Source: Candidatus Aminicenantota bacterium (GTDB lineage Bacteria; Acidobacteriota; Aminicenantia; Aminicenantales; Saccharicenantaceae). From it: 64,000 bases of DNA. The stretch spans positions 1-64,000 of the forward strand of contig JAGNLW010000004.1 of NCBI GenBank assembly GCA_017999365.1, read 5' to 3'. The notes under the pieces were generated by a model that saw nothing but the letters and a program-made list of their open reading frames with translations, did not search any database and had not been told where the DNA came from. Below are positions 1 to 64,000 of the stretch, piece after piece. A program made the translations under genes and the position numbers. Position 1 is the first letter of the stretch. The number at the start of each line of letters is the position of its first letter.

Positions 1-2
1 AC

Positions 3-1595
3 ACCGACGAAGTGGCCATCAAGAGCCTGCCGTTCTTCTTCTTCAAGGACGGATTGCACATCCTCTACTTCTACGAAGGCCTGGACCGGCCGGAGGTCCT
101 GGAGTTCCTCGAGCTGGTCAAGGCCGAGGCCCAGAAGCCGGCCGAGGACTGCGACATCGTGGCCGCCCTCTGGGAGCGCGACTTCCCCAACATCCAATAC
201 TACGCGCCCGACGAATACCTCGAGAGCCGCATCCTGGCCGAGCGGCGCGGCGAGGACATCCGCCGCCCCGATATCCCAGGCTTGCCGGAGGACTTGGCCG
301 GGGAGAGGATCGAGGTCCGGGTCGACCCGGCCCGGCTGACCGAAGGCCGCATCGAGCTCGACGGCCCCGACCGTGAGGAGGTCCGCCGGGCCGCCGAACG
401 GGCGGACGGCGAGGACGCGGGGCCGGCCCCCGCTCCGGCGGAGGCCTCGGAGCAGGAGCGGACGGCCGGCGAGAGGAGCCCGGCCGCGGGCATGGACCCC
501 ACGTTGACCGAGGACGAGCTCCAGTCCCTCGAACGGATGGTCCGGGCGAACCGGACCATCTCGGCCGAGGAGGAGTACATCAACCTCATGGTCGAGATCA
601 TCTACCTCGAGGAGGACGAGGCCGGCCGCCAAGCCAGCCTCGACGCCCTGCTCGAGTATAATTTCGACCGGCTCCAGCGCGGCGACTTCCAGGTCCCGGT
701 CCTTATCATCCAGAAGGTCCAGGAGCTCGGCCGGCACCTGGCCGGCGATCCCGCCAAGACGGCCCTGCTCGACGCCTTCCTCCGCCGCGTCGTCAGCCCC
801 AAGACGGTCGAGGCCGTCAAGGCCCTGCTCGAGAAGAAGAAGGCCCTCGACTGGGAGTCGCTGCTCGGCTTCTTCGGGCTCCTCGGCCCGCCGGCCCTGG
901 GGCTGGCCGCCGGGCTCCACGACATCGCCCCGGACGGCGAAGCCCGGCACAAAGTCCTCGGCTTCATCGAACGGACCGGCGCCTCCCAGCCCGGGTTGCT
1001 GGCGGCCTTGGCCGACCCGGCCCGGCCCGACCTGGCCCGCGAGCTGGTCGGGATCCTGGCCCGGATCCCCGAGCGCAAGGGCCTCCCCCACCTGTCGACC
1101 TTTCTGAACTTCCAGAACCGCGACATCAAGCTCGAGGTCGTCCACATCCTCGGCCAGGTCAGGGACGAGATGGCCAACCGCATCCTCCTCGGCTTTCTCA
1201 AGGACCCCGACGAGGAGGTCCGCATCCAGGCGGCCATGAAGCTCGATCCCGGCGAGGGCGGGGCCCGCGTCCAGCAGATCGTACGCGAGGCCTCGGCCCC
1301 CGGGTTCCGCGACAAGAGCCTCAAGGAGAAGGAAGCCATCCTGGCCTTCCTCGGCCGGACCCGGACCCCCGAGGCCCTGGCTTTCCTGGGCCGGACCCTG
1401 AGCAAGGCGCCCCTGTTCGGCTCGAAGAGGTCTCTCGAGATGCGCCTGGCCGCCGTGGCCGGCCTGGAGAGCATGGCCACCCCGGAGGCCTCGACCCTCC
1501 TGCAGAAGGGCGCCATCGGCCGAACCCGGGCCGTCCGCGAGGCCTGCACGGCGGCGCTGACGCGGATGCCCGCGGCGGGCCCGGACAAAGGATAA
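3..1595 (+). CDS. HEAT-repeat protein, 5' end cut by window edge
   Basis: The frame is open to the first base, so the true start probably lies upstream; an internal GTG sits at 12. The visible part is about 530 residues. An N-terminal region rich in Phe/Tyr and acidic residues is followed by a low-complexity Ala/Glu/Pro linker near residues 125-165. From about residue 280 to the end there are alpha-helical repeats of HEAT type, with units built around 'PEALAFLGR'-like and 'LGFLKDPDEEVRIQAAMKL' patterns. HEAT repeats usually act as protein-binding scaffolds. It lies 9 bp before an HD-GYP-type gene and is probably co-transcribed with it, so a role in the same signalling assembly is plausible. 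No catalytic motif is visible and the specific function is unknown. Confidence 0.75.
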   Translation, partial: TDEVAIKSLPFFFFKDGLHILYFYEGLDRPEVLEFLELVKAEAQKPAEDCDIVAALWERDFPNIQYYAPDEYLESRILAERRGEDIRRPDIPGLPEDLAGERIEVRVDPARLTEGRIELDGPDREEVRRAAERADGEDAGPAPAPAEASEQERTAGERSPAAGMDPTLTEDELQSLERMVRANRTISAEEEYINLMVEIIYLEEDEAGRQASLDALLEYNFDRLQRGDFQVPVLIIQKVQELGRHLAGDPAKTALLDAFLRRVVSPKTVEAVKALLEKKKALDWESLLGFFGLLGPPALGLAAGLHDIAPDGEARHKVLGFIERTGASQPGLLAALADPARPDLARELVGILARIPERKGLPHLSTFLNFQNRDIKLEVVHILGQVRDEMANRILLGFLKDPDEEVRIQAAMKLDPGEGGARVQQIVREASAPGFRDKSLKEKEAILAFLGRTRTPEALAFLGRTLSKAPLFGSKRSLEMRLAAVAGLESMATPEASTLLQKGAIGRTRAVREACTAALTRMPAAGPDKG

Positions 1596-1604
1596 GGAAC
1601 GGAC

Positions 1605-3056
1605 ATGGGCGAGAAGGATCCGGTCAAGCGCGCGCCCGAGTCCCGGGCCTTCCAGAAGAGCGGTGTCGAGCTGCTCATCCGCTTCCACATCGTCGACAAG
1701 ATCGCCAAGATCTACGACATCGCCAACGACGCCTTCGTCATCCAGGGGGGCCTGCTCCACGAGAGCCTGGCCGCCGCCCTGGCCGACGCGGGCGACGTCG
1801 AGCTCCGCTCCCGCCACGGCGCCCTCATGCTCAACGGCATGCGCCTCAAGTTCGGCGTCGGCACCTACGGCATCTTCAAATCGGTGCTCGAGGAGTTCCG
1901 GACCCGGGACGTCGAGGCCGTGGTGTTCAAGGCCGGACTGGCCCGGGACGAGCTCCTGCGGTTCATGTCCGTGTTCGCCAAGCGCGACAAGAAGGACGAG
2001 GCCGGCTTCGCCCGGCTGGAGGCCGACCTCGACGCGGCCGGCGTCGTCCACGTCGAACTCGAGAAGATCACGGCCGAGGAGGCCGTCCAGGGCCTCCACC
2101 AGAACGCGGCCCGGATGTTCTTCCTGAGCATCGTCCATCTCAAGGAATCCTTCGCCCGGGACCAGCGCAATGAGCCCATCAAGATCAGCACGACCCGCCG
2201 GCTCATGCAGTCGATCTACAACCACATCGTCGAGGACGAGGCCTTCATCCAGGGCCTGACCAACATCAAGAACCACGACGAATACACCCTCAACCATTCC
2301 GTCAACGTCTGCCTCCTGGCCACGGCCCTCGGCCGCCGCCTGGGGCTGAGCCGGACCGAGCTCGTCGACCTGGGGATGGCCGCTTTCTTCCACGACCTCG
2401 GCAAGACCCGGACCCCGCTCGAGATCCTCAACAAGCCCGGCCGGCTGACCGACGCCGAGCGGGAGGTCATGGAGAAGCACCCCTTCCACGGGGCCGAGAA
2501 GCTCGTTCTCCTGAAGGAGTTCCGCCGCCTGCCCCTGCGGGCCATCCACGTCGCCCTGGAACACCACATCAAGGAGGACCTCAGCGGCTATCCCCGCTAC
2601 TTCAAGAAGGACGACGTCAACCTGTTCAGCAAGATCGTCAAGGTCGTCGACGTCTTCGACGCCATCACCACGAGGCGCGTCTACCGGAGCAAGGACTTCA
2701 CGCGGGCCGAGGCCCTGAGCGTCATGCTCGACCAGAGCGGGACGGAGTTCAATCCCGTCATCCTCAAAGCCTTCGTCAACATGATGGGGGTCTTCCCCAT
2801 CGGCACGCTGGTGGCCCTGACGACGGGCGAGATCGGCCTCGTCCGCGACGTCAATCCCGAATCCCGCTACCTCATGCGCCCGGCCGTCAAGATCGTCGCC
2901 GGCGCCGACGGCCGCAAGATCGACGGCCCGGTCGTCGACCTGACCGAGAGGGACCCCGCGACCGGCCGCTTCACCCGGACGATCGCCACGGCCCTCGACC
3001 CGGCCAAGTACGGCATCGAGGCCGCCGACTACTTCCTGGCCGAAGCCGCCCCCTGA
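1605..3056 (+). CDS. HD-GYP-type phosphohydrolase domain protein
   Basis: A 483-residue soluble protein. The N-terminal half (about 1-190) is not recognised. The C-terminal half carries an HD domain with the metal-binding HD pair at residues 263-264 (FFHDLGK) and a GYP motif at 328-330. HD-GYP proteins hydrolyse cyclic di-GMP, so the family role is c-di-GMP turnover. The signature is not canonical: the usual HHE...DGxGYP reads HHI...DLSGYP, so the Glu after the His pair is Ile. Activity is therefore uncertain, and it could be a sensor or use another substrate. The ATG follows an AAGGA-type ribosome binding site and lies 9 bp after the HEAT protein. Four PilZ-like proteins elsewhere in the window are possible c-di-GMP partners. 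Confidence 0.85.
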   Translation: MGEKDPVKRAPESRAFQKSGVELLIRFHIVDKIAKIYDIANDAFVIQGGLLHESLAAALADAGDVELRSRHGALMLNGMRLKFGVGTYGIFKSVLEEFRTRDVEAVVFKAGLARDELLRFMSVFAKRDKKDEAGFARLEADLDAAGVVHVELEKITAEEAVQGLHQNAARMFFLSIVHLKESFARDQRNEPIKISTTRRLMQSIYNHIVEDEAFIQGLTNIKNHDEYTLNHSVNVCLLATALGRRLGLSRTELVDLGMAAFFHDLGKTRTPLEILNKPGRLTDAEREVMEKHPFHGAEKLVLLKEFRRLPLRAIHVALEHHIKEDLSGYPRYFKKDDVNLFSKIVKVVDVFDAITTRRVYRSKDFTRAEALSVMLDQSGTEFNPVILKAFVNMMGVFPIGTLVALTTGEIGLVRDVNPESRYLMRPAVKIVAGADGRKIDGPVVDLTERDPATGRFTRTIATALDPAKYGIEAADYFLAEAAP

Positions 3057-3079
3057 TCCGCCTATAAAAGGATGCCGCC

Positions 3080-5785
3080 ATGACCCCGCGCCCGCCCGCG
3101 AACCTCCGCTGCGAGTACCTCGACGAGCCCCTGGGCATCGACACCGCGTCGCCGCGCCTGGCGTGGACGGTCGAGAGCCCCGTCCGGGGCGACCGTCCGA
3201 CGTCCTGGCAGGTCCTGGTCGCCTCGTCGGCCGAGCTCCTGCGCGGCGACATCGGTGATCTCTGGGACCCGGGCCGGCTGCCCGCTCCCGCCGGACCTCC
3301 CGGTCTCCTTTACGGCGGCGAGCCGCTGCGGAGTTGCGCCCGCTATCACTGGAAGGTCCGCTGGTGGGACCGCGAGGGGCGCCCGAGCCCGTGGAGCGGG
3401 CCGGCCTCCTTCGTCACCGGTTTCCTCGATCCCGGCGAGTGGAAGGCGCTCTGGATCGCCGCCGGAGAGGTCCGCGAGTTCCGGTCCAAGGGCACGCTCC
3501 TGCTCGGCCACCAGGGCGCCGACGACGCCCAGGCCCACGCCGTCTACCTGCGCAAGGAGTTCGCCTGCGGGGAGCGTGTGGCCATGGCCTTGGCCTTCGT
3601 CTGCGGGCTCGGCCACTACGAGCTGCGCCTGAACGGCGAAAAGGTCGGGACGAGCGTCCTCGATCCCGGCTGGACGGACTACCGCCGCAAAGCCCTCTAC
3701 GCCGTCCACGACGTTACGGCCCTCGTCCGGGGCCGGAACGCCGCCGGGGTCATCCTCGGCAACGGCCGGCACACCGCGGCCTACGGCTACGGCGGGCCCC
3801 GCTTGGCCTGCCGCATCGAGATCGAGTACGAGAGCGGGGCCCGGCGCGTCGTCGATGCCGACGAGAGCTGGCGGACCTCCGCCGGACCGTTGTCCGAGAA
3901 CGGCCTGTATCACGGCGAACGCACCGACGCCCGCATCCTCGTCGACGGCTGGGACCGGCCGGGCTTCGATGACCGGGCCTGGGCCAAGGCCGTCGCGGTC
4001 GACGGCTATCCCCTGGCCGCGCAGACCCTGCCGCCGGTCCGGGTCGTCGAGCGGTTCGGCCCGCGGTCGGTCGAGCGGCTGCCCTCCGGGGCGCTGATCT
4101 ACGACTTCGGCCGGAACTTCACCGGCTGGGTCCGGCTCAAGGTCGAGGGCCCGACGGGCGCCGAGGTCCGCCTCCGCCACGCCGAGCTCCTCCACGAGGA
4201 CGGCACGCTCAACGTCGGGCCGAACGAGAACGCCGAGGCCACCGACGCCTACATCCTGCGCGGCGGCGGGCCCGAGGTCTTCGAGCCCCGGTTCACCTAT
4301 CACGGCTTCCGCTACGTCGAGATGACGGGATTCCCCGGCCCGCCCGGCCCGGACGCCCTCGAGGCGGCCTTCGTCCACTCGGACGTCCGCCGGACGGGCG
4401 CGTTCCGCTGCTCCAACGGCCTCGTCGGGCGCATCCACGATAACGTCGTCCGCGGCCAGCTCTCCAACCTCATGAGCATCCCGACCGACTGCCCGCAGCG
4501 CGACGAACGCCACGGCTGGCTCGGCGACGCCCACCTCTCGGCCGAGGAGGCCGTCTTCAACTTCGACATGACGGCCTTCTACGCCAAGTACCTGGACGAC
4601 ATCCAGCTGGCCCTGAGGGAGGACGGCAGCCTGCCGGACGTCGTCCCGCCCTACCTGCCCCGGCTCTACCCGGCCGACCCGGCCTGGTCGTCGGCCTACG
4701 CCGCGCTCGTCGACCTGCTCTGGACGCACACGGGTGACCGGCGGTTCGTCGAGGCCCACTACGCCGCCCTGAAGACGTACGTCGAGTTCCTCGGCCGCCA
4801 TTCCGACGGCCGCATCGTCCGGACCCTGGGAAAATACGGCGACTGGTGCCCGCCGGGGAGCGTCGTGCCGAAGAAAACGCCGGTCGACCTGACCTCGACC
4901 TGGTATTATTACCACGACGTCCTCGTCCTGGCCCGTTTGGCGGCCGTCCTCGGCCGCGTGGACGAGGTCCGGGAGTACGAACGGCTCGCGGAGTCCGTCA
5001 AGACGGCCTTCAACGACACCTACCTGGGCGACTCCCAATACGCCGCGATCCGGGTCAGCCCCGTCGACAATCACCCCAATCAGACCTCCAACCTCCTGCC
5101 CCTCTATCTCGACATGGTCCCCGCCGACCGCAAGGACAAGGTCCTGGCCTCCCTGCTCAGGAGCGTCGAGGTCCTCCAGGACTTCCACCTCGACACCGGC
5201 ATCCTCGGCACGCGCTATCTCCTCGACGTCCTGACCGAGGCCGGCCGCGGCGAGACGGCCTTCCGGGTGGCGACCCAGAAGAGCTATCCGGGTTGGGGCT
5301 ACATGGTCGCCGAGGGAGCGACGACCCTTTGGGAGCGTTGGGAGAAGCTCGGCGGCCACGCCATGAACTCCCAGAACCACATCATGCTCGGCAGCATCGA
5401 CGCCTGGTTCTACCGCGCCCTAGCCGGCTTGTCACCGGCCCGCCCGGGTTGGGCCAAGGTCCGGGTCAAACCCCATCCCCTCGGCGATCTGACATTCGTC
5501 GAGGCCCGGCTGGAGACCGCCGCCGGCCCCGTTTCCTCGTCCTGGAAAAGGGCCGACGGGACGTTCGCCCTCGAGATCGGGATCCCCGTCGGGGCGACGG
5601 CCGAAGTCCATGTCCCCCTGCCGGGCCCGGGGGCCCGTGTCCTCGAATCGGGAAAGACGGTGTGGCGGGCCGGCCACGAGGTCGTCCGCGTCCCCGGCGT
5701 CGCGCCGGCCGGGAACGACGGCGGGAGCGTCGTCTTCGAGGTCGAGAGCGGCGCCTACGCCTTCACCGCGGTGACGGGCGGATAG
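3080..5785 (+). CDS. Alpha-L-rhamnosidase, glycoside hydrolase family 78
   Basis: A 901-residue protein of normal GH78 length, predicted to release terminal L-rhamnose from glycans or glycosides by an inverting mechanism. It begins with the typical family N-terminus (PANLRCEYLDEPLGI, then ASPRLAW). The GH78 signature DCPQRDERHGW starts at residue 470; its Glu476 is the expected general acid. The motif TTLWERW contains Glu752, the expected general base. No signal peptide is visible, so it probably acts in the cytoplasm on imported oligosaccharides or glycosides. No transporter or rhamnose catabolic genes lie next to it. It follows the HD-GYP gene by 23 bp and converges on the aminotransferase downstream. 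Confidence 0.93.
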   Translation: MTPRPPANLRCEYLDEPLGIDTASPRLAWTVESPVRGDRPTSWQVLVASSAELLRGDIGDLWDPGRLPAPAGPPGLLYGGEPLRSCARYHWKVRWWDREGRPSPWSGPASFVTGFLDPGEWKALWIAAGEVREFRSKGTLLLGHQGADDAQAHAVYLRKEFACGERVAMALAFVCGLGHYELRLNGEKVGTSVLDPGWTDYRRKALYAVHDVTALVRGRNAAGVILGNGRHTAAYGYGGPRLACRIEIEYESGARRVVDADESWRTSAGPLSENGLYHGERTDARILVDGWDRPGFDDRAWAKAVAVDGYPLAAQTLPPVRVVERFGPRSVERLPSGALIYDFGRNFTGWVRLKVEGPTGAEVRLRHAELLHEDGTLNVGPNENAEATDAYILRGGGPEVFEPRFTYHGFRYVEMTGFPGPPGPDALEAAFVHSDVRRTGAFRCSNGLVGRIHDNVVRGQLSNLMSIPTDCPQRDERHGWLGDAHLSAEEAVFNFDMTAFYAKYLDDIQLALREDGSLPDVVPPYLPRLYPADPAWSSAYAALVDLLWTHTGDRRFVEAHYAALKTYVEFLGRHSDGRIVRTLGKYGDWCPPGSVVPKKTPVDLTSTWYYYHDVLVLARLAAVLGRVDEVREYERLAESVKTAFNDTYLGDSQYAAIRVSPVDNHPNQTSNLLPLYLDMVPADRKDKVLASLLRSVEVLQDFHLDTGILGTRYLLDVLTEAGRGETAFRVATQKSYPGWGYMVAEGATTLWERWEKLGGHAMNSQNHIMLGSIDAWFYRALAGLSPARPGWAKVRVKPHPLGDLTFVEARLETAAGPVSSSWKRADGTFALEIGIPVGATAEVHVPLPGPGARVLESGKTVWRAGHEVVRVPGVAPAGNDGGSVVFEVESGAYAFTAVTGG

Positions 5786-5803
5786 GCGTCCCGGCCGGCG
5801 GCG

Positions 5804-7204
5804 TCAATCCCGATAGTCCGCGATCAGCCGGGCCGCCTCGCCGTAGGCGGCCAAGGTCGCGGCGATCTCCTTCGGACCGTGGGCCGCCGAGACCGCCCCG
5901 CCGCCGTGGACGACGTTGACGCCGTTGACGAGCAGGGCCAGCTTGAGCAGGTCTTCCCGGAGGGCGATGTCCATGCGCCCGGCGTCCTGGAGGGCCTCGG
6001 GCCGGTCCAGGCGCCCTTCCTCCCCCTTCGGGAAATGGACCATGAACATCGAGCTGCCGCGGACGACGTCGTTCCCTCCGCCCGTGCAGCGGGCCCGCAG
6101 GCCGGCGGCGGCGAAGGCCTCCTCGATGCCCCGCCGCAGGGTCTCCCCCGCGCGGGCCAGCTTCGGATAGACCGTCGCGGCCCGGGCGGCCAGGCGGCCG
6201 AGCATGAGCAGCCCGGCCCTCATGTATTCCGAGTGGGACGAGAAGGTGCCGCCCTCGAACATGACCCGGCCGCGGCCGCCGAGGTCGCGCTCGCAGGCCT
6301 CCATGGTCCGGGCCGGTCCGACGACCGCGGCCACGGCGTGGCCGCCTCCGATGATCTTGCCGAAGGTCGACAGGTCGGGCCGGATCCCGTAGAGGGTCTG
6401 GACGCCGGCCGGGGCGAAACGGAAACCGGAGATGATCTCGTCGAACACGAGCAGGACGCCGTGGCGGGCCGTCAGCTCGCGGGCCAGGGTCAGGTACTCG
6501 CGGGAGGCGGCCAGGAAGCCGCCGACGCCCAGGAACGGCTCGACGATGAAACAGGCGATGCGGTCGCCGTGAGAGGCCATGACCCGGGCCAGGTCGTCGC
6601 CGTCGTCGAACCGGGTGACCAGGGTCCGCCGGACGATGTCGTCGAGCAGGCCGGCCGATTCGGGGCCCTCGAAGCCCGAGCCCGGATGGTACTTGACGCC
6701 CTTGAGCAGATAGGGCGAGGCGCCGTGCCAGCCGCCGCCGACCTTGAGCACGAGGTCGCGGCCGGTCAGCCCCTGGGCCAGCATGACGGCGTACATCGTG
6801 GCCAGGGTGCCGGAGGTCGTGAAGCGGACTTTGCCCTCGCCGCCGCCGACGGCCCGGACGAGGGCCTCGGCCAGCTCGATCTGGTGGCCGGCCTCGAAGC
6901 CCGTGTGGAGGGCGCCCCGGCCGACGCTAGCGGCCATGCCCCGCCGGACGAAGCCGGGATTGTGGCCCAGAATGTTGGCGTAGTGCCCCTGCCAGTAGTC
7001 GATGTAGGCGTTGCCGTCGATGTCGCGGACGAAGGGCCCCTCGGCCCCGGCCGCGAAGAACGGGTAAGGGCGCCAAAGCCGAATGGAATGGCTGCCGCCC
7101 TCGATCATGACCTTCTGGGCCCGACGGTAGACCGTCCGGCTGCGGGCCGTCTTTTTGCGGTATTCCCGGACCAACCTGTCGCGGAGTCTGTCCCTGCCTG
7201 TCAT
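5804..7204 (-). CDS. Class III aminotransferase, glutamate-1-semialdehyde aminomutase-like
   Basis: A 466-residue PLP enzyme of fold type I. The PLP-binding Lys is Lys283 in STFGKIIGGGHA, and Asp255 in VFDEIISGFR is the residue that contacts the pyridine nitrogen. The order of motifs and the 'FTTSGTLATMYA' phosphate-binding loop are those of the HemL-like branch of class III aminotransferases. The N-terminal 40 basic residues are longer than in HemL. No haem genes lie nearby, so hemL should not be assigned; it could act on another amino-ketone or amino acid. It is monocistronic on the minus strand, with a good promoter at 7228-7256, and its 3' end converges on the rhamnosidase. Confidence 0.85.
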   Translation of the reverse strand: MTGRDRLRDRLVREYRKKTARSRTVYRRAQKVMIEGGSHSIRLWRPYPFFAAGAEGPFVRDIDGNAYIDYWQGHYANILGHNPGFVRRGMAASVGRGALHTGFEAGHQIELAEALVRAVGGGEGKVRFTTSGTLATMYAVMLAQGLTGRDLVLKVGGGWHGASPYLLKGVKYHPGSGFEGPESAGLLDDIVRRTLVTRFDDGDDLARVMASHGDRIACFIVEPFLGVGGFLAASREYLTLARELTARHGVLLVFDEIISGFRFAPAGVQTLYGIRPDLSTFGKIIGGGHAVAAVVGPARTMEACERDLGGRGRVMFEGGTFSSHSEYMRAGLLMLGRLAARAATVYPKLARAGETLRRGIEEAFAAAGLRARCTGGGNDVVRGSSMFMVHFPKGEEGRLDRPEALQDAGRMDIALREDLLKLALLVNGVNVVHGGGAVSAAHGPKEIAATLAAYGEAARLIADYRD

Positions 7205-7227
7205 GGCGCCTCTCTTTTCGAGGCCCC

Positions 7228-7256
7228 ATTTAATCCCTCCGCCCCGGCAAAGTCAA
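7228..7256 (-). promoter_or_regulatory. Promoter for the class III aminotransferase
   Basis: On the minus strand, TTGACT (complement of 7251-7256) and TTAAAT (complement of 7228-7233) are separated by 17 bp. The predicted start is about 15 bp upstream of the ATG at 7204. The -35 box is only 10 bp from the -35 box of the divergent promoter at 7267, so the two are back to back. Confidence 0.65.
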
Positions 7257-7266
7257 CCCGGACCGG

Positions 7267-7295
7267 TTGACCGGACGGCCAGATTGCGGTAAAAT
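7267..7295 (+). promoter_or_regulatory. Promoter for the phosphodiesterase-fold cluster
   Basis: TTGACC (7267-7272) and TAAAAT (7290-7295) are separated by 17 bp, a near-consensus sigma-70 type promoter. The predicted transcript has a leader of about 24 nt before the ATG at 7326, which is preceded by GGAAGAA. It is the only clear promoter seen ahead of the five coupled genes running to 13801. Confidence 0.72.
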
Positions 7296-7325
7296 CCTGA
7301 TTTCCAAGCCGGAAGAAGCCGTCCC

Positions 7326-8618
7326 ATGGCCGTAGCGAAGCGAAAAAGGACCGAAAAAGCCTGCGTCATCGGCCTCGACGGCGTGCCCTACGGCATGATC
7401 GCCGAGCTGGCCCGCCGGGGGATCATGTCGACCATGGCCCGCCTGATGGACATCGGCAGGCTCCACCGGATGAAGGCCAGCCTGCCCGAGATCTCGGCCG
7501 TGTCCTGGACGGATTTCATGACCGGGACGGACTCGGGCACGCACGGCGTCTTCGGCTTCACCGACTTCAAGCCTCATTCGTACGACATCCGGTTCCCCAA
7601 TTACCTCGACGTCAAGGCCCCCACCCTGTGGGACCGCCTGGGCGCCAAGGGCCGCCGGAGCATCGTCATCAACCAGCCCTCGACCTACCCGGCCCGCGAG
7701 ATCCAGGGCGTCCTCGTCTCCGGTTTCGTGGCCCTGGAGCTGGCCAAGGCCGTCTGGCCGATGACCTACCGGGCCGCCCTCGAACAGATGGGCTACCAGA
7801 TCGACGTCGACATCCTCAAATGCCGCGAGAGCCCCGAGGTCCTCTGGCAGGAGCTGACCAAGACCATGGCCGGGGGCCAGAAGGCCCTCAACCACTTCTG
7901 GGAAGGCGACTGGGACTACTTCGAGTACGTCGTCACGGGGACCGACCGGCTCCACCACTTCCTGTGGCGCGCCTACGAGGACCCCGGCCATCCCTCCCAC
8001 GAGCGATTCCTCGATTTCTACCGCCACATCGACCGCCTCATCGGCAAGATCGTCGCCGCCTATCACAAGCTCACCAACACCTACGCCGGCTTCTACATCC
8101 TGTCCGACCACGGCTTCACCGGCATCGTCCAGGAGGTCTATCTCAACGCCTGGCTCGAGCAGAACGGCTACCTCCGTTTCCTCAAGCCCGAACCGACGGG
8201 GCTCGGCGACATCCACGGCCGGACCAAGGCCTTCGCCCTCGACCCCAACCGGATCTACATCCATCTCAAGGACCGCTTCCCCAAGGGCACGATCGCGCGC
8301 AGCGCCCGCCGGGCCCTGCGCCAGGAGATCGCCGGCAAGCTCGAGCAGCTGACGTACGAGGGCCGGCGCGTCGTCAAGAAGATCTTCGTCAACGAGGAGG
8401 TCTACCACGGCCCCCACGCCGCCAAGGGCCCGGACCTCGTGGTCGTCGGCGAACCCGGCTTCGACATGAAGGGCTCGGTCCGCCGGAAGGAGGTCTTCGG
8501 GCGCTCCGGCCTCCAGGGCATGCACACCTGGGACGACGCCTTCTTCTGGTCGGTCGAGGACCACGGCGACGACCTGCGCATCGCCGACCTGGCCCCGATC
8601 ATCCTCAAGAACTACTGA
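7326..8618 (+). CDS. Alkaline phosphatase superfamily protein A (cytosolic paralogue)
   Basis: A 430-residue protein of the type I phosphodiesterase/nucleotide pyrophosphatase clade. It begins with the metal-site motif VIGLDGVP, has the nucleophile region EISAVSWTDFMTG (the Ser before AVSW aligns with the family Ser/Thr), and the metal motif YILSDHGF. Related enzymes cleave or transfer phosphoester and phosphodiester groups using two metal ions. Unlike the next two paralogues it has no signal peptide or membrane segment, so it is probably cytosolic. Its stop overlaps the next ATG by one base (TGATG), which indicates coupled translation. The substrate is unknown. Confidence 0.85.
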   Translation: MAVAKRKRTEKACVIGLDGVPYGMIAELARRGIMSTMARLMDIGRLHRMKASLPEISAVSWTDFMTGTDSGTHGVFGFTDFKPHSYDIRFPNYLDVKAPTLWDRLGAKGRRSIVINQPSTYPAREIQGVLVSGFVALELAKAVWPMTYRAALEQMGYQIDVDILKCRESPEVLWQELTKTMAGGQKALNHFWEGDWDYFEYVVTGTDRLHHFLWRAYEDPGHPSHERFLDFYRHIDRLIGKIVAAYHKLTNTYAGFYILSDHGFTGIVQEVYLNAWLEQNGYLRFLKPEPTGLGDIHGRTKAFALDPNRIYIHLKDRFPKGTIARSARRALRQEIAGKLEQLTYEGRRVVKKIFVNEEVYHGPHAAKGPDLVVVGEPGFDMKGSVRRKEVFGRSGLQGMHTWDDAFFWSVEDHGDDLRIADLAPIILKNY

Positions 8619-10744
8619 TGAAGCGGACGGGCACGATCCTCGCGGCGGCCGCCCTCCTCGCCCTGGCCTCTCCCCTCTCCGCCTATGTCGGGCCGGGAGC
8701 CGGCTTCGCCTTCCTGTCCTCCTTCCTGGTCCTCTTCCTGACCTTCGTCCTGGCCCTGTTCTCGTTCCTGTCCTGGCCCTTCCGCTTCCTGTGGCGGACG
8801 GTCCGCGGCCGGCGGGCCCTCGGCCGCAGCCGCGTCGACCGCGTCGTCATCCTCGGGCTCGACGGCATGGAGCCGACGCTGGCCGAGAAGTTCATGGCCG
8901 AAGGCAAACTCCCGAACCTGGCCCGGCTGCGGAAGGACGGGGCCTACGCCCGCCTGCGGACGACGACCCCGGCCATCTCGCCCGTCGCCTGGTCGTCCTT
9001 CATGACCGGCTCGGAGCCCTCCAAGCACAACATCTTCGACTTCCTCAGCCGGGACCCCCGGACCTATCTCCCGAACCTGTCCTCGGCCCGCATCGGCCGG
9101 CCTAAACGGACCCTGGCCCTGGGCAAATACCTCGTCCCTCTCTCCAAGCCCGAGGTCCGGGGGATGCGCCGGAGCGTGCCGTTCTGGAAGATCCTCGGCG
9201 AGAAGGGCGTGCCGGCGACGGTCCTGCGCGTACCCATCACCTTCCCGCCGGAGAAGTTCAAGGGCCACCTGCTCTCCGGCATGTGCGCCCCCGATCTCAA
9301 GGGCAGCCAGGGGACGTTCGCCTTCTTCACCGAGGACGCCGAGAAGGTCCGGAAGCGCGAGGGCGGCGTGGCCGTCCTCGTCCGCCGCGAAGGCGACGTC
9401 ATCCGGACCGAGCTCTCGGGCCCGGAGAACTCGCTCCTCAAGGTCCCCGAGGAGATCCGGCTACCCCTGACCGTGACCATCGACCGGGCGGCCGGCGGGG
9501 CCCGCGTCGCCGTCGGCCGGGAGAAGCCGTTCTTCCTCAAAGAGAAGACCTTCAGCCCGTGGACCCCGGTCGTCTTCCGGGCCGGCCTGGGGGTCAAGGT
9601 CCGGGGCATCTGCCGCTTCCGCATCGCCTCGCTCGAGCCCCCGTTCGAGATGTACATCACGCCCCTCAACATCGACCCCGAGAAGCCGGCCCTGCCCATC
9701 TCCCACCCGTTCATCTACTCCGTCTACCTGGCCAAGCTCCTGGGCCGCTACATCACCCTGGGCGAGGCCAACGACACCTGGGCCCTCAACGAAGGCGCCC
9801 TCGACGAGAAGGCCTTCCTCGAACTGACCTACGACAACCACGAGGCCTGGGAGGCCATGCTCCGGAACGCCCTGGCCAAGACCTCGAAGGGCCTGGTCAC
9901 GATCGTCTTCGAGACGACCGACAGCATCCAGCACATGTTCTTCCGCTATCTCGACAAGGCCCACCCGGCCCTCAAGACCGGACAGGCCCGGATGAGCGCG
10001 GCCGTCGTCGAGGACCTCTATAAGAAGATGGACGGGCTCGTCGGCCGGGTCGCCGCCGGTCTCGGCCCGCGGGACGCCCTGTTCGTCATGTCCGACCACG
10101 GCTTCAAGTCCTTCCGCCGCGGGGTCAACCTCAATTCCTGGCTCCGGAAGAACGGCTACCTGGCCCTGAACGAGGGACGGGAGACGAGCGGCGAATGGTT
10201 CAAGGACGTCGACTGGGGGCGGACCCGGGCCTACGGCCTGGGGCTCGGCGGCATCTACCTCAACCTCGAGGGGCGCGAGGCCCGCGGGACGGTCGCGCCC
10301 GGCGCCGCCGCCGCGGCCCTCAAGGCCGAGCTGGCCCGCAAGCTCGAGGCCCTGCGCGACGGGCCGAACGGCCCGCCGGCCGTCAGCCGCGTCTACGACC
10401 GCGACGCGGTCTATGCCGGGCCGTACAAGGACAACGCTCCCGACCTCATCGTCGGGTACAACGAGGGCTACCGGGCCTCCTGGGACGGCGTCACCGGCAT
10501 CGTCGACGACACCGTCGTCGAGGACAACGTCAAGGCCTGGAGCGGCGACCACTGCATCGACCCCGCCCTGGTGCCGGGCGTGCTGTTCTCGAACCTGCGC
10601 CTGAGGACCGACAAGCCCTCCATCATGGACCTGGCCCCGACCGTGCTGGAGCTCTTCGGCCTCGCGCCGCCGGCCCATATGGACGGCCGCGGCCTGGTCG
10701 ATGTCGCCGCCCTCTCTCCCGGGGCGAAGGGAAGGACGACATGA
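8618..10744 (+). CDS. Alkaline phosphatase superfamily protein B (membrane-anchored paralogue)
   Basis: A 708-residue protein starting at the ATG in the TGATG overlap. Residues 1-22 form a signal peptide or first membrane segment. A short AYVGPGAGF stretch and a second, Phe/Leu-rich segment (about 30-58) follow, so the catalytic domain is anchored by its N-terminus. Motifs are VILGLDGMEP, PAISPVAWSSFMTG with the likely Ser nucleophile, and FVMSDHGF. Compared with paralogue A it has an inserted domain of roughly 200 residues between the nucleophile and the SDHGF motif. It is clearly homologous to paralogue C over the whole catalytic part. Its stop overlaps the next ATG (ATGA). The substrate is unknown; an extracytoplasmic phosphoester or phospho-head-group is likely. 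Confidence 0.85.
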   Translation: MKRTGTILAAAALLALASPLSAYVGPGAGFAFLSSFLVLFLTFVLALFSFLSWPFRFLWRTVRGRRALGRSRVDRVVILGLDGMEPTLAEKFMAEGKLPNLARLRKDGAYARLRTTTPAISPVAWSSFMTGSEPSKHNIFDFLSRDPRTYLPNLSSARIGRPKRTLALGKYLVPLSKPEVRGMRRSVPFWKILGEKGVPATVLRVPITFPPEKFKGHLLSGMCAPDLKGSQGTFAFFTEDAEKVRKREGGVAVLVRREGDVIRTELSGPENSLLKVPEEIRLPLTVTIDRAAGGARVAVGREKPFFLKEKTFSPWTPVVFRAGLGVKVRGICRFRIASLEPPFEMYITPLNIDPEKPALPISHPFIYSVYLAKLLGRYITLGEANDTWALNEGALDEKAFLELTYDNHEAWEAMLRNALAKTSKGLVTIVFETTDSIQHMFFRYLDKAHPALKTGQARMSAAVVEDLYKKMDGLVGRVAAGLGPRDALFVMSDHGFKSFRRGVNLNSWLRKNGYLALNEGRETSGEWFKDVDWGRTRAYGLGLGGIYLNLEGREARGTVAPGAAAAALKAELARKLEALRDGPNGPPAVSRVYDRDAVYAGPYKDNAPDLIVGYNEGYRASWDGVTGIVDDTVVEDNVKAWSGDHCIDPALVPGVLFSNLRLRTDKPSIMDLAPTVLELFGLAPPAHMDGRGLVDVAALSPGAKGRTT

Positions 10745-12756
10745 GCGGACACGGGCGCGCCCGCCTCTCGCGGCGGGAATTCCTCAAGGCCGGCGTGGCC
10801 GCTTCGGCCGCGCTGGGACTGGGCGGAGCGGCCCGGCTCGCTCCCCGCTCGCCCGGCCCGGCACGCAGCGCGAAGAAGGTCGTCGTCCTCGGTCTCGACG
10901 GCCTCGATCCCGTCCTGACGAGGCGCTGGATCGACGAGGGCCGCCTGCCGGCCTTCCGCCGCCTCCTCGAACAGGGCGGCGACTTCCGGCCGCTCGGCAC
11001 CAGCCTGCCGCCCCAGACCCCCGTGGCCTGGTCCAACTTCATCACCGGCATGGACCCCGGCGGGCACGCCATCTTCGACTTCTTCAACCGCGATCCCAAG
11101 ACCTACGTGCCCGTCTTCTCGGCCACCGAGACGATCGGCGGGGGGAAGACCATCCGCCTGGGCAAGACGCTCATCCCCCTCTCGGGCGGACGGGTCCGGA
11201 ACCTCCGCAAGGGCCGGGCCTTCTGGCAGGTCCTCGAGGAGCACGGCGTCCCGGCGACCGTATTCAAGATGCCCTCGAACTACCCGCCCGTGGAGTCGGA
11301 GCAGCGGACGCTCGCCGGCATGAACACGCCCGACCTCAAGGGCTCGTACGGCATCTTCAGCTATTACACGAACGCCTCGGCGTCCGTCGTCCAGGAGGCC
11401 GGCGGCGGCGGCCGGGTCATCGACGTCTTCGTCGTCGGCAACCGGGTCGAAGCCGATCTCAAAGGCCCGACGAACGCCTTCAAGGTCGGCGCCCCGGAGG
11501 CGTCCGTGCCCTTCCAGGTCTTCCTCGACCCCGAGCACGCCGCGGCCAAGATCGCCCTCCAGGGCCGCGAGTTCGTCCTCCGCCAGGGCGAGTGGAGCGG
11601 CTGGCAGCGGGTCCGCTTCGGCCTCATGCCGACTCAGAGCGTCCACGGCATCTGCCTGTTCTACCTCAAGGAGGTCCGGCCCAAGTTCAAGCTCTACGTC
11701 TCGCCCATCCACATGGACCCGGCCCGCCCGGCCCTGCCCATCTCCACGCCGGAGTCCTACGCCCGGGAGCTCGAACGGCGCTTCGGCCCCTATTTCACCA
11801 AAGGGCTGCCGGCCGACACGAGCGCCCTGGAGAACGGCGTCCTGGACGAGGAGGAGTTCCTCCATCTCGACGACCTCGTCTACGAGGAGAGCATGGCCAT
11901 GCTCGAATACGAGCTCGGCCGCTTCGACGGGGGCCTCCTGTTCTACTATTTCTCCAACGCCGACCAGCGCCAGCACATGTTCTGGCGCCTGACCGATCCC
12001 GGCCACCCGGCCTACGACGAAAAGCTGGCCGCCCGCTTCGGCGACGTCATCGCCCGGACCTACGCCGAGATGGACAGGGCCCTCGACCTGGCCCTGCGCA
12101 AGGCGGACCGCGACACGGTCGTCCTGGTCATGTCCGACCACGGTTTCAACACCTTCCGCCGCGGTTTCAACCTCAACACCTGGCTCGTCCGCGAGGGCTT
12201 CCACCGGCTCAAGCGGCCCTGGAAGCAGGAGGAGTCGGCCTACTTCGACAACACGGACTGGTCGAAGACCCGGGCCTACGGCATGGGCCTCAACGGCCTC
12301 TACATCAACGAGCGCGGCCGCGAGGGCGAGGGCGCCGTGGAGCCGGGCGCCGACAAGGACAACCTCGTCCGGGAGATCGTCCGCAGGCTCGAGGCCCTGA
12401 CCGACCCGGCGACGGGCGAGAAGGTCGTCCGCCGGGCCTTCGTGGCCAAGGACACTTATCGCGGCCGCAACCTCGAGAACGCCCCGGACATCGTCCTGGG
12501 CTTCGCCCCGGGCTACCGCATCTCCTGGCAGTCCCCGCTCGGCGGCTTCCCGCGCGAGGTCCTCGAGGACAACACCCAGCGCTGGAGCGGCGACCACATG
12601 TCGGCCCCGGATGTCCTGCCGGGCATCGCTTTCGCCAACCGGAGATTCACGGCCGCGGACCCGGCCCTGGAGGACCTGACGGCCTCCGTGCTGGGCGTCT
12701 ACGGCGTCGAGCGTCCGGCCGGCATGATCGGCCGCGACGTCCTCGCCAAAACCTGA
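10741..12756 (+). CDS. Alkaline phosphatase superfamily protein C (Tat-exported paralogue)
   Basis: A 671-residue protein with an N-terminal Tat signal: LSRREFLKAG (twin Arg at 11-12), then an Ala/Gly hydrophobic stretch, with the mature domain from about residue 40. Catalytic motifs are VVLGLDGLDP, PPQTPVAWSNFITG with a Thr at the nucleophile position, and LVMSDHGF. It shares the large inserted domain of paralogue B, including an LPIS-P-S/F-Y stretch and a Q-HMF-R motif. Tat export implies folding, and perhaps metal loading, before export. The start is fixed by the ATGA overlap with paralogue B. It is followed 19 bp later by the small ribbon-helix-helix-like gene. The substrate is unknown. 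Confidence 0.87.
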   Translation: MSGHGRARLSRREFLKAGVAASAALGLGGAARLAPRSPGPARSAKKVVVLGLDGLDPVLTRRWIDEGRLPAFRRLLEQGGDFRPLGTSLPPQTPVAWSNFITGMDPGGHAIFDFFNRDPKTYVPVFSATETIGGGKTIRLGKTLIPLSGGRVRNLRKGRAFWQVLEEHGVPATVFKMPSNYPPVESEQRTLAGMNTPDLKGSYGIFSYYTNASASVVQEAGGGGRVIDVFVVGNRVEADLKGPTNAFKVGAPEASVPFQVFLDPEHAAAKIALQGREFVLRQGEWSGWQRVRFGLMPTQSVHGICLFYLKEVRPKFKLYVSPIHMDPARPALPISTPESYARELERRFGPYFTKGLPADTSALENGVLDEEEFLHLDDLVYEESMAMLEYELGRFDGGLLFYYFSNADQRQHMFWRLTDPGHPAYDEKLAARFGDVIARTYAEMDRALDLALRKADRDTVVLVMSDHGFNTFRRGFNLNTWLVREGFHRLKRPWKQEESAYFDNTDWSKTRAYGMGLNGLYINERGREGEGAVEPGADKDNLVREIVRRLEALTDPATGEKVVRRAFVAKDTYRGRNLENAPDIVLGFAPGYRISWQSPLGGFPREVLEDNTQRWSGDHMSAPDVLPGIAFANRRFTAADPALEDLTASVLGVYGVERPAGMIGRDVLAKT

Positions 12757-12775
12757 CCGGACAAGGAGCATCGCC

Positions 12776-12967
12776 ATGGCCACCGCGAAAGTCGCCGTCG
12801 ACAAGGCCCTCTTCGCCAAGATCAAGAAGTACGCCGAGATGTCCGGCTACTCCTCGGTCGAGGAATTCGTCGCCCACTGCCTGGAGAAGGAAGTGGCCAA
12901 GATCGAGGAGGCCGACTCCGAGGAGGAGATCAAGAAGAAGCTCAAGGGGCTGGGCTACATCGGCTGA
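12776..12967 (+). CDS. 63-residue ribbon-helix-helix-like protein ending in GLGYIG
   Basis: A small protein with a strong AAGGAG ribosome binding site 7 nt before its ATG. Residues 5-42 read like a ribbon-helix-helix domain: a beta-strand-like KVAVDKALF, then KIKKYAEMSGYSSVEEFV and a helix to about residue 42. This is followed by an acidic linker and the tail KKKLKGLGYIG. A C-terminal L-x-x-LGY-(I/V/L) tail is, from memory, common at the ends of sulfatase/alkaline-phosphatase-fold proteins in related bacteria, but here it sits on a separate small protein beside such enzymes. It may be a regulator or an adaptor. No toxin partner lies beside it, so an antitoxin role is not supported. Confidence 0.75.
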   Translation: MATAKVAVDKALFAKIKKYAEMSGYSSVEEFVAHCLEKEVAKIEEADSEEEIKKKLKGLGYIG

Positions 12968-12973
12968 GGCCCC

Positions 12974-13801
12974 ATGCACGCCGTCAACGTCGTCTTCGGC
13001 GGGCTCGTCGGGGCGGTCCTCTGGCCCTTCCGGGGGATGTCCCCGTGGGTCGGGCTGACCGCCGTCTCCCTGCTGACGGCCCTGCTCATGCTCGAGGTCT
13101 ACAAGCTGACCTCGAACCAGGCGGCCATCCGCCGGGCCAAGGACCGCATCAAGGCCCACTTGCTGGAGATGCGCTTGTACAAGGACGACATGCGGGTGAC
13201 CCTGTCGGCCCAGGCCGGCGTGCTCAAGGCCAACCTGAGCTATCTCGCCGCGAACCTCAAGCCCCTGGCCGTCATGATCGTGCCGCTCGTCCTCATCCTG
13301 GCCCAGCTCTCGGTCTGGTACGACCGGGCCCCGCTCGCGACGGGGAGGGAGACCCTGGTCAAGGCCCGTTTCGAGGCGGGCGTCGACCCCGCCTCGCTCG
13401 ACCTGGCTCTCGAGCCTCCCCCCTTCGTCGAGGTCACCTCGCCGGCCGTGCGCATCGCCGATCTGGGCGAGGCCGTCTGGCGCGTCCGGGCCGTCGGGCC
13501 CGGCTCGGGGCGCCTCGTCGTCCGGGCCGGCTCGTTGGCCTTCGGCAAGACCGTGGCGGCCGGCGGGGACCGCCTGGCCCGCATCTCGGCCTTGGCCTCG
13601 CGCGGCTCGCTCGCCGAGCGCGTGCTCTACCCCGGCGAGCCCCCTCTGCCCGGGGGCGGCCCCGTCCGTTCGATCGAAGTCCTCTACCCGGCCGCCGCCC
13701 TCCCGGCCTTCGGCCTGAACGTCCACTGGCTCGTCGCCTACCTCGTCCTGTCGATCGTCCTCGGCTTCGCGTTGAAGGGCGTCCTCAAGGTCGAGATCTG
13801 A
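12974..13801 (+). CDS. Membrane protein with Oxa1/EMC3/DUF106-like layout
   Basis: A 275-residue membrane protein. Layout: a membrane segment at about 24-42; a strongly charged helical hairpin region at about 48-92 (AIRRAKDRIKAHLLEMRLYK and onward); a second segment at about 94-115; an extracytoplasmic beta-rich domain at about 116-245; a last segment at about 248-270. One segment, a cytosolic basic coiled coil, then further segments is the arrangement of the Oxa1 superfamily (YidC, EMC3, TMCO1, archaeal DUF106), which inserts proteins into membranes. The match is by topology and general character, not by a diagnostic motif. It is the last gene of the coupled phosphodiesterase-fold cluster, 6 bp after the small protein. 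Confidence 0.6.
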   Translation: MHAVNVVFGGLVGAVLWPFRGMSPWVGLTAVSLLTALLMLEVYKLTSNQAAIRRAKDRIKAHLLEMRLYKDDMRVTLSAQAGVLKANLSYLAANLKPLAVMIVPLVLILAQLSVWYDRAPLATGRETLVKARFEAGVDPASLDLALEPPPFVEVTSPAVRIADLGEAVWRVRAVGPGSGRLVVRAGSLAFGKTVAAGGDRLARISALASRGSLAERVLYPGEPPLPGGGPVRSIEVLYPAAALPAFGLNVHWLVAYLVLSIVLGFALKGVLKVEI

Positions 13802-13823
13802 ATCCCCGCGTGAGAGGCTGTCC

Positions 13824-14945
13824 ATGAAGATCGACCTGTTCAAGATGGAACGCATGCAGTCGGTCTGGGAGAACGTCGTCGACTACAACCTGTCCGAGAG
13901 CGGCGTCCACCCCATGACCCTGTCCGAGCTCCTGACCCCGGCCCAGCTCGAGGAGCTGACCCGGGTCGAGCTCGGCTACACCCAGACCAACGGCACCGTC
14001 CCCCTGCGCGAGCGCATCGCCGCGCTCTACCCCGGCGCCGGCCTGGAGCAGATCCTGACCACGGCCGGTTCCTCGGAGGCCAACTTCCTGCTCATGTGGA
14101 GCCTCATCGAGCCGGGCGACGAAGTCCTCTTCGAGCTGCCCAATTACATGCAGATGGGCGGCCTGATGCGGGCCTTCGGGGCCAAGGTCAAGACTTTCAC
14201 CCTGAGGGAGGAGCTCGACTGGCAGCCCGACCTCGACGAGCTGGCCCGGCTGGTGACGCCGAAAACCAAGCTCATCGTCCTGACCAATCCGAACAATCCG
14301 ACCGGCTCGGTCCTCACCCCCGAGGTCATGAAGGCCGTCGTCGGCCTGGCCGAGAAGGCCGGGGCCTGGATCCTGGCCGACGAGGTCTACCGGGGCGCCG
14401 AGCTCTCCGGCGTCACGACCCCGAGCTTCTGGGGCCTGGCCGAGCGCGTCCTGGTCGTCAACGGCCTGTCCAAGGCCTACGGCCTGCCGGGCCTGCGCAT
14501 CGGCTGGATCGCCGGGCCCGAGGACGTCGTCAAGCGGACCTGGCCCTACCACGATTACACGACCATCTCGCCCTCGGCCCTGAGCGACCGGCTGGCCGCC
14601 TTCGCCCTGGAGCCGGCGGCCCGGGAGCGCATCCTGGCCCGGACCCGGGGCATCCTCAACGCCAACTTCCCCGTCCTGGAGGCCTGGCTCCGGGCCCACG
14701 GCGGGCTGTTCTCCTACCGGCCGCCCAAGGCCGGGGCCATCTGCTTCGCCCGCTACGGCCTGAAGGTCAATTCGACCGAGCTCGTCGAGCGCCTCATCCG
14801 GGAACAGAGCGTCCTGGCCGTCCCCGGGGACCACTTCGAGCTCGACGGCTACCTCCGGTTCGGTTACGGCCCCGGGGAGGCCTATCTCCGGGCGGCTTTG
14901 GCCCGGATCGACGAGACCCTTAAAAAAATCGGCGCGTCGTGGTAG
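13824..14945 (+). CDS. Class I/II PLP-dependent aminotransferase
   Basis: A 373-residue fold-type I aminotransferase. Visible motifs are NPNNPTG at 155-161, the Asp of LADEVYRG near 186, and the PLP Lys217 in GLSKAYGLPGLRIGW. It belongs to the broad aspartate/aromatic aminotransferase group and the amino donor cannot be told from sequence. It lies 22 bp after the Oxa1-like gene and may be part of the same transcript, though the functional link is unclear. The ribosome binding site (GAGAGG) is weak. Confidence 0.88.
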   Translation: MKIDLFKMERMQSVWENVVDYNLSESGVHPMTLSELLTPAQLEELTRVELGYTQTNGTVPLRERIAALYPGAGLEQILTTAGSSEANFLLMWSLIEPGDEVLFELPNYMQMGGLMRAFGAKVKTFTLREELDWQPDLDELARLVTPKTKLIVLTNPNNPTGSVLTPEVMKAVVGLAEKAGAWILADEVYRGAELSGVTTPSFWGLAERVLVVNGLSKAYGLPGLRIGWIAGPEDVVKRTWPYHDYTTISPSALSDRLAAFALEPAARERILARTRGILNANFPVLEAWLRAHGGLFSYRPPKAGAICFARYGLKVNSTELVERLIREQSVLAVPGDHFELDGYLRFGYGPGEAYLRAALARIDETLKKIGASW

Positions 14946-14948
14946 AAT
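14940..14948 (+). promoter_or_regulatory. Extended -10 promoter for the OmpH-like gene
   Basis: TGGTAGAAT is an extended -10 (TGn followed by TAGAAT) that overlaps the stop region of the aminotransferase. The matching -35 position is only an A-rich stretch. The predicted leader is about 50 nt and ends in a GGAGG ribosome binding site before the ATG at 15007. Confidence 0.5.
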
Positions 14949-15006
14949 ACTGCATCTATTCCCGAGTGGAATGAGTTAAGAGGATTAGGACACGATAGGA
15001 GGTCCC

Positions 15007-15555
15007 ATGAACAGATTCCGCACCCTCGCCCCCCTCGTCATCCTGTTCGTCCTGGCCGTCGTCGGCGCGACGTACGCCCAGCAGGTGAGCAAGGTGGCCA
15101 TCATCAACTCCCAGAAGGCGTTCGAGACCTGCGCCGAAGGCAAGAAGGCCCTGGCCCAGATGCAGGACCGCGACACCAAGATCAAGAACGACATCCAGAA
15201 GCTCGACGACGCCATCCGGCTGCTCGACAACAAGCTCTCGACGGGCCGGCTGACGATGACCAACGAGGCCCTGGCGGGCATCCAGTCCGACATCGAGAAG
15301 AAGTCGACCGAGCGCAAGCGCTACGAAGAGGACGCCACCCGCGACGGCCAGGCCTTCGCCAACAACCTCATCAACAAGATCCGCGGCGAGATGGTCGTCG
15401 TCATCGAGAACCTGGCCAAGGAGCGCGGTCTCGACCTCGTCCTCGACGCCATGTCGAGCGGCGTCGTCACGGCCAGCCCCACGATCGACATCACCGACGA
15501 GGTCATCCGTCGCTACGACCAGTCCAAGGCCGCGACGCCCCCCGTCAAGAAGTAA
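15007..15555 (+). CDS. OmpH/Skp-family periplasmic chaperone-like protein
   Basis: A 182-residue protein with an N-terminal signal peptide (about 1-24, cleaved near YAQQ). The mature part begins with the family pattern KVAIINSQKAFETCAEGK and continues as long charged coiled-coil helices to about residue 130. The end has the Skp/OmpH-like LVLDAMSSGVV and ITDEVIRRY segments. Family members hold unfolded outer-membrane proteins in the periplasm, so this suggests a diderm cell. The usual bamA and lpxD neighbours are absent here. It has its own promoter and is followed by a strong terminator. Confidence 0.87.
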   Translation: MNRFRTLAPLVILFVLAVVGATYAQQVSKVAIINSQKAFETCAEGKKALAQMQDRDTKIKNDIQKLDDAIRLLDNKLSTGRLTMTNEALAGIQSDIEKKSTERKRYEEDATRDGQAFANNLINKIRGEMVVVIENLAKERGLDLVLDAMSSGVVTASPTIDITDEVIRRYDQSKAATPPVKK

Positions 15556-15580
15556 GTCCCTCCGCCGAACGAGTCCCGAA

Positions 15581-15615
15581 GGGAGAAAGGCCCCCGCCTT
15601 TCTCCCTTTTCTTTT
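15581..15615 (+). terminator. Rho-independent terminator after the OmpH-like gene
   Basis: A 10-bp perfect stem (GGGAGAAAGG at 15581-15590 with CCTTTCTCCC at 15597-15606) with a 6-nt C-rich loop is followed by TTTTCTTTT. This is the clearest intrinsic terminator in the window. It also separates the gene from the convergent metallophosphoesterase. Confidence 0.85.
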
Positions 15616-15628
15616 GCCCGCGGCGAGT

Positions 15629-16789
15629 TCAGACCGCGGGCCGGTCGAAGGTGACGCGGATGCGGACGATCTCGGCCCGGCTGCCGACGCGCACCGGCGG
15701 TCCCCACGTCCCCGCGCCGCTCGTCACGTAGAAGTGGGTCTCCCCCTTCCGCCGATAGCCCCAGTTGAGCTCGTAGATGAAGCCGTTGATGACGTCGATC
15801 GGGAAGAGCTGGCCGTCGTGGGTGTGCCCGGAGATCTGGAGGGCGGCGCCCGCGGCGGCGGCCTCGTCGAGACGGAGGGGCTGGTGGTCGAGGACGACGA
15901 CGGGCAGGTCCGCCGCGGCCAGCCCGGATCTGTCGAGGATGCCGGGGATGGACAGGCGGACCTCGCCCCGGCCGAGCGAGCTCGGGTCGCGCCGCCCGAC
16001 GAGGCGGAAGGCCCCGCCCACTTCGACGGCCTCGTCCTGAAGGACTGTGACGCCGCAGGACCGGAGGCAGGCCAGGTTCCGCTCGAGCCCGCTGTAAAAC
16101 TCGTGGTTGCCGGGGCAGGCGTAGACGCCGAGCGGCGCCCGCAGGCCCCTCATGATCCCGCCCAGGCGGGCCTCGATGGCCTCGGTCACCGATTCGTCGA
16201 CGATGTCCCCGGCGAAGAGCACGGCGTCCGGGTCGAGCGCGTTGACGCGGGCCACGACCTTCTCGAGCCTTCGGGGGCCGACCAGGGCGCCCAGATGGAG
16301 GTCCGAAGCGGCCACCAGGGTCAGGCGTTCGACCGACCCGCTCCCGGCCGGCAGGCGGAGGTCGAGGTCGACCGTCCGCAGCCGGGTCGCGTTCCAGGCG
16401 CCGTAGGCGAGAACGAGGGCGACCACCCCGGCGGCGACGGCGAAGACCGCGAGGCCGGCCCGCGAGCCGGGGGCCGACCAGGCCCGCGGCAGGAACGGGA
16501 CGAAGGCGTTAGCCAGGCGCACGAGGTCGACGGCCAGGACGGCCATGACCGCGTAGAGCATCACGGCCATGTGGAACATGCCGGCCTCGGCCAGCACGGT
16601 GGCCAACCGGCCCCGGGCGCCGCTCAAAAGGATGCGGCCGACGGGAAAGGCCAGGGCCAGGGCGACGAACAGGACGAGGAACACCGTCCGGGCCAGGGGG
16701 GCCGCCGAGAGGGCCTGATAGCCGCGGCGGGCGACGTAGAAATTGACCAGGCCGTAGACGCTCAGGGCGATGGCCAGGAACAGGATCAT
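15629..16789 (-). CDS. Membrane-anchored calcineurin-like metallophosphoesterase
   Basis: A 386-residue protein with about four hydrophobic membrane segments in residues 1-145, then a metallophosphoesterase domain. The metal motifs are in order: ASDLHLG, FAGDIVD, CPGNHEF and SGHTHDGQ. The layout matches the YaeI/YkuE-like group, some of which act on lipid phosphates. I chose the ATG at 16789 because AAGGA lies 7 nt upstream; a GTG at 16804 in the overlap with the nitroreductase stop is the alternative. It is the second gene of a minus-strand pair. Confidence 0.88.
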   Translation of the reverse strand: MILFLAIALSVYGLVNFYVARRGYQALSAAPLARTVFLVLFVALALAFPVGRILLSGARGRLATVLAEAGMFHMAVMLYAVMAVLAVDLVRLANAFVPFLPRAWSAPGSRAGLAVFAVAAGVVALVLAYGAWNATRLRTVDLDLRLPAGSGSVERLTLVAASDLHLGALVGPRRLEKVVARVNALDPDAVLFAGDIVDESVTEAIEARLGGIMRGLRAPLGVYACPGNHEFYSGLERNLACLRSCGVTVLQDEAVEVGGAFRLVGRRDPSSLGRGEVRLSIPGILDRSGLAAADLPVVVLDHQPLRLDEAAAAGAALQISGHTHDGQLFPIDVINGFIYELNWGYRRKGETHFYVTSGAGTWGPPVRVGSRAEIVRIRVTFDRPAV

Positions 16790-16800
16790 GCGCCGGTCCT

Positions 16801-17382
16801 TCACTCTCCCGGCACCCGGTTGAAGAAGGCGACTTCGTCGAAGCCCTTGCGCGGCGGCTCGCGCTGAGGCCTCTTCTCGGCATAGCCGAGCGGCATCATG
16901 GCCACGATCTTGAACTTGCGCGGCAGGCGCAGGACCTTGCGGACGCGCCGGTAGTTGATCCAGCCCAGCCAGCACGTGGCCAGGCCGAGCTCTTCGGCCT
17001 GGAGGACGATGTGCTCGCCGGCGATGCCCATGTCGACGAGATAGTAGGGCACCTTCTGGAAGCGGGCCCCGAGATGGTGGGCGACGAGGTGCCGTTTGGC
17101 CAGCAGGACGAGCAGGACGGGGGCCTTGGCGGCGAACTTCGTGACGGAGTAGAGGCCGGAGAAGGCCGCCGCGGCCAGCTCCGCCTTGAGGGCCGGTTCG
17201 TCGACGACGACGATGCGGCAGGGCTGGGCGTTGTGGGCCGAGGGGGCCAGGCGCGCGGCCTCGAGGCAGGCCCGGAGCTTCCACGACTCCACCGGCGTCT
17301 CGAGGTAGCGGCGGATGCTCCGCCGGCCCCGCAGGATCCTCTGGAAGGGCGTCGGTCCGCCCGGCGCGTTCTCTTCGGTCAT
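16801..17382 (-). CDS. Nitroreductase family protein (FMN-dependent)
   Basis: A 193-residue protein with the family N-terminal FMN-binding pattern RRSIRRYLETPV and then APSAHNAQP near residues 45-53. The later segment LGLATCWLGWINYRRV is the second FMN/dimer region. Family members reduce nitro groups, quinones or related substrates with NAD(P)H, and the natural substrate is not evident. The gene lies 43 bp downstream of the M24 peptidase and is coupled to the metallophosphoesterase that follows. Confidence 0.88.
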   Translation of the reverse strand: MTEENAPGGPTPFQRILRGRRSIRRYLETPVESWKLRACLEAARLAPSAHNAQPCRIVVVDEPALKAELAAAAFSGLYSVTKFAAKAPVLLVLLAKRHLVAHHLGARFQKVPYYLVDMGIAGEHIVLQAEELGLATCWLGWINYRRVRKVLRLPRKFKIVAMMPLGYAEKRPQREPPRKGFDEVAFFNRVPGE

Positions 17383-17425
17383 TCCCTTATCCCTCCCGCG
17401 ATAGCGGATCCCGCTCCCATGGCTT

Positions 17426-18757
17426 TCACCTGATCAGGATGAGCTCGGTCTGGCGCCGGTCGAGGAACCGGGCCCCGGCCTTGGTGAAGACGGCGTCCTG
17501 CTCGAGGGCGATCTGGACGTCCTGACCGGCCCATTCGGCGACGGCGTCGGTGATGTTGAGCTCGATGGAATAGACGGTGTCGGCGAAGAGCGGATAGTCG
17601 CCGTCGCCGGGGACGCCGCCCTGCTTGTCCCACAGGCCGATGGTCGGGCCGGCGGCGTGCCCGTGGACGCCGAGGGGATGGGTGTAGATACTCGGCCGGA
17701 GGCCCTCGTCCTTGGCCTTCCTGAGGGCCGACGCCAGGACCTGGTTCCCGGTCAGGCCCTCCTTCATCTCGCCCAGGAGGATGTCCTGGAGACGGTTGCC
17801 CTTGGCCAGGGCGGCCTTGAGCCCGGCCGGGGCGTCGGTCTCGCCGGGCATCAGGACGTAGGCGAGCTGCTGGGTGTCCGTGTTGAGGCGGAGATAATGG
17901 ATCCCGATGTCGCAGTGCAGGAGATCGCCGGGATGGATGACCGGGCTGTCCCCCTGGGGACTCGACTTGGGCCGCTGGAGGGAGATGCCGGGATTGAACC
18001 AGGTCGTCTGGCCGAGCGAGCGGAACTTCTCCCAGATCCACCACTCGACGTCGGCCGTCGTCGTGACGCCCGGCGTGATGACGGCCGGCGAGAAGGCCTC
18101 GGCGATGACGGCGTGGGCCACGGAGCAGATGCGGTCGTAGACCTCGATCTCCTCGGGCAGGCGCCGTTCGAGCCAGCCCACGGCCAGCCGCTCGGCCCCG
18201 ACGAGGCGCTTCGAGAGGTCGGGGCCCAGGGCCTGGACGAGCTTCTTCTTCAGGGACGCGGAGAGGCCGTCGCCGAAGGCGAAGACGTCCGACTCGTCGA
18301 TGCCGATGCGCTTGGGATCGCGCTCCCGGACGGCCTTGGCCAGGGCCTGCCACTGATCCTCATCCCCCGCCTTCCAGACGGTCGGGAAGAGCTTCCCGAC
18401 GCCGTAGCGGCTGACGGCGAAACGCTCGACGCCCTTGTCGCCGCCCCGGTCGGACATGACCAGGATGCTCAGCCGGCGGGCCGAGAGGCTGGCGAAGGGG
18501 ACGAGCGACAGGTAGACGGGATCCTCGTTGTACTCCCGGCAGATGACCAGCCACATGTCGATCTTCTCGCGGCGCATGAGCTCGGGCAGGAGCTTGTCGA
18601 GCCGCGCGGCCAGCCAGCCGTCGTAGACCGAGGCCTGGTCCTTGAGACCGAGCACGGCCGGGTACTGGCCGGCGGCCGCGGCCGGGGCCAGGGCCGCCGC
18701 GGCCAGGAGGAGGATGAGGGCGAGCCGCAGAGCGCGGGCCGGGCGGGATGGATTCAT
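17426..18757 (-). CDS. Secreted M24-family metallopeptidase (Xaa-Pro peptidase-like)
   Basis: A 443-residue protein with a clear signal peptide (about 1-29). The N-terminal creatinase-like domain is followed by a pita-bread domain whose five metal ligands are all present: Asp in LHCDIG, Asp in LNTDTQQ, His in THPLGVHGH, Glu in SIELNIT, and Glu in ALEQDAVF. The second His of HGH may bind substrate. It is predicted to cleave dipeptides or Xaa-Pro bonds outside the cytoplasm. The start follows AAAGGAG at a good distance. Confidence 0.88.
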   Translation of the reverse strand: MNPSRPARALRLALILLLAAAALAPAAAAGQYPAVLGLKDQASVYDGWLAARLDKLLPELMRREKIDMWLVICREYNEDPVYLSLVPFASLSARRLSILVMSDRGGDKGVERFAVSRYGVGKLFPTVWKAGDEDQWQALAKAVRERDPKRIGIDESDVFAFGDGLSASLKKKLVQALGPDLSKRLVGAERLAVGWLERRLPEEIEVYDRICSVAHAVIAEAFSPAVITPGVTTTADVEWWIWEKFRSLGQTTWFNPGISLQRPKSSPQGDSPVIHPGDLLHCDIGIHYLRLNTDTQQLAYVLMPGETDAPAGLKAALAKGNRLQDILLGEMKEGLTGNQVLASALRKAKDEGLRPSIYTHPLGVHGHAAGPTIGLWDKQGGVPGDGDYPLFADTVYSIELNITDAVAEWAGQDVQIALEQDAVFTKAGARFLDRRQTELILIR

Positions 18758-18807
18758 GTGGTCTCCTTTCTGCGCGTCGTGCCGGCAGGCTGTCCGGAGT
18801 CCCTATA

Positions 18808-18834
18808 ACTATAACAAATCGGGCCCGGTCGCAA
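18808..18834 (-). promoter_or_regulatory. Possible promoter for the M24 peptidase operon
   Basis: On the minus strand, TTGCGA (complement of 18829-18834) and TATAGT (complement of 18808-18813) are separated by a short 15-bp spacer. Further TATA-like boxes follow directly. The region 18758-18945 between this gene and the divergent lipoprotein holds no gene, only promoters. Confidence 0.4.
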
Positions 18835-18850
18835 GACGGCGCCGGCCCGA

Positions 18851-18880
18851 TTGCCGGCCGGCCGGGGAAAGTGGTATAGT
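18851..18880 (+). promoter_or_regulatory. Promoter for the lipoprotein gene
   Basis: TTGCCG (18851-18856) and TATAGT (18875-18880) are separated by 18 bp, and the -10 is extended by TGG. The leader is about 60 nt and ends in a GGAGG ribosome binding site before the ATG at 18946. Confidence 0.55.
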
Positions 18881-18945
18881 CCGGCCGTGAACCGATCGGA
18901 TGGGGAATTCGTATCCCATTGAGAATCCCGTAGGAGGTCCCGTCC

Positions 18946-19968
18946 ATGAAAAGAACCGCCGTCCTGTCCCTCGCCGTCGTCCTGGCTTTCGCCCTGGCCG
19001 CCTGCGCCCCGTCCGGCGGCCTCAAGACCGGAGCCGCGGCCGGCGAATCCCTGATCAAGCTCCTGCCCAAGTCGACCATGGGCGTCGTGGCTGTCGACGT
19101 GGCCCGGGCGATGTCGACCGAGGCCGCCAAGAAGGCCCTCGACGATCCCCAGGCCAAGGCCAAGTACGACGAGTTCGTGGCCATGACCGGCATCGACCCG
19201 ATGAAGGACATCTCCTACTTCGGGTTCGGCCTCAGCGGCGCCGCCGACGGGCCGGCCGCCGGAGCGGAGGGCGGCCTCGTCCTCACGATGACCTACGACA
19301 AGGCCAAGCTCCTCGCGCTCATGAAGGAGAAGGCCCCGGAGGTCAAGGAAGAGACGTACAACGGCGTCTCCGTCTACACGAACCTCGACGGCGCCGAAGG
19401 CAAGCAGACCACGGCCGCGGCCTTCCTCGACGCCACGCACATCGTCGCCGGCAGCGCCAAGGGCGTCCGGGCCATCATCGACGTCCACCAGAAGAAGGCC
19501 GAGTCCGCGGCCAAGAACGCCGAGCTGGCCGCCGTCGTCAAGAAGGCCGACAAGTCCGGCCTGGCCTGGGGCGCGTTCGCCCTCCCCAAGGAGCTCATGC
19601 AGAAGGCCCTGGCCTCCTCGCCCCAGCTCCAGGTCCTCGAGGGCGTCACCGGCCTGACGATGGCCTTCGACTACCGGTTGGCCGAATTCACGGCCGATAT
19701 CCGGGCCCTCGGCGGCACCGAGGAGCAGAACGAGAAGCTGGCCTCGACGCTCAACGGCTTCAAGGCCCTCGGGGCCATGGCCGCCGCCCAGGAGCCTCTG
19801 GCCGGCGAAGCCCTCGAGGCCGTCGACATCCACTCCGGCGGGGACCACACCCAGATCCTCATCACCCTGCCCCAGGAGCTGCTGGACAAGCTCGGGAAGA
19901 TGGCCCAGGCCAAGGCCGGCGACCTCATCAAGGTCAAGAAGGACGAACCCGCCGCGGAGATCAAGTAA
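18946..19968 (+). CDS. Lipoprotein of unknown function
   Basis: A 340-residue protein with a lipoprotein signal: hydrophobic residues 5-18 then the lipobox LAAC with Cys19. The mature part has two alternating beta-strand/helix halves and the pattern 'KSTMGVVAVDVARAM' near its start, recalling substrate-free DUF3352-like bacterial lipoproteins, but I cannot name a family with certainty. It is rich in Lys and Ala with no catalytic motif visible. It is monocistronic with its own promoter and a GGAGG ribosome binding site, and converges on the ABC permease. Confidence 0.8.
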   Translation: MKRTAVLSLAVVLAFALAACAPSGGLKTGAAAGESLIKLLPKSTMGVVAVDVARAMSTEAAKKALDDPQAKAKYDEFVAMTGIDPMKDISYFGFGLSGAADGPAAGAEGGLVLTMTYDKAKLLALMKEKAPEVKEETYNGVSVYTNLDGAEGKQTTAAAFLDATHIVAGSAKGVRAIIDVHQKKAESAAKNAELAAVVKKADKSGLAWGAFALPKELMQKALASSPQLQVLEGVTGLTMAFDYRLAEFTADIRALGGTEEQNEKLASTLNGFKALGAMAAAQEPLAGEALEAVDIHSGGDHTQILITLPQELLDKLGKMAQAKAGDLIKVKKDEPAAEIK

Positions 19969-19980
19969 GGCCGGGCGGCC

Positions 19981-20781
19981 CTACTCCTCGTAGAGGTATT
20001 CTTTCGTCCGGAAGAGAAGGCAGGCCAGGCCCAGGAAGACGGCCGTGAGGGCCGCCAGGGCCAGCACGGCCAGGAGCGGCGGCGTCGGCTCCAACCGGAA
20101 GAGCAGCAGGGCCACGCCGCGACCCCCTCCGCCGCCGACGATCCCCGCCGGCCGGTACGGCAGGAGGGATTTCAGGTAGTGGACGAGGGAGAACCTCTGC
20201 GTCGAGCCGGGGAAATACTGGATGATGTTCTCCCAGCCGAAGCCGAAGATGAGCCCGACGATGATCGCCTTCTTGAGGAGCGCCCCCAGGAAAGTGAAGA
20301 AGGCCGTATAGGCCAGGATGCCCAGACCGAGGACGCCGAGATAGCGCAGGAAGGTCAGGTAGAGGGACGGGTCGGCGAGCCGGGGGGCGTTGAGGACGAA
20401 GAAAGACACCCCCAGCCCGACGCCCACGAGAGCGAACATCAGCAGGGCGTAGGCCGCGAACTTCCCCAGGACCACGGCCGGCTTGGGCACGGGCCGGGTG
20501 ACGAGGTAGCCCAGGGTGCGGTTCTCGACCTCCTCGGCCACGACGGACGTGCCGTAGAAAAGGGCCAGGATGACGACGTAGAGCTGGAGGAAGAAGACCA
20601 TCAGGATCTCGGTGAAGACGGCGGCCATGTCGCCCGACCGTCCCCGCAGGAAGATCCGGGCCACGACGGCCAGCACGACCGGGAACAGCCCCAGCAGGGC
20701 CAGGGCCCGGGTCTTGCCCGTCTTGAGGCCGAGCGGGAAGAAGACGCCGAAGACGCGGGCGGCGGGTCCTCCAACGTTCAT
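19981..20781 (-). CDS. ABC-2 type transporter permease (second pair)
   Basis: A 266-residue integral membrane protein with about six hydrophobic segments. The first cytosolic part is followed by the ABC-2 pattern VVAEEVENRTLGYLVTRPV near residues 77-95, where the permease contacts its ATPase. It is the last gene of a four-gene minus-strand ABC operon and lies 1 bp after the ATPase at 20783. The cargo cannot be deduced. Confidence 0.85.
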   Translation of the reverse strand: MNVGGPAARVFGVFFPLGLKTGKTRALALLGLFPVVLAVVARIFLRGRSGDMAAVFTEILMVFFLQLYVVILALFYGTSVVAEEVENRTLGYLVTRPVPKPAVVLGKFAAYALLMFALVGVGLGVSFFVLNAPRLADPSLYLTFLRYLGVLGLGILAYTAFFTFLGALLKKAIIVGLIFGFGWENIIQYFPGSTQRFSLVHYLKSLLPYRPAGIVGGGGGRGVALLLFRLEPTPPLLAVLALAALTAVFLGLACLLFRTKEYLYEE

Positions 20782-20782
20782 G

Positions 20783-21709
20783 TCACTTCCCCACCAGGTA
20801 TTCGAAGACGGCCTGGAGGTTGTCGTCGGGCGACGAGATCTCCTCGACCTCGATCCCGGCCTCCAGGACCGCCCCGGTCAGCCGGCCGAAGAACTCGTCC
20901 CGCCGGTGCGTCTCCACGACGAGGGTCCGGCCGTCGGCGCCGAAGGTCATCTTCTGGATCGAGGCGTCGCCGACGAAACGCGCCGCCAGGCCCCGGGGAT
21001 CGCTCGAGCGGACCGAGATCTGGTGCGGGTGGGCCTCGATGAGCTCGCGGATGAAGGGCACGTCCCCCTCGGCCAGGACCCGGCCCTGATGGATGAGGAC
21101 GACCCGCGAGGTCAGGGCCTCGATCTCGGGCAGGACGTGGCTCGAGACGAGGATGGTCCGGCCCTCCTTCTTGAAGTCCTTGATGAGGCGGATGAGCTTG
21201 CGCTTGCCGAGCGGGTCGAGCCCGCTCATGGGCTCGTCCAGGATGACGATGCCGGGGTCGTGGGCCACGGCCTGGGCGAACTTGACCCGTTGGCGCATGC
21301 CCCGGCTGTAGCCGCGGATGAGCCGGTCCTTGTCCTTGCCCAGGTCGACCAGCTCGAGCGACCGGGCGGCCCGGTCGCGGGCCTCGGCCTTCGGGAAGCC
21401 GTGCAGGCGCATCAGGCCGGCCACGAACTCGAAGCCGGTCATGTCCTCGTAGAAGACGTCGTGCTCGGGGCAGAACCCGATCGCCCGGAACAGCTCCGGC
21501 GCATTCCAGGTCCGCCGGCCGCGGACGGTGACCGTGCCCAGGTCAGTCCGGAGCTGGCCGGTTACGAGCTTCATGAAGGTCGACTTGCCGGCCCCGTTCG
21601 GGCCGAGCAGGCCGGTGATGCCCTCCTCGACCGTCAGGCTGACCTCGTTGAGGCCGAGGACGTTGCCGTAGTATTTGGACAGCCGGTCGGCGGCGATGAC
21701 GGCGCTCAC
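20783..21709 (-). CDS. ABC transporter ATP-binding protein (second pair)
   Basis: A 308-residue ATPase. Motifs are Walker A GPNGAGKST, a signature variant YSRGMRQRV, Walker B IVILDEPMSGLDP and the switch His in SSHV. The C-terminal 85 residues form the extra domain usual in ABC-2 exporters of this size. I chose the GTG at 21709 because it overlaps the permease stop as GTGA and keeps the standard N-terminus; an upstream ATG is not needed. It pairs with the permease at 19981-20781. Confidence 0.88.
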   Translation of the reverse strand: MSAVIAADRLSKYYGNVLGLNEVSLTVEEGITGLLGPNGAGKSTFMKLVTGQLRTDLGTVTVRGRRTWNAPELFRAIGFCPEHDVFYEDMTGFEFVAGLMRLHGFPKAEARDRAARSLELVDLGKDKDRLIRGYSRGMRQRVKFAQAVAHDPGIVILDEPMSGLDPLGKRKLIRLIKDFKKEGRTILVSSHVLPEIEALTSRVVLIHQGRVLAEGDVPFIRELIEAHPHQISVRSSDPRGLAARFVGDASIQKMTFGADGRTLVVETHRRDEFFGRLTGAVLEAGIEVEEISSPDDNLQAVFEYLVGK

Positions 21710-22581
21710 TTGATGACCTCGACGCCGCGGATCTTCCGGTCGAGGACGACGAGCGACAGAGCGCCGATGGCCGCCAGGACCGCGAACGACCAGACGGGCG
21801 GCACGGCCAGCGGGGGCTTGGTGCCGAAGAAGACGGACCCGGCCTGCTGGATGTTGGCCCGGAGGGAGAACAGGCCCATATAAGGCGTCCGGAAGATGCC
21901 GGTCAGGATGCCGGACAGGATGTCGGAGAAGAGATAGGTCGTGAAGACGAGGATGGAGACGTAGCGGGAGTTGCGGCTCGAGGCCGAGAGGAGCATGAAT
22001 AAGAGGGCGAAGAAGACGGCCAGGAAGACGGCGTAGCCCAGGATGCCCAGGGGCAGGAGCGGGTAGGCGGCCAGGAACCGTAAGTTCCCGGCGAAGACGA
22101 GCTTGAAGGCGACGAGAAGGAGCCAGGGCAGCCCGGCCAGGGCCAAGACGAAGAAGGCCACGACCGACATCTTGCCGACGATATAGTCCTTCTTGGAGAG
22201 AGGCCGGGAGAAATAGAGCTGGAGCGAGTTGTGCTTGAGGTCGTCGGCGACCAGGCCCGAGGCGGCGAAGACGAGGACGATGAGCAGGAGGAAGAGGAAG
22301 GGCGGATTGACGAGGAAGGTCCGGAAGTAGGCGGGATCGATCCGCAGCAGGGCCCGGTTGCTCTGGACCAGGGCCTTGAAGTCCTCCAGCCGCTCGGAGA
22401 CGTACAGGCCGCCCAGGGCGAAGAAGGCCGGCAGGAAGCCGCCGGCGAAGAAGAACCGGAAGGCCTTCTTGCGGAAGGCCAGCCGGATGCCGGTCCGGGT
22501 GATCGGCCACCAGGGCCGGCGGCGCTCGACGAGCCGGCCGTCCCAGTGGGCGTAGCCCTTCTCGCGGACGACGGCCATCAC
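21706..22581 (-). CDS. ABC-2 type transporter permease (first pair)
   Basis: A 291-residue protein with a charged N-terminus of about 40 residues and six or more membrane segments. It contains the ABC-2 element VADDLKHNSLQLYFSRPLSK near residues 110-129. It overlaps both neighbouring ATPase genes by 4 bp, so the four ABC genes are likely made in fixed ratio. It pairs with the ATPase at 22578-23489. Confidence 0.85.
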   Translation of the reverse strand: MMAVVREKGYAHWDGRLVERRRPWWPITRTGIRLAFRKKAFRFFFAGGFLPAFFALGGLYVSERLEDFKALVQSNRALLRIDPAYFRTFLVNPPFLFLLLIVLVFAASGLVADDLKHNSLQLYFSRPLSKKDYIVGKMSVVAFFVLALAGLPWLLLVAFKLVFAGNLRFLAAYPLLPLGILGYAVFLAVFFALLFMLLSASSRNSRYVSILVFTTYLFSDILSGILTGIFRTPYMGLFSLRANIQQAGSVFFGTKPPLAVPPVWSFAVLAAIGALSLVVLDRKIRGVEVIK

Positions 22582-23489
22582 TCCACCCCCACGACGCCGG
22601 CGAAGAGGTCCTCGAGCGAGGTCCGGCTCTTGACGAAATAGCGGATCTGGGCGCCGGTCCGGGCGGCCGCCCGGAAGACGTCCATGCGGTCGCTCGCTTC
22701 CGGCATGTAGACCTTGATCAGGCCGTCCTCGGTCTCGTCGACCCGGCTGCCGCCGGCCTCGAGCTCTTTGCGGAACAGGCCCGCGTCGCCCTTGACGCGG
22801 ACCTCGTAGAGGCTGTACTGGATGGCCCGCAGGTCGGCCATGCGGCCCTCGGCGGCGACCTTGCCCTGCTTGAGGATGACGACCGTCTCGCAGAGCGACT
22901 CGATGTCGTCGAGGATGTGGGACGACAGCAGGACCTGGATGGACCGGTTCGCGGCGATGTCCCGGATGAGCTCCAGGACCTCGGCCCGGCCGGTCGGATC
23001 GAGGTTCGAGGTCGGCTCGTCGAGGAACAGGACCTTGGGATCGTGGACCAGGGCCTGGGCCAGTTTGAGGCGCTGCTTCATGCCGGCCGAATAGGTGTCG
23101 AGCAGGCGGTAGCGGGCCTCCTCGAGGCCGACGTAGAAGAGGACCTCGTGGGCCCGTTTCATGGCCTCGCGGCGGGGCATGCCCGAGAGCTCGCCGAAAT
23201 AGGCCGTGAAGGTCACGGCGTCCATGCCGGGGACGAAGCAGTCGCTCTCCGGCATGTAGCCCACGGAGCGGCGGATCATGGCCCGGTCGCGGCGGATGTC
23301 GAAGTCCAGGACCTTGCCCTCCCCTCTCTCGGGGACGAGGAAGCCGAGCAGGATGCGCAGCAGGGTGCTCTTGCCGGCCCCGTTCGGCCCGAGCAGGCCG
23401 ACCGCGCCCGCGCCGAGGCTCGCGGTCACGCCGTCGAGGGCGACGACCCGGCCGTAGCGGAAGTGGATGTCCTTGACCTCGATGCTCAT
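22578..23489 (-). CDS. ABC transporter ATP-binding protein (first pair)
   Basis: A 303-residue ATPase with Walker A GPNGAGKST near residue 35, a signature variant YSAGMKQRL, Walker B VLFLDEPTSNLDP and the switch region LSSHILDD. The C-terminal part from about residue 225 is a regulatory domain. It is the first gene of the four-gene ABC block. The gap of 53 bp to the M23 peptidase holds no clear promoter, so read-through from the deacylase/M23 genes is possible. Confidence 0.88.
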   Translation of the reverse strand: MSIEVKDIHFRYGRVVALDGVTASLGAGAVGLLGPNGAGKSTLLRILLGFLVPERGEGKVLDFDIRRDRAMIRRSVGYMPESDCFVPGMDAVTFTAYFGELSGMPRREAMKRAHEVLFYVGLEEARYRLLDTYSAGMKQRLKLAQALVHDPKVLFLDEPTSNLDPTGRAEVLELIRDIAANRSIQVLLSSHILDDIESLCETVVILKQGKVAAEGRMADLRAIQYSLYEVRVKGDAGLFRKELEAGGSRVDETEDGLIKVYMPEASDRMDVFRAAARTGAQIRYFVKSRTSLEDLFAGVVGVE

Positions 23490-23542
23490 GGAACGGCTAT
23501 GGTATTCTCAATGGTAGACGGAGCGCAAGCCGGAAAGTTCCC

Positions 23543-24460
23543 TCACAGCGGCAGCTTCAGCATGGCCTCGGGGTCGACGCGGGCCTCGAGGACCTTGAAC
23601 GACCAATGGAGATGCGGCCCCGTCGACCGCCCCGTCGAGCCGCACAGCCCGACCGTCGCGCCCTTGCGGACGGCCTCGCCGCGGCGGACCCGCAGCTCCG
23701 ACATGTGCCCGTAGGAGCTGAAGACGCCCAGGCCGTGGTCGATGATGACGGTCCTGCCCCCGAGGTAGAGGTCGCTGGCCAGGACCACCGTCCCGGCGTT
23801 GGCCGCCCGGATGGGCTCGCCGAGCGGGACCCGCAGGTCGAGCCCGGTGTGGAGCGACTGCAGGACGTTGTTGTTCAAGCGCCGTTGGCCGAAGTTCGGC
23901 CAGGCCGGGGCCTCGTGGGGCCGGACGAACGGGCCGTCCCCGCGCCACTCCGGGGTGACCACGCTCGTGGCCAGGGCGACGAGCTCGGACTCGCGTTTGA
24001 TGCGGGCCTGGACCGAGGCGGGCGGGGTGACGTAGTTCGGATCGAGGGTCAGCTTGGTCGAGGGAAAGGCCCGGGCGGCGACGGCGAGCTCGCGGCGGAC
24101 GTCCTCGACCCGGCCGCCCCGGCGGACGATCTTGACCTCGAGCAGGGCCGGGCCCGGCTTGGCCTGGACGTCGATGCCCATGAAGGCGAAGACCCCATTC
24201 CCGGATCGCTCCTTCGCGGAGCCGGGGGCCGGCCGCAGCTCGGCCGAACGGCCGAGGAGGCCGACCCGGGCCGACACGACCGTGCCGTCGTCCTCGAGGA
24301 AGACGAGGAGCGGCTCGCCCGGCCGCAGGTCCCGGTAGGTCAGCCGCACGACCGGTCCGGCGGGCGCGGCGGGAACTTGGGCCCGGAGGCCCGCCCCGGC
24401 CGCGGCCAGGAGCGTCAGCCATCCGGCCGCCCGCAGGGCGCGTCGCGGACGGTGGCTCAC
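23543..24460 (-). CDS. M23-family (LytM) metallopeptidase
   Basis: A 305-residue protein with a signal peptide (about 1-25, ending near LRAQ). The C-terminal 120 residues are a LytM domain with the zinc motif HTGLD (HxxxD) and the HLHW motif (HxH), so all zinc ligands are present. The N-terminal half is a beta-rich domain. It is predicted to cut peptidoglycan cross-bridges or act as a cell-wall endopeptidase. The GTG start at 24460 overlaps the deacylase stop as GTGA. Confidence 0.88.
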   Translation of the reverse strand: MSHRPRRALRAAGWLTLLAAAGAGLRAQVPAAPAGPVVRLTYRDLRPGEPLLVFLEDDGTVVSARVGLLGRSAELRPAPGSAKERSGNGVFAFMGIDVQAKPGPALLEVKIVRRGGRVEDVRRELAVAARAFPSTKLTLDPNYVTPPASVQARIKRESELVALATSVVTPEWRGDGPFVRPHEAPAWPNFGQRRLNNNVLQSLHTGLDLRVPLGEPIRAANAGTVVLASDLYLGGRTVIIDHGLGVFSSYGHMSELRVRRGEAVRKGATVGLCGSTGRSTGPHLHWSFKVLEARVDPEAMLKLPL

Positions 24461-26157
24461 GCCACCGCCCCGCGGGCGTCCTTCCTCAGGACCCGGCCGG
24501 GCAGCCGCCCGGTGTGTTCGCCGTCGGCGACGACGGCCTGGCCGTTGACGACGACGTGCCGGATCGCCTGGGGGTAGACGGCCGGTTCCTTGAACGTGGC
24601 CCGGTCGGCGACCGTGGCCGGGTCGAAGACGCAGAGGTCGGCGGCCCAGCCGACCTTGATCTGCCCTCGCCGGACGAAGCCCATGTGGGCCGCCGGCATG
24701 GCCGTCATCTTGCGGATCATCTCTTCGAGTGGCACGAGCTTGCGCTCGCGGACGTAACGCCCGAGGACCCGCGGGAAGGTCCCGTAATTGCGAGGATGGG
24801 GCTTGCCCTTGCTGAGCGGGCCGTAGGGGGCGATGGCCTCGGCGTCCGCGCCCACGCCGACATAGGGGCGGGACAGTATGCGTTCGAGGACGGCCTCGTC
24901 GCCGTAGAAGCTGATCATGCCGGCGTAGCCGCCTTCCTCGACGAGGAGGTCGCGCATGAAGGCGTAGGGCTCCTTGCCGGCCTTGGCCGAGGCCTCGACG
25001 ACGTTGAGGCCCTCGACCCAGCGGTTGGCCTCCGTGCCCACCGACGAGATGAGGACGGTCTCCCAGGTGCCGCGCTCGGCCAGCTCCTGGGCCATAGCCG
25101 CCCGCAGGCGGGCGTCGAGGGCCGGGTCCTTGAGCCGGGCCACGAAGGCCTCCGACGTCCCCTCGCGGGCCCAGAGCGGGAAGAGCAGCCCGAGCGTCGT
25201 CGCCCCGGCGATGTAGGGATAGCGGTCGCAGCGCAGGTCGACGCCCTCGGCCCGGGCTTTCTCCAGGTTGGCCAGCAGCGCGTCGAGCTTGGGCCAGTTG
25301 GCGGCGTCGCCGATCTTGAGGTGGGAGATCTGGAGCCGGACGGGCGCCTCGCGGGCGACGCGCAGGGCCTCGTCGACGGCCTCGAGGACGGCCCTGTCCT
25401 CGTTGCGCATGTGGGTCGCGTAGACGCCCCCGGCGGCGGCCGCCACCCGGCTGAGGGCGACGAGCTCCTCCGTCGAGGCGAAACTGCTGGGCGTGTATTC
25501 GAGGCCGGAGGACAGGCCCAGGGCCCCGCCGGCCATGGCCTCGGCGACCAGGGCCTTCATCCGCTCGAGATCGGCCGGCGAGGCGGGCCGGTCGTCGTAA
25601 CCCATGGCCGCGGCCCGGACCGTGCCGTTGCCGACGAAGGTCGAATAATTGAGGGCCGCGCCGGCGGCCTCGATCCGCGCCAGGAAGCCCCGGATGTCCG
25701 TCCAGCCAGCCGTCAGGCCGTACTCCCTGGCCAGCCGCCCGCTCATTTCCGCCGCGGCCTCTCCGGTCAGCGGGAAGGGCGAGCCGCCGCACTGACCGCT
25801 GACGAGGGTCGTCACCCCTTGGCGGACGGCGCTCTCGGCCCGGGGATTGACGAGCAGGGCCGTGTCGGTGTGGTCGTGAACGTCGACGAAGCCGGGCGAG
25901 ACGGCCAGACCGCGGGCGTCGACGACGGCCTTGGCCCGCGGGACGCGGATCCGGCCGATCTCGCGTATGGCCCCCCCGGCGATGCCGATGTCGGTCTCGA
26001 CGGGAGGACCGCCGGAGCCGTCGTAGACGGTCCCGCCGGCCACGACGAGGTCGAGGTCCTTGGCCTTGGAACAGCCTTGGAGGATCAGGCCGGAGCCGGC
26101 CGCGGAGACCGCGGCCGCCGTCTTCAGCGAGCTTCTCAGGAAGGCGCGTCGGTCCAT
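24457..26157 (-). CDS. N-acyl-D-amino-acid deacylase, exported lipoprotein
   Basis: A 566-residue amidohydrolase. The N-terminus has a twin-Arg motif (DRRAFLRSS) and a lipobox LQGC at about residue 29, so it may be a Tat-exported lipoprotein. The amidohydrolase motif DVHDHTD near residue 90 and the family Cys ligand in SGQCGGSPFP match D-aminoacylases. THMRNED and ISHLK supply further metal ligands. Family members remove acyl groups from N-acyl-D-amino acids. Coupling to a peptidoglycan peptidase suggests use of D-amino acids from cell wall or peptides. The ATG at 26157 has a GGAGG site 6 nt upstream. Confidence 0.88.
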   Translation of the reverse strand: MDRRAFLRSSLKTAAAVSAAGSGLILQGCSKAKDLDLVVAGGTVYDGSGGPPVETDIGIAGGAIREIGRIRVPRAKAVVDARGLAVSPGFVDVHDHTDTALLVNPRAESAVRQGVTTLVSGQCGGSPFPLTGEAAAEMSGRLAREYGLTAGWTDIRGFLARIEAAGAALNYSTFVGNGTVRAAAMGYDDRPASPADLERMKALVAEAMAGGALGLSSGLEYTPSSFASTEELVALSRVAAAAGGVYATHMRNEDRAVLEAVDEALRVAREAPVRLQISHLKIGDAANWPKLDALLANLEKARAEGVDLRCDRYPYIAGATTLGLLFPLWAREGTSEAFVARLKDPALDARLRAAMAQELAERGTWETVLISSVGTEANRWVEGLNVVEASAKAGKEPYAFMRDLLVEEGGYAGMISFYGDEAVLERILSRPYVGVGADAEAIAPYGPLSKGKPHPRNYGTFPRVLGRYVRERKLVPLEEMIRKMTAMPAAHMGFVRRGQIKVGWAADLCVFDPATVADRATFKEPAVYPQAIRHVVVNGQAVVADGEHTGRLPGRVLRKDARGAVA

Positions 26158-26232
26158 GGGTTCACCTCCCGGGCATGATAGTCCAAACGCCCCGTTCCGG
26201 GCAACAAGCGGCCGCGCCGGCGGGCGGCCGGT

Positions 26233-26261
26233 TTGCCTTGGCCGCGGCTTTCTGGTAGAGT
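26233..26261 (+). promoter_or_regulatory. Promoter for the small basic protein
   Basis: TTGCCT (26233-26238) and TAGAGT (26256-26261) are separated by 17 bp, with the -10 extended by TGG. The leader to the ATG at 26318 is about 50 nt. The stretch 26158-26317 holds no other feature. Confidence 0.55.
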
Positions 26262-26317
26262 AACCGTCCTCGAGCCCCGGACGGCCGGGGCCCGGGACAC
26301 CCAGAAAGGAACGACCC

Positions 26318-26479
26318 ATGGCCGACGAGAAGAAAGACGCCAAGAAGCGCAAGAAGATGAACACCCTGTCCCCGGCCGAGATCGAGGCCAAGCTGGCCGA
26401 ATGCCGGGAGAAACAGGGCAACCTGACCTCCAAGTACGCCCGCCAGCTCCAGGCCCGCAAGAAGGCCCTGGCCGGCTGA
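26318..26479 (+). CDS. 53-residue basic protein of unknown function
   Basis: A very short gene with AGAAAGGA about 7 nt before its ATG and a consensus-like promoter. The protein starts with a Lys-rich tail (about 12 of the first 17 residues are charged) and continues as one or two amphipathic helices: LSPAEIEAKLAECREKQGN, then a basic end RQLQARKKALAG. Size, charge and position just before rpsO recall ribosomal protein L29 or a ribosome-associated factor, but the L29 pattern is not present, so I do not name it. Codon use matches its neighbours. Confidence 0.65.
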   Translation: MADEKKDAKKRKKMNTLSPAEIEAKLAECREKQGNLTSKYARQLQARKKALAG

Positions 26480-26525
26480 CCGCCCGGCCTCTCCCCTCTT
26501 TTCCGCCCGCAAACCGAAGACTGTA

Positions 26526-26554
26526 TTGTCATTCCGCCGCTTTTCTGTTAAAAT
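26526..26554 (+). promoter_or_regulatory. Promoter for rpsO-pnp
   Basis: TTGTCA (26526-26531) and TAAAAT (26549-26554) are separated by exactly 17 bp in an AT-rich island. The predicted leader is about 28 nt and contains AGGAG 8 nt before the GTG at 26588. Confidence 0.72.
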
Positions 26555-26587
26555 GGGCCGGAAAAAAACATCAGGAGAACAAAACGC

Positions 26588-26854
26588 GTGATTAGCAAGG
26601 AACACAAGACGAAGATCGTCAAGGAGAACCAGGCCCACCCGACGGATTCGGGCTCGCCCGAGGTCCAGGTGGCCCTGTTGACCGAGCGGATCAACCTGCT
26701 CGTCAAGCATTTCGGCGATCACAAGAAGGACTTCCATTCCCGGGCCGGCCTCATGAAGCTCGTCGGCCAGAGAAAGCGGCTCCTCGAGTACATCAAGAAG
26801 AACGATGTCGGCCGCTACGAAAAGCTCATCCAGAAGCTCGGCCTCCGCAAGTAG
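26588..26854 (+). CDS. rpsO: Small ribosomal subunit protein S15
   Basis: An 88-residue protein, the normal length. It shows the family core [20 protein letters not shown] and the later stretch [20 protein letters not shown], which bind the central domain of 16S rRNA. It starts with GTG behind AGGAG. The order rpsO then pnp, 24 bp apart, is conserved in many bacteria, where processing and S15 autoregulation act on the transcript. No S15-binding pseudoknot could be judged by eye. Confidence 0.97.
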
Positions 26855-26878
26855 GCCCGGCCTCCAAAGGAACCCCCC

Positions 26879-29071
26879 ATGTCCCACACTATCAGTCTAG
26901 AGATCAACAAGAGGACCCTCAGCGTCGAGATCGGCCGGGTCGCCAAGCAGGCCGACGGCTCGGCCGTCGTCCGCTACGGCGACACGATGATGCTGGTCAC
27001 GGCCACGTCCCGCAAGGAGCTCAAGGAGGGCAAGGACTTCCTGCCCCTCATCGTCGATTACCGCGAGAACACCTACGCGGCCGGCAAGATCCCCGGCGGC
27101 TTCTTCAAGCGCGAGGGCCGGCCCTCGGAGCGGGAGATCCTCATGGCCCGCCTGATCGACCGGCCCATCCGGCCGCTCTTCCCCGAGGGCTACTTCTACG
27201 ACACCCAGATCGTCGGCCTGCTCCTGTCGGCCGACCTCGAGAGCGAGCCCGACACGCTCGGCGTCATCGGCGCCTCCTGCGCCCTGTACTTCTCCGACAT
27301 CCCCTTCACGACGCCCCTCGGCGCCGTCAAGGTCGGCCTGGTCGACGGCGCCCTGGCCGTCAATCCGACCGACAAGGAGCTCGACCGCAGCCCCCTCAAC
27401 ATGACCGTCGTCAGCAACGAGGACGGCGTCATCATGATCGAGGCCGGCGCCCAGGAGATCGGCGAGGACCTCGTCCTCGAGGGCCTGGAGCTGGCCCACC
27501 GCGAGAACCAGCGCATCATCAAGGCCCAGAAGGACCTCTTCGCCCAGCTCGGCATCAAGAAGCGGGCCTTCACCGTCAAGCCCGTGGACGCCGAGAAGCT
27601 GGCCCGGGTCGAGCGCGAGCACGGCCCGGCCCTGCTCGAGGCCATGCAGGTCAAGGGCAAGAAGGCCAGCGAGGCCGCCCTGTTCGCGGTCCGCGAGGCC
27701 GCCCTGGCCGCCGTGCCCGAGGACAAGCCCGAGGACAAGCTCGAGCTCAAGGGGCTCTTCTCCAAGCTCGAGGAGAAGCTCTTCCGCGAGCTCGTCCTCA
27801 AGAGGAACCTGCGGACCGACGGACGCGGCTTCGACGACATCCGGCCCATCACGGCCGAGGTCGGCCTGCTGACCCGGACCCACGGCTCGGCCCTGTTCAC
27901 CCGCGGCGAGACCCAGGCCCTGGCCACCGTCACCCTGGGCACCTTCGAGGACGCCCAGCGGCTCGACAGCCTGGGCGAGGAATCGAAGAAGCGCTTCATG
28001 CTCCACTACAACTTCCCGTCCTTCTCGGTCGGCGAGGTCGGCTTCCTGAGGGCCCCCGGCCGCCGCGAGATCGGGCACGGCGCCCTGGCCGAGAAGTCCA
28101 TCCTGCCGGCCATCCCCGACATCGAGACCTTCCCCTACACGATCCGCATCGTCTCCGACATCCTGGAGAGCAACGGCTCCTCCTCCCAGGCCACCGTCTG
28201 CGGCGGCATCCTGGCCCTGATGGACGCCGGGGTCCCCCTCAAGATGATCGTGGCCGGCATCGCCATGGGCCTGGTCACCTCCGGGGACGGCCCGTACGCC
28301 ATCCTGACCGACATCGCCGGCCTGGAAGACCACTTCGGCGACATGGACTTCAAGATGGCCGGCACCGAGAAAGGCGTCACGGCCATCCAGCTCGACCTCA
28401 AGATCGCCTGCGTCACGCTGCCCATGCTCCGCGAGATCATGGCCAAGTCCAAGGCCGCCCGGCTCAAGGTCCTGGCCCGCATGAAGGAGACCATCGCCGC
28501 GCCGCGCCCGGACATATCGGTCTACGCGCCGCGCATCCTCATCCTCAACATCAATCCCGAGAAGGTCGGCGAGGTCATCGGCCCCGCCGGCAAGATCATC
28601 AAGAAGATCGTCAGCCAGACGGGGGCCAAGATCGACATCGAGGAGGACGGCAAGATCCTCATCGCCTCGACCGACATGTCGGCCGCCGAGGCGGCCAAGC
28701 AGATGATCCTCGACCTGACGGCCGAGGCCGAGCTCGGCCAGACCTACACCGGCAAGATCGTCCGGCTCGAGGAATACGGGGCCTTCGTCGAGATCATGCC
28801 CAACCTGGTCGGCCTCCTGCACATCTCCGAGGTCGCCCCCTACCGGATCGCCAGCATCCACGACGTCCTCCACCTGGGCGACACGGTGACGGTCAAGGTC
28901 GTCAGCATCGACCCGGCCGACAACAAGATCCGGCTGAGCAAGAAGGCCTGCGAGCCGGGCGGCGGCGAGAACCCCGAGTCGACGCCGCGCCCCGAGCCCC
29001 AGCGCCCGCCCCGGGACCACGGCCCGGACCGCCGGGGCGGCCGGGACCGCGGCGGACGCGGCCGGTATTGA
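26879..29071 (+). CDS. pnp: Polyribonucleotide nucleotidyltransferase
   Basis: A 730-residue enzyme that degrades RNA 3' to 5' by phosphorolysis. Two RNase PH domains (about 1-210 and 300-530) flank an alpha-helical linker. The second has the catalytic region GDMDFKMAGTEKGVTAIQLD. A KH domain follows (VIGPAGKIIKKI, near 560) and then an S1 domain (GKIVRLEEYGAFVEI, near 622). The last 35 residues are a Pro/Arg/Gly-rich tail, common at this end. It lies in the rpsO operon. Confidence 0.97.
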   Translation: MSHTISLEINKRTLSVEIGRVAKQADGSAVVRYGDTMMLVTATSRKELKEGKDFLPLIVDYRENTYAAGKIPGGFFKREGRPSEREILMARLIDRPIRPLFPEGYFYDTQIVGLLLSADLESEPDTLGVIGASCALYFSDIPFTTPLGAVKVGLVDGALAVNPTDKELDRSPLNMTVVSNEDGVIMIEAGAQEIGEDLVLEGLELAHRENQRIIKAQKDLFAQLGIKKRAFTVKPVDAEKLARVEREHGPALLEAMQVKGKKASEAALFAVREAALAAVPEDKPEDKLELKGLFSKLEEKLFRELVLKRNLRTDGRGFDDIRPITAEVGLLTRTHGSALFTRGETQALATVTLGTFEDAQRLDSLGEESKKRFMLHYNFPSFSVGEVGFLRAPGRREIGHGALAEKSILPAIPDIETFPYTIRIVSDILESNGSSSQATVCGGILALMDAGVPLKMIVAGIAMGLVTSGDGPYAILTDIAGLEDHFGDMDFKMAGTEKGVTAIQLDLKIACVTLPMLREIMAKSKAARLKVLARMKETIAAPRPDISVYAPRILILNINPEKVGEVIGPAGKIIKKIVSQTGAKIDIEEDGKILIASTDMSAAEAAKQMILDLTAEAELGQTYTGKIVRLEEYGAFVEIMPNLVGLLHISEVAPYRIASIHDVLHLGDTVTVKVVSIDPADNKIRLSKKACEPGGGENPESTPRPEPQRPPRDHGPDRRGGRDRGGRGRY

Positions 29072-29095
29072 TTTCCCCGGCCTTCGGCCTATAAT
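29068..29095 (+). promoter_or_regulatory. Promoter for the pseudopilin genes
   Basis: TTGATT (29068-29073) and TATAAT (29090-29095) are separated by 16 bp, overlapping the pnp stop codon. The predicted start is near 29102, just ahead of the strong hairpin at 29105-29127. Confidence 0.65.
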
Positions 29096-29104
29096 CCGGG
29101 AGGA

Positions 29105-29127
29105 GCCCCCGCGGCGGACGCGGGGGC
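29105..29127 (+). promoter_or_regulatory. Strong 5'-leader hairpin before the first pseudopilin
   Basis: A perfect 9-bp GC-only stem (GCCCCCGCG with CGCGGGGGC) closes a 5-nt loop. It would form at the very 5' end of the predicted transcript and partly overlaps the G-rich ribosome binding region before the GTG at 29139. It may protect the mRNA end or limit translation. It is not followed by a T-run, so it is not an intrinsic terminator. Confidence 0.55.
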
Positions 29128-29138
29128 GGGGAGCGAAC

Positions 29139-29624
29139 GTGCGCCATCGGAACGCCCGCGGCTTCACCCTGATCGAGATGATCATCACCCTCTCGATCGT
29201 CGCCGTCCTGGCCATGGCCGCCCTGCCCTTCGGCAAGATGGCCGTCAAGCGCGACAACGAGGTCCAGCTGGCCCGGTCCCTGCGGCAGATGCGCGAGGCC
29301 ATCGACGCCTGGAAGAAGCTGGCCGACGAGAAGAAATTCGAGTTCGACAAGGACACCGAGGGCTACCCGCCCACGCTCGAGGACCTGGTCAAGGGCGTCG
29401 AGGTCGAGGACAAGGACGCCAAGGGCCAGGGCTCGGGCCGCAAGCGGACCGTCCGTTTCCTCCGCCGCATCCCTATCGACCCCATGACCAACTCCTTCGA
29501 CTGGGGCCTGCGGTCCTACCAGGACGATCCCGACGACGACGTCTGGGGAGAGGAGAACGTCTACGATGTCTACACCAAAAGCCCGGCCAAGGCCCTCGAC
29601 GGGACCTTCTACAAGGACTGGTGA
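29139..29624 (+). CDS. Type II secretion/type IV pilus pseudopilin-like protein 1
   Basis: A 161-residue protein with a class III prepilin signal: a short basic leader ending RNARG, cleaved before FTLIEMIITLS, then a hydrophobic helix to about residue 28. Glu5 of the mature protein is present, as in major pseudopilins. The C-terminal half is soluble and ends with a DWGLRSYQDDPDDD segment resembling the PulG/GspG calcium-loop region. It is predicted to be part of a pseudopilus or pilus in the inner membrane. It starts with GTG and is followed by two more pilin-like genes. Confidence 0.85.
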   Translation: MRHRNARGFTLIEMIITLSIVAVLAMAALPFGKMAVKRDNEVQLARSLRQMREAIDAWKKLADEKKFEFDKDTEGYPPTLEDLVKGVEVEDKDAKGQGSGRKRTVRFLRRIPIDPMTNSFDWGLRSYQDDPDDDVWGEENVYDVYTKSPAKALDGTFYKDW

Positions 29625-30012
29625 GCGCGGCTTCACGCTCATCGAGCTCATCATCGTCCTGGGCATCATCGGCCTTCTCCTGGGCATCGCCCTGCCCAAC
29701 TACAAGGCCTCGACGGTCAAGGCCAAGGAAGCCGTGCTCAAGGAGAACCTGTTCATCCTGCGCAAGCTCATCGACCAGTACGCCATGGACAAGGGCAAGT
29801 ACCCGGCCGGGCTCCAGGCCCTGGTCCAGGACAGCTACCTCCGGGCCATCCCGGTCGACCCGATGACCAACCAGTCCACGACCTGGGTCGAGGTCCGCGA
29901 GCTCCCCTCCCCCGAGGACCCCATGTTCAACGAGGTCCCGGGGATCGTCGACGTCAAGTCCGGATCGGAAGGCAAGTCGCCCATCGATGGCTCACCGTAC
30001 AACACCTGGTGA
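29566..30012 (+). CDS. Type II secretion/type IV pilus pseudopilin-like protein 2
   Basis: A 148-residue protein whose prepilin signal is ERG|FTLIELIIVLGI, with Glu5. The only in-frame start is the ATG at 29566, inside the previous gene (59-nt overlap, different frame), with GGAG about 10 nt upstream. This gives a long 22-residue leader before the cleavage site. The body has the GspG-like PVDPMTNQ element, also seen in protein 1 (PIDPMTN). The two are likely paralogues. Confidence 0.85.
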   Translation: MSTPKARPRPSTGPSTRTGERGFTLIELIIVLGIIGLLLGIALPNYKASTVKAKEAVLKENLFILRKLIDQYAMDKGKYPAGLQALVQDSYLRAIPVDPMTNQSTTWVEVRELPSPEDPMFNEVPGIVDVKSGSEGKSPIDGSPYNTW

Positions 30013-30532
30013 CGGGCCGGCCGGCCGGCCTGGCTACGTCCTGATCATGCTGGCCATGGCCGTGCTCGTCATCAGCCTGGCCCTGCTCACCGCCCTGCCG
30101 GTCTGGCAGACCGAGGTCCAGCGCGAGAAGGAGGAGGAGCTCATCTTCCGCGGCGGGCAGTACGCCGAGGCCGTCCGCCTGTTCGTCCAGAAGAATCCCG
30201 GCAAGTTCCCGGCCAGCCTCAAGGAGCTCCTCGAGAAGAAATGCCTCCGGCGCCTCTACCGGGACCCGTTCAGCCCCGACGGCGAATGGAACGTCGTCCT
30301 GGCCTCGGGCCGGGTCCCCGGCGGCAAGGAAGCGGCCGCCGAGGTCCTCGTCGCCCCCGAACGGGTCCTCCCGGCCATCAAGAACCCGCAGATCCTGGGC
30401 GTCGTCAGCACTTCGACGAACAAGTCGGTCAAGATCTGGAACGACCAGGAGAGCCACGACAAGTGGCTGTTCTTCTATGGTTCGGACCCCAAGAAGCCTC
30501 CCAAGGTCCGGTATTACGGCGAGAAGGACTGA
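29987..30532 (+). CDS. Pilin-like protein 3 with atypical leader
   Basis: A 181-residue protein overlapping protein 2 by 26 nt. Its hydrophobic helix (about 17-38) starts after GRPG|YVLIMLAMAVLVI. The residue after the putative cleavage site is Tyr and the fifth position is Met, not the usual Glu, so it resembles a minor pseudopilin or a non-processed membrane-anchored homologue. The C-terminal part contains the family-like RLYRDPFSPDGEW element. It is co-expressed with the other two. Confidence 0.75.
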   Translation: MAHRTTPGDGPAGRPGYVLIMLAMAVLVISLALLTALPVWQTEVQREKEEELIFRGGQYAEAVRLFVQKNPGKFPASLKELLEKKCLRRLYRDPFSPDGEWNVVLASGRVPGGKEAAAEVLVAPERVLPAIKNPQILGVVSTSTNKSVKIWNDQESHDKWLFFYGSDPKKPPKVRYYGEKD

Positions 30533-30553
30533 GGCGCCCGGCGGGACCCGGCG

Positions 30554-31180
30554 TCAGCGGACGAGCGGCACGAAGCGCACGGGCAGGAGCTTGTCCCGCG
30601 CATAGCCGCTCCGGAGCCGGCGGACCCGCACGAGTTCCTGGAAGACGGTGCCGACCGGAAGGATCATGCGTCCCCCGACCGCGAGCTGGGCCTCGAGCGC
30701 GGCGGGGACCTCGGAGGCGGCCGCGGTGACTACGATGGCGTCGAACGGCGCCTCCTCCGGCCAGCCGTCCCAGCCGTTGCCGACCCGGTAACGGATGCGG
30801 CCGTAGCCGAGCTCGTCGAGGACGGCCCGGGCCCGCCGGGACAGGGACCCGAGGAGCTCGACCGTCCAGACCCCGCCGGCGATCTCGGCCAGCACGGCCG
30901 CCTGGTAACCCGATCCCGTGCCGATCTCGAGGACCCTCTCCCCGCCCTTCAGGCCCAAGGCCTCCGTCATATAGGCGACGATATAGGGTTGGGAGATGGT
31001 CTGGCCTTCGCCGATCGGCAGGGGCTCGTCGGCGTAGGCCCGGGAACGCAGGTCTTCCGGGACGAAATGATGGCGGGGGACCTTGGCCATGGCCGCCAGG
31101 ACGAGCGGGTCGCGGACGCCCCGGGCCCGGATCTGGGTCTCGACCATCAGCCGGCGCAGGCGCGCGAAGTCCTCGGCCAC
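30554..31180 (-). CDS. pcm: Protein-L-isoaspartate O-methyltransferase
   Basis: A 208-residue SAM-dependent enzyme that methylates L-isoaspartyl residues to start repair of damaged proteins. Family motifs are MVETQIRARGV near the start, PRHHFVPEDL, the substrate loop GEGQTISQPYIVAYM, and SAM motif I VLEIGTGSGYQAAVLA. The GTG at 31180 has GAGGAGG about 10 nt upstream. An ATG at 31147 would cut the conserved helix ahead of it. It lies 19 bp after proS and is probably in one operon with it. Confidence 0.93.
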   Translation of the reverse strand: MAEDFARLRRLMVETQIRARGVRDPLVLAAMAKVPRHHFVPEDLRSRAYADEPLPIGEGQTISQPYIVAYMTEALGLKGGERVLEIGTGSGYQAAVLAEIAGGVWTVELLGSLSRRARAVLDELGYGRIRYRVGNGWDGWPEEAPFDAIVVTAAASEVPAALEAQLAVGGRMILPVGTVFQELVRVRRLRSGYARDKLLPVRFVPLVR

Positions 31181-31199
31181 GGGCGGCCGCCCTCCTCGT

Positions 31200-32654
31200 T
31201 CAGTAGGATCGGGCGAAGTAGGCCAGCGCCTGTCCCGCGGCGCCGCAGGCGACGCAGGGGCGCTCCGTCCTCGCTTCGGCCTCGTCGAGCGGGATGACCC
31301 GGATCGTGGCCATGGTCTCGGCCTTGATCCGGGCTTCGCAGGCTTCGCCGCCGCACCAGGGCGCCCGGACGAAACCCCGCTCGTTCTCCAAAATGGCCTT
31401 GAAGGCCTCGTAATCGGCGGCGTCCCGGATGTTGGCCCGCAGGTAGGCCCGGGCCTGGCCAAGGAGCTCCGCCTGGATGGCGTCCAGCAGGGCCGGCACG
31501 CGCGCGGCCAGCGAGGCCAGCGGCGCGGTCTCCTTGGTCTTGAGATCGCGGCGGGCCAGGACGGCCTGGCCGGCCTTGACGTCGCGCGGCCCGATCTCGA
31601 TCCGCAGCGGCACCCCGCGCATCTCGTACTCGGCGAACTTCCAGCCCGGCGTGGCCTCCTCGCGGGCGTCGATCTCGACCCGCAGGCCGGCCGCGCGAAG
31701 GTCCCGGACGACGGCCTCGGCGGCCGGCAGGACGGTCTCCTTCCAGTTGCCGACGGAGATGGGCACGACCACGGCCTGGACGGGCGCGACGCGGGGCGGG
31801 AAGCGCAGGCCCGAGTCGTCGCCGTGGACCATGATCAGGGCCCCGATCGTCCGCGTCGTCATGCCCCAGGACGTCTGCCAGACGTACTGGAGGGTCTGGT
31901 TGCGGTCCTCGAACTTGATGTCGAAGGCCTTGGAAAAATGCTGGCCCAGGTTGTGCGAGGTGCCCATCTGCAGGGCCTTGCCGTCGGACATCAAAGCCTC
32001 GAGGGCGTAGGTCATGGAGGCGCCGGCGAACTTCTCGGACAGCGATTTGCGGCCGGCCAGCACGGGGATGGCCAGCTCCGACTCGCAGACGTCCCGGTAG
32101 AGGTCGAGGATGCGCAGCGTCTCGGCCTCGCCCTCCTCGGCCGTCTCGTGGCAGGTGTGGCCCTCCTGCCAGAGGAACTCCGTCGTCCGCAGGAACGGCC
32201 GGGTGACCTTCTCCCAGCGGACGATGTTGGCCCACTGGTTGACGAGGACGGGCAGGTCGCGCCAGGACTTGACCCACTTGGCGTACATGTGCCCGATGAT
32301 GGCCTCGGAGGTCGGCCGGACGGCCAGCCGCTCTTCGAGCTCTTCCTTGCCGCCGACCGTCACCCAGGCGACCTCGGGCGAGAAGCCCTCGACGTGCTCG
32401 GCCTCCTTCTTGAGGAAGCTCTCGGGGATGAACAGCGGGAAATAGGCGTTGACGTGGCCGGAGGCCTTGATCCGGCGGTCGAGGGCGTCCCGGACGTTCT
32501 CCCAGACCGCGTAGCCGTAGGGCCGGATGACCATCATGCCCTTCATCGGGGTGTAGTCGGCGAGCTCGGCCTTCTGGACGATCTCCTGGTACCATCGCGA
32601 GAAGTCCTCGCTCTTGGGCGTGATGCTCTTCACCTGCCGGTCCTGGTCGTTCAC
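31200..32654 (-). CDS. proS: Prolyl-tRNA synthetase, archaeal/eukaryote-like type
   Basis: A 484-residue class II synthetase of the short type without the bacterial INS editing domain. Motif 2 region (TRPFLRTTEFLWQEGHT) and motif 3 region (MVHGDDSGLRFPPRVAP) are clear. The C-terminal domain has a probable zinc site (WCGGEAC and PCVACG) and ends in Tyr, as is usual in this subtype. The start is GTG with AAGGAG a few bases upstream. This subtype is scattered among bacteria and suggests old transfer from archaea. Confidence 0.95.
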   Translation of the reverse strand: MNDQDRQVKSITPKSEDFSRWYQEIVQKAELADYTPMKGMMVIRPYGYAVWENVRDALDRRIKASGHVNAYFPLFIPESFLKKEAEHVEGFSPEVAWVTVGGKEELEERLAVRPTSEAIIGHMYAKWVKSWRDLPVLVNQWANIVRWEKVTRPFLRTTEFLWQEGHTCHETAEEGEAETLRILDLYRDVCESELAIPVLAGRKSLSEKFAGASMTYALEALMSDGKALQMGTSHNLGQHFSKAFDIKFEDRNQTLQYVWQTSWGMTTRTIGALIMVHGDDSGLRFPPRVAPVQAVVVPISVGNWKETVLPAAEAVVRDLRAAGLRVEIDAREEATPGWKFAEYEMRGVPLRIEIGPRDVKAGQAVLARRDLKTKETAPLASLAARVPALLDAIQAELLGQARAYLRANIRDAADYEAFKAILENERGFVRAPWCGGEACEARIKAETMATIRVIPLDEAEARTERPCVACGAAGQALAYFARSY

Positions 32655-32683
32655 GACATCTCCTTGTATTTGTGCGTTTTACG

Positions 32684-32712
32684 ATTCTAGCGGCGGCCGC
32701 GCGGATTGTCAA
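32684..32712 (-). promoter_or_regulatory. Promoter for proS-pcm
   Basis: On the minus strand, a perfect TTGACA (complement of 32707-32712) and TAGAAT (complement of 32684-32689) are separated by 17 bp. The leader is about 22 nt. This is among the strongest promoters in the window. Confidence 0.75.
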
Positions 32713-32810
32713 GAATATCCCCCGCCGGTTCATCCTTAGGGGTGATTGACCGGCCGCGGGACCCATGGGACATTGGACACGCCAATTTCAAAGGAAAAGG
32801 AACAGTCGAA

Positions 32811-33176
32811 ATGTTGAGCAGGACCGCGTGGGCATCCCGGCCCGTCCGGCACCGTCCGCCCGAACGGGGTTTCAAGCTCTCCCTGCCCATGACCGTCGAG
32901 GGCCCCGATCCGGACGGCGCGTTCTTCCACGAGGAGACGACCCTGGCCTTCATGAGCCACCAGGGCGCCCTTTTCCCGCTGCGCAATCCCGTCGCCCTGG
33001 GCTCCCGGCTGAAGCTGGCCATCGTCCTCCCCCCCAAGCTGGGCGAGGGCCGCAGCCTTCGTCTCGTCGTCAAGGGGACCATCGTCGACGTCGACCCGGT
33101 CGAGGGCGAGGACCGGGCCCCCCAAGTCGCCCTCCGTCTGGAATCCCGCTACCTCATCCAGGCGGACGCCGCGTGA
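32811..33176 (+). CDS. Degenerate PilZ-like protein 1
   Basis: A 121-residue protein from the ATG at 32811, preceded by AAAAGGAA. An upstream in-frame ATG at 32706 lies beyond the likely promoter and is less probable. The fold pattern (FKLSLPMTVEG, then FMSHQGALF, then GSRLKLAIVLPPKLG and LVVKGTIVDVDPVEG) matches the PilZ barrel of proteins 2 and 3. The c-di-GMP motifs RxxxR and (D/N)xSxxG are not intact (only a SHQG remnant), so binding is doubtful. It starts a run of three such genes. Confidence 0.7.
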   Translation: MLSRTAWASRPVRHRPPERGFKLSLPMTVEGPDPDGAFFHEETTLAFMSHQGALFPLRNPVALGSRLKLAIVLPPKLGEGRSLRLVVKGTIVDVDPVEGEDRAPQVALRLESRYLIQADAA

Positions 33177-33300
33177 GGGCGCCGGCCCCCGGCCGCGGCG
33201 GGCCGCCGCGCTTAGCCCCTGGGGGTGACTCCCGGAGGCCGAATTTGACCCCGCGATTCCCCGAAATGAGCGATGGAAGGGAGCGCCGGAGGCTGGGATA

Positions 33301-33699
33301 ATGCGCGACGAGATGGACATGGTCAAATCCCTCCAGGGCCCGCCCTCCCCGGCCGCGCCGCGGACAGGGAAGCGCGAGCGGTCCTTCGAGCTGTCCCTGC
33401 CGGCCCTGGTCAAGGGCCTCGACGCGGCCGGGCGGAAGTTCGAGGAGCGGACCTCCGTCTGCGGCATCAGCGCCCAGGAGGTCTCCCTCCGGCTCAAGGC
33501 CCGCCTGACCATCGACGCCCGGCTGACCCTCTTCCTCGACATCCCCCGCACCCTCATCCTCGAGAGCCCGCTGCGCCTGGTCCTGTCCGGGGCGGTCGTC
33601 TACGTCCGCTTCGAGGAGAAGAACGACCGCCAGCAGTTCGTGGTCGTCCGTCTCGACCGCGGCTTCCGCCTCCACCCGAACAGCCTGCCGCCGGCGTAG
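33301..33699 (+). CDS. Degenerate PilZ-like protein 2
   Basis: A 132-residue protein. It has GGAGG 8 nt before the ATG at 33301. The barrel pattern FELSLPALVKGLDAAGRKFEE, then GISAQEVSLRL, then DARLTLFLDIPRTL and LSGAVVYVRFEE parallels protein 3. RxxxR is reduced to KRERS and the (D/N)xSxxG motif reads GISAQE, so c-di-GMP binding is unlikely. The 124-bp gap before it holds no gene and no convincing promoter. Confidence 0.7.
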   Translation: MRDEMDMVKSLQGPPSPAAPRTGKRERSFELSLPALVKGLDAAGRKFEERTSVCGISAQEVSLRLKARLTIDARLTLFLDIPRTLILESPLRLVLSGAVVYVRFEEKNDRQQFVVVRLDRGFRLHPNSLPPA

Positions 33700-33746
33700 G
33701 GACGTCGGGCCGGGTCCCCCTCCTCACCCCCCCCTCACCCCCCGGC

Positions 33747-33775
33747 TTGACATGCCCGGCGGGATTGACTATGAT
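33747..33775 (+). promoter_or_regulatory. Near-consensus promoter for the LuxR-type regulator
   Basis: TTGACA (33747-33752) and TATGAT (33770-33775) are separated by 17 bp. The predicted start is near 33782, which rules out the ATG at 33752 and disfavours the ATG at 33788 as gene starts. Confidence 0.78.
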
Positions 33776-33838
33776 TCCGGCAACCCGATGGACAAACCCA
33801 ACCGATCATCCAAACCGCCCAAAGGGACCGAGGCCAGC

Positions 33839-34531
33839 ATGGAGAAAAAGAAAGCTCCCGTGACCGCCGGATCGCAGAAGATCACCCTGCTCGTCTTCTG
33901 CCCCTCCGACATCATCCTCGCCGGGATCCTCAGAGCCCTCGAGGCGGACCCCGACCTGGAGATCCTCAACATCGAGAAGAACACCATCGAGTCGTTCATC
34001 GACTCGATCAAGAAGCTCAAGCCCCAGGTCATCCTCTTCGCCCACATGGAGGCCCTGCCCAACCTGAGGGAGATCTGCAAGGCCATCCGCGAGATCTCCA
34101 AGACCCAGGGCCGGTCGGAGCTCCTTCTGCTCGGCAGCATCCCGGCCCACGAGGAGATCGTCAACCTCATCAACGCCGGGGCCCGGGGCTATTTCGACCT
34201 CAACGACGCCTCGACCCAGCTGCCCGAGGCCGTCCGCGGCATCCACAAGGGCGAGATCTGGCTGCCCCGCGACAAGATGTCGAGCATCATGGACCGCATC
34301 ATCTCGGTCGTCGGCCGCGACCTCAAGGAGAAGACGCTCGACCAGCTCACCCCGACCGAGTTCCAGGTCCTGCGCCTCATCGGCCAGGGCAAGAGCAACG
34401 ACGAGATCGCCGAGCTCATGTTCATCAGCAAGAACACCGTCCGCTCCCACATCAAGAGCATCTACGCCAAGCTCGACACGCACAGCCGGCTGCAGCTGGC
34501 GCTCTACGCCATCAACTCGGCCTTGTTCTAG
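33839..34531 (+). CDS. LuxR-family regulator with a degenerate receiver domain
   Basis: A 230-residue protein. Residues 14-135 fold like a response-regulator receiver, but the phospho-acceptor position is Ala68 (VILFAHM where VVLLD is usual), the early acidic pair is replaced by CPSD, and the conserved Lys is missing (GYFDLND). Residues 167-228 are a LuxR/GerE helix-turn-helix (TPTEFQVLRLIGQGKSNDEIA, then KNTVRSHIKSIYAKLDTHSR). It is thus probably a transcription factor controlled by something other than phosphorylation. I chose the ATG at 33839 from the promoter position. It sits between PilZ genes. Confidence 0.85.
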   Translation: MEKKKAPVTAGSQKITLLVFCPSDIILAGILRALEADPDLEILNIEKNTIESFIDSIKKLKPQVILFAHMEALPNLREICKAIREISKTQGRSELLLLGSIPAHEEIVNLINAGARGYFDLNDASTQLPEAVRGIHKGEIWLPRDKMSSIMDRIISVVGRDLKEKTLDQLTPTEFQVLRLIGQGKSNDEIAELMFISKNTVRSHIKSIYAKLDTHSRLQLALYAINSALF

Positions 34532-34551
34532 GGTCAGGAAACGAGGACGCC

Positions 34552-34959
34552 ATGACAAAGAAAGCCGCCCCCAAAAAGAAGACCGCGAAAGCCGTGCCCG
34601 ACGAGCTGGAGATCAACCGCCGCCGCGAGTGGCGGTTCGACTTCCCGCTGGACACCCTGATCGAGGGCAGCCTGGCCGACGGGGCCAAGTTCAAGGAGGA
34701 GACCCACCTCGAGAACATCTCCTCGGGCGGGGCCTATTTCACTCTGGACTCCGGCGTCGTCGTCGGCTCCAAGCTCAACCTCTACATCGATCTGCCCGAG
34801 AAGCTGGCCGACGGCAAGAAGCTGCGGATGCGCATCGGCGGCATCACCGTCCGGCTGGAGAAACCCGACAAGAAGACCAAGCGCCAGGGCGTCGCCGTGC
34901 GCTTCAGCGATGACATGTTCAAGGTCGTTCCCGAAAAGAAGACGTCCAAGAAGAAATAG
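34552..34959 (+). CDS. PilZ domain protein 3 (intact c-di-GMP motifs)
   Basis: A 135-residue protein with a Lys-rich N-terminal tail and a Lys-rich C-terminal tail. The PilZ motifs are intact: RRREWR gives RxxxR near residue 24, and ENISSGGAYF gives NxSxxG. It is predicted to bind c-di-GMP and pass the signal to a partner. It lies 20 bp after the LuxR-type gene and overlaps the coaE reading frame. The basic tails could bind nucleic acid or membrane. Confidence 0.85.
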   Translation: MTKKAAPKKKTAKAVPDELEINRRREWRFDFPLDTLIEGSLADGAKFKEETHLENISSGGAYFTLDSGVVVGSKLNLYIDLPEKLADGKKLRMRIGGITVRLEKPDKKTKRQGVAVRFSDDMFKVVPEKKTSKKK

Positions 34960-35572
34960 CGTCCTGCGCGTCGCCCTGACGGGCGGGATCGCCTGCGGCA
35001 AGTCCGTCGTCTCCCGTCTCCTGGCCGAAAAAGGCTGCGCCGTCTTCTCCGCCGACCGCGAGGCCCACGCCCTCATGGCCCCGGGCCGGGCGGCCTGGCG
35101 GGCCGTGGCCGCCCGCTTCGGGCCCGCCGTCCTCCGCCCCGACCGGACCATCGACCGGGCCCGGCTGGGCGCCCGGATCTTCTCCCGGCCGGCCGACCGG
35201 CGCTTCCTCGACCGCCTCGTCCATCCCCTGGTCCTGGCCGAGCAGGAGAAAGCCGCCCGCCGGCTCGAGCGGGAGGGGGGCCGGCGCATCCTCGTCGTCG
35301 AGGCCGCCCTGGTCTTCGAGGCCGGCGTCGCCGGGCGGTTCGACCGCGTCGTCGTCGTCCACTGCCCCAAGGCCGAGCAGGTCCGCCGTCTGAGGCTCCG
35401 CGACGGCATCGGCCGGGCCGAAGCCCTGCGCAAGATCGGCGCCCAGATGCCCGCCCGCGAGAAGAGGAAGCGCGCCGACTACGTCATCGACGTTTCCGGG
35501 GACTTGGCCGCGACGGTCGAGCAGACGGAGCGCGTCTACGCCCAGCTCGTCAGGGATCTCGAGTCGAAATAG
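34910..35572 (+). CDS. coaE: Dephospho-CoA kinase
   Basis: The enzyme phosphorylates dephospho-CoA in the last step of CoA synthesis. It has the P-loop TGGIACGKS, the substrate region FSADREAH, and the ARLGARIFSRP and IHPLV-like (LVHPLV) stretches. The conserved part starts at LRVALTGG. The only standard in-frame start is the ATG at 34910, 50 nt inside the PilZ gene, which gives a basic 18-residue extension (220 residues in total). A non-standard CTG just after the PilZ stop would give the normal N-terminus. The start is therefore unsure. Confidence 0.88.
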   Translation: MTCSRSFPKRRRPRRNSVLRVALTGGIACGKSVVSRLLAEKGCAVFSADREAHALMAPGRAAWRAVAARFGPAVLRPDRTIDRARLGARIFSRPADRRFLDRLVHPLVLAEQEKAARRLEREGGRRILVVEAALVFEAGVAGRFDRVVVVHCPKAEQVRRLRLRDGIGRAEALRKIGAQMPAREKRKRADYVIDVSGDLAATVEQTERVYAQLVRDLESK

Positions 35573-35578
35573 ACCGGC

Positions 35579-35866
35579 TTAAGAGGTCTTGGCCTTGGAG
35601 AGGAGGGTCTTGAGCTCCTGGCCGGGGCGGAACTTGATCCGCTGGCCCTTCTCGATGCGGATCTGCTTCTGACGACGGATGTCGCGCCCGAATCCGGTCT
35701 TCTTGGCCACGACCTTGAAGCTGCCGAAGCCCCGGATCTCGACCTTTTCCCGGCCGGCGAGGGCGCTCTTGAGGGACTCCAGGACGGCCTCGACGATCGA
35801 CAGGGACTTGGCCCTGTTGAACTCGGTCTTCTTTTCGATCGCCAGGGCGATATCGTTCTTGATCAT
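35579..35866 (-). CDS. HU/IHF-family DNA-binding protein
   Basis: A 95-residue histone-like protein. It has the family helices (KSLSIVEAVLESLKSALA), the beta-turn EIRGFGSFKV and the DNA-binding arm from GRDIRR to about KGQRIKFRPGQELK. Some features lean to IHF, but HU cannot be excluded. I chose the ATG at 35866 because AAGGAG lies 8 nt upstream; the GTG at 35875 would overlap that site. It is expected to bend and compact DNA. It is convergent with coaE. Confidence 0.93.
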   Translation of the reverse strand: MIKNDIALAIEKKTEFNRAKSLSIVEAVLESLKSALAGREKVEIRGFGSFKVVAKKTGFGRDIRRQKQIRIEKGQRIKFRPGQELKTLLSKAKTS

Positions 35867-35899
35867 CGGAGTCACTCCTTGCGCGAACGCGACTTCTAC

Positions 35900-35927
35900 A
35901 TTTAATCTATTGAAAATAAAAAGTCAA
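35900..35927 (-). promoter_or_regulatory. Promoter for the HU/IHF gene
   Basis: On the minus strand, TTGACT (complement of 35922-35927) and TTAAAT (complement of 35900-35905) are separated by 16 bp in an AT-rich island. It stands back to back with the promoter at 35954. Confidence 0.6.
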
Positions 35928-35953
35928 GCCCCAGCGGGACATCGGCCGCGAAG

Positions 35954-35982
35954 TTGACTTGGCCCCGTCCCCTTCTTATAAT
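35954..35982 (+). promoter_or_regulatory. Promoter for nfeD-like operon, nearly on top of the start codon
   Basis: TTGACT (35954-35959) and a perfect TATAAT (35977-35982) are separated by 17 bp. The best start codon, TTG at 35992, is only 9 nt after the -10, so the mRNA would have almost no leader. Confidence 0.72.
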
Positions 35983-35991
35983 GAAGCCATC

Positions 35992-37269
35992 TTGCGATCC
36001 CTCGCCCTTCTTTCCCTGGCCCTGCTCGTCCCGTCGTTCGCCCCGGCCGCGGTCGTCCGGGTCAGGATCGACGCCCCCATCCACCCGGTCACCTCGGAGT
36101 ACGTCGTCCGGGCCCTCGAACGGGCCGACCGGGAGGCCGCCGACCTCTTCGTCCTGACCCTCGACACCCCGGGCGGCCTCGACACCTCTATGCGGGAGAT
36201 CATCACGGCCGTCCTCAACGCCCGGACCCCCGTCGCCGCCTTCGTCGGGCCGAGCGGCTCTCGGGCCGCCTCGGCCGGGTTCTTCATCGGGCTGGCCTGC
36301 GACGTCTTCGCCATGGCCCCGGGCACGAGCACCGGGGCCGCCCATCCCGTCGGCGTCTCCCTGACCGGGGCGACGATGGACAAGACGATGGAGGGCAAGG
36401 CCGTCGAGGACGCCGCGGCCTATATCCGGTCGTTGGCCGGCCAGCGCGGCCGCAACGTCGCCCTGGCCGAGGCCGGGGTCCGCGAGAGCCGGTCCTACAC
36501 GGAGACGGAAGCCCTGGAGGGAGGGCTGGCCGACCTCGTCGCCGGCTCCGAGGACGAGCTCGTGGCCAGGCTCGACGGCCGGACCGTCCGCCGCTTCGAC
36601 GGCTCCGAGCAGGTCCTGGCCCTGGCCGGCAAGCCCGTCGTCGACCGCCCGATGACCTTCCGCCAGAGATTCCTGCTGACCATCGCCAATCCCAACCTGG
36701 CCTACATCCTGCTCATGATCGGTCTGGTCGGCCTCTATTTCGAGTTCTCCCACCCCGGGGCCATCCTGCCCGGGGTCCTGGGCGGCCTGTGTCTCCTGCT
36801 GGCCGTCTTCGCGTTCCAGATCCTGCCCATCAACTACGTCGGTCTGGGCCTCATCCTGCTGGCCGGTATCCTGTTCGTCCTGGAGGTCAAGGTCCAAAGC
36901 TTCGGCATGCTGGCCGTCGGAGGGATCGCCGCCATGATCATCGGCTCGCTCATGCTCGTCAAGTCGCCCCTGCCCGAGCTGCGCCCGGCGCTCGGCCTCG
37001 TCCTGGCCGTCGTCCTGGGAGTCGCGGCCGTCGTCCTGTTCCTCCTGACGCTCGTCGTCAGGGCCCACGGCCGCCGGCCCCTGACCGGCCGCGAGGGCCT
37101 GGTCGGCGAGACGGGGACGGCCCGGACCGACCTCTCCCCCGCCGGGACGGTCTTCGTCCACGGCGAGCTGTGGCGGGCGGAGACGGGCGGGGAAGCCGTC
37201 CGGGCCGGCGAGAAGGTCCGCGTCGTCGAGGTCCTCGACGGCTTGAAGGTCCGCGTCACCAAGATCTGA
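35992..37269 (+). CDS. NfeD-family membrane serine protease (ClpP-class)
   Basis: A 425-residue protein if translation starts at the TTG at 35992, which gives a clean signal peptide [19 protein letters not shown]. The ClpP-like domain (about 20-220) has [10 protein letters not shown] and the catalytic Ser region [12 protein letters not shown] (Ser-Ala-Gly), with a Lys expected in the following helix. Four to five membrane segments follow (about 230-350), then a C-terminal OB-fold NfeD domain. Members cleave slipins and membrane proteins. The stomatin partner follows 14 bp later, the classic pair. Confidence 0.9.
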
Positions 37270-37283
37270 CCGAGGAGGGACCC

Positions 37284-38051
37284 ATGATCACCTATCCCAT
37301 CATCGTCGCCGGCATCGTCGTCCTTTACATCCTGAACTCCATCAAGGTCCTCCGGGAGTACGAACGGGGGGTCATCTTCCGGCTCGGCCGGGTCCTGCCC
37401 CAGCCCAAAGGGCCGGGCATCATCCTGGTCTTCTCCCCCATCGACCGCATGGTCCGGGTCAGCCTGCGGCTCATCACCATGGACATCCCTCCCCAGGACG
37501 TCATCACCAAGGACAACGTCACCGTCAAGGTCAACGCCGTCCTCTATTTCCGGGTCGTCGACCCGCTCAAGTCCGTCCTCGACGTCCAGGATTACCTCTA
37601 CGCGACCTCCCAGCTGGCCCAGACGACCCTGCGCAGCGTCCTGGGCCAGGTCCCCCTCGACGACCTCCTCTCGGAGCGCGAGAAGCTCAACCTCCGGCTC
37701 CAGGAGATCATCGAGCAGCACACCGATCCCTGGGGCATCAAGGTCCAGCTCGTCGAGATGAAGCAGGTCGACCTGCCGGAGAACATGATCCGGGCCATCG
37801 CCAAGCAGGCCGAGGCCGAGCGCGAGCGGCGGGCCAAGGTCATCCACGCCGACGGCGAGTTCCAGGCCGCCGGCAAGCTGACCGAAGCCGCCGACATCAT
37901 CTCCCAGAACCCCCAGGCACTCCAGCTCCGCTTCCTGAGCACCCTGACCGAGATCGCCACCGAGAAGAACTCGACCATCGTTTTCCCCCTGCCTCTGGAA
38001 ATCCTGCGGGCCTTCCAGTACGATAGGGGCCAGGAGAAAAAGCAGAGCTGA
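37284..38051 (+). CDS. Slipin / stomatin-like SPFH protein
   Basis: A 255-residue protein with an N-terminal membrane hairpin (residues 3-17), then an SPFH domain: [32 protein letters not shown], and [15 protein letters not shown]. The helical C-terminal part is rich in Glu, Arg and Ala ([24 protein letters not shown]) and ends near an oligomerisation segment. Slipins form large membrane scaffolds and are substrates of NfeD proteases. The start follows GAGGAGGG. Its stop overlaps the next ATG (TGATG). Confidence 0.94.
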
Positions 38052-38674
38052 TGAAAAACAAAGAGTTCCGGGAGATCCAGGTCTCCAGCACCCTGCTCGT
38101 CGTCATCTTCCTCGGCGTCCTCGCCCTGGGCGTGTTCATCTTCCTGCTCGGCGTCTCGGTCGGCAAGACGCAGGCCGGCATCGCCGCGACCCCGACCCAG
38201 GTCGTCGCCCAGCAGATCCCCGACCTCGTCAAGGAGCCCCCGGTCAAGCCGACGTCCGAGGAGTCCGAGGCCACCGCCGCGGCGCCTCCTTCGGGCTTGG
38301 TCCCCGGTCCCGGAACGGAGACGGCCAAGTCCCCGGCTTCGGAGCCGTCCTCCGGGCCCTCGACCGCGGCCCCGTCCGTGAAGCCGCCGGCCCCGAAGAC
38401 CCCGACCGAGACCAAGAAGACGGTCGCCCCGGCGGCCAAGGGCCTGTGGTACGTCCAGGTCATGTCCTCGGAGAGCCGGACCAAGGCCGAGGCCGCCGCG
38501 GACAGGTACCGGAAGCAGGGGCAGACCGTCCTCCTGCTGAGCCCGCAGGCGGGGGAAAAGCTCTACAAGGTCCGGCTGGGCGGGTTCTCCGTCAGGGACC
38601 GGGCCGTCGAGCTCAAGGACAAGCTCAATGCCGCCGCCGGGGGCAAGACGGACTTCTGGGTCGTCAAGTACTGA
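38051..38674 (+). CDS. Membrane-anchored SPOR-domain protein
   Basis: A 207-residue protein with one membrane segment (about 12-36), a long Pro/Ala/Ser/Thr-rich periplasmic linker (about 50-130), and a C-terminal SPOR domain (about 133-207: LWYVQVMSSESRTKAEAAAD and VRLGGFSVRDRAVELK). SPOR domains bind denuded glycan strands at septa, so a division or cell-wall role is likely. It is translationally coupled to the slipin gene. Confidence 0.9.
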   Translation: MKNKEFREIQVSSTLLVVIFLGVLALGVFIFLLGVSVGKTQAGIAATPTQVVAQQIPDLVKEPPVKPTSEESEATAAAPPSGLVPGPGTETAKSPASEPSSGPSTAAPSVKPPAPKTPTETKKTVAPAAKGLWYVQVMSSESRTKAEAAADRYRKQGQTVLLLSPQAGEKLYKVRLGGFSVRDRAVELKDKLNAAAGGKTDFWVVKY

Positions 38675-38710
38675 CCGTCCCGCCGGAACGACCGCCAAGG
38701 ACAGAACGCC

Positions 38711-39845
38711 ATGACACCGACCGACGCCAAAGCCATCGACTTCAAGGCCCGCCTGGGCAGCCTCTTCGAGAAGGTCGAAGAGGTCCGAGGTTTTCTTTGA
38801 CCTCGATCACAAAACCGGCGAGCTCGGGACGATAAACGCGCGCCTGGCCTCGCCCGAGGTCTGGCAGGACCAGAAGCTGTCCCAATCCCTCCAGCAGAGG
38901 AAGAAGCTCCTCGAAAAGGACATCCAGTTCTTCAAGGGCATCCTCGGCCAGAAGGAGGAGCTCGAGGTCCTGGTCGAGCTGGCCGCCGAGGGCGAGAGCG
39001 TCGAGGCCGAAGGCGCGGCCGCCGTCGGCCGCCTCGAGACGGCCCTCCAGGAGGCCGAACTGCGGGCCCTGTTCTACGATCCCGACGACCCGCGCAACGC
39101 CATCATGACCATCCACCCCGGGGCCGGCGGCACGGAGTCCCAGGACTGGGCCCAGATGCTCCTGCGGATGTACCTCCGGTACGCCGAGCGCAAGGGCTTC
39201 AAAGCCGAGGTCCTCGACCAGCAGCCGGGGGAAGAGGCCGGGCTCAAGAGCGCCACCATCCGGCTGGAGGGGGACTTCGCCTTCGGCAACCTCGGGCAGG
39301 AGACGGGCGTCCACCGCCTGGTCCGCATCTCCCCGTTCGACGCGGCCAAGCGTCGCCACACCTCGTTCGCCGCCGTCTTCGTCTACCCCGAGATCGACGA
39401 GGATATCCAGATCGACATCAATCCGGACGACCTGCGCATCGACACCTACCGGGCCTCGGGGGCCGGCGGCCAGCACGTTAACCGGACCGATTCGGCCGTG
39501 CGCATCACCCACATCCCGACCGGCATCGTCGTCCAGTGCCAGAACGAGCGCTCCCAGCACAAGAACAAGGCCATGGTCATGAAGATCCTCAAGGCCCGCC
39601 TGTACGAGCTGGAGAAGACGAAGCGCAACGAGAAGCTGGAGAAGCTCGAGGACCTGAAGTCCGACATCGCCTGGGGCAACCAGATCCGCTCCTACGTCCT
39701 CCACCCCTACCGGATGATCAAGGACCTGCGGACCCGGGTCGAGACAGGCGACACCGACCGTGTCCTCGACGGCGACCTGGACGAATTCATCAAGGCCGCC
39801 CTGGTCCTGCGCAAGAAGGGCGGCGCGGCCCCGGCCGCCGGCTGA
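38711..39845 (+). CDS. prfB: Peptide chain release factor 2, programmed +1 frameshift
   Basis: RF2 recognises UGA and UAA and releases the finished chain. The gene is in two frames: codons 1-29 run from the ATG at 38711 to CTT at 38795-38797, then an in-frame TGA (38798-38800). A +1 slip at CTTTGAC continues from 38799 (GAC) to the stop at 39845, giving 377 residues. The slip site matches the classic one, with a GAGG element three bases before CTT. Downstream motifs are SPF at 207-209 and GGQ at 252-254, both diagnostic for RF2. High UGA-reading activity lowers the slip, so the gene regulates itself. Confidence 0.96.
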
Positions 39846-39854
39846 CCGCCCGCG

Positions 39855-40682
39855 TCAGTAGAGGACGTCGGCCTCGCCGAAGGTTTCGCAGATCCGACGG
39901 ACCTCGGCCATCAGGAGCCCCCGCCGGGCCAGAACGGCCCGGATCTCCTCGTCCGTGAGCAGGCCACCCAAAGCCTCCCTCAATCCGGCTTCGGTCAGCC
40001 CCCGCGTCCTCTCGACCAGGTCCCGAGGCAGCTTCCTCATGAGGTTGGCCGGCGGGACGTTCTTCGCCGAGAACGGGATGTCCTCGACGAAGCTCCGGGT
40101 CGTGCGAAAGGCCCGCGAGTGGTCGATGAGGACGACACGCCGGTCGGGCCTGACCAGGACGTTGCGGACGTGGCGGTCGGAGTTCCCGGCCAGGTCGTCG
40201 AAGAACTGGGCCAAATAGCCGGCCTTGGCCCAGGCCTCCGTCCGGAAGGCGTCGAGGTCCCTGCGGGCCGCCAGCAGGTCGTAATAGCGCTCCGTGTCCT
40301 CGATCCAGAGCTGGCACGAGCCCGGCCGGCCGTCCATGGCCTTCTCGACCGTCGGCGGCACCAAACCGAGGCCCAGGAGCTTGTCCAGGGCGTAAGCGGC
40401 GATCTCGTACTTCCAGCCCTCCCAGAAGCCGCCCCGGACGCCGCTGGGGTCCTTCCACAGGGCATGGCGGACGACATCCCCCCGCCGGAGCGTCAGCTTC
40501 CACGGCCGGGTGACCCCCTCGTCGAGGCTCAGCTGGACCCGCTCGACGATCTCGGCGTCCCGAAGGAAGTCCTCCCAGGCCGGGCGCTCCGCGAGCTCCG
40601 CGGCGGTGAACTGGGCGCGGGCCGGGACGAGCGCCAAGCAGACCCCCGCGACGGCGAACACCGACATCGTCAGCTTGTTCAT
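39855..40682 (-). CDS. Secreted protein with kinase-like catalytic motifs
   Basis: A 275-residue protein with a signal peptide (about 1-23, ending ARAQ). It has Lys77 (HALWKDP) and Glu93 (WKYEIAAYALDKLLGL), a hinge-like GSCQLWIED, a catalytic-loop-like GNSDRHVRNVLV (Asp169, Asn174), and a metal-loop-like VVLIDHSRAF (Asp187). This order is that of PI3K/HipA/FAM20-like kinases, with DRH..N and (I)DH in place of HRD and DFG. It may therefore be an extracytoplasmic kinase or phosphotransferase. The last 60 residues are helical. Sequence similarity to a named family is not certain. It stands alone on the minus strand. Confidence 0.65.
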   Translation of the reverse strand: MNKLTMSVFAVAGVCLALVPARAQFTAAELAERPAWEDFLRDAEIVERVQLSLDEGVTRPWKLTLRRGDVVRHALWKDPSGVRGGFWEGWKYEIAAYALDKLLGLGLVPPTVEKAMDGRPGSCQLWIEDTERYYDLLAARRDLDAFRTEAWAKAGYLAQFFDDLAGNSDRHVRNVLVRPDRRVVLIDHSRAFRTTRSFVEDIPFSAKNVPPANLMRKLPRDLVERTRGLTEAGLREALGGLLTDEEIRAVLARRGLLMAEVRRICETFGEADVLY

Positions 40683-40747
40683 CTCCCCCTCCAGATCGAC
40701 TCCAGACTAATCCCGAAAGGGGCCTCGGGTCAAGGCCCGCCGGCGCC

Positions 40748-40776
40748 TTGAACTTTGGCCGCCCCGAGGGTAAGAT
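40748..40776 (+). promoter_or_regulatory. Promoter for DUF1844-ribF
   Basis: TTGAAC (40748-40753) and TAAGAT (40771-40776) are separated by 17 bp. The leader is about 15 nt and contains GGAAGGA before the ATG at 40798. Confidence 0.65.
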
Positions 40777-40797
40777 GGAGCGCTGGAAGGATGTCCC

Positions 40798-41109
40798 ATG
40801 ACCGAAGACGACCTCAAAGAGAGAGCCCGCGGCGGCGACCCCGGCGAGTTCCTGCCCCCGCTCGATTTCAGCTCCGTCGTCGTGTTGCTGTATTTCCCGG
40901 CCCTGGTCCAACTGGGGCTGGTGGTCGACCCGGCGTCCGGCGAACACCGCGAGAACCTGGGCCTGGCCAAGCGCAACATCGACCTCCTCGACCTCCTCAA
41001 GGACCGCACCAAAGGCAACCTCGAGCCCGAGGAGGAGAAGTTCCTCGACGGCGTCCTCGACCAGCTCAAGCTGGCTTACCTGCGCAAGGCCGACCTCGTC
41101 AAGATGTAG
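40798..41109 (+). CDS. DUF1844 family protein
   Basis: A 103-residue soluble protein. It shows the family pattern: FSSVVVLLYFPALVQLGLV, then NLGLAKRNIDLLDLL, then TKGNLEPEEEKFLDGVLDQL and a final LRKADL. The function is unknown in all bacteria. It starts only 4 bp before ribF and shares its promoter. Confidence 0.9.
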   Translation: MTEDDLKERARGGDPGEFLPPLDFSSVVVLLYFPALVQLGLVVDPASGEHRENLGLAKRNIDLLDLLKDRTKGNLEPEEEKFLDGVLDQLKLAYLRKADLVKM

Positions 41110-41113
41110 GCGC

Positions 41114-42037
41114 ATGGTCGTATTCCGCGGCCTGTCCGATCCCCGCCTCCTCCCCCGCCCCTCGGCGGTGGCCGTCGGCAATTTCGACGGCCTCCATTGC
41201 GGCCACCGGCGGCTCCTGGAGCGCCTGTGCGCCCGGGCCGGGGCGGCGGGGCTGCGCTCGCTCGTCCTGACCTTCGAGCCTCACCCCGAGCGGGCCCTGG
41301 GCCGGCGCTCCGTCCGCCTCATCGACACCCCCGCGCAGCGCCTGGACCGGCTCCGGGCGACCGGGATTGACGCGGTGGTCCTGGTCCCCTTCGGGAGGCC
41401 CTTCGCCCGCCTGTCCTGCCGGGAGTTCGTCGAGGACGTCCTCCGCGGCCGGCTGGGGGCCCGCGAGGTGGTCGTCGGGAGAGGCTTCCGCTTCGGCCGC
41501 GGCCGCCGCGGCGATGTGGACCTCCTGAGGCGCCTCGGCCGCGAGGCCGGCCTCGCCGTCCAGGCCGTCGCGCCGGCGGTGCTCGGCGGCCGGGTGGTCA
41601 GCTCGACGGCCGTGCGGGCCCTCCTCGCCCGGGGGGGCGTCGAGGAAGCGGCCCGCCTGCTCGGCCGGCCCTACGAGATCGCCGGCCGCGTCGTCCCGGG
41701 CCGGAAGCGCGGCCGCCTGCTCGGCTACCCGACGGCCAACCTCGACACGGCCAACGAGCTCCTGCCCGAGGGCATCTATATCAGCGAGACGCTCAAGGGC
41801 CAGACGGCCCACCCGTCGGTGACCAGCATCGGCACCAACCCGACCTTCGGGCCCAATCCCCTGACGGTCGAGACCCTGCTCCTCGACTTCCGGGGCTCGC
41901 TCTACGGCGCCGGGATCACGGTCCGCCTGCTTCGCCGGCTGAGGCGCCCCCGGGCCTTCCCCGGGGCCGAGGCCCTGTCCGCGGCCATCGCCCGCGACAT
42001 CGCCGCCGCCGAGGACTGGTTCGCCCGCCGGGGTTGA
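41114..42037 (+). CDS. ribF: Bifunctional riboflavin kinase / FAD synthetase
   Basis: A 307-residue enzyme that makes FMN from riboflavin and then FAD. The N-terminal adenylyltransferase domain has VGNFDGLHCGHRRLLE and later SSTAVRALLARG. The C-terminal riboflavin kinase domain has GRKRGRLLGYPTANL, IGTNPTFG and the VETLLLDF region. The first Met is close behind the DUF1844 stop. The stop overlaps the -35 box of the pyrR promoter. Confidence 0.95.
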   Translation: MVVFRGLSDPRLLPRPSAVAVGNFDGLHCGHRRLLERLCARAGAAGLRSLVLTFEPHPERALGRRSVRLIDTPAQRLDRLRATGIDAVVLVPFGRPFARLSCREFVEDVLRGRLGAREVVVGRGFRFGRGRRGDVDLLRRLGREAGLAVQAVAPAVLGGRVVSSTAVRALLARGGVEEAARLLGRPYEIAGRVVPGRKRGRLLGYPTANLDTANELLPEGIYISETLKGQTAHPSVTSIGTNPTFGPNPLTVETLLLDFRGSLYGAGITVRLLRRLRRPRAFPGAEALSAAIARDIAAAEDWFARRG

Positions 42038-42062
42038 CATTTCCGGCGGCTTCGTACATCTT
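42034..42062 (+). promoter_or_regulatory. Possible promoter for pyrR-pyrC-rnc
   Basis: A perfect TTGACA (42034-42039) overlaps the ribF stop. Seventeen bases later is CATCTT (42057-42062), a weak -10; TACATC at 15 bp is an alternative. A similar weak -10 (CATCAT) occurs at 46813. Confidence 0.5.
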
Positions 42063-42070
42063 CAAAGGGT

Positions 42071-42090
42071 CGGCCGCCGAGAGGCGGCCG
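42071..42090 (+). promoter_or_regulatory. Hairpin with GAGA loop next to the pyrR ribosome binding site
   Basis: An 8-bp perfect stem (CGGCCGCC at 42071-42078, GGCGGCCG at 42083-42090) closes a GAGA tetraloop, and the ribosome binding site GGAGGAG follows directly. Some actinobacterial PyrR proteins bind a hairpin at this place and block translation of their own mRNA. The loop-plus-stem GAGAGG partly resembles the known PyrR-binding loop, but the match is incomplete. Confidence 0.45.
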
Positions 42091-42103
42091 GAGGAGAAGT
42101 CCC

Positions 42104-42673
42104 ATGGACGAGAAGACCAAAGCCCGGATCATGGACGCGACCAAGATCCGCCGCGTCCTGGCCCGCGTCGCGACCGAGATTATCGAGACCAACCGGAACC
42201 TCAAGAGCCTGGTCATCGTCGGCGTCAAGACCCGCGGGGTGGCCATCGGCAAGCGCCTGGCCCGCCTGATCGCCGAGATGGAAGGCGTCACCGTGCCCGT
42301 CGGCGTCCTCGACATCACCCGCTACCGGGACGACGTCCCGGCCTCCGCGGCCAAGGCGGCGGCGAGCCAGAAAGGCCTCGGCTTCCCGGTCGCCAAGAGG
42401 GACGTCCTGCTCGTCGACGACGTCCTGATGACCGGCCGGACCATCCGGGCGGCCATGGACGCGCTCATCGACACCGGCCGGCCCCAGACGGTTCAGCTGG
42501 CCGTGCTCATCGACCGCGGCCACCGCGAGCTGCCCATCCGGCCCGATTACGTCGGCAAGGTCCTGCCGACCTCGCGCCGCGAGGTCGTCCGGGTCCGCCT
42601 CAAGGAGACCGACGGCCACGAGGAGGTCCTGATCGCCGAGCCGGTCAAGATCGGCGGGGGGCGCAAGCGGTGA
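42104..42673 (+). CDS. pyrR: PyrR regulator / uracil phosphoribosyltransferase
   Basis: A 189-residue type I phosphoribosyltransferase. The PRPP-binding motif is VLLVDDVLMTGRTIRAAMDAL, and the early segment LVIVGVKTRGVAIGKRLA and the TRYRDDV-like (ITRYRDDVP) flexible loop are family features. PyrR binds pyrimidine mRNA leaders in response to UMP/UTP and can also have uracil phosphoribosyltransferase activity. It is coupled to pyrC by a GTGA overlap. pyrB, which often sits between them, is absent. Confidence 0.94.
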   Translation: MDEKTKARIMDATKIRRVLARVATEIIETNRNLKSLVIVGVKTRGVAIGKRLARLIAEMEGVTVPVGVLDITRYRDDVPASAAKAAASQKGLGFPVAKRDVLLVDDVLMTGRTIRAAMDALIDTGRPQTVQLAVLIDRGHRELPIRPDYVGKVLPTSRREVVRVRLKETDGHEEVLIAEPVKIGGGRKR

Positions 42674-43953
42674 GGCTCCTCATCCGGGGCGGGCGGGTCG
42701 TCGACCCGGCGTCGGGCCTCGACGCGGTGGAGGACGTCCTGGTCGAGGACGGCCGCGTCGCCTCCGTCGGAGGGACGGCCGCCGTCCGCCCGGACCGGAC
42801 CGTCGAGGCGGCCGGGCTCGTCGTCGTGCCCGGGCTCATCGACCTCCATGTCCACCTCCGCGAGCCGGGCTTCGAGGCCAAGGAGACGGTCCTGACGGGC
42901 CTGCGGGCGGCCGTCCGCGGCGGCTTCACGGCCCTCTGCGCCATGCCCAACACCGATCCCGTGAACGACGCCCCCGAGGTCACGGAGCGGGTCCTGACCG
43001 CGGCCCGGCGGGCCGGGTTGGCCCGGGTCCTGCCCATCGCGGCGGTCACCCGGGGCTCGAAGGGCGCGGAGCTCGTCGACATGCCGGCCCTCGTCGCGGC
43101 CGGGGCCGTGGCCTTCTCGGACGACGGCCGGCCCGTGACCGACAGCCGCCTCATGAGACGGGCCCTCGTCGCGGCGGCCGCCGCCGGCGCGTTCGTCGTC
43201 GACCACTGCGAGGACCGGGCCCTGTTCGAGGGCGGGGCCGTCAACGAAGGCGCCGCGGCCGACCGCCTGGGCCTGCCGGGCATACCGGCCGCCGCCGAGG
43301 ACATCATGGTCGCCCGGGACATCGTCCTGGCCGAGGCCGCCGGGGCGCCCGTCCACATCGCCCACCTGTCGACGGCGGGCGGCGTCCGCATGGTCCGCGA
43401 AGCGAAGGCCCGGGGCGTCCGGGTCACGGCCGAGGCCACGCCCCATCACCTCCTCCTCGCGGACGAGGACATCCCCGGCCCCGACCCCGATTTCAAGATG
43501 AACCCGCCGCTGCGCTCCCGGGCCGACGTGGCCGCCCTCGTCGAGGGCTTGAGAACGGGGACGATCGACGTCCTGGCCACCGATCACGCGCCCCACACGC
43601 CGGCGGAGAAAGCCCGTCCCTTCGCCGAGGCGCCGTTCGGCATCGTCGGCCTCGAGACGGCCGTGCCGCTCTTCCTCGACCGGCTCGTCCGGCCGGGGAT
43701 CCTGTCCCTGCCGCGGCTCGTCGAGCTCCTCTCGACCGCCCCGGCCCGCCTGCTCGGCCTCGCGGCGAAGGGGCGGATCGCCCCGGGCGCCGACGCCGAC
43801 CTGACCCTGCTCGACCTCGACCTCGAGACCGTTGTCGACCGCGGACGGTTCGAGTCCAAGGGCCGCAACACCCCGTTCCACGGTTGGCGGCTCCGGGGCG
43901 GCCCGGTCATGACCATCGTCGGCGGGCGCGTCGCCTACCCCTTCGAGCCATGA
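42670..43953 (+). CDS. pyrC: Dihydroorotase (PyrC)
   Basis: A 427-residue amidohydrolase that closes carbamoyl-aspartate to dihydroorotate in pyrimidine synthesis. Metal motifs are DLHVHLREPG near residue 58, HCED, HIAHLST and DVLATDHAPH, and the catalytic Asp lies in the last motif. NTDPV follows the carboxylated-Lys region (EAKETVLTG is replaced by a Lys at the first KE). The GTG at 42670 forms GTGA with the pyrR stop. Its stop overlaps rnc as ATGA. Confidence 0.94.
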   Translation: MRLLIRGGRVVDPASGLDAVEDVLVEDGRVASVGGTAAVRPDRTVEAAGLVVVPGLIDLHVHLREPGFEAKETVLTGLRAAVRGGFTALCAMPNTDPVNDAPEVTERVLTAARRAGLARVLPIAAVTRGSKGAELVDMPALVAAGAVAFSDDGRPVTDSRLMRRALVAAAAAGAFVVDHCEDRALFEGGAVNEGAAADRLGLPGIPAAAEDIMVARDIVLAEAAGAPVHIAHLSTAGGVRMVREAKARGVRVTAEATPHHLLLADEDIPGPDPDFKMNPPLRSRADVAALVEGLRTGTIDVLATDHAPHTPAEKARPFAEAPFGIVGLETAVPLFLDRLVRPGILSLPRLVELLSTAPARLLGLAAKGRIAPGADADLTLLDLDLETVVDRGRFESKGRNTPFHGWRLRGGPVMTIVGGRVAYPFEP

Positions 43954-44717
43954 AGACCGAAGAGAAGGCCCTGGACCGGGTGGAGAAGGCCGTCGGCCAC
44001 GCGTTCCGGGACCGGGCCCTGCTCCTGCGGGCCCTGACCCACAGCTCCCACGCCTACGAGTGCGATCCCGAGGCCCCGGAGGACAACGAGGTCCTGGAAT
44101 TCCTGGGCGATTCGGTCGTCGGCCTCGTCGCGGCCGAGTTCGCCCTGGCCGCTTTCCCCGGCCGGAACGAGGGCGAGCTGTCGAAGCTCAAGGCCTCGGC
44201 GACAAGCACGTTGGCCCTGGCCAGGCTGGCCCGGGAGATCAAGCTGGAGAAGGCCATCCGCCTCGGGCGGGGCGAGGACAGGAGCGGCGGCCGCAAAAAG
44301 GTCTCCATCCTGGCCGGATCGTTCGAGGCCCTGACAGGAGCCGTCTACCTCGACGGCGGTTTCGAAGCCGCCCGGGCCTTCCTGCGCCCCCTCCTCGGCG
44401 CCTCGCTGAAGGGCGTCCGGACCGAGACCCAGACCGTCAACAACTCCAAGTCCGCCCTCCAGGAGCTCTGTCAGAAGGAGGGCCTCGGCGTGCCGGCCTA
44501 CGGCCTCGTCTCCGAGAAGGGCCCGGCCCACGACCGGGCCTTCACCGTCGAGGTCCGTCTCGGGGGGGAGGTCCTGGCCAAGGCCAAGGGACCGTCCAAA
44601 AAGAGCGCCGAGCAGGCGGCCGCGGGGAAGGTCCTCAAAGCCCGCTTCGGACGCCGGCTCAAGAAGCTCTCGGACGAGGCCTTCGTCATCGAAGCCGACG
44701 ACTTCGACCGGTCCTGA
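43950..44717 (+). CDS. rnc: Ribonuclease III
   Basis: A 255-residue double-strand-specific RNase. The catalytic domain has the signature NEVLEFLGDSVVGL (Glu and Asp ligands) and the second acidic region EALTGAVYLDGG. The double-stranded RNA binding domain covers about 180-245 (KSALQELCQKEG, then VLAKAKGPSKKSAEQAAAGKV). It processes rRNA and mRNA. The start forms ATGA with the pyrC stop, so pyrR, pyrC and rnc are probably one unit. Confidence 0.96.
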   Translation: MKTEEKALDRVEKAVGHAFRDRALLLRALTHSSHAYECDPEAPEDNEVLEFLGDSVVGLVAAEFALAAFPGRNEGELSKLKASATSTLALARLAREIKLEKAIRLGRGEDRSGGRKKVSILAGSFEALTGAVYLDGGFEAARAFLRPLLGASLKGVRTETQTVNNSKSALQELCQKEGLGVPAYGLVSEKGPAHDRAFTVEVRLGGEVLAKAKGPSKKSAEQAAAGKVLKARFGRRLKKLSDEAFVIEADDFDRS

Positions 44718-44744
44718 GGCGCGGTCCCCCCGTCCCCGGCCCGC

Positions 44745-45758
44745 TCAGGGCCCCATCAGCACCGCGACCGGCCGCAGCGCGGGCACGTTCTGGCAGACGA
44801 TCTTGATCATCGCCGTCAGCGGCACGGACAGGATCATGCCCGGGATGCCCCACAGCCAGCCCCAGAAGAGCAGGGAGAAGAAGACCAGGAGCGGGCTCAG
44901 GCCGAGGCCCTTGCCCATGATCCGGGGCTCGATGATGTTCCCGAGGACCATGTCCAGGCCGTTGGTGACGACCAGGATCCAGAACGGCGTCCAGAAGGTC
45001 CCGAACTGGAAGAAGGCGAAACCGACGCGCAGGACGGTGGCGATGAACGAGCCGATGTTGGGGATGTAGTTGAGCAGGAAGGCCAGCAGCCCGAACAGGG
45101 CCGCGAAATCGACGCCGAAGAGGGCCAGCACGACCCAGACCATGATCCCGTTGGCCAGGCTGACGAGGGTCTTGATGACCAGGTATTTCCGGATCTGGGC
45201 GTTGATGGCTTCGACCACGCCGGCCACCCGGCCGGCGCTCGGGCCGTCGAGGGCCCGGGCCAGCTTGGCCGCCGCCCGGCCCCGGCCGGCGACGATGAAG
45301 ACGAGGAAGACGAAGACCAGGAGGAGCTTGCCGATGACGCCAAAGAAGGGCCCGATGGCTTTGAGAAGGAAGGCCCCGAGCCGGTCGAAATCCAGCCCGG
45401 CCAGGGCGGCCGAGAGATCGACCTTGAAGGGGCCGAAGCCGCTCTCCAGGAACCGGGCGACCTGGCCGAGGCGGTCCTGGTATTTCGGCAGTTCGGCCAC
45501 GAAGGCCTTGCCGCTGGAATAGGCCAGGACGCCGAGGAGATAGAGGACGACGAACATCAGGCACAGGACGATGAGCACGGCCCCCGGCCGCGGCCAGCGG
45601 CAGCGCGTCAGCAGGGTCAGCGCGGGATCGACGATGTAGGACAGGAAGACGGCCAGGATGAAGGGGATGAGGACGGGCCGGGCCAGCTTGAGGAAGACGC
45701 CGGCGACGAACAGGGCCACCAGGGCCAGGGCCACCCTAAGGAACTTCTTGTCGTCCAC
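44745..45758 (-). CDS. AI-2E family (PerM/TqsA-like) membrane transporter
   Basis: A 337-residue membrane protein with about seven or eight segments. The family core is visible: a first pair of segments with PFILAVFLSYIVDPAL, a long cytosolic part, then LALFGVDFAALFGLLAFLLNYIPNIGSFIATV and the last segments. Members export or import small molecules such as AI-2, and some act as Na+/H+ antiporters. It starts with GTG. It is 21 bp after the DUF6599-like gene and may be co-transcribed with it. Confidence 0.88.
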   Translation of the reverse strand: MDDKKFLRVALALVALFVAGVFLKLARPVLIPFILAVFLSYIVDPALTLLTRCRWPRPGAVLIVLCLMFVVLYLLGVLAYSSGKAFVAELPKYQDRLGQVARFLESGFGPFKVDLSAALAGLDFDRLGAFLLKAIGPFFGVIGKLLLVFVFLVFIVAGRGRAAAKLARALDGPSAGRVAGVVEAINAQIRKYLVIKTLVSLANGIMVWVVLALFGVDFAALFGLLAFLLNYIPNIGSFIATVLRVGFAFFQFGTFWTPFWILVVTNGLDMVLGNIIEPRIMGKGLGLSPLLVFFSLLFWGWLWGIPGMILSVPLTAMIKIVCQNVPALRPVAVLMGP

Positions 45759-45779
45759 GTCCCTCCCGGATCGTCCCGT

Positions 45780-46715
45780 TCACTTCGACGGGGGCAGGGC
45801 TTTCAGGGCCGCCGCCAGGGCCCCGAGGAGCTTCTCCCCCGCCGCCTCGGACCCGTCCGGGACGCGCATGGCCCCGCAGAGGACGCCGCCGACGCGGGCG
45901 ATGAACAGGCTCTGTCCGAAGCGGTTCCTGACCTTGTGCCAGTCCCCGGCCTTGGCGGCCTCCTGCTTGTCGGCCGCCAGGGCTTCGAGCAGCCGGGCCA
46001 GGGCCGCCTCGGCCTCGGCCTCGCCGCCCATGTCGATGAAGAACCCCTCCAGGTCCGGGCCGTCGCCGCGATAGGCGGCCACGTAGCCGTCGCGGAGGAA
46101 GGCATAGCCCATGACGTTGGACTTGATGTACTTCTCGCTGCGGGCGACCAGGCCCTCGGCCGGGAAGGCCCGGACGAGCCGGGGCAGGCCGGGGCCCGGG
46201 CCGATGGCCTTGGCGATGGCCGTCCCGAAGGCCTTGAGCGTCCTCCCCGTGTCCTCGCCCAGACCGAACGCGAGCAGCTTGACGTAGAAGCGGCCGGCCA
46301 GGAAGTTGAGGGATTCGCCTTCGAGGTAGTCGAGCTCGCCGACGCCCGACGGGGGGTTCTCCGGGTAGCGCTCGGAGCCGTAGATGCCGAAGGCGTTGAG
46401 CGGCCTGCCCATGTCGTAGATCTCGACCGTCAGGGTGGCCTTGGTCCCGGTTTTCTGGAGATCGGCGACGATGAGCTCGCGGAAGTCGTAGCTCAGATAG
46501 CTCTCGGCGGCCCCGTTGATGTACTCGAAGAGCGTCTCGGGGAAATAGGGCCGCGGCGCCTCCGACAGGGCCCAGCCCTCTAGCCGGGGCACGAGGGCGG
46601 CCAGCTCCGGGCTGGCCGGGCGCTCCTGGGCCGCGGCGGCACCCGCGACGAGGCCGCAGGCGGCCGCGAGGATGACGGCCAAAGCGATTTTATGGGGGGT
46701 TCCGGAAGTTCTCAT
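45780..46715 (-). CDS. Secreted DUF6599-like protein
   Basis: A 311-residue protein with a signal peptide (about 1-30). The mature part has LFEYINGAAESYLSYDFREL near residues 63-82, MGRPLNAFGIYGSER, and FVYKLLAFG-like segments, matching a widespread uncharacterised secreted family (DUF6599, named from memory). The ATG at 46715 has GGAGG 6 nt upstream; the GTG at 46730 is the alternative. The function is unknown. Confidence 0.78.
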   Translation of the reverse strand: MRTSGTPHKIALAVILAAACGLVAGAAAAQERPASPELAALVPRLEGWALSEAPRPYFPETLFEYINGAAESYLSYDFRELIVADLQKTGTKATLTVEIYDMGRPLNAFGIYGSERYPENPPSGVGELDYLEGESLNFLAGRFYVKLLAFGLGEDTGRTLKAFGTAIAKAIGPGPGLPRLVRAFPAEGLVARSEKYIKSNVMGYAFLRDGYVAAYRGDGPDLEGFFIDMGGEAEAEAALARLLEALAADKQEAAKAGDWHKVRNRFGQSLFIARVGGVLCGAMRVPDGSEAAGEKLLGALAAALKALPPSK

Positions 46716-46736
46716 GGTCGGCCTCCGCACGCGTTC

Positions 46737-46765
46737 AATATATAGGAGGGCCGGCGGCTTGGCAA
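46737..46765 (-). promoter_or_regulatory. Promoter for the DUF6599-like gene
   Basis: On the minus strand, TTGCCA (complement of 46760-46765) and TATATT (complement of 46737-46742) are separated by 17 bp, with a leader of about 15 nt. It is back to back with the promoter at 46790. Confidence 0.65.
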
Positions 46766-46789
46766 GCCGGTCGCGGCCGCCCGGCCCGT

Positions 46790-46818
46790 TTGACAGGTCG
46801 CCGGAAAAGCGACATCAT
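46790..46818 (+). promoter_or_regulatory. Promoter for the DUF362/radical SAM genes, close to the start
   Basis: TTGACA (46790-46795, perfect) and CATCAT (46813-46818, weak) are separated by 17 bp. The ATG at 46828 is only 9 nt after the -10, so the mRNA would be nearly leaderless. Confidence 0.5.
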
Positions 46819-46827
46819 GGGAACGGC

Positions 46828-47727
46828 ATGGCCGTGTCGCGCGTCGTCGTCGTCCGCAGCCCGCGGGCTTGGACCGCCGCGGGAGCGCCGGACCCGGCCG
46901 GCGTCGCCGCGATGCTCGGACGGGGCTTCGTCCGGCTCACCGGACGGGCCGACCCCGCCGCGGCCGTGGCTTCGCTCTTCTCCCCCGCCGACCGCGTCGG
47001 CATCAAGGTCAACGCCATCGGCGGCAAGGCCCTCAGCACCGGGCCCGAGGTCGCCCTGACCGTGGCGGCTTGGCTCCTCCAGGGCGGCGTGCCGGGCGCG
47101 AACATCGTCGTTTGGGACCGGACGTCGCGCGAGCTCCGCGACGCCGGCTACGCGGTCGGCGAAGGGAAGTACGGGATCCGGGTCCTCGGGACGGACGACC
47201 CCGACCAGGGCTACGGGCCCGATCTCGTCGCCCACCTCGGCGTCGGCAGCCTGTTCTCACGCATCCTGACCGGGGAGTGCACGGCTTCGATCAGCTTGGC
47301 CCTGCTCAAGGACCACGGCCTGGCCGGCCTCACGGCCGGCATGAAGAACTATTTCGGGGCCGTCCACAACCCGAACAAGTACCACGACGGCGGCTGCGAC
47401 CCTCACGTCGCCGAGGTCTTCGACGCCCCGCCCGTCAAGAGCCGCCACCGGCTGACCGTGCTCGACGCCTTGACCGTCCAGTACCACAAGGGACCCTCGT
47501 TCCATGCCCGCTGGGCGGCCAAGTACGGCGGCTTCGTCCTCGGCCTCGATCCGGTCGCCGTCGACAGCGTCGGCTGGTCGATCGTCGAAGGGCTCCGGGC
47601 CGAAGCCGGGCTGCCGTCCCTCGAGGCCGAAGGGCGCGCCCCGCGCTACCTGGCCACGGCCGCCCGGATGGGGCTGGGGACGGCCGATCCGGCCGCCATC
47701 GAGCGCGTCGAGGAGACGGTGACGTGA
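46828..47727 (+). CDS. DUF362 family protein
   Basis: A 299-residue protein without signal peptide. Family features are IKVNAIGGKALSTGPEVA, SLALLKDHGLAGLTAGMKNYFGAV near the middle, and FVLGLDPVAVDSVGW in the last third. Some DUF362 proteins carry 4Fe-4S ferredoxin motifs, but here only two isolated Cys residues occur, so no cluster is expected. The function of the family is unknown. Its stop overlaps the next start as GTGA, so it is coupled to the radical SAM gene. Confidence 0.88.
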   Translation: MAVSRVVVVRSPRAWTAAGAPDPAGVAAMLGRGFVRLTGRADPAAAVASLFSPADRVGIKVNAIGGKALSTGPEVALTVAAWLLQGGVPGANIVVWDRTSRELRDAGYAVGEGKYGIRVLGTDDPDQGYGPDLVAHLGVGSLFSRILTGECTASISLALLKDHGLAGLTAGMKNYFGAVHNPNKYHDGGCDPHVAEVFDAPPVKSRHRLTVLDALTVQYHKGPSFHARWAAKYGGFVLGLDPVAVDSVGWSIVEGLRAEAGLPSLEAEGRAPRYLATAARMGLGTADPAAIERVEETVT

Positions 47728-48845
47728 GGCGGCGGGCCTTTCTCCGCGGCGCGGCCGGGACCGGGCTGGCCCTCGGCGCCGGCCTGCCCTCGCTCTGCGC
47801 CCGCCTGGCGGCCGCCGCCCCGGCCGCCCGCCTCTCGCGCGTCGAGGCCCGGCACTACGTCAAGCTCCCCGACCGGGAGATCGAGTGCCGCCTCTGTCCC
47901 CGGCACTGCCGGCTCGGCGACAAGGAGCGCGGCTATTGCGGCGTCCGGGAGAACATCGGCGGCACGTATTACACGCTCGTCTACGGCAGGGTCTGCAGCC
48001 TCAACGTCGATCCCATCGAGAAGAAGCCGTTCTTCCATTTCCTGCCGGGCACGACGGCCCTGTCCCTGGCCACGGCCGGCTGCAACGTCAACTGCAAGTT
48101 CTGCCAGAACTGGGAGATCTCCCAGGCCCGGCCGGAGCAGATCGAGTCGATCGACCTGCCGCCCGCGGCCGCCGCGGCGCGGGCCGCCGCGGCCGGCTGT
48201 CCCTCCATCGCCTACACCTACAGCGAGCCGACCGTGTTCTTCGAATACATGGCCGACACGGCGATCGCCGCGCGCCGGCGCGGGGTCCGGAGCGTCGTCG
48301 TGACGGGCGGCCACATCGATCCCGAGCCCCTGGCCGAGCTCCTCGAGCTCGTCGACGCGGTCAAGGTCGACCTCAAGGGCTTCACCCAGGACTTCTACGC
48401 CTCCTTCGTCCGCGGCGACCTCGAGCCCGTCCTCCGGACCATTCGGACCGTGGCCAAGTCCAAGGCCTGGCTCGAGATCGTCTACCTCGTCATCCCCACC
48501 CTGAACGACCGGATGGACAAGGTCCGCGAGATGGCCCGCTGGGTCAGGGACGAAGCCGGCCCGGGCGTCCCCCTGCATTTCTCCCGCTTCCAGCCGATGT
48601 ACCTCCTCCGCAACCTGCCCCCGACGCCGGTCTCGACGCTGGAGGAGGCGCGGCGCACGGCCCTGGCCGAGGGCCTGAAGCACGTCTATGTCGGCAACGT
48701 CCCCGGTCACGAGGCCGAGGACACGCTCTGCCCCGGCTGCGGGGCCGCGGTCATCGCCCGGACGGGCTACCGGATCGACGCCTTCCGCCTCAAGAAGGGT
48801 ACCTGCGAACGATGCGGGACAGCCATCCCCGGCGTCTGGACCTGA
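47724..48845 (+). CDS. AmrS-like radical SAM enzyme with Tat-type signal
   Basis: A 373-residue protein from the GTG at 47724. The N-terminus is a Tat signal: RRRAFLRG followed by a Gly/Ala/Leu hydrophobic stretch to about residue 28. The radical SAM motif CNVNCKFC has Cys120, Cys124 and Cys127. Further Cys pairs at 55, 58, 62 and 72 (CRLCPRHC, then CGVREN) and a C-terminal zinc-ribbon-like pair (CPGCG and CERCG) are typical of the AmmeMemoRadiSam radical SAM family. No AMMECR1 or Memo gene is nearby. The product is unknown. A radical SAM protein with an export signal is odd. Confidence 0.88.
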   Translation: MRRRAFLRGAAGTGLALGAGLPSLCARLAAAAPAARLSRVEARHYVKLPDREIECRLCPRHCRLGDKERGYCGVRENIGGTYYTLVYGRVCSLNVDPIEKKPFFHFLPGTTALSLATAGCNVNCKFCQNWEISQARPEQIESIDLPPAAAAARAAAAGCPSIAYTYSEPTVFFEYMADTAIAARRRGVRSVVVTGGHIDPEPLAELLELVDAVKVDLKGFTQDFYASFVRGDLEPVLRTIRTVAKSKAWLEIVYLVIPTLNDRMDKVREMARWVRDEAGPGVPLHFSRFQPMYLLRNLPPTPVSTLEEARRTALAEGLKHVYVGNVPGHEAEDTLCPGCGAAVIARTGYRIDAFRLKKGTCERCGTAIPGVWT

Positions 48846-50995
48846 GGCCGGGCCTGCCGGCCTTCCTGCTGGGCTTTCTGGCCGCGTCCCTCCAGATTTA
48901 TCTCCTGCGGGAGTTCGCCGCCGCCTTCACCGGGAACGAGCTGACCTTCGGCCTCGTCCTCGGGTCCTGGCTGCTGTGGGGAGGGATCGGCAGCCTCGTC
49001 CGCCCGGCCCGGCCGTCGGCCGACGCGCCGGCGCGCCTGGCCCGGCTCTACGGAGCGGCCATCGTCCTCTTCTACGCCGCCCTCGCGCTCCTGCGGTTCT
49101 CGCACAAGCTCATGGGGCTCCTGCCCTCCGAAACCGCCGGGCTGGCCGCCGCCTTCGGCTTCGCCCTCGCCCTCACCGGCGTCCTGAGCTTCCCGCTCGG
49201 CCGGGCCTTCGTCCTCAACGCCCGGCTCGCGGACGGCGACGCGGCCAAGACCTACGTCCGCGAATCGGCCGGAGCGGCGGCGGCCGGGGTGGCCGTCCAG
49301 CTCCTCCTCGTCCCGCGCCTCACCAACTGGCAGGGCGCCGCCGCGGCGGGGGGGGCCGCCGCCTTGACGGCGCTCCTGGCCCTGAGGCCGCGGCGCGCCG
49401 CGGCGCCGCTCGCGGCCGCCCTGGCCCTGTCGGCCGGCCTGGTCCTGGCCGACCGCCCGGCCCTGGAAGCCGTCTGGCGGCCGTTCGAGTTCGTCGAGGC
49501 CGAGGACTCGCCCTACGGCCAGCTCGTCGTCGTCCGCGCGGCGGACCAGATGACGCTCTACGACAACGGCTTGGCCGTCTTCAGCCGCCCCGATCCCGGG
49601 GCCGCCGAGGACACCGTCCACTTCGCCCTGCTCCAGCGCGAGACGGCCGGCCGGGTCCTGCTCATCGGCGGCGCGGCCGGCGGCGCGGTCGAGGAGATCC
49701 TCAAATACCCGGGGGCGACGGTCGACGGCGTCGAGCTCGATCCGGCCGTCATCCGTCTGTCCCGGCGTCACCTGCCCGCGGCGGCCGTTGCGGCCCTCGA
49801 CGGTCCCCGCGTCCGTCTCTTCGCGCGGGACGGACGCAGCTTTCTCGAACGGGCCGCCGGGCCTTACGACGCCGTCCTCGTCGCCCTGCCCGACCCGGCC
49901 ACGACCCAGATCAACCGCTACTACACACGCGAGTTCTTTGCCGCCGTCAGGGCCAAGCTCGTTCCCGGCGGCGTGCTCGGTTTCACTCTGACCGGAGGCG
50001 AGAACTACGTCGGGGCGGCGGCCGCCCGGCTGCTGGCCTCGGTCGTCCGGGCCTTGGAGGAGGTCTTCCCCGGCGGCGTCCGCCTCGTCCCCGGGGACAG
50101 GGTCGTCGTACTGGCTTCGGACGGCCCTCTCACCGTCGACGCCGCGACGCTTTCGGCCCGGCTGGACCGGCTCGGTCTCCAGACGAGGCACGTCAGCCCC
50201 GCCATGTTGCCGTTCCGGCTCGATCCCGGACGCGTCGAGCGCCTGGAAAAGACCCTGGCGTCCGCGGGCCGGGAGGCCCGCGCCAACCGGGACCTCGTCC
50301 CGGTCAGCACGTACTTCCAGGCTCAGCTTTGGGCCAGCCAGTTCGCGGGCCCCGGCCGGGGCCTCGTCGACGCGGCGGCCGAGGCCGGTCCCTTTTGGCT
50401 CCTGGATCTGCCTCTGATCGCCGCGGCCGTCGTCCTCCTGGTCCTGGCCTCGGTCTGGAGAGGGTCGCCGGTCCGGTCCCTCGTCCCCGTCGCTGTCATG
50501 GGCTTCACGACCATCGTCGTCGAGGTGGCCCTGCTCATCGCCTTCCAGGCCAACTTCGGCTACGTCTACGGCAAGGTCCCCCTCCTGCTGGCCGCCTTCA
50601 TGGCCGGGCTCGTCGCCGGCGGGGCGCTCGGACGGCGCCGGAAACGGTCGGGGCGGGCCGACCTCGCGCTCGTCCAGGCCGGCTTCGTCCTCCTGCTCGC
50701 CGCGACCTACGCGACCCTGCGCGGCGCCGGCGGCGAGGCCCTGCCGTTCGTCCTGCTCGGCCTGTTCGGCCTGCTCGGCGGTTATCTGTTCGTCAGCGCC
50801 AACCGGCTCGTGATGCAGAGCCGGCCGCACCCGGGCCTCGCCTATGGCATCGACCTCGCGGCCTCGTTCGCCGGGGCGGTCCTGGCCGCCGCGCTGCTCA
50901 TCCCGCTCTTCGGGATGCCGGCCCTGGTCCTGCGGCTGGCCGTCCTCAACGCCCTCTGCGGCCTCTACCTCCTCGTCCTGGGCCGCACGGCCTGA
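48812..50995 (+). CDS. Membrane protein with spermidine-synthase-like domain
   Basis: A 727-residue protein overlapping the radical SAM gene by 34 nt. The first 200 residues hold about six membrane segments. Residues around 215-440 form a Rossmann-type SAM/aminopropyl-transferase domain: LLIGGAAGGAVEEIL, VDGVELDPAVI, and VLVALPDPATTQINRYY. Polyamine synthases have GGGDGG and DSSDP here, so catalytic residues differ. The last third again has about six segments. Such fused proteins are widespread and mostly uncharacterised. It is coupled to the DUF362 and radical SAM genes. Confidence 0.85.
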   Translation: MRDSHPRRLDLRPGLPAFLLGFLAASLQIYLLREFAAAFTGNELTFGLVLGSWLLWGGIGSLVRPARPSADAPARLARLYGAAIVLFYAALALLRFSHKLMGLLPSETAGLAAAFGFALALTGVLSFPLGRAFVLNARLADGDAAKTYVRESAGAAAAGVAVQLLLVPRLTNWQGAAAAGGAAALTALLALRPRRAAAPLAAALALSAGLVLADRPALEAVWRPFEFVEAEDSPYGQLVVVRAADQMTLYDNGLAVFSRPDPGAAEDTVHFALLQRETAGRVLLIGGAAGGAVEEILKYPGATVDGVELDPAVIRLSRRHLPAAAVAALDGPRVRLFARDGRSFLERAAGPYDAVLVALPDPATTQINRYYTREFFAAVRAKLVPGGVLGFTLTGGENYVGAAAARLLASVVRALEEVFPGGVRLVPGDRVVVLASDGPLTVDAATLSARLDRLGLQTRHVSPAMLPFRLDPGRVERLEKTLASAGREARANRDLVPVSTYFQAQLWASQFAGPGRGLVDAAAEAGPFWLLDLPLIAAAVVLLVLASVWRGSPVRSLVPVAVMGFTTIVVEVALLIAFQANFGYVYGKVPLLLAAFMAGLVAGGALGRRRKRSGRADLALVQAGFVLLLAATYATLRGAGGEALPFVLLGLFGLLGGYLFVSANRLVMQSRPHPGLAYGIDLAASFAGAVLAAALLIPLFGMPALVLRLAVLNALCGLYLLVLGRTA

Positions 50996-51039
50996 GGGCG
51001 CCCGGCCCGGGGCGGGAACTTTTCGGGAAGTCCGGAGAT

Positions 51040-51050
51040 TATAATATAAT
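51040..51050 (+). promoter_or_regulatory. Double -10 promoter for the TonB-like gene
   Basis: Two overlapping TATAAT boxes lie at 51040-51045 and 51045-51050. No good -35 is seen (AACTTT or TTCGGG at the right distance). The leader is about 15 nt with GGAG before the GTG at 51068. Confidence 0.5.
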
Positions 51051-51067
51051 AGCCGTTCGGAGCGACC

Positions 51068-52006
51068 GTGTTCGAGGACATCCTACCGCCAAAAGAGAAA
51101 GACGGCCGGCCCCGGCGAGACCGGGCCGCCGGCCTCCTGGTCACGGTCCTCGTCCATGCCCTGCTCGGCCTGCTCGTCTATCACGCCCGGTTCACGGTCA
51201 AGATCCTGCCTTTCGGCAGACAGGAGGTCCGCAGCGTCGTCATCGTGCCGCCCCTGACCGTGGCCCTGCCCAAGGTCGTCGGCGGGCGCGGCCTGGCCGA
51301 CGTCCCCGGCGCCGCGCCCGGCCTGTCCCGGACGGAAACGGCGGCCCCGACCGCCGCCGCGCTGGAGCCGGCCGCAGCAGGAACAGGCGGCGGCGAACCC
51401 GGACCCGGCCCCGAGGCCGGAGCGGCCGCGGGCATCCCCGGGGCGGGATCGGCCATTCCCTCCCTCTCCTCGCGGTTCCGGGAATCGCTGGCCATCCACG
51501 GCAAGTCCGACCTGACCATCCCGCTGGCCCCTCCTGGCACTCCGCCGGGACCGCCCGGATTCGCCGCCGGGGCCCCTCTGCCCGACTTCTCCCGGTACAA
51601 CCGGGGCGCCTACGGCGGCGGCGTCGGGGGCTACGGATCCGGTCGAGGCCGCGGCGGCGGCACGGGCCCCGGCGGGCCGGTCGGCGGACAGCGGGTCGGC
51701 ATCTCCATCCCTTACAAAGGCTACGATCTCCTGCCCTGGGCCACCGGCATCGTCGACCGGCTCCAGGCCAACTGGGTCCTGCCGTCGGTCGCCGAAGTGC
51801 CCGACCCGGCCCGCATCGCCATGATCGTCGTCATCAAGCGGACGGGCGAGCTCGACTCGATCGAGATCCTCGAAGGCACGGCGGTCGATGCTCTCGACCG
51901 GTCCGCCCTCGACGCCCTGAGGGCCGTCCTCCCCTTCCCCGCCCTGCCTGCGGATTTCCCGGGCGACCTCCTCGAGATCACGTTCGAGTTCGTCTATCAT
52001 GATTAA
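51068..52006 (+). CDS. TonB-like energy-transducing protein
   Basis: A 312-residue protein with one N-terminal membrane segment (about 22-40) after a basic stretch, a long Ala/Pro/Gly-rich periplasmic linker (about 70-210, with many GG repeats), and a C-terminal domain of about 90 residues with TonB-like strands (AMIVVIKRTGELDSIEILEGTAVDALDRSALDALRA). It is predicted to pass proton-motive energy to the outer membrane. No exbB or exbD is nearby. It overlaps the next gene by 8 nt. Confidence 0.82.
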   Translation: MFEDILPPKEKDGRPRRDRAAGLLVTVLVHALLGLLVYHARFTVKILPFGRQEVRSVVIVPPLTVALPKVVGGRGLADVPGAAPGLSRTETAAPTAAALEPAAAGTGGGEPGPGPEAGAAAGIPGAGSAIPSLSSRFRESLAIHGKSDLTIPLAPPGTPPGPPGFAAGAPLPDFSRYNRGAYGGGVGGYGSGRGRGGGTGPGGPVGGQRVGISIPYKGYDLLPWATGIVDRLQANWVLPSVAEVPDPARIAMIVVIKRTGELDSIEILEGTAVDALDRSALDALRAVLPFPALPADFPGDLLEITFEFVYHD

Positions 52007-53078
52007 GAAAGCGGCGGCGGTCCTGGCGGTCCTCTCGGCCCTGGCGCCCGTCCTGAGGGCCGACTGGAAGACGGAGCTGAACTCCCGCCTCGGCCGCGAC
52101 CCCGACCACCGCGCCGCCTACGAATACCTGGCCGAGGCGGCCAAGACCCTCGAGGGCGAGGACCGCCAGACGGCCCTCCTCATCCTGCCCTACCTGGCCG
52201 AGAGGCTGGGCGACAAAACGCTGGAGCGCGACCTCATAGCCGATTATTTCGAGACTTACCGGGACAACGATCCCGATTTCGGTTTCCTCGACGATTACAC
52301 CCTGCGGGCCTTCATCCCGTTCTGGGCCACCTGGAAGCGCCTCTATCCCCTCGTCTACGACGTCAACCTCCTGTCCTACCCGCGGTCGCCGGCCACGGGG
52401 CTGCCGGACTCGGTCGACATCGGCCTGGAACTCCTGAACGACGCCTTCTACCGCATCTCCCTCGGTCCCTACATCCTCGAGGGCGGCTTCTGGCCCAAGG
52501 GCTTCCACATCCTGACCGTGCCCCTGCGCGGCCTGTTTGACCGCTCCGACGTCTACGAATTCGTCCTCGACCTCAAGGCCGGCGACCTCGTCTGCCGCCG
52601 CTCCGTCCTGGTCCGCGTCGATATCGCCGACGTGGCCGCCGCCGCGCCCGACGCATCACGGCCGCGGCCGGACGACGCCCCCCGGCCGGGCCTGGCCCTC
52701 AAGCCCGTCCAGGAGGGCGAGATCTCCCTCTACATCGACAACAAGCTCGTCCTCAAGAGCCGCAAGATCGCCCCGCGGCCGACCGTCTTCACCTTCCCGC
52801 TGGGCGGCCCGTCCATGCCCGGGCAGAAGCCGTACATGCCGACGCCGAAGAACGATCCCATGGCCCACGGCGTCAACGTCCTCGACGCCCTGGCCCTGGC
52901 TTACAAGGCCATCAAGGAGCTGGTGGCCAAAAAGCCGCCGGCGCCCTCCGCGCCGTCCTACCAGAAGGTCAGCAGCCTGGCCTTCGCCTACTCCCGGACC
53001 GTCTCCGGCGGGACCTCGGTCTCGGCCCGGGCCTCCGTCTCCCTGCCTCCCGCGCGGGCCGTCGTCCTCAAGGAGTGA
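51999..53078 (+). CDS. Secreted protein of unknown function
   Basis: A 359-residue protein with a signal peptide (about 1-21). The first part is helical (EYLAEAAKTLEGED, then YFETYRDNDPDFGFL), followed by beta-rich stretches and a Pro-rich linker near 215-235. I do not recognise a family. It is coupled to the TonB-like gene by an 8-nt overlap, so an outer-membrane or envelope role is plausible. The last 60 residues are Ser/Ala-rich. Confidence 0.8.
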   Translation: MIKKAAAVLAVLSALAPVLRADWKTELNSRLGRDPDHRAAYEYLAEAAKTLEGEDRQTALLILPYLAERLGDKTLERDLIADYFETYRDNDPDFGFLDDYTLRAFIPFWATWKRLYPLVYDVNLLSYPRSPATGLPDSVDIGLELLNDAFYRISLGPYILEGGFWPKGFHILTVPLRGLFDRSDVYEFVLDLKAGDLVCRRSVLVRVDIADVAAAAPDASRPRPDDAPRPGLALKPVQEGEISLYIDNKLVLKSRKIAPRPTVFTFPLGGPSMPGQKPYMPTPKNDPMAHGVNVLDALALAYKAIKELVAKKPPAPSAPSYQKVSSLAFAYSRTVSGGTSVSARASVSLPPARAVVLKE

Positions 53079-53090
53079 GGCCGCGGCGAT

Positions 53091-53118
53091 TTGACTTCCG
53101 GCCCGGGTCTGATATATC
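53091..53118 (+). promoter_or_regulatory. Promoter for PilZ protein 4
   Basis: TTGACT (53091-53096) and TATATC (53113-53118) are separated by 16 bp, with a leader of about 30 nt ending in GGAGG before the ATG at 53156. Confidence 0.55.
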
Positions 53119-53155
53119 TTCGGACCAGACGACCGCCCGAGAAACGGAGGATCCC

Positions 53156-53593
53156 ATGTCCGAGAAGGGGATGGAAAGGCGACTCTGCCAGCGGTTCAAG
53201 ATCCCCGGAGCGACGGTCTCCTACCGCAAGAAACGGCTGTTCGGCCCCCAGGCGCGCGTCGACGAGGAGTTCTGCCCGGTGCTCGACCTCAGCCGCGGCG
53301 GCATCCGTTTCCTGACCCAGAAGCCCCTGAAGTTCAAGTCCCGCGTCATCCTCCACGTCTCCATCCCGGGCGAGCGGGCGCCCCTCGATCTCCACGGCCG
53401 GGTGCGCTGGTCGACCTTCAACGCCGGCAAGAGCTACAAATACCAGGCCGGCGTCCTGCTCTGCCCTTACGGATTGGAGAAAGGCCAGAACGCCCCGCAG
53501 GTCCTGACGCGGATCGTGGCCTTGGAGCAGAAATACGTCGAGACCGTGACGGACGCCGACGCGGACCGGGGCCCGGACGGCCCCGGCGCTTAA
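53156..53593 (+). CDS. PilZ domain protein 4
   Basis: A 145-residue protein with both c-di-GMP motifs: RRLCQR supplies RxxxR (residues 8-13 region) and DLSRGGIRF supplies DxSxxG. The start at 53156 follows GGAGG; longer starts lie inside the promoter. The C-terminal 40 residues are helical with an acidic tail. It probably acts as a single-domain c-di-GMP effector. Its stop TAA shares TTAA with the stop of the convergent glyS gene. Confidence 0.87.
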   Translation: MSEKGMERRLCQRFKIPGATVSYRKKRLFGPQARVDEEFCPVLDLSRGGIRFLTQKPLKFKSRVILHVSIPGERAPLDLHGRVRWSTFNAGKSYKYQAGVLLCPYGLEKGQNAPQVLTRIVALEQKYVETVTDADADRGPDGPGA

Positions 53594-55683
53594 CGCCCGG
53601 CCTTCGGTTTGGCGGAGCGCTCCCCCTCGACGACGACGAGGGAGTAGTCGGCGATCTCCAGCAGCAGCTTGTGGATGGACTGCAGCAGCCCGATCCGGTT
53701 CTGCCGGACCTTCTTGTCCTCGGCCATGACCATGACCTTCTCGAAGAAGGTGTTGAGGACCGGCTGGAGCTTGAAGACGATGCCCTGGGCCCGGGCGAAG
53801 TCGCCGCGGGCGATCATGGGCCCGGCGTTGTCGCGGACGATGGCCAGCGTGGCGTGGAGGTCGCGCTCCTCCTTCTCGGCCAGGAGGTCGGGGTTGACCT
53901 TGGCCGCGGGCAGCCCCTTGATGATGTTGGCGATGCGCTTGGCCATCAGGATGAAGGGCTCGAACTGGGGGCTCGAGCCCAGGGCGGCCAGGGCCTCGAC
54001 CCGGCCCTGGACGTCGGTGAGGCGGTCGAGGCCGGGGGCCAGGGCGGCCGCGACGAGGTCGTAGCGGAAGCCCTTCTTCTCCAGGATGTATCGCAGCCGG
54101 CCGGCGAAGAAGTCGAGGCAGGCGGCCTTGACGGCCGGCCGCTCGACGGTCAGGCGGTCGCCGTAGACGGCCAGGACGCGGTCGACGAGGAGCGGGAACG
54201 GGAAGCGCAGCCGGCGGTCGAGGACGACCTTGCAGACGCCCTGGGCGTTGCGCCGCAGGCCGAAGGGATCGCTCGAGCCGCTGACGGCCAGGCCAACCCC
54301 GATGCCGCCGACGATGGAATCCATCTTGTCGGCGACCGACAGCAGGGCCCCCGTGAGGGAGGCCGGCGAGGCGTCGTCGAGGCCGACGGGCTGATAGTGC
54401 TCGTAGATGGCCTGGTGGACGGCGGCCGGGGCCCCTTCCTCGCGGGCGTACAGGCCGCCCATGCGGCCCTGGAGGCCGGAGAACTCCTTGACCATCTCGG
54501 TCAGGAGGTCGGCCTTGCACAGGCCGGCGGCCTCGACGGCCGCGGCCTTGACCTCGGCCGCCTCCGTGCGGTCGCAGAGGTAGGCCACGATCTTCTTCAG
54601 GCGCTGGGCCTTGTCCTCGTAACTGCCGAGCTTCTCCTGGAACAGGACGTTCCCGAGACCGGCGGCCCGCTCGGCGAGCGGGACCTTGCGGTCCTGGTCC
54701 CAGAAGAAGCGGGCGTCCTCGAGCCGGGCCCGCAGGACCCGCTCGTTGCCCCGGCGGATGAGCCCCTTGGCGTCCGCGGCGGCGTCGGCCACGCCCAGGA
54801 AGTAAGGCAGCTGTTTTTTGCCCTTGACGACCGAGAAGAGCTTCTGGCCCTCGCGCATGGCCGTCGACAGGACCTCGATCGGCAGGCTCAGGAAGCCCTC
54901 CGGGAAGGCGCCGAAGACGACGAGCGGGTGCTCGACGTTGAGGGTCAGGTCGTCGAGGAGGCCGGGATCGGGGTGGACCTTGGCCTCGAGCGGAGCCAAC
55001 GCAGCCTCGATCTGGTCCGTGATCATCTTGCGGCGGTCGGCGGGATCGACGACCACGGAGGCGGCGGCCAGGGCGGCTTGGTACGAAGCCAGGTCGGTCG
55101 CCCGGACCGGGCCGGGCGCGGCGATGCGGTGGCCGACGGTCGTGTCCGTGGCCTTGAGGCCCTCGAAAGCGGTCTCGACGGGGCGGCCGTCGAAGACGCA
55201 GAGCAGGCCGTGGATGGGCCGGGAGAAGCGGAAGGGTCCGTCGGCCCAACGCATCATCTTGGGGAAGGCCAGCGAGCCCAGGACGCGCGGCACGGCCGCG
55301 GCCAGGACCTCGGCCGTCGGCGTGCCCTTGGCCAGGCGCTTGAAGCCGAGATATTCCCCCTTGGGCGTGCGGACGGCCTCGAGCAGGCCCTCGTCGACGC
55401 CCTGGGAGCGGGCGAAGCCCTTGCCGGCCGGGCTCAGGCTCCCGTCCGCCGTCCTGGCGATGGCCAGGGGCGGCCCGGTAACGACCTCCTCGCGGTCCGG
55501 CTGGCCGGCGGCCAGGCCGGCCGCGACGACGAGCCGGCGCGGGGTGGCCAGGACCTTCAGGGACGCGACGTCGATGCGGGCCTCGGCGAACTCCCTGCGG
55601 AAACCGGCCTCGAGCTGGTCCAGCGCGGCCCGGATGTGGGAGGCCGGCAGCTCCTCGGTCAGCAGCTCCAGGAGGAATTCCAT
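53590..55683 (-). CDS. glyS: Glycyl-tRNA synthetase beta subunit
   Basis: A 697-residue subunit of the alpha2-beta2 enzyme. The start pattern EFLLELLTEELPASHIR, the middle RFSRPIHGLLCVFDGRPV and the later LFSVVKGKKQLPYFLGVADA and SDPFGLRRNAQG are family signatures. The C-terminal third is the tRNA-binding part with HD-like and anticodon-binding domains. It forms TGATG with the glyQ stop. It is the last gene of the glycine operon. Confidence 0.96.
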   Translation of the reverse strand: MEFLLELLTEELPASHIRAALDQLEAGFRREFAEARIDVASLKVLATPRRLVVAAGLAAGQPDREEVVTGPPLAIARTADGSLSPAGKGFARSQGVDEGLLEAVRTPKGEYLGFKRLAKGTPTAEVLAAAVPRVLGSLAFPKMMRWADGPFRFSRPIHGLLCVFDGRPVETAFEGLKATDTTVGHRIAAPGPVRATDLASYQAALAAASVVVDPADRRKMITDQIEAALAPLEAKVHPDPGLLDDLTLNVEHPLVVFGAFPEGFLSLPIEVLSTAMREGQKLFSVVKGKKQLPYFLGVADAAADAKGLIRRGNERVLRARLEDARFFWDQDRKVPLAERAAGLGNVLFQEKLGSYEDKAQRLKKIVAYLCDRTEAAEVKAAAVEAAGLCKADLLTEMVKEFSGLQGRMGGLYAREEGAPAAVHQAIYEHYQPVGLDDASPASLTGALLSVADKMDSIVGGIGVGLAVSGSSDPFGLRRNAQGVCKVVLDRRLRFPFPLLVDRVLAVYGDRLTVERPAVKAACLDFFAGRLRYILEKKGFRYDLVAAALAPGLDRLTDVQGRVEALAALGSSPQFEPFILMAKRIANIIKGLPAAKVNPDLLAEKEERDLHATLAIVRDNAGPMIARGDFARAQGIVFKLQPVLNTFFEKVMVMAEDKKVRQNRIGLLQSIHKLLLEIADYSLVVVEGERSAKPKAGR

Positions 55684-56534
55684 CAGGCGCCTTCCTTCCC
55701 GCCGGTCGTGTAGCGCCGGGCGACGTCGTTGACCAGGGCCCGGATCTGGGAGATCATCTTGACCCGCTCGGTGACGCTGATGGCGCCCCGGGAGTCGAGC
55801 AGGTTGAAGTTGTGGGAGCACTTGAGGCACATGTCGTAGGCCGGCAGGAGGAGGTCCTTGGCGATGAGGCGGCCGGCCTCCTTGTGGGCGGCCGCGAAGG
55901 CCTGCCGCAGCATGGTCACGGAGGCGGCGTTGAAGTTGTACTCGGAGAACTCCTTCTCCTCGCGCAGGCGCAGGTCGCGGTAGGTGACGTCGGCCGACCA
56001 GTCGAGGTCGTAGATGTCGTCCTTCTGCTCGAGGAACATCTCCAGCCTCTCCAGGCCGTAGGTGATCTCGACGGCGACCGGAGAGAGGTCGATGCCGCCG
56101 CACTGCTGGAAGTAGGTGAACTGGCTGATCTCGAGCCCGTCGAGCAGGACCTGCCAGCCGACGCCCCAGGCGCCGATCGTCGGCGATTCCCAGTTGTCCT
56201 CGTCGAAGCGCAGGTCGTGGTCCTCGAGGGCGATGCCGAGCGACCGCAGGCTCCGGACGTAGACGTCCTGGATGTCGGCCGGCGACGGCTTCATGATGAC
56301 CTGATACTGGTGGTGCTTCTGGACCCGGTTGGGGTTCTCGCCGAAGCGGCCGTCGTCGGGACGGCGCGACGGCTGGACATAGCCGACCCGCCAGGGCCGC
56401 GGCCCCAAGACGCGGAAGAAGGTGTCGGGCGTCATGGTGCCGGCGCCGACCTCGACGTCGTAGGTCGGGGCCAGGTAGCAGCCCTGGCCGGCCCAGAACT
56501 GGTGAAGGCCGAGGATCAGGCCCTGGAGGGACAT
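55683..56534 (-). CDS. glyQ: Glycyl-tRNA synthetase alpha subunit
   Basis: A 283-residue class II catalytic subunit with the clear family start [28 protein letters not shown] (seen as [10 protein letters not shown] and [14 protein letters not shown]), the [18 protein letters not shown] stretch, and [20 protein letters not shown] near 120. It lies 1 bp after gcvPB and is coupled to glyS. Confidence 0.97.
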
Positions 56535-56535
56535 G

Positions 56536-57993
56536 TCAGGACTTCTTTTCCCAGCGCAGGACGGGCGTCTTGGCCGCGGCCACCTCGTCGAGGCGGCGGA
56601 CGTAGGTCACGTGCGGCGCGTCGTGGAGCGTCTGGGGCTCCTCCTTGGCCTCCCGGGCGATGGCCTTCATGGCCCCGATGAACAGGTCGAGGTCGCGGCG
56701 GCTCTCGGTCTCGGTCGGCTCGATCATCAGGGCGCCGTGGACGATGAGCGGGAAGGACATCGTCGGCGGGTGGACGCCGTAGTCGATGAGCCGCTTGGCG
56801 ATGTCGAGGTTGGTCACGCCGTGTTCCTTCTGGAGCTTGTCGGAGAAGACGCACTCGTGCATCGAGGGGGTCGCGTACTTGAGGTGGTACTCCCCTTCCA
56901 GGCTCTTGCGGATGTAGTTGGCGTTGAGCACGGCGTACTCGGCGATCTCGCGGACGCCCTTGGGGCCGAGGGACAGGATGTAGCAGAGGGCCCGGACCAG
57001 GACGGAGTAATTGCCGAAGTGGCTGCGGATACGGCCGACGGTCGCGGGCCGGTCGAAGTCGAGGGCGTATCGCCCGCCCTTCTCGACGATGACGGGGACG
57101 GGCAGGAACGGGATGAGCTCCTTCTTGATGCCGACCGGTCCGGCCCCGGGGCCGCCGCCGCCGTGCGGGGTGGAGAAGGTCTTGTGGACGTTGATGTGGA
57201 GGACGTCGACGCCCATGTCGCCCGGCCGGACGATCCCGGTCAGGGCGTTCATGTTGGCCCCGTCCATGTAGACGAAGCCGCCCTTGGCGTGGACGATGGC
57301 GGCGATCTTCTGGATGTCGGGCTCGAAGACGCCGAGCGTGTTCGGGTTGGTGACCATGAGGGCGGCCACGTCCTCGGTCATCTCGGCCTCGAGCCCGGCC
57401 AGGTCGATGGTGCCGTTCTCGTTGGACTTGATCTCCTTGACCGTGTAGCCGCAGATGTGGGCCGAGGACGGGTTCGTGCCGTGGGCCGAGTCCGGGATGA
57501 GGACGTGCTTGCGGGCGTTGCCGCGGGCCTCGAGGGCGGCCCGGACGAGCATCATGCCGGTGAGCTCGCCGTGGGCGCCGGCCGCCGGGTGGAGGGTGAA
57601 GGCGTCCATGCCGGCGATCTCGCCGAGCAGCCGCTCGAGGGTCTTGAGGGCCTCGAGGTTGCCCTGGACGAGGTCCTCGGACAGGAGCGGGTGCGAGCCG
57701 GCGAAGGCCGGGTGGGCCGAGAGGCGCTCGTTGACCTTGGGGTTGTACTTCATCGTGCAGGAGCCGAGGGGGTAGATGCCCAGGTCGACGCAGTAGTTCT
57801 TCTGGGACAGCCGCGTGAAGTGCCGGGTGACCTCGGTCTCCGAGATCTCGGGGAAGTCCTCGATCTCGCGCCGCAGGGCGGCCCCGGCCAGGACGTCCTT
57901 GGCCTCGGGCACGTCGAGCGGGGGCAGCTCGGCCGCCCGCTTGCCCGGCGCGCTGAGCTCGAACACCAGGGGTTCGCGGATCTCTTTGATCAT
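56536..57993 (-). CDS. gcvPB: Glycine dehydrogenase (decarboxylating) subunit 2
   Basis: A 485-residue PLP-dependent half of the glycine cleavage P-protein. The PLP Lys is in [16 protein letters not shown]. Other marks are [19 protein letters not shown] and [18 protein letters not shown]. With subunit 1 it decarboxylates glycine and passes the aminomethyl group to lipoyl-GcvH. It overlaps gcvPA by 4 bp, so the two subunits are made together. Confidence 0.97.
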
Positions 57994-59336
57994 GACAGGA
58001 CCTCCTCCAGGGCCTGGGCCAGCCTGTCGATCTGGTCCTTGGTCCTCATTTCGGTGACGCAGACGAGGGCCGCGTTGGCGAGCTCGGGGTAGGCCCCTTC
58101 GAGGCCGTACCCGCCGACGAAGCCCTTGGCCTTGAGGGCGGCGTCGACGGCCGGCCAGGGCTTGGGCAGGGTGACGACGAACTCGTTGAAGGACGGCCCG
58201 GCGAAGGCCTTCTTGACGCCCTTGACGGCGGCCAGCCGGCCGGCGGCGTAGGCCGCTTTCTGGGCGTTCTGCCAGGCCAGCTCGCGCAGGCCCTGCTTGC
58301 CCAGGGTCTCCATCCAGATGGTCGCGCGGAGGGCGCAGAGGGCCTGGTTGGTGCAGATGTTCGAGGTGGCCCGCTCGCGGCGGATGTGCTGCTCGCGGGT
58401 GGAGAGCGTCAGGACGAAGCCCCGCTGGCCGTCCCGGTCGAGGGTCTGGCCGGTGACCCGGCCGGGCATCTGGCGCAGGAACTCCTTCCTGCAGGCCATG
58501 AAGCCGAGATAGGGCCCGCCGAAGCTCAGGGGGACACCCAGGGACTGGGCCTCGCCGGCGGCGATGTCGGCGCCGAGCTTGCCCGGGGCCTCGAGCAGGC
58601 CGAGCGAGACGGCCTCGGCGACGATGGCCACGGACAGGGCCTTGACGCCGTGGGCGGCGGCCGAGAGGGCGGCGACGTCCTCGACGACGCCGAAGAAGTT
58701 CGGCGACTGGCAGACGACCGCGGCCGTCTTGTCGTCGAGGGCCTTGGCCAGGGCCGCGGCGTCCATCCGGCCGTCGGGGCCGAACGGGACCTCGACGGCC
58801 TCGACCCCGAGGTTCTTGATGTAGGTCCGGACGACCTCGCGGAACTGCGGGTGGAGGCTGCGGGCCAGCAGGACCTTGTTCCGGTTCGTGACCCGCTGGG
58901 CCATCAGGACGGCCTCGGCCACGGCCGTGCCGCCCTCGTAGAGGGAGGCGTTGGCGATGTCCAGGCCGGTGAGCTGGCAGACGAGGGTCTGGAACTCGAA
59001 GACCGCCTGGAGCGTGCCCTGGCTGACCTCGGGCTGGTAGGGCGTGTACGGGCTGACGAACTCGCCCCGCGAGCTGAGGGAATCGACGACGGTCGGGATG
59101 AAGTGCTCGTAGGCCCCGCCGCCGAGGAAGGCGACGAGCCCCGTCCCGGCGTTCTTGCGGCCCAGGGCCTCGATCGTCCGGACGAGCTCGAGCTCGGATT
59201 GGGCCGGCGGCAGGTCGAGGGGCCGCTTGAGGCGGACCGCCTCGGGGATGCAGCAGAACAGGTCGTCGACGGAGGCGACGCCCGTCCGGGCCAGCATCTC
59301 CTTCTTGTCTTGATCGCTCAGAGAGAGATAGCTCAT
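57990..59336 (-). CDS. gcvPA: Glycine dehydrogenase (decarboxylating) subunit 1
   Basis: A 448-residue subunit. Family marks are FLGGGAYEHFIPTVVDSL, the PYTPYQPEVSQGTLQ stretch, and TSNICTNQALCALRATIW near residue 340. It has the fold of the P-protein N-terminal half without the PLP Lys. The start is the ATG at 59336, 31 bp after gcvH. It is a normal length. Confidence 0.97.
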   Translation of the reverse strand: MSYLSLSDQDKKEMLARTGVASVDDLFCCIPEAVRLKRPLDLPPAQSELELVRTIEALGRKNAGTGLVAFLGGGAYEHFIPTVVDSLSSRGEFVSPYTPYQPEVSQGTLQAVFEFQTLVCQLTGLDIANASLYEGGTAVAEAVLMAQRVTNRNKVLLARSLHPQFREVVRTYIKNLGVEAVEVPFGPDGRMDAAALAKALDDKTAAVVCQSPNFFGVVEDVAALSAAAHGVKALSVAIVAEAVSLGLLEAPGKLGADIAAGEAQSLGVPLSFGGPYLGFMACRKEFLRQMPGRVTGQTLDRDGQRGFVLTLSTREQHIRRERATSNICTNQALCALRATIWMETLGKQGLRELAWQNAQKAAYAAGRLAAVKGVKKAFAGPSFNEFVVTLPKPWPAVDAALKAKGFVGGYGLEGAYPELANAALVCVTEMRTKDQIDRLAQALEEVLS

Positions 59337-59366
59337 GGCAAACCCCTTGTCAGGACGGACGCGGCC

Positions 59367-59753
59367 TCAGTGCTCGAGCCCCTCCAGGAACTTCTCGTAG
59401 TCGCCGACGGGGAGCAGGGCCTCGACGTCCTTCTTGTCCTTGATCTTGATGCGGACGATCCAGCCCTGGCCGTGGGGGTCTTTGTTGAGGAGGTCGGCCG
59501 TCTGGGCCAGGGCGTCGTTCACGGCGACGACCGTGCCGGCGACGGGGGCGTAGACGTCGGAGACGGACTTGACCGACTCGACGACGCCGATGGACTGGCG
59601 GGCGGCCAGCTCCTTGCCGACGGCGGGCAGCTCGACGAAGATGATGTCGCCGAGCTGGTGCTGGGCGAAGTCGGTGATGCCGACGAGGGCTTCGTCGCCC
59701 TCGACCTTGATCCACTCGTGTTCCTTGGTGTAGCGGAAGTCGTTCGGATACAT
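59367..59753 (-). CDS. gcvH: Glycine cleavage system H protein
   Basis: A 128-residue lipoyl carrier. The lipoylated Lys is Lys62 in VESVKSVSDVYAPVAG. The start YPNDFRYTKEHEW and the end GDYEKFLEGLEH are usual. It shuttles the aminomethyl group between P and T proteins and the electrons to the L protein. The L protein (lpd) is not in this window. The start follows AAGGAGG. Confidence 0.97.
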   Translation of the reverse strand: MYPNDFRYTKEHEWIKVEGDEALVGITDFAQHQLGDIIFVELPAVGKELAARQSIGVVESVKSVSDVYAPVAGTVVAVNDALAQTADLLNKDPHGQGWIVRIKIKDKKDVEALLPVGDYEKFLEGLEH

Positions 59754-59778
59754 GGGTCCTCCTTGTTGACCGGACGGG

Positions 59779-60870
59779 TTATTTCTTGGCCCTTTTGTAG
59801 AAGGGCGTGGGGATGACGCGGGCCTTGGTCCGCTTGCCGCGGATCTCGATCTCGAACTCCGTGCCGGCGGCGGTGCCGTCGATGGGCAGGTAGACGAGGC
59901 CGATGGCCTTCTTGAGCAGGGGCGAGAAGGTGCCCGAGGCGACGTCGCCGACCCGCTCCCCCTTGTAGAAAACCGGGTAGTGGGGCCGGGCGATGCCGGG
60001 CTCGGCCATCTCGAAGCCGACGAGCTTGCGGGTCAGGCCCTCGAGAAGCTGCTTCTCGATGACCGGCTTGCCCAGGAAGTCGCCCTTGGCGAGCTTGACG
60101 ATCCACTTGAGGTCGGCCTCGAGGACGGTCGTCTTGTCCGAGATGTCGTTGCCGTAGAGCATGAGCTTGGACTCGAGGCGCAGGGTGTCCCGGGCGCCCA
60201 GGCCGATGGGCTGGAGGCCCTGGGGCTTGCCGGTCTCGATGAGGGTCGACCAGATCACGGCGGGGTCGGGCTCCATGGTGTAGATCTCGAAGCCGTCCTC
60301 CCCCGTGTAGCCCGTGCGGGAGACCAGGCAGGCCTTGCCGCAGACCCGGCCCTTGGCCCAGTGGAAGGACTTCATGGCCGCCAGGTCGATGTCCGTGAGC
60401 GGCTGCAGGAGGACCTCGGCCAGGGGGCCCTGGAGGGCGACCTGGGAATAGACGTCGCTCTGGTGCTCGACCTTGACGTCGAAGCCCTGGGTGTGCCCGG
60501 CGATCCAGGCGAAGTCCTTGTCGTCGTTGGCCGCGTTGACGACCAGGAAGTACTCCGCGGGGCCGATGCAGTAGACGAGCATATCGTCGACGAAGGTCGA
60601 CTCCGGGGTCATCAGGGCCGTGTACTGGACCTGCCCGGGGGCGAGCTTGCCGGCGTCGTTCGGGGTCAGCCACTGGACGAAGGCCAGGGCGTCCTTGCCC
60701 GTGACCAGGACCTCGCCCATGTGGCTGACGTCGAACAGGCCGGCCTTGGTCCGGACGGCCATGTGCTCGGGGATGATGCCGGCGTACTCGACGGGCATCT
60801 CCCAGCCGCAGAACTCGATCATCTTGCCGCCGAGCTGTTTGTGCAGCTCGTTGAATCGCGTCTTCTTCAT
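59779..60870 (-). CDS. gcvT: Glycine cleavage system T protein (aminomethyltransferase)
   Basis: A 363-residue protein that transfers the methylene group to tetrahydrofolate. Family marks are GKMIEFCGWEMPVEYAG, FDVSHMGEVLVTGKDAL, SRTGYTGEDGFEIY and, near the end, VGDVASGTFSPLLKKAIG. The ATG at 60870 follows GGAAGG and gives the normal length; an ATG at 60909 would add an unneeded 13 residues. It is the first gene of the six-gene glycine operon. Confidence 0.97.
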   Translation of the reverse strand: MKKTRFNELHKQLGGKMIEFCGWEMPVEYAGIIPEHMAVRTKAGLFDVSHMGEVLVTGKDALAFVQWLTPNDAGKLAPGQVQYTALMTPESTFVDDMLVYCIGPAEYFLVVNAANDDKDFAWIAGHTQGFDVKVEHQSDVYSQVALQGPLAEVLLQPLTDIDLAAMKSFHWAKGRVCGKACLVSRTGYTGEDGFEIYTMEPDPAVIWSTLIETGKPQGLQPIGLGARDTLRLESKLMLYGNDISDKTTVLEADLKWIVKLAKGDFLGKPVIEKQLLEGLTRKLVGFEMAEPGIARPHYPVFYKGERVGDVASGTFSPLLKKAIGLVYLPIDGTAAGTEFEIEIRGKRTKARVIPTPFYKRAKK

Positions 60871-60901
60871 GGGACCTTCCTTTCTCGGAAAGAAGCCCAA
60901 A

Positions 60902-60928
60902 ATTATCACAACTGCGGCCCCGGTTCAA
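60902..60928 (-). promoter_or_regulatory. Possible promoter for the glycine operon
   Basis: On the minus strand, an extended -10 TGTGATAAT (complement of about 60902-60910) lies 15 bp after TTGAAC (complement of 60923-60928). The spacer is short. No glycine riboswitch is visible in the short leader of about 20 nt, and the whole gap to argS is only 165 bp, too small for a tandem glycine aptamer. Confidence 0.4.
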
Positions 60929-60995
60929 GCCGCCCCGAGCCCGTGAACGGGAACGTTTCCATATTTGTTGTTCATGACGAACGCAACTCCCCGGC

Positions 60996-61023
60996 TTGCC
61001 GACCGGCGGCGATTTGTTATAAT
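60996..61023 (+). promoter_or_regulatory. Promoter for argS, nearly on top of the start codon
   Basis: TTGCCG (60996-61001) and a perfect TATAAT (61018-61023) are separated by 16 bp. The ATG at 61036 is only 12 nt after the -10, so the leader would be about 5-7 nt with no ribosome binding site visible. Confidence 0.65.
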
Positions 61024-61035
61024 AGGGCGCCGAAA

Positions 61036-62973
61036 ATGATCACCTTCAAAGCCGCTCTCAAGGACCGCCTCTACGAACGCCTGAAGGCCGTCTATCCGCT
61101 CGAGCCCGCCGACCTCGACATGGCCCCGACGCCCGACCCGAAGATGGGCGACCTGGCCCTGACCTTCCCCTTCCAGCTGGCCAATAAGCTTAGGAAGGCG
61201 CCGCGGGCCATCGCGGCGGAGGCCGCTCCCCTGCTGGCCTCGGTCGAGGGCGTGGTCAAGGCCGAGCCCGCCGGCGGCGGCTTCCTGAACCTGTGGCTGG
61301 ACAAGGCCGCTGTCCTGGCCGAGGCCATCCGCCTGGCCGGGCGGACCGACCTCGCCGCCGAGGAACGGAAGATCGTCATCGAGCACACCAACATCAACCC
61401 CAACAAGGCCGCCCACATCGGCCACCTCCGGAACGCCTGCCTGGGCGACACTCTGGCCCGCTGCTTGAGGTATAAGGGAGAGACGGTCGAGGTCCAGAAC
61501 TACATCGACGACACGGGCGTCCAGGTCGTCGACGTCGTCTATGGCCTCATGGAGCTCGAGAGGAAGACGGTCGACGACCTCGAAGCCCTGCCGGGCAAGT
61601 TCGACTACTACTGCTGGGACCTCTATACCCGGGTCTCCGCCTATCTCGCCGAACACCCCGAGGCCCAAGCCCGCAAGGCCGAGATCTACAAGAGGATCGA
61701 GCACGGCCGGGACCCCGAGTACGGCCTGTCCCGCTACGTCTCGCGGCGCATCGTCCGGGCCCACCTGGCCACCATGGAGCGCATCGGCATCGGCTACGAC
61801 GTCCTGCCCTGCGAGAGCACCATCCTGCACCTCAAGTTCTGGGACAAGGCCTTCGAGCTGCTCAAGGAGCGCGGCTCCATCTCTCTCGCGGCCGAGGGCG
61901 AGAACCAGGGCTGCTGGGTGATGCGCCTCGAAGAGGACGAGGAGCGCGAGAAGGTCATCGTCCGCTCGGACGGCACCGTGACCTACGTCGGCAAGGACAT
62001 CGCCTACCAGCTCTGGAAGTTCGGCCTGCTCGGCCGCGACTTCTTCTACGAGCCCTTCGCCGAACGGGACGGCCGGACCCTGTGGATCTCGACGCCGGAG
62101 CCCTCGTCCGCCTCGCCGTCCTTCGGCGGAGCGGGCAAGGTCTACAACGTCATCGACACCCGCCAGTCCTACCTGCAGAAGGTCGTCGTCCAGGGCCTGC
62201 GGTCCCTGAAGTTCGACGAGCAGGCCGCCAAATCGGTCCACTTCTCCTACGAGATGGTCGCCCTGTCCCCCAAGAGCCTGGCCGAACTCGGCTACGCCGC
62301 CTCCGACGAGGAGAAGGAGCGCTCCTTCCTCGAGGTCTCCGGCCGCAAGGGCCTGGGGGTCAAGGCCGACGATCTCCTCGACCGGCTCGAGGACAAGGCC
62401 GGGGCCGAGATCGCCAAACGCAATCCCGAGCTTCCCGAGGACGAACGGCGCCGCATCGCCCGCCAGATCGCCACGGGGGCCCTGCGCTACTTCATGCTCA
62501 AGTTCGCCCGCAACTCGGTCATCGTCTTCGACTTCGAGGAGGCCCTGAGCTTCGAGGGCGAGACCGGGCCCTACCTCCAGTACACGGCCGTCCGCCTGGC
62601 CAGCATCTTCCGCAAGCTCAAGGAGCGCTTCGGCCTGGCCGAAGCCGACGTCGGGCCCGCGGCGGGCCGCGCCCCGGCCCTCCCGGCGGGGCTCTCCGAG
62701 ACGGAGACGGCCGACTTCTGGGACCTCGTCCAGACGGCCGCCTCCCTCGAGGAGGAGGTCCTGCGGTCGATCTCGGCCCTGGAGTTCTCGCACCTGGCCA
62801 AGTTCGCCTTCCTCCTCTGCCAGAAGCTCAACGGCTACTACCATAAATACCCCATCCTGGCCGAGGCGAACGGCGAGGTGCGGGGCTTCCGCCTGCTCGT
62901 CCTCAAGACGGTCAAGGACCAGCTCCACGCCGCGCTCGGCCTGATGGGCATCCCGCCCCCCGAGCGCATGTGA
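61036..62973 (+). CDS. argS: Arginyl-tRNA synthetase
   Basis: A 645-residue class I synthetase. The N-terminal Add-1 domain is short. The HIGH motif is in INPNKAAHIGHLRNACLGD near residue 125. The later KMSK-like site is reduced, as is usual in ArgRS, and the anticodon-binding domain (DALR) fills the last 130 residues with LQYTAVRLASIFRKL and FAFLLCQKLNGYY. The ATG at 61036 is fixed by the promoter just ahead. It is divergent from the glycine operon. Confidence 0.96.
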   Translation: MITFKAALKDRLYERLKAVYPLEPADLDMAPTPDPKMGDLALTFPFQLANKLRKAPRAIAAEAAPLLASVEGVVKAEPAGGGFLNLWLDKAAVLAEAIRLAGRTDLAAEERKIVIEHTNINPNKAAHIGHLRNACLGDTLARCLRYKGETVEVQNYIDDTGVQVVDVVYGLMELERKTVDDLEALPGKFDYYCWDLYTRVSAYLAEHPEAQARKAEIYKRIEHGRDPEYGLSRYVSRRIVRAHLATMERIGIGYDVLPCESTILHLKFWDKAFELLKERGSISLAAEGENQGCWVMRLEEDEEREKVIVRSDGTVTYVGKDIAYQLWKFGLLGRDFFYEPFAERDGRTLWISTPEPSSASPSFGGAGKVYNVIDTRQSYLQKVVVQGLRSLKFDEQAAKSVHFSYEMVALSPKSLAELGYAASDEEKERSFLEVSGRKGLGVKADDLLDRLEDKAGAEIAKRNPELPEDERRRIARQIATGALRYFMLKFARNSVIVFDFEEALSFEGETGPYLQYTAVRLASIFRKLKERFGLAEADVGPAAGRAPALPAGLSETETADFWDLVQTAASLEEEVLRSISALEFSHLAKFAFLLCQKLNGYYHKYPILAEANGEVRGFRLLVLKTVKDQLHAALGLMGIPPPERM

Positions 62974-63025
62974 CGCAACGCCCCTCGCCTTCCGGCGGTT
63001 CATTTACCTTATAGCGGAGGTGAAC

Positions 63026-63949
63026 ATGATCGATGTCCAAGGGCTCACCAAACGATACGGGGAGCTCGTCGCCGTGGCCGACCTGACCTTCAAGGTCGAG
63101 CCGGGCCGCATCTGGGGCCTGCTCGGCCCCAACGCGGCCGGCAAGACGACGACGATGCGCGTCCTGACCGGCTACCTCCCGGCCACGTCGGGCCGGGCCA
63201 CGGTGGCCGGCCACGACGTCTTCGACCAGCCCGACGGGCTCAAGCGGTCCATCGGCTACCTGCCCGAGGTCGTCCCCCTCTACCAGGACATGACCGTCGC
63301 CGGCTACCTCGGCTTCGTGGCCGAGATCAAGCAGGTCCCCAAGGCCAGGCGCAAGGCCGCCGTCGACCGCGTCCTGGCCTCGGCCGGCCTCGGGGACGTC
63401 GCCCGCCGGCTCATCAAGAATATCTCCCGCGGCTACAAGCAGCGGGTCGGCATCGCCCAGGCCATGATCCACGATCCCCGGGTCCTCGTCCTCGACGAGC
63501 CGACCATCGGCCTCGACCCCGGACAGATCCGGGAGATCCGCGAGCTCATCCGCGGCCTCAAGGGCGAGCACACCATCCTCCTGTCGACCCACATCCTGCC
63601 CGAGGTCACCCAGGTCTGCGACGGCGTCGTCATCATCAACCAGGGCCGGCTCATGGCTTCGGGGTCCCTGGCCGACCTGGCCGCCTCCTTCGAGAAGCGG
63701 GACGGCGTCGTCCTCCGCCTGCGCCGGGCCGGGGACGAGGAGGCCGCCCTGTTCCGCGGCCTCCCCGGCGTCGAGCGCGCCGAGGCCGTCGGCGGCGAGG
63801 TCCAGGTCGAATGGGCCCGCGGCCGCGACCTCCGCGAGACCGTCGCCCGGACCGCCCTGGACAAGGGTCTCGGCCTGGTCGAGATGCGCTCCCTCGGCGG
63901 CATCGAGGACCTGTACCTGAAGATCGTGTCGGGAGGGCTCGAATCATGA
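63026..63949 (+). CDS. ABC transporter ATP-binding protein (GldA-like)
   Basis: A 307-residue ATPase. It has Walker A GPNAAGKTT (Ala instead of the usual Gly), the signature variant ISRGYKQRV, Walker B VLVLDEPTIGLDP and the switch LSTHIL. The C-terminal 80 residues are an extra domain. The ATG at 63026 follows GGAGG by 5 nt; the GTG at 63020 overlaps that site. Similarity to GldA-type exporter ATPases is high. It is coupled to a permease by ATGA. Confidence 0.9.
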   Translation: MIDVQGLTKRYGELVAVADLTFKVEPGRIWGLLGPNAAGKTTTMRVLTGYLPATSGRATVAGHDVFDQPDGLKRSIGYLPEVVPLYQDMTVAGYLGFVAEIKQVPKARRKAAVDRVLASAGLGDVARRLIKNISRGYKQRVGIAQAMIHDPRVLVLDEPTIGLDPGQIREIRELIRGLKGEHTILLSTHILPEVTQVCDGVVIINQGRLMASGSLADLAASFEKRDGVVLRLRRAGDEEAALFRGLPGVERAEAVGGEVQVEWARGRDLRETVARTALDKGLGLVEMRSLGGIEDLYLKIVSGGLES

Positions 63950-64000
63950 CGAACATCTGGTCCCTGACGAAAAAGGAGCTGCGCTCCTACTTCAGCTCGC
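63946..64000 (+). CDS. ABC-2 permease, 3' part cut by window end
   Basis: Only 18 codons are visible (starting MTNIWSLTKKELRSYFSS). This is the usual start of GldF-type ABC-2 permeases, where a short KKELRSYF helix lies before the first membrane segment. The ATG overlaps the ATPase stop (ATGA). Nothing further can be said from the window. Confidence 0.75.
   Translation, partial: MTNIWSLTKKELRSYFSS

Follow-up and report, generated by a model that had tools for sequence, protein, structure and literature searches.

A recurrent DUF362, Tat-signal radical SAM and membrane PABS gene trio as a probable part of an exported AmmeMemoRadiSam system

The window, a 64-kb stretch of DNA (contig C5:1-64000) from a 2.8-Mb, 95% complete genome whose closest named relatives are Aminicenantes/Acidobacteriota, contains three overlapping genes (Table 1). 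They encode a DUF362 protein, a radical SAM enzyme of the AmrS type and SpmS, a membrane protein whose PABS domain resembles spermidine synthase. The GTG start of AmrS at 47724 shares the sequence GTGA with the DUF362 stop codon (TGA at 47725-47727), and the start of SpmS lies inside the end of the AmrS gene, an overlap of 34 nt. The original prediction had described both overlaps, an intact CxxxCxxC at residues 120/124/127 with extra cysteine sites, an RRRAFLRG Tat-type signal on the radical SAM protein, and membrane segments flanking an aminopropyltransferase-like domain that lacks GGGDGG and DSSDP; sequence and coordinates agree with it on each of these points.

Table 1. Features of the trio, its neighbour and related genes elsewhere in the source genome and in other loci
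Feature	Position	Strand	Remarks
DUF6599 protein, divergent neighbour of the trio	45780..46730	-	PF20244, 155.5 bits; signal-like N-terminal segment
DUF362 protein	46828..47727	+	299 aa; PF04015, 61.4 bits; LarA-like fold (AF2 model)
AmrS-type radical SAM enzyme with Tat signal	47724..48845	+	373 aa; TIGR04337, 378.3 bits
Twin-arginine signal region of AmrS (RRRAFLRG and hydrophobic stretch)	47727..47826	+	C-terminal limit approximate
CxxxCxxC radical-SAM cluster motif (C120, C124, C127)	48081..48104	+	From sequence; kept in exported and cytosolic AmrS
SpmS	48812..50995	+	727 aa; 7 TM, PABS domain, 7 TM; PF01564, 78.9 bits
PABS domain (spermidine-synthase-like, (dc)SAM-binding type), predicted periplasmic	49487..50251	+	Foldseek and positive-inside rule
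Memo-AMMECR1 fusion	C2:1937-3376		480 aa; above both NCBIfam cut-offs
Tat-DUF362, then fused NapH-NapG-type polyferredoxin	C2:32054-34500 (L130:5055-7542)	- in L130	Source genome
CxxCH-bearing AmrS	L224-L228, L230-L234, L236		Motif in N-terminal part

The three genes recur together. Among 80 loci fetched from GTDB species genomes with the AmrS protein alone, about half of them from Aminicenantes, a DUF362 homologue lies within the fetched stretch in 70 and an SpmS homologue in 69; because these loci were found by AmrS only, the association goes beyond chance. The neighbourhood survey proposed with the original prediction thus finds DUF362 beside Tat-AmrS genes repeatedly. In Aminicenantes and Zixibacteria all three genes share a strand in the order DUF362-AmrS-SpmS, and SpmS has a convergent orientation in many Acidobacteria. 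The DUF6599 gene adjoins the trio in most Aminicenantes loci and lies near it in Zixibacteria (37 loci).

AmrS clears the TIGR04337 cut-off for the AmmeMemoRadiSam radical SAM enzyme (220 bits) and carries, besides the cluster motif, cysteine groups at 55/58/62/72 and 336/339/361/364. Its N-terminus reads MRRRAFLRG, and AmrS matches were found in all 60 relatives searched, in nearly all of them a full-length one starting at residue 1-3. Across 117 loci with an exported-type AmrS, a strict Tat pattern (RRx[FLIMVY] with a hydrophobic stretch) is met in 110, and three further proteins (L222, L237, L242) contain RR and miss the strict pattern. When the loci whose AmrS is cut by a contig end (L122, L123, L199) are left out, 114 homologues can be assessed and 113 of them retain the twin-arginine region, so that homologues starting after the signal region, which would have refuted the original prediction, are not what is found. 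The sole assessable protein without an RR signal is that of L103; its frame opens right at the core, possibly downstream of a frameshift. RR-bearing AmrS occur in at least six phyla (Aminicenantota, Acidobacteriota, Zixibacteria, Calditrichota, KSB1, Latescibacterota and others). Further, a second AmrS in the same genomes (AmrS2) begins directly at the catalytic core without a signal (11/11), and the source genome encodes TatC (226 bits). From the conservation of the signal and the presence of the translocase we infer that AmrS is a Tat substrate; no experiment supports export itself. In a free quick tree the exported AmrS do not form one clade; a constrained tree has the higher likelihood (p-AU 0.848), and a single origin is therefore not rejected.

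AMMECR1 and Memo are indeed absent from the window, as originally noted, and both are coded elsewhere in the genome; that they are missing altogether is ruled out. The genome-wide search suggested at the time yields two Memo and two AMMECR1 domains, with one pair fused behind a signal. The signal-less set consists of a Memo on C1, an AMMECR1 on C4 and AmrS2 at C5:209 kb, and the exported-type set of Tat-AmrS and a Memo-AMMECR1 fusion whose N-terminus, MTHVLAAAVLLAALFPAQADG, is a typical Sec signal. The AMMECR1 and Memo partners of an AmmeMemoRadiSam system are present in the genome, including a signal-bearing fused pair. A Sec-type signal was found on 30/30 fusions from the source genome and its relatives, and on none of 11 stand-alone Memos or 11 AmrS2 proteins. 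In a widened set, 57/57 fusions bear a signal or anchor, as against 0/11 stand-alone Memos: hydropathy upstream of the core exceeds 1.8 in 55 of the 57 (and in 0/11 stand-alone Memos), and the two below this measure (L232, L235) have a signal or membrane anchor on inspection. A Memo-AMMECR1 fusion that bears a signal or lipobox also adjoins AmrS or DUF362 in Zixibacteria, Acidobacteria, KSB1 and Calditrichota. Human MEMO1 has H49, H81 and C244 as metal ligands (PMC11081632); the counterparts in Memo, H70, H102 and C246, are conserved, a correspondence drawn by motif and not by structure.

We then compared 139 genomes, all from the window's own phylum, in counts that are uncorrected for shared ancestry. 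An exported-type AmrS is present in 42, every one of which encodes the fusion, compared with 4 of the remaining 97; AmrS and the fusion are no more than 4 kb apart in 30/42. Evidence is partial for three of the 42 (contig ends truncate G140 and G182, and for G146 the fusion came from a follow-up search), and two high-scoring AmrS that lack a signal (G124, G062) were assigned to the cytosolic type after inspection. Two genomes, G066 and G102, have an exported-looking fusion (L197 and L196, respectively) and no exported AmrS; these may be remnants or have a different partner.

The AF2 model of SpmS (pLDDT 91.0) comprises 7 TM helices, the PABS domain and 7 more TM helices, 14 in all, and hhalign relates one membrane half to the other (96.9%, E 1.4e-10). 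Lysine and arginine amount to 19.3 per 100 residues in predicted inner loops and 4.7 in outer loops, with the same sense in 35/35 homologues, a distribution that places the PABS domain outside. The best Foldseek matches of this domain are the aminopropyltransferases 1uir/3anx. Like SpeE and the membrane form PRK03612, SpmS has a PABS fold and, in its family consensus, the glycine loop; unlike them, it holds the domain between two 7-TM halves, predicted outside, and has lost DSSDP. The window protein reads GGAAGG in place of GGGDGG and ALPDP in place of DSSDP (family consensus GGGxGG and NLPEP), and it scores only 127 of 472 against PRK03612, 74.8 of 249.55 bits against TIGR00417, and far below every spermidine-synthase equivalog model. 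Motifs and equivalog scores together rule out identification as the spermidine synthase SpeE, and a role as transporter or presenter of SAM is inferred.

SpmS might still be a true aminopropyltransferase, with the trio using decarboxylated SAM to make an envelope compound that is polyamine-like or aminopropylated. Its fold is nearest to the Thermus polyamine aminopropyltransferase, the family consensus keeps GGGxGG and the acidic residue before P, and the source genome has a SAM decarboxylase gene, so that the lack of one cannot be held against aminopropyl transfer. By contrast, the change of DSSDP to NLPEP/ALPDP makes polyamine-type substrate binding doubtful, and both the shortfall against the equivalog cut-offs and the predicted location outside the cytoplasm speak against this proposal, which we consider improbable; it does not exclude an exported system, with which it is compatible.

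The DUF362 protein scores above the Pfam cut-off for PF04015. Its AF2 model (pLDDT 95.8) finds as best PDB folds the malate racemase Mar2 (7s91; E 4e-6, TMq 0.53) and LarA-like enzymes (9q3k, 9q3j), consistent with the placing of PF04015 in Pfam clan CL0471 together with LarA (DUF2088) (PMC11770544). It is like the LarA family in fold, but it is smaller and has no solved relative by sequence, none having been found in the PDB. The invariant or nearly invariant residues K161, D162, H163, K173, N174, K184 and H186 form a candidate active site on conservation grounds; they have not been mapped onto LarA, and use of the nickel-pincer cofactor is not shown. DUF362 proteins of the window and of Aminicenantes lack a signal; homologues from Acidobacteria, KSB1 and Calditrichota have a Tat signal. 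The source genome contains seven DUF362 genes (C2, two each on C4, C5 and C7), of which five have twin-arginine N-termini (C2, C4:443 kb, C5:99 kb and both on C7); the copy at C4:312 kb carries ferredoxin-type cysteines.

A candidate source of electrons lies beside the trio in Zixibacteria and some Acidobacteria, where a second DUF362 with a Tat signal (DUF362b) is accompanied by a polyferredoxin whose N-terminal half matches NapH and whose C-terminal half matches NapG. The source genome encodes the same pair on C2, and within its polyferredoxin an RR-hydrophobic segment precedes the NapG-like half. This protein resembles the NapH/NapG ferredoxin-type quinol dehydrogenase in matching both subunits but differs in being a single fused polypeptide, in its linkage to Tat-DUF362 and DUF6599, and in remaining below the NapG and NapH NCBIfam cut-offs (107.5 of 269 and 94.6 of 213 bits). 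In the phylum sample it is present in 31 of the 42 genomes with exported AmrS and in 9 of the 97 others (p 5e-14, again uncorrected for ancestry). DUF6599 also adjoins the NapHG/DUF362b module in 15 genomes of the phylum, which ties this module to the trio. Electrons usually enter NapGH-type chains from quinol, and its potential is too high to serve a radical SAM cluster.

A second possible electron route is suggested by a CxxCH motif found between the Tat signal and the radical-SAM core in 11/11 AmrS of one Acidobacteriota clade; the window AmrS lacks it. These proteins meet the motif criterion for c-type cytochromes, from which attachment of heme is inferred. Because covalent heme c is formed only outside the cytoplasm, a CxxCH behind a Tat signal is independent evidence for location. 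A heme motif also suggests a role in electron transfer, and together with the lack of any known SAM outside the cytoplasm it could mean that exported AmrS no longer cleaves SAM and serves Memo-AMMECR1 as an Fe-S electron carrier or structural protein. This seems quite improbable to us, as the radical-SAM cysteines, the TYxEP region, D216/K218 and other core positions are conserved as strongly as they are in the cytosolic paralogue. The two types have C120/C124/C127 and some 50 other positions in common; T165/Y166/P169, D216/K218 and the cysteines of the N- and C-terminal parts are shared, and systematic differences are confined to two positions.

Taken together, the retention of RR, the signal-bearing Memo-AMMECR1 partner, the CxxCH sub-clade and the predicted outside position of the PABS domain support the envelope-facing, SAM-dependent pathway originally proposed, in which export is inferred and the product is unidentified. 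That proposal did not anticipate the AMMECR1 and Memo partners as a signal-bearing fusion, the second, cytosolic set or the candidate module for electron delivery. We consider it likely, from sequences and structure models, that the trio belongs to an exported AmmeMemoRadiSam system; export, extracytoplasmic SAM, substrate and product are inferred or unproven. For the extracytoplasmic location taken alone our confidence is high, with all of the evidence coming from sequence and models. That the RR-hydrophobic segment is vestigial or a mere anchor, holding an ordinary cytosolic copy at the cytoplasmic face of the membrane with cytosolic SAM, would suit the rule that SAM and ferredoxin are cytosolic and the signal-less DUF362 of Aminicenantes, but it is very improbable and ruled out as the main reading by the near-invariant RR motif and the independent Sec signals or anchors on all partner fusions examined, with the CxxCH clade, the predicted position of the PABS domain and the separate signal-less set already present in the same genome also against it.

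In the exported system that we favor, AmrS would fold with its [4Fe-4S] cluster in the cytoplasm before export by Tat, and the Memo-AMMECR1 fusion would be exported by Sec. DUF362 would work with both and, having no signal of its own in the window, may be carried along or remain cytosolic. The PABS domain of SpmS, which is of the (dc)SAM-binding type, would sit between the 7-TM halves at the outer face, and SAM would arrive there through or at SpmS. The likely electron source would be the NapH-NapG-type membrane polyferredoxin with its Tat-DUF362, and one AmrS sub-clade seems to bear a c-type heme of its own. Reduced from the membrane side, AmrS would cleave SAM, and the resulting radical would modify an envelope substrate or a partner, with the product processed further by Memo-AMMECR1 and the LarA-fold DUF362. 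This mechanism is unlikely to hold in its details. Its weakest points are the supply of SAM and the low potential that the radical SAM cluster requires. Against the exported system as a whole stand the lack of any SAM pool or radical SAM enzyme known to us outside the cytoplasm, the usual quinol start of NapGH-type chains, the signal-less DUF362 of Aminicenantes and the lack of correction for shared ancestry in the association counts.

All three AmmeMemoRadiSam components (TIGR04335/04336/04337) are above cut-off here and keep the conserved residues of AmrS, Memo and AMMECR1. The arrangement differs from the known system in the Tat signal on AmrS, in the fusion of Memo and AMMECR1 behind a Sec signal, and in the linked DUF362, SpmS and electron module; the function of the known system is itself unassigned, and the searchable literature assigns no biochemical activity to it. 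Searches of that literature, outside which most subscription journals fall, returned nothing relevant on exported radical SAM, Tat radical SAM, AmmeMemoRadiSam or Aminicenantes, and neither a SAM pool outside the cytoplasm nor a radical SAM enzyme in the periplasm is established there or, to our knowledge, elsewhere. The component families are known; the searchable literature contains no description of them in an exported, linked arrangement.

Radical SAM enzymes are assumed to work in the cytosol, since SAM and low-potential ferredoxin are found there. It is quite possible, if somewhat short of an even chance, that in several phyla SAM is available outside the inner membrane and serves a radical-SAM system that is complete on that side: SpmS would transport or present SAM, a membrane polyferredoxin or covalent heme c would be the reductant, and Memo-AMMECR1 and the LarA-fold DUF362 would be partners. 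If this is true, a conserved exported set of proteins would mean that SAM is used, and low-potential electrons are delivered, beyond the cytoplasm, and the AmmeMemoRadiSam proteins, relatives of human MEMO1 and AMMECR1 whose function is unknown, would gain a defined place, partners and testable cofactors.
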